Below, piece by piece: positions 1-12,452 of a stretch of DNA of 12,452 nt. Under the pieces are notes generated by a model. The model ran no database searches, was not told the DNA's origin, and worked only from the letters and a program-made list of their open reading frames with translations. Numbering within the stretch: the stretch's first letter is position 1; every line of letters begins with the position of its first letter. A program made the position numbers and the translations under genes. This DNA comes from Terriglobia bacterium (GTDB lineage: Bacteria > Acidobacteriota > Terriglobia > UBA7540), in assembly GCA_030040455.1 (NCBI GenBank), contig JASHTR010000506.1, forward strand, positions 1 through 12,452. Direction: 5' to 3'.

Positions 1-2
1 AG

Positions 3-203
3 GCGCAAGCCAGCGGCATGACCGTGGAAGAATACGTTCTTTCCGTGGTGGAAGGAGCTGTGCTTCCGGCGGCACAAACGGCACTGTCACCTGACGAACG
101 GGCGGCTGCGTTTGAGGCGTGGTCTGCCCATCATCGCCCGACCCCTCCCCTGTCGGATGACGCTGCCAGCCGCGAAGCTATGTATGAAGGCCGCGACCAC
201 TGA
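3..203 (+). CDS. Antitoxin of a VapBC-like pair, 5' end cut by window edge
   Basis: The reading frame is open from the first bases (…AQASG before the first Met at 18), so the true start most likely lies upstream of the window. The visible part ends in LSDDAASREAMYEGRDH. That Pro/Asp-rich tail with SREAMYEGR is typical of short antitoxins encoded next to PIN-domain toxins, where the tail wraps the toxin. The N-terminal part (ASGMTVEEYVLSVVE) reads like the second half of a ribbon-helix-helix or similar DNA-binding segment. Its stop TGA overlaps the ATG of the next small frame (TGATG), the usual coupling of antitoxin and toxin genes. The family call rests on memory of the tail motif. The DNA-binding fold cannot be confirmed because the start is missing. 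Confidence 0.6.
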   Translation, partial: AQASGMTVEEYVLSVVEGAVLPAAQTALSPDERAAAFEAWSAHHRPTPPLSDDAASREAMYEGRDH

Positions 204-271
204 TGCGTGTCCTTACCCACGATTTCACGCGGTACGACAGCATTAGCGCCCTTCACCCTGCTTCGATATAG
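203..271 (+). pseudogene. Remnant of a PIN-domain (VapC-like) toxin: C-terminus only
   Basis: A 22-codon frame starts at the ATG that overlaps the antitoxin stop and reads MRVLTHDFTRYDSISALHP and then ASI. It resembles the end of VapC toxins (pattern LTxN-x-DF-xRY-x-xI-x-x-x-x-P), where the last acidic residue and the final strand lie. A complete PIN toxin is about 130 aa. The N-terminal and central parts, with the first catalytic aspartates, are absent, so the toxin would be inactive. The simplest reading is an internal deletion that joined the start region to the tail. The match is short, and chance similarity remains possible. Confidence 0.45.
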
Positions 272-309
272 GAGATCCAGCCGGTAATATGTAATGCGCC
301 GAGCCCCGG

Positions 310-1266
310 CTACGCGAGTGATGCCTTGTCTTTGGCGAGTGTGAAGACGTGGCACTGCTTGCGTATGAGGTCGTTGAAGCTTCTGACCTCTGACGCTTCC
401 ATGGTCTGCGGGGGCAAATGCGCTTCCCCTCCGCCGTTGACGCGGAGATACACACAAATGTAGGGCGAGACCGCGACTCTGAATGAGGTCTTGGGATTAT
501 CAAGGAGCCCCTCTACAGCCGCGACAACCTGGCGTGGGTTCTCGGTCGGCGTCCAAATGGCATTGTCGAACTCCTGTACCACCAAAACAGGATTGTCGCC
601 CGTGATGAACCGTTCCTTCAGGTAAGGCAGGGAAGTGTAAAAGTCAAAAGCCGGAGGATCACTTTTCCATCGTTGCATCATCGCTTTCATCTGCTTGCCC
701 ATTTCCGTGAGGAACTCATTCGTGTTGAGTCCACGGCCTATCTGCTCCTCCATGCATTGCTTGTTGGCAAGAGTCCTCACGGTCTGGGAGGCCACAAACT
801 TACCGAGCGCCCCCAGCTCTTTCCCAGGCAGGCCTGTCAGCCCGTTTTGATCTCGCTTTACCCGCCGGGTGAGCCTTGCAAAATCATTCTCGACTTGCTC
901 GTTGAAAAAGTCTTCAAACTTGTCATCTTCAACATCGCCCGTGGTTCTAATGTAGAGGTTCCATTCTTTTCCGACGCAGCGAGGATGGCAATGAACAGCT
1001 TTTCCTTGGTTGGCGAATTTCACCCAGACCTTTCCAGAAGAATCTGCGAAGCCTTTTTGGTAGCAGACCGGCAGGAAGTGGTTATCGCGCTTCAGACCTG
1101 TCGTCATGTTGGGATGGCCCCTTCTCTTCTCGATCCGCACCGCGTAAGCCCGAGCGTACGCAAGAGCATTTGGCAGTCGCTTCGGGTCAGCGTCCATCTG
1201 TATCCATCCGGGGCGTTCGTCCATTATCCAGACCAGGCTGTGGAGCAGGGCAGGCAGGTCGGTCAT
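310..1266 (-). CDS. DUF4238 domain protein
   Basis: The protein is 318 aa from the ATG at 1266. It carries the two hallmarks of DUF4238: DNHFLPVCYQKGFAD near residues 61-75 (family pattern H-hhP-x-x-Y-L-x-x-F) and a later ERFITGDNPVLV near 218-229 (family pattern F-h-T-S/G-D-N-P-h). A conserved Lys/Arg- and Glu-rich helical middle part lies between them. The biochemical role of the family is unknown. Members are often scattered in accessory and defence-rich regions. An in-frame ATG at 1290 would add eight residues, but the start at 1266 overlaps the stop of the upstream frame as ATGA, which favours coupled translation from 1266. It is the last gene of the leftward train, and nothing leftward follows it within the window. 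It appears intact, with no internal stop. Confidence 0.75.
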   Translation of the reverse strand: MTDLPALLHSLVWIMDERPGWIQMDADPKRLPNALAYARAYAVRIEKRRGHPNMTTGLKRDNHFLPVCYQKGFADSSGKVWVKFANQGKAVHCHPRCVGKEWNLYIRTTGDVEDDKFEDFFNEQVENDFARLTRRVKRDQNGLTGLPGKELGALGKFVASQTVRTLANKQCMEEQIGRGLNTNEFLTEMGKQMKAMMQRWKSDPPAFDFYTSLPYLKERFITGDNPVLVVQEFDNAIWTPTENPRQVVAAVEGLLDNPKTSFRVAVSPYICVYLRVNGGGEAHLPPQTMEASEVRSFNDLIRKQCHVFTLAKDKASLA

Positions 1267-2098
1267 AAATGTTGCTTTAGGCGAGTCCAAAATCCTGACT
1301 GGCGCTTTTCTTCTCTAAAAACCTTGCGGCCCTCTTGGAATCCCGCCCGAAACGCGTCTAACTTCTTCTGCCCTAAACTGGCGTCTAGCCCCTCCTTGAT
1401 TGCCTCGCCAGCTATACGCCCGGCGTCGCGGATGGAATGCTCCGACCAGCCTGACGCCCCGAGGATTTGCGCGTCCACAGAGATGAGATCAGGCTGCTTG
1501 GATAAGGACTGACACCAATACAAGGTCGCCCGATCCCTCGCCTAATGGCAAACCGGTTGCCATCAATTTGAGGCGCCCCGCACAGCCACACCCCCACGGT
1601 CCCAGCCAGGGGCGCCTGGCATTCTTCAGGACAGCCGCCGGCGATCAGAAAAGTGGTCCCGAGGCTAGCGTAGTATCGATATGCTTCCTGTGAGACTTCC
1701 GGGAAGGCTTTCACGAAGAGACCATCAGCGTAACCCGCGTCGGCGGTACGAATAGCTTCAAAGAGGATGGGGAAGCTCGCCTTCAGAACAGGGTCTGAAT
1801 CGGAGAGTGACAAGACGTGCCGCTTCACGTCCTCGGACACCTTGGTGCCCAGCCTTGCTTTCACCGCAGCAAAGTGCATGGCAGCCTGGTAGCCCCGGAC
1901 CCCTAGTTGCAGCTTGCCCTTGAACTCCTCCGGGATCAGGGATTTCTCCGCCTCTGCAACCCCCACCTCGTCGTCGAAGGGCGGCCGTCGGCATATAAGT
2001 CGCCTGAGCAGGTCGTATGCCGCCAGGTTGGCGTCAAAGAGTTTCTTCGGCACTTCCTGGGGCGCAGACGGAGTAGCATGATTGAGCGGTGTATCCAC
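1263..2098 (-). pseudogene. Hypothetical protein gene, about 278 codons, apparently frameshifted near 1543
   Basis: Two overlapping frames fit one protein. The first begins at a GTG at 2098 and is convincing down to …GAPQIDGNRFA (about 1547). After that it turns into a low-complexity Ser/Arg/Pro tail, as expected from out-of-frame reading. The second frame, open from about 1541, reads ARDRATLYWCQSLSKQPDL and continues as a well-formed helical protein (…LGQKKLDAFRAGFQEGRK…) to a TGA at 1263. That TGA overlaps the start of the DUF4238 gene as ATGA. Restoring one base near 1541-1546 would join GNRFA to ARDRATLYW. I do not recognise the family. The N-terminal part is helical (LFDANLAAYDLLRRLICRRP) and no catalytic motif is evident. 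The GTG start has only a weak ribosome site. Alternatives are a sequencing error, a true null mutation, or two separate genes, the second starting at TTG 1523. Confidence 0.6.
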
Positions 2099-2173
2099 GG
2101 CGCGAGTCTCTGTGTGCCTTTCAGTCGTTAGCAGTCGCCCGCCACACTCCCGGAGCGCGCCTGCAAGCCGGAG

Positions 2174-2944
2174 CTACGGCTTGATGATCAGAGGGCGATA
2201 AGTCTTACGCATTTCCGCTTCGTCCCATATCTTGTACAGGGACGGGATGATATTCCGCATGATTTCTGACAAGCATGCGCCAGGAACATCATCGCTGGTT
2301 GTGTTCTCTCTGTTTACAGACCAGGCCAAAATGTCGGCGGCTTGAAGGCCGGGAGTCTTTTTCATTTCCGCTGTCTTCACATCACCTATGACGTCCCACT
2401 TGCAAATTGGACTGTTTCCCTTTGCCCGCGCGGGGTGGCTCTTTGCCTGTTTCCACTTCTCTTCAAACGGTGCCCTGAAGGGCTCGTTCTGGTCAAAGAT
2501 AACGTTGATGGCTTTAGGCTTGATAAGCCCACAGTATCGCACAAGGTACCAATCCAGAATCTTTTCTGTGCAGAACTCGTTGCACATGTTCACGGCATCC
2601 GGAATTTGATACGTTTCGTCCACTAACCTGCGGCGCGCCTCAAGGTCAACCGCACAGTAGAACATTTCAAATTTCTTCTTGTCCAACGTCTGCATGTACA
2701 TCAGGCATCGGAAAATCAGGCTGAATGCATTTTGGGTGGTCCAATCCGGGCCGCTGAAACCATCCCTTAAATGGGCCAACTCCCGCATGTGAACGTATGA
2801 CGCCGCCGGCGTGTGATCGGTCAATATGTTCATCCATTCGGCGTCGAAGCCCTGCCAAATATCGTCGGCGCCAGCAAAAGCAGCCAGTGTTAGATAGTGA
2901 CCACAGAGATTGCCGCTGCTGTCAAGATAAGCGCGTAGGATCAT
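2174..2944 (-). CDS. DUF3800-like protein, probable RNase H-fold enzyme
   Basis: The protein is 256 aa from the ATG at 2944. An AAGGA ribosome site lies about seven bases upstream, which decides against the longer frame from 3004. The N-terminus MILRAYLDSSGNLCGHYLTL matches the DUF3800 opening (h-h-D-E-S-G … h-h-h-h-h-A), with Asp8 in place and Ser where the family usually has Glu. Further on are VHMREL (His52), NVIFDQNEP (Asp151) and, near the end, PGLQAADILAWSVNR (Asp204), the classic LQxAD signature. DUF3800 is predicted to share the RNase H-like fold with acidic metal-binding residues, so a nuclease role is plausible but unproven. The family is common in accessory and phage-defence regions. 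The gene is co-directional with its neighbours, 53 bases after the 96-aa gene. Confidence 0.7.
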   Translation of the reverse strand: MILRAYLDSSGNLCGHYLTLAAFAGADDIWQGFDAEWMNILTDHTPAASYVHMRELAHLRDGFSGPDWTTQNAFSLIFRCLMYMQTLDKKKFEMFYCAVDLEARRRLVDETYQIPDAVNMCNEFCTEKILDWYLVRYCGLIKPKAINVIFDQNEPFRAPFEEKWKQAKSHPARAKGNSPICKWDVIGDVKTAEMKKTPGLQAADILAWSVNRENTTSDDVPGACLSEIMRNIIPSLYKIWDEAEMRKTYRPLIIKP

Positions 2945-2997
2945 GACTGTTCCTTCGACATCCGACATCGGCGGTTGTGCGACCCGCCAGCGGACTG

Positions 2998-3288
2998 TTA
3001 CCAAATGAATTCCAGCGAGTGTGACCGGCGACCTTTCACGTCAAAATTTATTGCGCCGGGCGGGTACCAAGTCTTCGGGTATATCGTTTGTTTTCCGTCT
3101 GGGGACGTGAAACTGAATTGTCCCGGCGCCTCATCGCCCACCGTGGGTAGGAGTGCAAGACCCCAAAACCGAAATCTCGCCCCTGTGAGCCGATTGGCTG
3201 AATTTGAGAAAGCTGTCACCATGACGCCCTCAATAACCCTGACCTCGTCTCCGCCCTGAACGGGCTTCCTTAGCTCGTCGGCAAACAT
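2998..3288 (-). CDS. Small hypothetical protein, 96 aa
   Basis: The ATG at 3288 lies two bases after the stop of the 99-aa gene, so the two are almost certainly co-transcribed and probably coupled. The protein has no signal peptide or membrane segment. It is rich in aromatic, Gly and beta-forming residues (GARFRFWGLALLPTVGDE, then KTWYPPGAINFDVKGRR). This suggests a small beta-sandwich or barrel. The opening FADELRKPVQGGDEVRVIEGVM resembles small KOW/SH3-like barrels in tone only. I do not recognise a family and offer no function. The frame ends about 53 bases before the preferred start of the DUF3800-like gene. Confidence 0.6.
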   Translation of the reverse strand: MFADELRKPVQGGDEVRVIEGVMVTAFSNSANRLTGARFRFWGLALLPTVGDEAPGQFSFTSPDGKQTIYPKTWYPPGAINFDVKGRRSHSLEFIW

Positions 3289-3290
3289 CT

Positions 3291-3590
3291 CTACGTCCCA
3301 GGCTCCTTGGTAGGCGGTGGTGGCGCAGCGTCTTCAGAGCCGATGCTTGCTGGTATACCGTGCTTCCTCAGAATCTCAACTACTTGCTCGTCTGGCATGT
3401 CGCTGGTTCGATAGATGAAGGCGACCGTTCCCCCGGCTGAGACGCCGACAACAGCAAGTCGCTTGCCGATAGGTGTGGCTGAAGGGACGTGTTCCGCCTT
3501 CAGTTCGTCCAACAGGCCGTCCCATTTTTCATTTGGAAGTTGGTCCGCCCTAAGAATGTCGATCCGATGTTTCCATATGACGGCGCGCAT
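3291..3590 (-). CDS. Small hypothetical protein, 99 aa
   Basis: The ATG at 3590 is preceded by a strong purine-rich ribosome site (GGGGGAG) about seven bases upstream, and it begins 24 bases after the stop of the TPR gene. The sequence reads as a compact alpha/beta protein: MRAVIWKHRIDILRADQLP, then a helix (EKWDGLLDELKAEH), two strands (RLAVVGVSAGGTVAFIYRT) and a helix (DEQVVEILRKHGI). It ends in a disordered Pro-rich tail. No membrane segment or catalytic motif is seen. The family is unknown to me. Its two-base spacing from the 96-aa gene suggests that the two products act together. Confidence 0.6.
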   Translation of the reverse strand: MRAVIWKHRIDILRADQLPNEKWDGLLDELKAEHVPSATPIGKRLAVVGVSAGGTVAFIYRTSDMPDEQVVEILRKHGIPASIGSEDAAPPPPTKEPGT

Positions 3591-3614
3591 CTATATCTCC
3601 CCCTAACGGGCTTA

Positions 3615-5081
3615 TCATCCCACCGCTGGCTGACGTGAGGCTTTCGTTTTCGACTTGAAGTCAAGCAATCGCGCCTTTGCATATTCAGTGCATCCGGGGT
3701 CTGCTTCGGTAGGGGCGAGCACGAGGTATTTTTCGTAGCAACTCGCCGCCTCCTGCATTCGCCCGAGGCTTTCCAGCGCGTAGGCCTTGTAATACCAGCC
3801 GAGCACGGGCGGCACTTCAGAGGCGAGCGCATTCTCGCAGCAAAGAATTGATTCTTCAAATTTTCCCATCATCCCTAAGCAAACCGCCTTGTCGTTCCAG
3901 TAGCTGGCTTTGCCTTGGCTCAATTCAAGGGCCTTGTCATAGCATCGGATAGCATCTTCGAACCGCCTCAACTGCTCAAGGCACAGGGCCTTAGTGCGGT
4001 AAGGGACTGATAAATCCGGGTCGAGGCTAATCGCCTTATCACAGCATGCAATCGAATCCTCATGCCGTCCCATACGACCGAAGGCCCTCCCCTTGGCACT
4101 CCACGCGTCGGAATAGACTCGCGCTCCGTACGCTGTAGATCCCATCGCTGTCAAATCCATCGCGATGATTCTGTCGTAACAAAGGATAGCTTCCTGACAC
4201 CGTCCGAGGTCTTGTAACGCGTCGCCTCTAGATTGCCATGCGGCGGTGCCTGCAGGGTTTATCCGGAGAGCCGTGTCGCACGCCTGAACTGCCTCCTCTG
4301 GTCGCGTCATGTAATTTAACAGGACGGACGCCTTTCGAACCCAGGGTCTATAGTCAGAAGGATCGGCTTCGGCGGCCTTTTCGTAGCTCTGGACTGCCTC
4401 GGCCGGCCTGCCCATCCGATTCAGGCAGTTGCCCCTGTTTATCCAGGCGGAAACACATAACGGATCAAGCCCCAGAGCTTTCTCGTGGCACTCAAAGGCT
4501 TCCAGATGACGCTCGGCGGCGTCGAGGCTGCATCCGTTGGTGGTCCATGCTTCGGCTAGCAACAACCCCATTCTGTGAAGCACCTCGTCGCCATCGAGAG
4601 GTATGGCCAGGGCGTCGGGGCAATAGCCGAGTCGCCGCTCCAGACTCTCCAGTTCCCCCTGCTCACCCCAAAATATCGTAGCCCCGACAGAGACATGCAG
4701 ATTCCACAGTTGTTCGATCAGCGCGGTGGGAGTTGAAGCCCCCACCATCAAAAACTGCGGATCGAACTCTCTCGCCGGTAACCCGTGCTGGACCCAGTGT
4801 CCAAATGGCTCAAACCTTAAACCTCGCGCCTCAAGGAAAGCACTGGCCAGGTTGGCTGCATCCTCGTACCTGTGGGTTGAGCATACTTCATACCTGCCTG
4901 CCGTCAGAATCCGTTCCATTTCTTCAAGAAGCGTACGGTGGTCATTTACGAGCAGCACCCGCGCCTTCCGGAGGGCGAATCTCGCTAGATCATTGAGTCC
5001 GCGACGGACAAGCGCGCTTTCATGCTTCACGAGAGCAACAACAGGGGCACACACGAGGGCTGTCTTTCCGTCTTCGCTCAC
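3615..5081 (-). CDS. TPR-repeat protein with receiver-like alpha/beta N-terminal domain
   Basis: The protein is 488 aa from a GTG start whose GTGA overlaps the stop of the J-domain gene. Residues about 40-165 look like a Rossmann-type domain. A strand plus acidic turn KARVLLVNDHRTLLEEMERI resembles the first strand and helix of a response-regulator receiver, followed by FDPQFLMVGAST and ATIFWGE strands. The usual phospho-acceptor Asp on strand 3 is not visible (LMVGAS instead), so any receiver would be degenerate. Other alpha/beta folds are possible. Residues about 190-460 hold roughly seven tetratricopeptide repeats (for example SAWINRGNCLNRMGRPAEAV, AWSAKGRAFGRMGRHEDSIA and YWNDKAVCLGMMGKFEESIL). 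TPRs form protein-binding superhelices and are common co-chaperone or scaffold modules. The coupling to the J-domain gene suggests that the two products work as a pair. No signal peptide is seen. Confidence 0.8.
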   Translation of the reverse strand: MSEDGKTALVCAPVVALVKHESALVRRGLNDLARFALRKARVLLVNDHRTLLEEMERILTAGRYEVCSTHRYEDAANLASAFLEARGLRFEPFGHWVQHGLPAREFDPQFLMVGASTPTALIEQLWNLHVSVGATIFWGEQGELESLERRLGYCPDALAIPLDGDEVLHRMGLLLAEAWTTNGCSLDAAERHLEAFECHEKALGLDPLCVSAWINRGNCLNRMGRPAEAVQSYEKAAEADPSDYRPWVRKASVLLNYMTRPEEAVQACDTALRINPAGTAAWQSRGDALQDLGRCQEAILCYDRIIAMDLTAMGSTAYGARVYSDAWSAKGRAFGRMGRHEDSIACCDKAISLDPDLSVPYRTKALCLEQLRRFEDAIRCYDKALELSQGKASYWNDKAVCLGMMGKFEESILCCENALASEVPPVLGWYYKAYALESLGRMQEAASCYEKYLVLAPTEADPGCTEYAKARLLDFKSKTKASRQPAVG

Positions 5082-5911
5082 CGGCTTGCCCTCATTTGGG
5101 AAGCTTCTGTCTCGTATCTCTTCCTCGCAACGTTGATGCGGCCTTTCAAGCCCGTAGCCATTTCCGCCAGCAGGTCGCGCCCCTGCTCAGTCTGTTGCTT
5201 CAGCCGGGCAATGTCAGATTCGCTCAGACCAGCAATTTCCTCCTCGATCTGCGCAAGTCTGTTTCTAACCTGCTTGATCTGGCGAACTACACGAACCAGA
5301 TCAGCGGCCGCACCCGAACCCCGCACCAATTCGGGGCTGCTTTCGTATTCCTCAAGGATTCTCCGTAGTTTGTCAACATCGCCACGGTCATAGGCGTGAT
5401 TCGCTTCCGCCATCAGGCGCTCGCGCTGCTTGCGGTCTGCCTCATCGGTTGCAAGGTCGGGATGCACCCGTTTGGCCACTTCCCTGTAAAGGCTCTTCAG
5501 TTCCGACGAGGCAGCAAATTCTCTCAATTCTGCCGCCGCTCCGTGAGCAGCAGCACCGGACTCCTCGGCTCGGGCCCGAGCCTGATTCGCGCCAGAGCGG
5601 TTCTCCTCCGTTGGCTCTCTTTCCGCCAGCGACTCGGCTACCTTAGCGTTCCACTCGTCAAGTTCCGCGTAGAGCACGCCCACGTGCCGGAGATACTGCC
5701 CCTCAAAAGCCGTGAGTTCCGCCCGCAGATTCGCCACGTAGAGCTCGCGTTCCGCGAGTTGTGATTGCAGAAGCGCGAGTTCACTTCTTTTCTTTGCGAT
5801 CTCCTCTTCTTCCGGAGACAGCGAGAGTTTCAGAGCGGACGGCTGTCGCCGAGCAACCCCCTCAAGTGGCCCGCTGGGGACTCCGTCGCGTCGTGGTGCG
5901 CTTTGGTCCAA
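5078..5911 (-). CDS. Coiled-coil J-domain (DnaJ-like) protein
   Basis: The protein is 277 aa from a TTG start with a good GGAGG site five bases upstream. An in-frame stop directly before the TTG excludes a longer start. Order of parts: a charged N-terminal tail; a long coiled coil (about 34-95, PEEEEIAKKRSELALLQSQL onward); an Ala/Gly/Glu-rich linker; a J-domain (about 136-190) with LKSLYREVAKRVHPDLATDE, its HPD tripeptide at 150-152 and the helix III region RERLMAEANHAYDRGD; then a second coiled coil to the end. The HPD motif is what J-proteins use to stimulate Hsp70 ATPase, so DnaK is the expected partner. No Hsp70, G/F region or zinc finger is present, so this is a class C J-protein with a specialised role. 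It opens the leftward operon and is overlapped by the TPR gene. Confidence 0.8.
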   Translation of the reverse strand: MDQSAPRRDGVPSGPLEGVARRQPSALKLSLSPEEEEIAKKRSELALLQSQLAERELYVANLRAELTAFEGQYLRHVGVLYAELDEWNAKVAESLAEREPTEENRSGANQARARAEESGAAAHGAAAELREFAASSELKSLYREVAKRVHPDLATDEADRKQRERLMAEANHAYDRGDVDKLRRILEEYESSPELVRGSGAAADLVRVVRQIKQVRNRLAQIEEEIAGLSESDIARLKQQTEQGRDLLAEMATGLKGRINVARKRYETEASQMRASR

Positions 5912-6030
5912 TCATCCCTCCGGCTATCGTTCGTCTTCACCTGAACAATGGGTCACGCTATGTTCTTATTTCGCGACCACAAGAGAGTTTTGGGTATAAG
6001 AACACCCTGAGCCTGTCTTCAAGGTGACGC
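5912..6030 (-). promoter_or_regulatory. Candidate promoter and operator region of the J-domain/TPR operon
   Basis: On the minus strand a TTGAAG (-35-like, 6022-6017) is followed after 18 bases by TATACC (-10-like, 5998-5993). That places transcription start roughly 75 bases before the TTG codon. A perfect 9-bp inverted repeat, TGTTCTTAT (5961-5969) and ATAAGAACA (5996-6004), overlaps the -10 and the probable start site. It could be an operator for a dimeric repressor or a leader stem. The ribosome site GGAGG lies at 5921-5917. All of this is by eye; the -10 is weak. Confidence 0.4.
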
Positions 6031-6105
6031 TTTTGCCTCTCATCCTACCTATCGGCAGATAGGCGCAAAACCATATTCTGACCGCTTCAGGCATTTCCCT
6101 TCCTG
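6031..6105. repeat. Left copy of a diverged direct repeat flanking the IS256 remnant
   Basis: The segment starting TTTTGCCTC… and holding CTATCGGCAGATAGGCG matches a segment at 6913-6985 in the same orientation. The first 42 columns have 31 identities without gaps, and similarity continues with small gaps through a shared TTCAG…TTCCC stretch. The core here is a short palindrome, CCTATC-GGCA-GATAGG, which resembles a recombinase core site or small stem. Weaker similarity (GAGA…GTATA…CCCTG) extends upstream of the repeat on both sides. Confidence 0.6.
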
Positions 6106-6287
6106 CCGTGCGCGTGCGCATCGAGCGTGGTTGCCTGCAAGATGGTGAATGCGCCTAACGTGGATTTGATTTTCGCTCTTGCGAGTCTGGGCGATATCGT
6201 ACGAGGCTTGCATCCGCATGAGCGTGTCCATTTTCAGACGGTGTCCTGACTGCAGTGGGAAGTTGCCGGCGGCGGTTCATGCTCATT
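6106..6287. mobile_element. Non-coding tail between the transposase remnant and the left repeat
   Basis: This stretch follows the stop of the transposase remnant. A 60-codon minus-strand frame (6231-6049) crosses it but has no recognisable motif or ribosome site, and its end runs into the repeat. I treat it as the 3' non-coding part of the decayed insertion. I could not find the terminal inverted repeats expected of an intact IS256 element, nor a target duplication. Confidence 0.35.
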
Positions 6288-6800
6288 TTACGCCACCTCC
6301 TGCCGGGTGGCGGGCTGCGATTCATCCAGAATCGCTTTGAGAGCCTATAGATCTCGATAGCCCATAATCTTTCGAAACGACTTTTCGATTTCCAAGAACG
6401 CGGTGGCCGACCAGCGCGCCGCCATGCCCGCTCGCCAGCGGCACACACGCCGCGTGCGGTCGCGAACTCCCGAATGCGGATTGTCCACAATGTTGCTGGT
6501 GGCCAAACACCGATGCAGCGAGCGCGGAATAGCCAGCCGGTTGATCGTGAAGCATTCCTCCAAGCCTTCCCGCAGCGCCGCGGCCGCATCGGGATAATCG
6601 TGCTCCAGCCAAGTGGCGATCTGGTGGAATTTGGCCGTGCCCTCTTTCTGATTCATCTTCCAGGCCGCCCGCATCAGCGAAGCCGTCTGCACCTGCTGTT
6701 CGCACGGCAGCCGCCCGAGCACATTGCGCAGTTTGTGATTCCTGCAGCGCTGTACCGGCGTTTCGGCCCCGAACACCGCGTTAATGGCGGTGCGCATTGG
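6288..6800 (-). pseudogene. IS256-family (Mutator-type) transposase, C-terminal remnant with amber codon
   Basis: From about 6797 leftward the frame reads MRTAINAVFGAETPVQRCRN, LPCEQQVQTASLMRAAWKM, TINRLAIPRSLHRCLATSNI and WSATAFLEIEKSFRKIMGYR. These blocks are typical of the C-terminal half of IS256-family transposases. After GYRDL the frame meets TAG (6347-6345), where relatives carry Trp. It then continues in phase as ALKAILDESQPATRQEVA to a proper TAA at 6288. The segment carrying the first two catalytic aspartates is missing, and upstream of MRTAIN the similarity stops (the preceding PHSSAVPEEG looks unrelated). The element is therefore both 5'-truncated and stopped, and cannot transpose by itself. 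Confidence 0.85.
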
Positions 6801-6912
6801 GCCCTCCTCAGGAACAGCAGAACTGTGCGGCACTTCAGGGAAGCTGGGTTTGCTTATCTGGGAAATAGAGATTTACGGCTACGTATATACCAACTCGCCC
6901 TGGGTCGATCTC

Positions 6913-6985
6913 TTTTACCTCACTTATGGCTTATCGGCATATAGGCGGGAAACCTTGTGTCACCCTTTCAGATATTCCCGCTCCC
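6913..6985. repeat. Right copy of the diverged direct repeat
   Basis: This copy reads TTTTACCTCACTTATGGCTT followed by ATCGGCATATAGGCGG, about 882 bases from the left copy and in the same orientation. Around the core is a near-perfect inverted repeat, TATGGC-TTATC-GGCATA, six bases each side with one mismatch and a 5-bp spacer. That is the geometry of a tyrosine recombinase core site. Together the two copies bracket the transposase remnant. Confidence 0.55.
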
Positions 6986-7200
6986 GAGACGCGGGGATTC
7001 GTCATGCGTCACATGTGGACGTGACTGCTTGGCTCCGCTCCGAGCCGGAGATCTGAGGCTGGATTTCCAAGGCAACTTTCTTTCAAACATCGTGGCTCAA
7101 CTCGCCGCTCAAACCCTGAGCGGTACTATTGGGCTGACAGGGGCAGACGGCAAAATTACAGCGAGAACAGGTTCCACGTGTCCCCAAGGAGACACAGCGC
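6986..7200 (+). promoter_or_regulatory. Intergenic region upstream of the RelB-like antitoxin
   Basis: No gene is seen here. A 7-bp stem (CCGCTCA, 7105-7111, with TGAGCGG, 7117-7123) is followed at once by TACTAT, a possible -10. A second small inverted repeat (GTGTC…GACAC, about 7178-7195) encloses the AAGGAG ribosome site of the antitoxin. Either could be an autoregulatory site, as is usual for toxin-antitoxin operons. The promoter itself cannot be fixed by eye. Confidence 0.3.
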
Positions 7201-7392
7201 ATGACCGGGATGCAGTTCGTAACGGATGAGAAGGGCCGCAAGCTGGCCGTCCAAATTGACCTGAAGAGATATGGGGCAGTCTTAGAAGATTTTTGGGATG
7301 GGTTGATTTCGGAATCGCGCCGCAAAGAGAAGGGGATACCGCTTGAAAAGATCAAAGCCGACCTCATAAAACACGGGCGATTACGTGGGTAG
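7201..7392 (+). CDS. RelB/Phd-like antitoxin
   Basis: The protein is 63 aa from an ATG with AAGGAG nine bases upstream. It reads MQFVTDEKGRKLAVQIDLKR followed by YGAVLEDFWDGLISESRR, IPLEKIKADLIKHG. The order of short beta strands (FVTDEKGRKLAVQIDL), a helix (YGAVLEDFWDGL) and a C-terminal PLEKIKADLIKHGRL tail matches antitoxins paired with RelE/ParE-type toxins, in which the tail inhibits the toxin. The stop overlaps the GTG start of the toxin frame by eight bases. Because the partner toxin is broken, this antitoxin is an orphan that might still bind its own promoter or related toxins. Confidence 0.75.
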   Translation: MTGMQFVTDEKGRKLAVQIDLKRYGAVLEDFWDGLISESRRKEKGIPLEKIKADLIKHGRLRG

Positions 7393-7530
7393 TTATTCCG
7401 TCGAGGTTAAGCCTTCTGCCCGGAAGGAGCTTGAAGCGTTGCCGGATAACGTGTTGGCTCGCGTCCTCTTTTAATCGAGCAGCGAATTGGGCATGGCCGC
7501 CAACCCGCATTTCCCTCTATCCAAGCGAAA
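7385..7530 (+). pseudogene. RelE-like toxin broken by an in-frame stop
   Basis: The frame starts at the GTG overlapping the antitoxin stop and reads VGSYSVEVKPSARKELEALP followed by DNVLARVLF. This is the usual N-terminus of RelE/ParE toxins (strand, then helix with KEL-x-x-LP). A TAA at 7472 ends it after 29 codons. The same frame then continues as SSSELGMAANPHFPL. Its ANPxxP matches the family's conserved …LAxNPRPPG… block, so the stop is a point lesion followed by decay. The rest of the toxin, with its catalytic basic residues, is absent. The remnant overlaps the last codons of the convergent GH79 gene. Confidence 0.7.
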
Positions 7531-8974
7531 TCAGGGCAGCGCTTGCAGCAGGGATGTGGCAAACCACTTTGCCTTCGCGGGTGGGCGCGTGCTCAAGATG
7601 TTGCGGCGCCCACGCGCCGCTCGCGCCCACCTCAGCGCCTCCGAGCGTTACGCCTTGGGTGTCCGCGAGGCTCGGTCCCGTGAGTCTCAGCACCTCCGCG
7701 CGCTGAACGGGCTGGCCCGCGTCGAGCGTGAGCCTCGCGTCGCGATCTGCATTCTTGTTGAAGACGGCGACCTTCAACGTGCCGTCTTCCGAGCGCGCCC
7801 CGTAGGCAGTGAGGAGCGGCCCATGAGCTTCAAGTGTGCTCTCGATCATCTGCCTCGCCCCTGCCCGGTTAAAAAGAAGCAGCCCGTAATATTCCGGGCG
7901 CGCCTTGAAACCGTTCTTCGCCGTACCTGCAATCGGCGTGTACCAACCGTATCCTCCGCCGTGGAAGTTGATTCCACCAAAGCCCGCTGCCGCAAGCTGG
8001 AACATCATGTCCCCGGCCCATAGCGCGGCCCCAAAAGTGTTGCTGACACCGGACTTGCCTCCGCCGTAGCACGAATTGGTTTCAGCCAGGCGGAAGGGCA
8101 GGCGAGATTCACGCATCGCTTTCTGGATTCCCGCAATGCCCGCCAGGAGTTTCGGGTTGGGCTCGAGAAGTCTTTGGAGGGTCATTTGCGGATTCGTCGG
8201 CGGACCTTCAGCGTAGTAATGGCTGGTGAGCAGAACGATCTCGTCTCTGAAACGCTGAGCGAACTTTTGCACCCATTCAACGTTGTGCGCCGTGTCGGGT
8301 CCGGCGAACCGCGCGCCCGGAACGCGACGGTGAATCGCCCGGTAAAAGCGCTCCCAGTCGCCCGCGTACTTCTCAAAATCATAGTCCGGAGACCGCAGGC
8401 CGTTGTGGGAGAACAAGTCTACTTCGTTGCCAAGCTGCAAAGCGATCAGCTTTTCGCCCAGCGTCGCCGCCACAAACTCAGCTTCATCGGCTGCTTCTTC
8501 CGGTGCGCCTTTCCCGAGGTTGAGCCCGTAAAGCGCGCGCCAGCCGGTAGCATCCAGAAATCCGCGCAGGCTGCGGATCGCCGCTGTGGTGGTTAGGGTT
8601 CGACGCGGGGTCTTGTGTCCCGTATCCGGACCCACAGCGGCGGGAATGGATGCCTCAGTTTGCGGATTCGGATGCGCGTTCCAAAACGCATACTCGCTCG
8701 TGTTGCCTCCAATGCGCAACACGCCCTGCGTGCTGAGCCGGCGGAGAAATCCAACGAGGGGGGTATTCTGGGGCGAAAAGAATTCGGGATGCGCAAGCTG
8801 TGCGGACTCATAACTGAGCCCCATGTAGTCTGCCGGAATCCGCGGTCCCGGCCTTCCCGGATGCAAGGTAAGCCGCGCAGAAAGCGGCTGCTGGCTGCGG
8901 GAGTATAAAATACCTGGAATGGCTGTTCCTAACGCGGCGAGCGCGGTGGAAGATAGAAAGCGGCGTCGGTTCAT
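7517..8974 (-). CDS. GH79 family glycoside hydrolase (beta-glucuronidase-like), Tat-exported
   Basis: The protein is 485 aa from the ATG at 8974. The frame stays open to 9085, but the signal peptide fixes the start. The N-terminus MNRRRFLSSTALAALGTAIP is a twin-arginine signal, implying export of the folded enzyme. The body is a TIM barrel with LRIGGNTSE (about 86-94), LQLGNEVDLF, where Glu184 is the expected acid/base, and RLAETNSCYGGG, where Glu298 is the expected nucleophile. A C-terminal beta domain (about 385-485) follows. The spacing of 114 residues between the two Glu equals that of the Acidobacterium capsulatum GH79 beta-glucuronidase (Glu173/Glu287, from memory). Retaining exo-cleavage of beta-glucuronides from plant or microbial polymers is likely. 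The exact substrate cannot be read from sequence. No clear ribosome site precedes the ATG. Confidence 0.85.
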   Translation of the reverse strand: MNRRRFLSSTALAALGTAIPGILYSRSQQPLSARLTLHPGRPGPRIPADYMGLSYESAQLAHPEFFSPQNTPLVGFLRRLSTQGVLRIGGNTSEYAFWNAHPNPQTEASIPAAVGPDTGHKTPRRTLTTTAAIRSLRGFLDATGWRALYGLNLGKGAPEEAADEAEFVAATLGEKLIALQLGNEVDLFSHNGLRSPDYDFEKYAGDWERFYRAIHRRVPGARFAGPDTAHNVEWVQKFAQRFRDEIVLLTSHYYAEGPPTNPQMTLQRLLEPNPKLLAGIAGIQKAMRESRLPFRLAETNSCYGGGKSGVSNTFGAALWAGDMMFQLAAAGFGGINFHGGGYGWYTPIAGTAKNGFKARPEYYGLLLFNRAGARQMIESTLEAHGPLLTAYGARSEDGTLKVAVFNKNADRDARLTLDAGQPVQRAEVLRLTGPSLADTQGVTLGGAEVGASGAWAPQHLEHAPTREGKVVCHIPAASAALISLG

Positions 8975-9079
8975 AATGGCAGCAGTAAACCACACTTGGA
9001 GCCAATAGGGCAAGGGCCGGGATTTTGAATGGTATGTGACGTGAAAGCGACGGTTGAGAAGCTGTGAATTATTCGAATT

Positions 9080-9161
9080 TGTCATGCTGAGCGCAGCGAA
9101 GCATCCCGGTATTTGCTTGAAAACAAAATACTGTGATCCTTCGCTGACGCTCAGGATGACA
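9080..9161. repeat. Intergenic REP-like palindrome
   Basis: The arms TGTCATGCTGAGCGCAGCGA and (downstream) TCGCTGACGCTCAGGATGACA's complement pair over about 27 bases with a few mismatches. The loop holds CCCGGTATTT…AAATACTG, itself partly self-complementary. This GTCATxCTGAGCG…CGCTCAGGATGAC element is a dispersed intergenic palindrome I know from Acidobacteria and other soil bacteria. It lies between the start of the GH79 gene and the atp genes, and could fold in RNA as a long stem. Confidence 0.75.
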
Positions 9162-9245
9162 GGCTCCGCACAATTAATTCACACCTTCTGAGGCTTTCCC
9201 TGGCTTGTCACGCCCTCTTCGGAAACCATTGCCCGGAGTTCCAGA

Positions 9246-9251
9246 TATAAT
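9246..9251 (+). promoter_or_regulatory. Candidate -10 box of the atp operon
   Basis: A perfect TATAAT lies 17 bases before the first possible start codon (ATG 9268) and 32 before the second (ATG 9283). No well-spaced -35 is visible; the nearest TTGCCC is only 11 bases upstream. The TATAAT position gives a very short leader for 9268 and a more normal one for 9283. Confidence 0.4.
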
Positions 9252-9267
9252 GGCATTGGCTCCCTGA

Positions 9268-9549
9268 ATGGAAAGAAAGAAGATGTCACCGCGCTTGGGA
9301 AAGACATCTGATCTTTGGGCTCAGGCGGCGCTTTACGCCAGCCTGAGTCTTATTATTCCGGGCTGCGCGGTGGCAGGATATTACGTGGGGGACTGGCTGG
9401 ATGGAGTTCTTCACCACGGGGTGGTCTTTGCGGTGGTGGGAGCAATCGTGGGCGCGGCGGCGGGAATCACCGAGGTGCTTCAGGTGGTCATGAGATGGGA
9501 GAAGCGTGGAGAGCGAAGAAACACTTCAGGCCGCAACCAGCCGGATTGA
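9268..9549 (+). CDS. atpZ: AtpZ/AtpI-type F0F1 accessory membrane protein
   Basis: The protein is 93 aa (or 88 aa from ATG 9283). It has a short basic N-terminus and two membrane helices, ALYASLSLIIPGCAVAGYYV and HGVVFAVVGAIVGAAAGITE, joined by a GDWLDG turn, then a basic tail. This is the layout of the AtpZ/AtpI family (two-helix proteins with a G-x-x-x-G/GxxLD hairpin). They are encoded at the head of ATP synthase operons and are thought to aid c-ring assembly or Mg2+ uptake. The gene overlaps the next one by 44 bases in another frame, pointing to coupled translation. The symbol rests on position and topology. Confidence 0.75.
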   Translation: MERKKMSPRLGKTSDLWAQAALYASLSLIIPGCAVAGYYVGDWLDGVLHHGVVFAVVGAIVGAAAGITEVLQVVMRWEKRGERRNTSGRNQPD

Positions 9550-9937
9550 AGCTCGCCTGCTGACGTGGATGCTGATTGTCAGCGCGGTGGTGATTCTTGC
9601 CAGCTTGGGGGTGAGCCATCTGCGATTCGCGGCCGGCTTCGCGTGCGGAGCCGCTCTTTCTATCCTCGGCGCGGTGTGGCTGGAAGAGGCGGTGGCGGCT
9701 GCCTTAAGGGGTGTGGCGGATCGCTCGGCAAAGCTTGCCACAAAAGAACTGGTTTTTAAGGTCATAGTACGTTATCCTTTGTTGTTAGGCGCACTCTATC
9801 TCTTCTACCGTACACATTGGTTGCCGGCCTGGGCGGTGCTTGCGGGCTTGTTTGTTCCACTGGCAGGCGGCGTTGTTGAGTGCTTGTATCAATTAGGTGG
9901 AATCCTCTTTCCTTCCAAGCCACAGCGCGGGCTGTGA
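9506..9937 (+). CDS. atpI: ATP synthase subunit I-like membrane protein
   Basis: The protein is 143 aa from a GTG with GGAG about five bases upstream, starting inside the end of the preceding gene. Four hydrophobic helices are seen: about 18-35 (LLTWMLIVSAVVILASLG), 40-60 (RFAAGFACGAALSILGAVWL), 85-105 (VIVRYPLLLGALYLFY) and 108-130 (PAWAVLAGLFVPLAGGVVEC). This is the topology of ATP_synt_I (PF03899) proteins, which assist assembly of the c ring and usually precede atpB. Its position between the atpZ-like gene and atpB supports the call more than any single motif does, since the family is poorly conserved. Confidence 0.7.
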   Translation: MESEETLQAATSRIEARLLTWMLIVSAVVILASLGVSHLRFAAGFACGAALSILGAVWLEEAVAAALRGVADRSAKLATKELVFKVIVRYPLLLGALYLFYRTHWLPAWAVLAGLFVPLAGGVVECLYQLGGILFPSKPQRGL

Positions 9938-10292
9938 CGAGGAAGTGAGAATTCCCGGTCTTCGGGGCCAGTTTCGGCTCATGTGCGCTGAGCGCACCAC
10001 CTGAAATAAAGCTGAGCAACATCCGGACAGTTTTGAAACGAGCGGAATCCGGAGAGCGCGGAGGTGACGGTTTGTACTGTGCCTGCGGCATAGAAGCTTG
10101 TAAATCCTGGGGTGTGGGGAAAAATTGGCTTCAAGCCAAAGCTTCATGCCAAGCCGAAAAATAAGTTGAAAGTCAAAAGTCAAAGGTTAAAGAACTTAAT
10201 CTTTATAACCTTTCGACTCTCGACTTTGAACTTTCAACTTGCCTTGGCGTCTTGGCGTGAGGTTTTATATCTTTTCACGGCTTCTGAGAGTT
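9938..10292. repeat. 355-base spacer between atpI and atpB with inverted and tandem repeats
   Basis: No gene is seen. Arms AAGTTGAAAGT (10163-10173) and ACTTTCAACTT (10230-10240) pair perfectly. Between them are partly matching CAAAAGTC…GGTTAAAG and CTTTATAACC…GACTTTG segments, giving a long AT-rich stem-loop. It is followed by a perfect tandem of the 8-mer CTTGGCGT (10243-10258). A smaller hairpin, TTGGCTT-C-AAGCCAA, sits at about 10126-10140. Such AAAGT/CAAAAGTC and CTTGGCGT repeats occur as dispersed intergenic elements in Acidobacteria and cyanobacteria (from memory). The spacer may contain a separate promoter for atpB, but none is clear. Confidence 0.6.
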
Positions 10293-11027
10293 ATGGAACA
10301 TTCATTCTGGTTCGCAACATTGCTCAATAAGCTGCTGGGAACTGCCGTTGCCGCGCTTCTGGTGAAGCTTCACCTCCCGCCCGCGGACGCCGCCCACCCT
10401 ATCCCCAATTATTTGGCCGGGGAGATTCTGGTTATCATCATTATCATCGTGGGCGCGCTGATCCTGCGCCCTCGCCTCTCGGTGAGCGCGCCGGGGAAGT
10501 TCCAACTGATGATGGAGTGGGTTGTAGAGTTTTGCCGCAGCATGGTGGACGACGTGATCGGGCCTTCCGGCCGGCAATACGTCGGCCTCATCGGAACGCT
10601 GGGAATTTTAATTGTTCTCTGCAATTTGATGGGGCTGATCCCTGGGATGGAAAGCCCCACCGCGCACGGCGGCCTCACCTTGGGGTGTGCGATCGTGGTG
10701 TTCATTCATTACAATCACCAGGGAATCCGCCACCACGGTTTCGCAGGTTACGTGAAACACCTGAGCGGACCGCTGCTGGCCATTGCCTGGCTGATGTTGC
10801 CTCTGGAGATTTTCAGCGGCCTCTTTCGGATGCTTTCATTGAGCGTTCGTCTGTGGGCCAACATGATGGTGGGCGGGTTGCTCGAGGGAATTTTTACTCC
10901 GCTGATCCCGCTTCTGATCCCCGCGCTTCTCATGGCCCTCCACATTTTTGAATCTCTATTGCAGGCCTATATATTCATGGTCTTGCCGGTAGTCTATATC
11001 AGCCTGGCGGTCACCGAAGAGCATTGA
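10293..11027 (+). CDS. atpB: F0F1 ATP synthase subunit a
   Basis: The protein is 244 aa from the ATG at 10293. An upstream ATG at 10239 would add a basic stretch inside the repeat and is not preferred. Multiple membrane helices are seen. The key segment LSLSVRLWANMMVG carries Arg186, the equivalent of E. coli Arg210, which is essential for ion transfer to the c ring. The last helix HIFESLLQAYIFMVLPVVYI holds His217 and Gln224, matching E. coli His245 and Gln252, and the protein ends VTEEH like E. coli. At the position of E. coli Glu219 there is Gly195; Glu198 or Glu220 could serve instead. Subunit a forms the two ion half-channels of F0. The gene is followed 52 bases later by atpE. Confidence 0.95.
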   Translation: MEHSFWFATLLNKLLGTAVAALLVKLHLPPADAAHPIPNYLAGEILVIIIIIVGALILRPRLSVSAPGKFQLMMEWVVEFCRSMVDDVIGPSGRQYVGLIGTLGILIVLCNLMGLIPGMESPTAHGGLTLGCAIVVFIHYNHQGIRHHGFAGYVKHLSGPLLAIAWLMLPLEIFSGLFRMLSLSVRLWANMMVGGLLEGIFTPLIPLLIPALLMALHIFESLLQAYIFMVLPVVYISLAVTEEH

Positions 11028-11079
11028 AATGCCCGAAATGCATGAGGCAGATCCGGGAAAGAAATCAAGCTAAAGGAGA

Positions 11080-11415
11080 ATGGAAAACGTGCGGAACAAG
11101 ATCATTTACCTCTTGACAGGACTTGCGGGGATTCTTGCGGCCGCTCCCGCGTTCGCGCAGACCGCAGGAAGCGCGGCGGCCAGCGGAGGCGCCAGCGGTG
11201 CCGGACTGGCGGCAATTGGCGCGGGCATTGGCATGGGCATCGCCTCAGGACTGTGCGGCATCGGGCAAGGTAGAGCCGCAGGAAGCGCTTGTGAGGGCGT
11301 GGCCCGCAACCCCGGAGCGCGGCCCTCCATCTTTCTCTTCCTGATCCTGGGCTTAATCTTTACTGAGTCCCTCGCGCTCTACACGCTGGCGATCATCTTC
11401 ATCAAAATCCATTAG
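11080..11415 (+). CDS. atpE: F0F1 ATP synthase subunit c
   Basis: The protein is 111 aa from an ATG with AAAGGAG nearby. It is longer than the usual 70-90 aa because of an N-terminal signal-like segment (IIYLLTGLAGILAAAPAFA-Q) and a Gly/Ala linker. Helix 1 is LAAIGAGIGMGIASGLCGIG, leading into QGRAAGSACEGVARNPGARP, the polar loop that docks F1. Helix 2 is FLFLILGLIFTESLALYTLA, with Glu96 as the ion-carrying carboxylate. Gln63, Glu96, Ser97 and Tyr101 align with the Na+-site residues Gln32, Glu65, Ser66 and Tyr70 of Ilyobacter, while Thr67 is replaced by Leu98. The gene closes the plus-strand block; no atpF, atpH, atpA, atpG, atpD or atpC follows. Confidence 0.93.
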   Translation: MENVRNKIIYLLTGLAGILAAAPAFAQTAGSAAASGGASGAGLAAIGAGIGMGIASGLCGIGQGRAAGSACEGVARNPGARPSIFLFLILGLIFTESLALYTLAIIFIKIH

Positions 11416-11447
11416 GTATGCTGCCGCTCTGAAGAGCCGATGAAAGT

Positions 11448-11488
11448 GGCAGCCACGGTTAATCCCGCGCGGCGGGACCGTGGCTGCC
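11448..11488. terminator. Long hairpin between convergent atpE and amidohydrolase genes
   Basis: A perfect 11-bp stem (GGCAGCCACGG with CCGTGGCTGCC) encloses a second perfect stem (TCCCGC-GCG-GCGGGA). It lies 33 bases after the atpE stop and 49 bases before the end of the convergent gene. There is no T tract on either side, so it would act as a two-way structural or Rho-assisted terminator rather than a textbook intrinsic one. Confidence 0.7.
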
Positions 11489-11536
11489 TGATCCGCTTCG
11501 TGCCGCAACCGGCTTCACGGCGTTGTTCTTGCAGGG

Positions 11537-12379
11537 TCAACCCAGCCGGTATACCCGCCTCGCGTTTTCGTAGAAGAGTTTGCCCCGGTTTTCTTCACTC
11601 TCGGCCCGGGTAAGGAATAGAAGTGTCTCCACCCATCTCTTCAAGGTGGAAGCAAGCGTACAGACGGGCCAGTCGCTGCCAAACATCACGCGGTTCCAGC
11701 CGAAGCAATCAATGGCGTGCTCGATGGTGGGTCGCAGGTCGTCGGCGCTCCAGCTTGTGAGGTCCGCTTGGGTGACCAGGCCTGAGATTTTGCAGTTGGC
11801 GTTCGGATAGCTTGCGATTTCGCGGAGGTGCGCTCGCCACGGTTCCACAAGCCGCTCTTTGATCGGAGGATTACCACAATGGTCGAGAACGAAGGTGACC
11901 TCGGGGCATTGCTTCACCAGGTTGATGGCAATGGGGAGTTGGCGCGCCAGGACGCAGATGTCAAACGAGAGGCTCCGCGAGCCGAGGCTTTTCACATTTT
12001 CAATAAAGGTTCTGCCTTGGCCGAGCGCGTCCGGCTGTGTATGCAGGACGCGGCGGATACCCTTCAAGGCCGGATAGCCGGAGATTTTATCGAGATATTC
12101 ACCGAAGCCCTCCTTCTCCGGTCGGCCACATGCGACCACGCCGGTGAGCGGGTTGTCCGGACTTTCAGCGAGATTCAGGATGTACCGGGTTTCCGCGAGC
12201 ATGAAGGGCTCATCCACGTCGGCTTCGAGATGAACGGATTTCTCGATGCCGACGCCGTCGATGGCTTCGAGATAATCTGCCATTCGGAAGCTATGGTTCA
12301 GCCGCGGCTCGGTCTTGCACCAACTGAATGAAAAAAGTTCCATGTCCCAAAGGTGCTGGTGAGCGTCAATTATTTTCAT
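11537..12379 (-). CDS. Amidohydrolase_2 family hydrolase (COG3618, fuconolactonase-like)
   Basis: The protein is 280 aa from the ATG at 12379, preceded by GGAGG about ten bases upstream. The frame is open further, to 12433, but the longer start adds a non-family segment. The N-terminus MKIIDAHQHLWD gives the HxH metal pair (His7, His9) on the first strand of a TIM barrel. LKGIRRVLH (about 105-113), FVLDHCGNPP (His167), CKISGL (about 196-201) and VMFGSDWPVC (Asp236) follow, in the order known for COG3618 enzymes. These hydrolyse lactones such as L-fuconolactone or related carboxylic substrates. The exact substrate is open, and no sugar-catabolic partner gene is visible in the window. No signal peptide is seen, so it is probably cytoplasmic. 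Confidence 0.85.
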   Translation of the reverse strand: MKIIDAHQHLWDMELFSFSWCKTEPRLNHSFRMADYLEAIDGVGIEKSVHLEADVDEPFMLAETRYILNLAESPDNPLTGVVACGRPEKEGFGEYLDKISGYPALKGIRRVLHTQPDALGQGRTFIENVKSLGSRSLSFDICVLARQLPIAINLVKQCPEVTFVLDHCGNPPIKERLVEPWRAHLREIASYPNANCKISGLVTQADLTSWSADDLRPTIEHAIDCFGWNRVMFGSDWPVCTLASTLKRWVETLLFLTRAESEENRGKLFYENARRVYRLG

Positions 12380-12452
12380 CGTGCATATTCCTCCGTTTCG
12401 AGCCAACGGGCCGTTCTTTTGGCAGGGACGCATCCCCGCGCTATTCCCCCGG

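Follow-up and report, generated by a model that had tools for sequence, protein, structure and literature searches.

The analysed window, a stretch of 12,452 nt, encodes a J-domain protein and an overlapping partner protein, which are best explained, in our judgement with a little over even confidence, as a two-part co-chaperone comprising a constant J socket and a tagged partner with an exchangeable recognition module. This reading is based on the co-encoding of the pair, on a short tag common to partners whose payloads are otherwise unrelated, and on the occasional fusion of the J protein to a payload. Five further genes behind the pair are probably passengers.

The window belongs to a genome of 3.36 Mb in 630 contigs, with an estimated completeness of 77%. 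Seven genes run leftward from 5911 to 310, and their positions, common strand, overlaps and gaps are all as given in a preliminary description of this DNA (Table 1). The stop codon of the J gene overlaps the partner start in the sequence GTGA (5081–5078), and a second overlap, ATGA, is located at 1266–1263; further intergenic gaps measure 24, 2, and 75 nt. A gap of 53 nt holds if the DUF3800 gene starts at ATG 2944, while the start at TTG 3004 results in an overlap instead. The frameshifted member was also confirmed, the gene at 2098–1263 being split over two frames; searched separately, neither of its pieces matches any family below E 0.05. The domain assignments for TPR (2.4e-49), DUF4238 (2.8e-17) and DUF3800 (1.7e-6) exceed the Pfam cut-offs, while that of the J domain (DnaJ, 5.7e-4) scores 20.4 bits against a cut-off of 27.8 but is backed by the presence of the HPD motif; apart from DnaJ, Pfam returned only a sub-threshold DUF2730 match for this protein. 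The pair adjoins a transposase remnant on one side and the unrelated, probable passenger genes on the other. The GC content varies between 0.53 and 0.61 along the contig without a sharp break at the gene cluster, so recent insertion gains no support from base composition. None of eight window ORFs matched the PADLOC-DB 2.0 models below E 0.01.

Table 1. Features of the window, listed from the upstream end of the leftward gene cluster.
Feature	Position	Strand	Basis or remark
Mutator-family transposase remnant	6345..6833	-	Pfam; upstream of the J gene; absent from the preliminary description
J-domain protein, 277 aa from TTG 5911, long coiled-coil helices around the J domain	5078..5911	-	
HPD motif, J residues 150–152	5456..5464	-	Sequence
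Partner, 488 aa, composed of tag, receiver-like domain and TPR solenoid	3615..5081	-	Start inside the J stop codon
Partner tag region, residues ~12–35	4977..5048	-	Low-confidence helix 14–33 in the model
Core tag motif LVRRGLND, partner residues 24–31	4989..5012	-	
Receiver-like domain, partner residues ~38–165	4587..4970	-	Weak Pfam match, identity to L044, model
TPR solenoid, partner residues ~164–482	3636..4592	-	Pfam and model
99-aa protein, rare; probable passenger	3291..3590	-	
96-aa protein; probable passenger	2998..3288	-	
DUF3800 protein; probable passenger	2174..3004	-	Pfam
Split gene, 2098–1412 (228-aa ORF) and 1523–1263 (86-aa ORF); probable passenger	1263..2098	-	
DUF4238 protein; probable passenger	310..1266	-	Pfam

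The J protein belongs to a large family: a database search returned at least 1726 proteins at E ≤ 1e-3, including the query (the 7996 best candidates were scored), and among the matches listed 119 besides the query are 62–72% identical to it. The HPD motif is invariant, and the helices on either side of it are kept, in all 19 aligned relatives; HPD is likewise retained by the best J protein of each of 67 loci scanned, a set that includes L050, a duplicate of L006. An AF2 model (mean pLDDT 84.6) shows a helical coiled coil with HPD between helices 136–149 and 157–176 and an N-terminal hairpin that turns near residue 100, with A82–A89 and R112 on its two arms. A search of the PDB found no whole-fold match at E ≤ 0.001, and J-domain-like chains match only at E 0.007 or weaker. 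As in class C J proteins, a J domain with an HPD loop is present (all 67 loci scanned have HPD, and the model places helices on both sides of it), and the all-helical model contains no G/F region, beta-sandwich or zinc finger. Hsp70 genes are present in all six genomes tested, in the window's incomplete genome as a fragment only.

Five overlapping samples were searched for the J gene at different thresholds; genomes that carry it number 34 among 247 from the phylum (E ≤ 1e-10), 95 among 349 from the class (1e-15), and 76 among 298 from one order, 9 among 150 from family f3 and 76 among 119 from family f22 (1e-20). In family f1, to which the window belongs, the sole match in the 349-genome class search came from the window's genome itself, and the 20 f1 genomes listed there yielded none. 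This distribution fits horizontal arrival of the window's J gene; alternatively, the contig may be misbinned. No viral copy of the J gene was confirmed among 40 stretches matching two patterns.

In relatives, the position overlapping or adjoining the J gene is occupied by Sel1, WD40, LRR, WG, PEGA, receiver or GAF-GGDEF proteins, or the J protein is fused to a payload. The TPR protein, previously taken for a core part, is the variable part, exchanged for these other payloads. Pfam assigns Sel1 payloads to L005, L046, L068, L090, L148, L150, and L151, WD40 to L048 (and, slightly below the cut-off, to gene 3 of L097), LRR to L081 and gene 2 of L097, receiver to L044, GAF-GGDEF to L045, PEGA to gene 3 of L003, and WG repeats to L152, while gene 2 of L003 has no family. 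Clustering of 46 partners by payload with BLASTP produced groups of 23 WD40, 14 Sel1 (one of them the duplicate L050) and 2 LRR proteins and seven singletons. The partner starts between −31 and +80 nt from the J stop in 45 aligned cases, with a 4-nt overlap in 17 and a 1-nt overlap in 12, the starts having been picked by script partly from the tag position and the duplicate L050 being included. Genome G451 contains three J genes, with GAF-GGDEF, WD40 and Sel1 partners. Two consecutive tagged genes are found in L003 and in L097, where they follow an ORF carrying a protein kinase domain ahead of the J domain.

L008 encodes two tandem J fusions. The first, of 937 aa, comprises J, the motif SSLIIRGRKDAV and domains 2 and 3 of a sliding clamp, with no match to domain 1; the second, of 816 aa, comprises J and WG repeats, and its HPD reads HQG. 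Such fusions are the strongest hint that the split pairs act as one complex. Several payloads depart from their enzymatic or signaling relatives: the L044 receiver carries Gly aligned with the Asp of CheY, and the L045 GGDEF domain reads GWGEF versus GGEEF of diguanylate cyclase. Judged by their sequences, these two, together with the window's receiver-like domain and the clamp payload, look like binding modules, not enzymes. In L054 the tag sits on the C-terminal portion of a DNA ligase, and the contig ends 1.1 kb beyond the J gene; this ORF may be a chimera. L054 is included among the tagged loci but contributes no payload type.

The tag and the receiver-like domain that precede the TPRs in the window's partner were missed in the preliminary description. 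The receiver-like stretch has a weak Pfam receiver match (E 0.083), and tag and stretch together are 37% identical over residues 7–82 to the receiver partner of L044 (E 1.3e-6); a sequence search of the PDB for a receiver fold returned nothing. Residues 1–185 of the partner have four other relatives in the database. In the partner model the third confident strand ends with Gly114, where a receiver carries Asp; this Gly is invariant in all five sequences (the window's partner and the four relatives).

Partners with unrelated payloads share an N-terminal motif of ~26 residues around [LI][VI]xRG[LR]x[DE], located mostly at residue 24–30, with extremes of 15 and 34 (zero-based; 45 aligned partners). 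Arg is present in all 45 of these partners, Gly and [LI] in 44 each, while position eight is [DE] in 42. Across 44 partners, six different codons spell the Arg and four the Gly, which indicates that selection acts on the peptide and rules out an RNA or translation signal. A test for amphipathic helices, in which 23 of the 44 tags exceeded their shuffled versions at 0.1, is suggestive only.

A tagged partner is located beside the J gene, or fused to it, in 59 of 108 J loci read, a figure that does not represent natural frequency because the loci were selected by J similarity; it falls to 50 without nine loci accepted by eye or by a relaxed motif (L043, L045, L068, L075, L150, L151, L154, L155, and L156). 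By set, 46 of 66 loci are tagged or fused in the first (L001, L003–L008, L042–L101; L050 dropped as a duplicate of L006), 13 of 22 in the second (L146–L168; L147 dropped as a duplicate of L007) and none of 20 in the third (L171–L190, family f22); the short loci L009–L041 and L102–L145 are outside these counts. The other 49 loci, including all 20 of family f22, contain J without a recognised tag, suggesting that J can work alone; several untagged f22 contigs end soon after the J gene.

The tag follows the J gene closely. The strict motif at residues 15–44 occurs in 49 of 2804 ORFs (≥100 aa, 88 loci), 45 of them J-adjacent or fused and four away from J (L083, L161, L166, and L168). In 67 whole genomes, all 25 matches to a tag HMM at E ≤ 1e-4 lie beside a J gene, although the HMM was trained on many of the scanned sequences or their close kin. 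The first 40 genomes (19 carry J and 21 lack it, G443 being placed among the latter as no J match was listed for it) gave 18 such matches to the 38-position HMM in 16 genomes, each directly beside J; a match in G429:C71 (1.0e-3) likewise adjoins J, and weaker matches away from J are those of G256 (0.002), G187:C37 (0.0025), G397 (0.009) and G443 (0.009 and weaker). The best match in a J-less genome, that of G256, is in an ORF from a stretch that, in our judgement, resembles the non-coding strand of another gene. A further 27 genomes, all with J, gave eight matches at E ≤ 0.01 in seven genomes, seven of them at E ≤ 1e-4; all eight adjoin J, except gene 3 of L003, which is next after the first partner. 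The HMM had no match in 20 genomes whose J has no partner, and both the L068 tag and the one inside the L008 fusion escaped it. A proteome-wide signal is unsupported by these scans.

Held-out profiles recovered the tag across some payload types. When 10,020 ORFs were searched with a profile built from 23 WD40 partners, the next ranks, 24–27, went to the non-WD40 proteins L003 gene 3 (3e-4), L054 (4.7e-4), L003 gene 2 (6.5e-4) and the window's TPR partner (9.2e-3), with unrelated ORFs mixed in from rank 28. A profile of 13 Sel1 partners retrieves the WG partner of L152 (2.6e-4), while the combined WD40 and Sel1 profile reaches the window's TPR partner only at E 1.4; the LRR, receiver and GGDEF partners were not clearly retrieved by any held-out profile.

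In a tree of 67 J sequences, all 23 WD40 loci fall into a single clade (97), Sel1 requires at least five changes, and the payload labels excluding "none" require 10. The J protein nearest to that of the window, from L003, is 65% identical and has a different payload. Untagged J lineages nest among tagged ones in this tree, which has no fixed root, so tag losses are likely. Seven J columns are at least 85% conserved in 57 tagged proteins and at most 45% in 23 untagged ones (K41, A82, E83, A89, R112, F132, and G200), with R112 in 57 of 57 versus 8 of 23 and F132 in 50 of 57 versus 3 of 23, a comparison confounded by phylogeny. In L003 the defence gene UzuA, and in L149 an ArdC gene, is located near J; together with the DUF3800 gene of L003, these indicate that pairs from J lineages close to the window's clade can be part of accessory regions. 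A gene often found near J in f78 loci is presumably rsmI.

The preliminary description proposed all seven genes as a single chaperone–nuclease system. When every window gene was searched with tblastn against 190 loci, the five trailing genes did not recur with J, and co-occurrence gives the seven-gene system no support; the J protein and its overlapping partner do recur as a pair. The only trailing-gene match near another J is the DUF3800 gene of L003, ~6 kb from J (33% identity, E 8e-38). The two weak tblastn matches of the 99-aa protein are in loci fetched by a search with that protein, not chosen for J; it has five weak matches (E 0.006–0.010) in 148 other genomes, where the 96-aa protein is matched once, by a stretch interrupted by a stop (E 0.001), and nine other proteins similar to the 99-aa protein were found in a 5.8-billion-entry database. 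The common strand, the tight spacing and the L003 DUF3800 gene speak for the seven-gene system, but the failure of the other genes to recur with J and the broken member make it highly improbable. The idea of a chaperone-coupled scaffold or sensor was a fair guess; the seven-gene operon as its unit is unsupported.

The HPD loop of J domains in general triggers ATP hydrolysis by Hsp70. In the window the J-domain protein would be the constant socket, and the first ~35 residues of the partner would form a docking peptide, or plug, folding as a helix onto the J coiled coil. The docking site may perhaps comprise the hairpin at ~82–89 and 112 and F132, positions that decay in tagless J lineages. The payload, here the receiver-like domain and TPRs, would bind a chosen target, and the HPD loop would then trigger ATP hydrolysis and deliver DnaK to that target. 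The direction of Hsp70 to clients by J proteins is described in the available part of PMC8215388.

The J adjacency and the tag evidence would also fit J as a dedicated folding helper, with the partner as its client, the tag as a hand-over site to DnaK for folding or assembly, and a payload function unrelated to chaperone targeting. The tag motif, with hydrophobic residues flanked by Arg, resembles Hsp70-binding peptides, which speaks for this reading. We regard it as rather unlikely, since permanent J–payload fusions such as those of L008 make little sense for a transient client, and Sel1, LRR, WD40, and TPR are recognition folds. The tag could also be a localisation or other N-terminal signal, with J merely a conserved neighbor; its fixed distance from the N terminus and the low-confidence, helix-like model of the free tag are consistent with this, but at E ≤ 1e-4 the scanned genomes encode no further proteins that carry it, and its internal position in the L008 fusion also makes such a signal quite improbable.

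An improbable alternative is an immune bait system, a polymorphic surveillance machinery of Acidobacteriota in which the J socket would carry, via the plug, interchangeable repeat scaffolds or captured, inactive versions of cellular domains such as receiver, GGDEF and sliding clamp. These would act as decoys for phage proteins, and J and Hsp70 would set the threshold at which bait binding is converted by Hsp70 to a response, as in the systems of Kaur 2020. The Gly replacing the phosphorylated Asp in the L044 receiver, the GWGEF of L045, the restriction of the clamp payload to domains 2 and 3, and the UzuA and ArdC genes near J point in this direction. Modules of the Kaur 2020 systems are acquired "typically in inactive form" according to the available text of PMC7159879, and phage sensing by bNACHT25 requires host DnaJ, as stated in the accessible part of PMC12169576. 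Against baits, the WD40 and most Sel1 pairs form clades, apparently vertically inherited, no effector gene recurs beside the pair, and the PADLOC matches of partners are confined to short repeat or receiver regions (PtuA with L090, SduA with L044).

The socket-and-plug reading can be set beside several known arrangements. In microcompartments and encapsulins, cargo-loading or encapsulation peptides, short terminal helices, recruit diverse cargo; here the socket is a J protein, and no shell protein was seen. Class C J proteins, as covered in the accessible part of PMC8215388, similarly carry an HPD J domain in an otherwise unrelated protein, with interaction modules aiming Hsp70. In the present case the aiming module is located on a separate protein, would be joined by docking of the tag, and is exchanged among relatives, a split design that does not appear in the class C account in that part of the source. 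We lean towards a split, modular class C co-chaperone in which the tag would bind J. In the CbpA–CbpM operon of gamma-proteobacteria, too, a J protein, there of class B, is followed immediately by the gene of its partner (PMC8215388, same part). That partner, CbpM, is always the same small inhibitor and binds the J domain, whereas the partners described here are diverse and share only the tag; no CbpM homologue is among the 25 Pfam or 16 NCBIfam matches listed for the window's partner. Chaperone-based conflict systems (VMAP and other ternary systems; Kaur 2020) likewise combine constant chaperone parts with variable modules, some of them inactive, but use MoxR and vWA or GTPases in the portion of PMC7159879 available, in place of which a J protein is found here, with no effector seen; Pfam identifies neither a MoxR ATPase nor vWA in the proteins of the window operon. 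The pairing of bNACHT25 with host DnaJ, too, couples a J protein to a sensor with a possible immune role, but involves a general DnaJ, a NACHT sensor and no tag in the accessible part of PMC12169576.

No description of a tagged J-partner design was found in the open-access literature, searched at title and abstract level with most subscription journals outside, and the pair looks like a plug-and-socket device, apparently undescribed, by which chaperones would be directed to different targets. Target choice by J proteins is a central question of Hsp70 biology. In this family the Hsp70 trigger and the aiming part are apparently separate and joined by a standard connector, so that tag, socket and payload specificity can each be tested singly, and a protein might come under Hsp70 control by the addition of ~35 residues.

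Two loci from other genomes encode fusions of the J-domain protein (J), whose partner proteins often share an N-terminal tag of about 26 residues ahead of differing payloads. In L097, the single ORF joining a protein kinase domain to J is followed by a tagged LRR gene and a tagged WD40-like gene. The fusion of J to WG repeats in L008 carries HQG in place of the usual Hsp70-triggering HPD motif, a substitution that may indicate loss of Hsp70 triggering.

Other loci are atypical in different ways. The J profile match is broken into two pieces in L154, L155 and L156, and the tags of their partners are degenerate. In some genomes of family f22 (L031, L033, L034 and L098), J is succeeded not by a tagged partner but by a long ORF starting MKFLVSQ, which we take to encode a potassium-channel-like protein. 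The tagged DNA ligase-like ORF of L054 could represent a chimera, a rearrangement or another captured module. In L003, the UzuA-like defence gene is located about 1.2 kb past the second tagged gene.

Features of the window and of the compared loci
Feature	Location	Strand	Basis
Kinase domain ahead of J, single ORF	L097:8971-10611	-	sequence and domain matches
J fused to WG repeats	L008:7222-9672	+	sequence and domain matches
UzuA-like defence gene	L003:13485-14516	+	E 7e-77
Tag with DNA ligase OB, zinc and HhH domains	L054:3756-4718	+	domain matches; contig end near
ORF at contig start	window 3-203	+	presumed resemblance to antitoxin of a toxin-antitoxin pair
Mutator-family transposase fragment, upstream of J	window 6345-6833	-	Pfam profile positions 238-352 of 379
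Amidohydrolase-like protein	window 11537-12433	-	best NCBIfam match L-fucono-1,5-lactonase, 145.6 bits

Between J and the transposase remnant of the window lies an 89-bp stretch (about 6148-6236), with a second copy of 79% identity on another contig of the same genome (C169:7531-7619). Among the outer ORFs, the presumed antitoxin gene had no matches in Pfam or PHROG searches, those at 9268-11415 (+) are presumably the genes for subunits a and c of ATP synthase together with adjoining genes, and the amidohydrolase-like protein scores below the NCBIfam lactonase cut-off of 400 bits. Given the transposase fragment, the region may have been mobile in the past.
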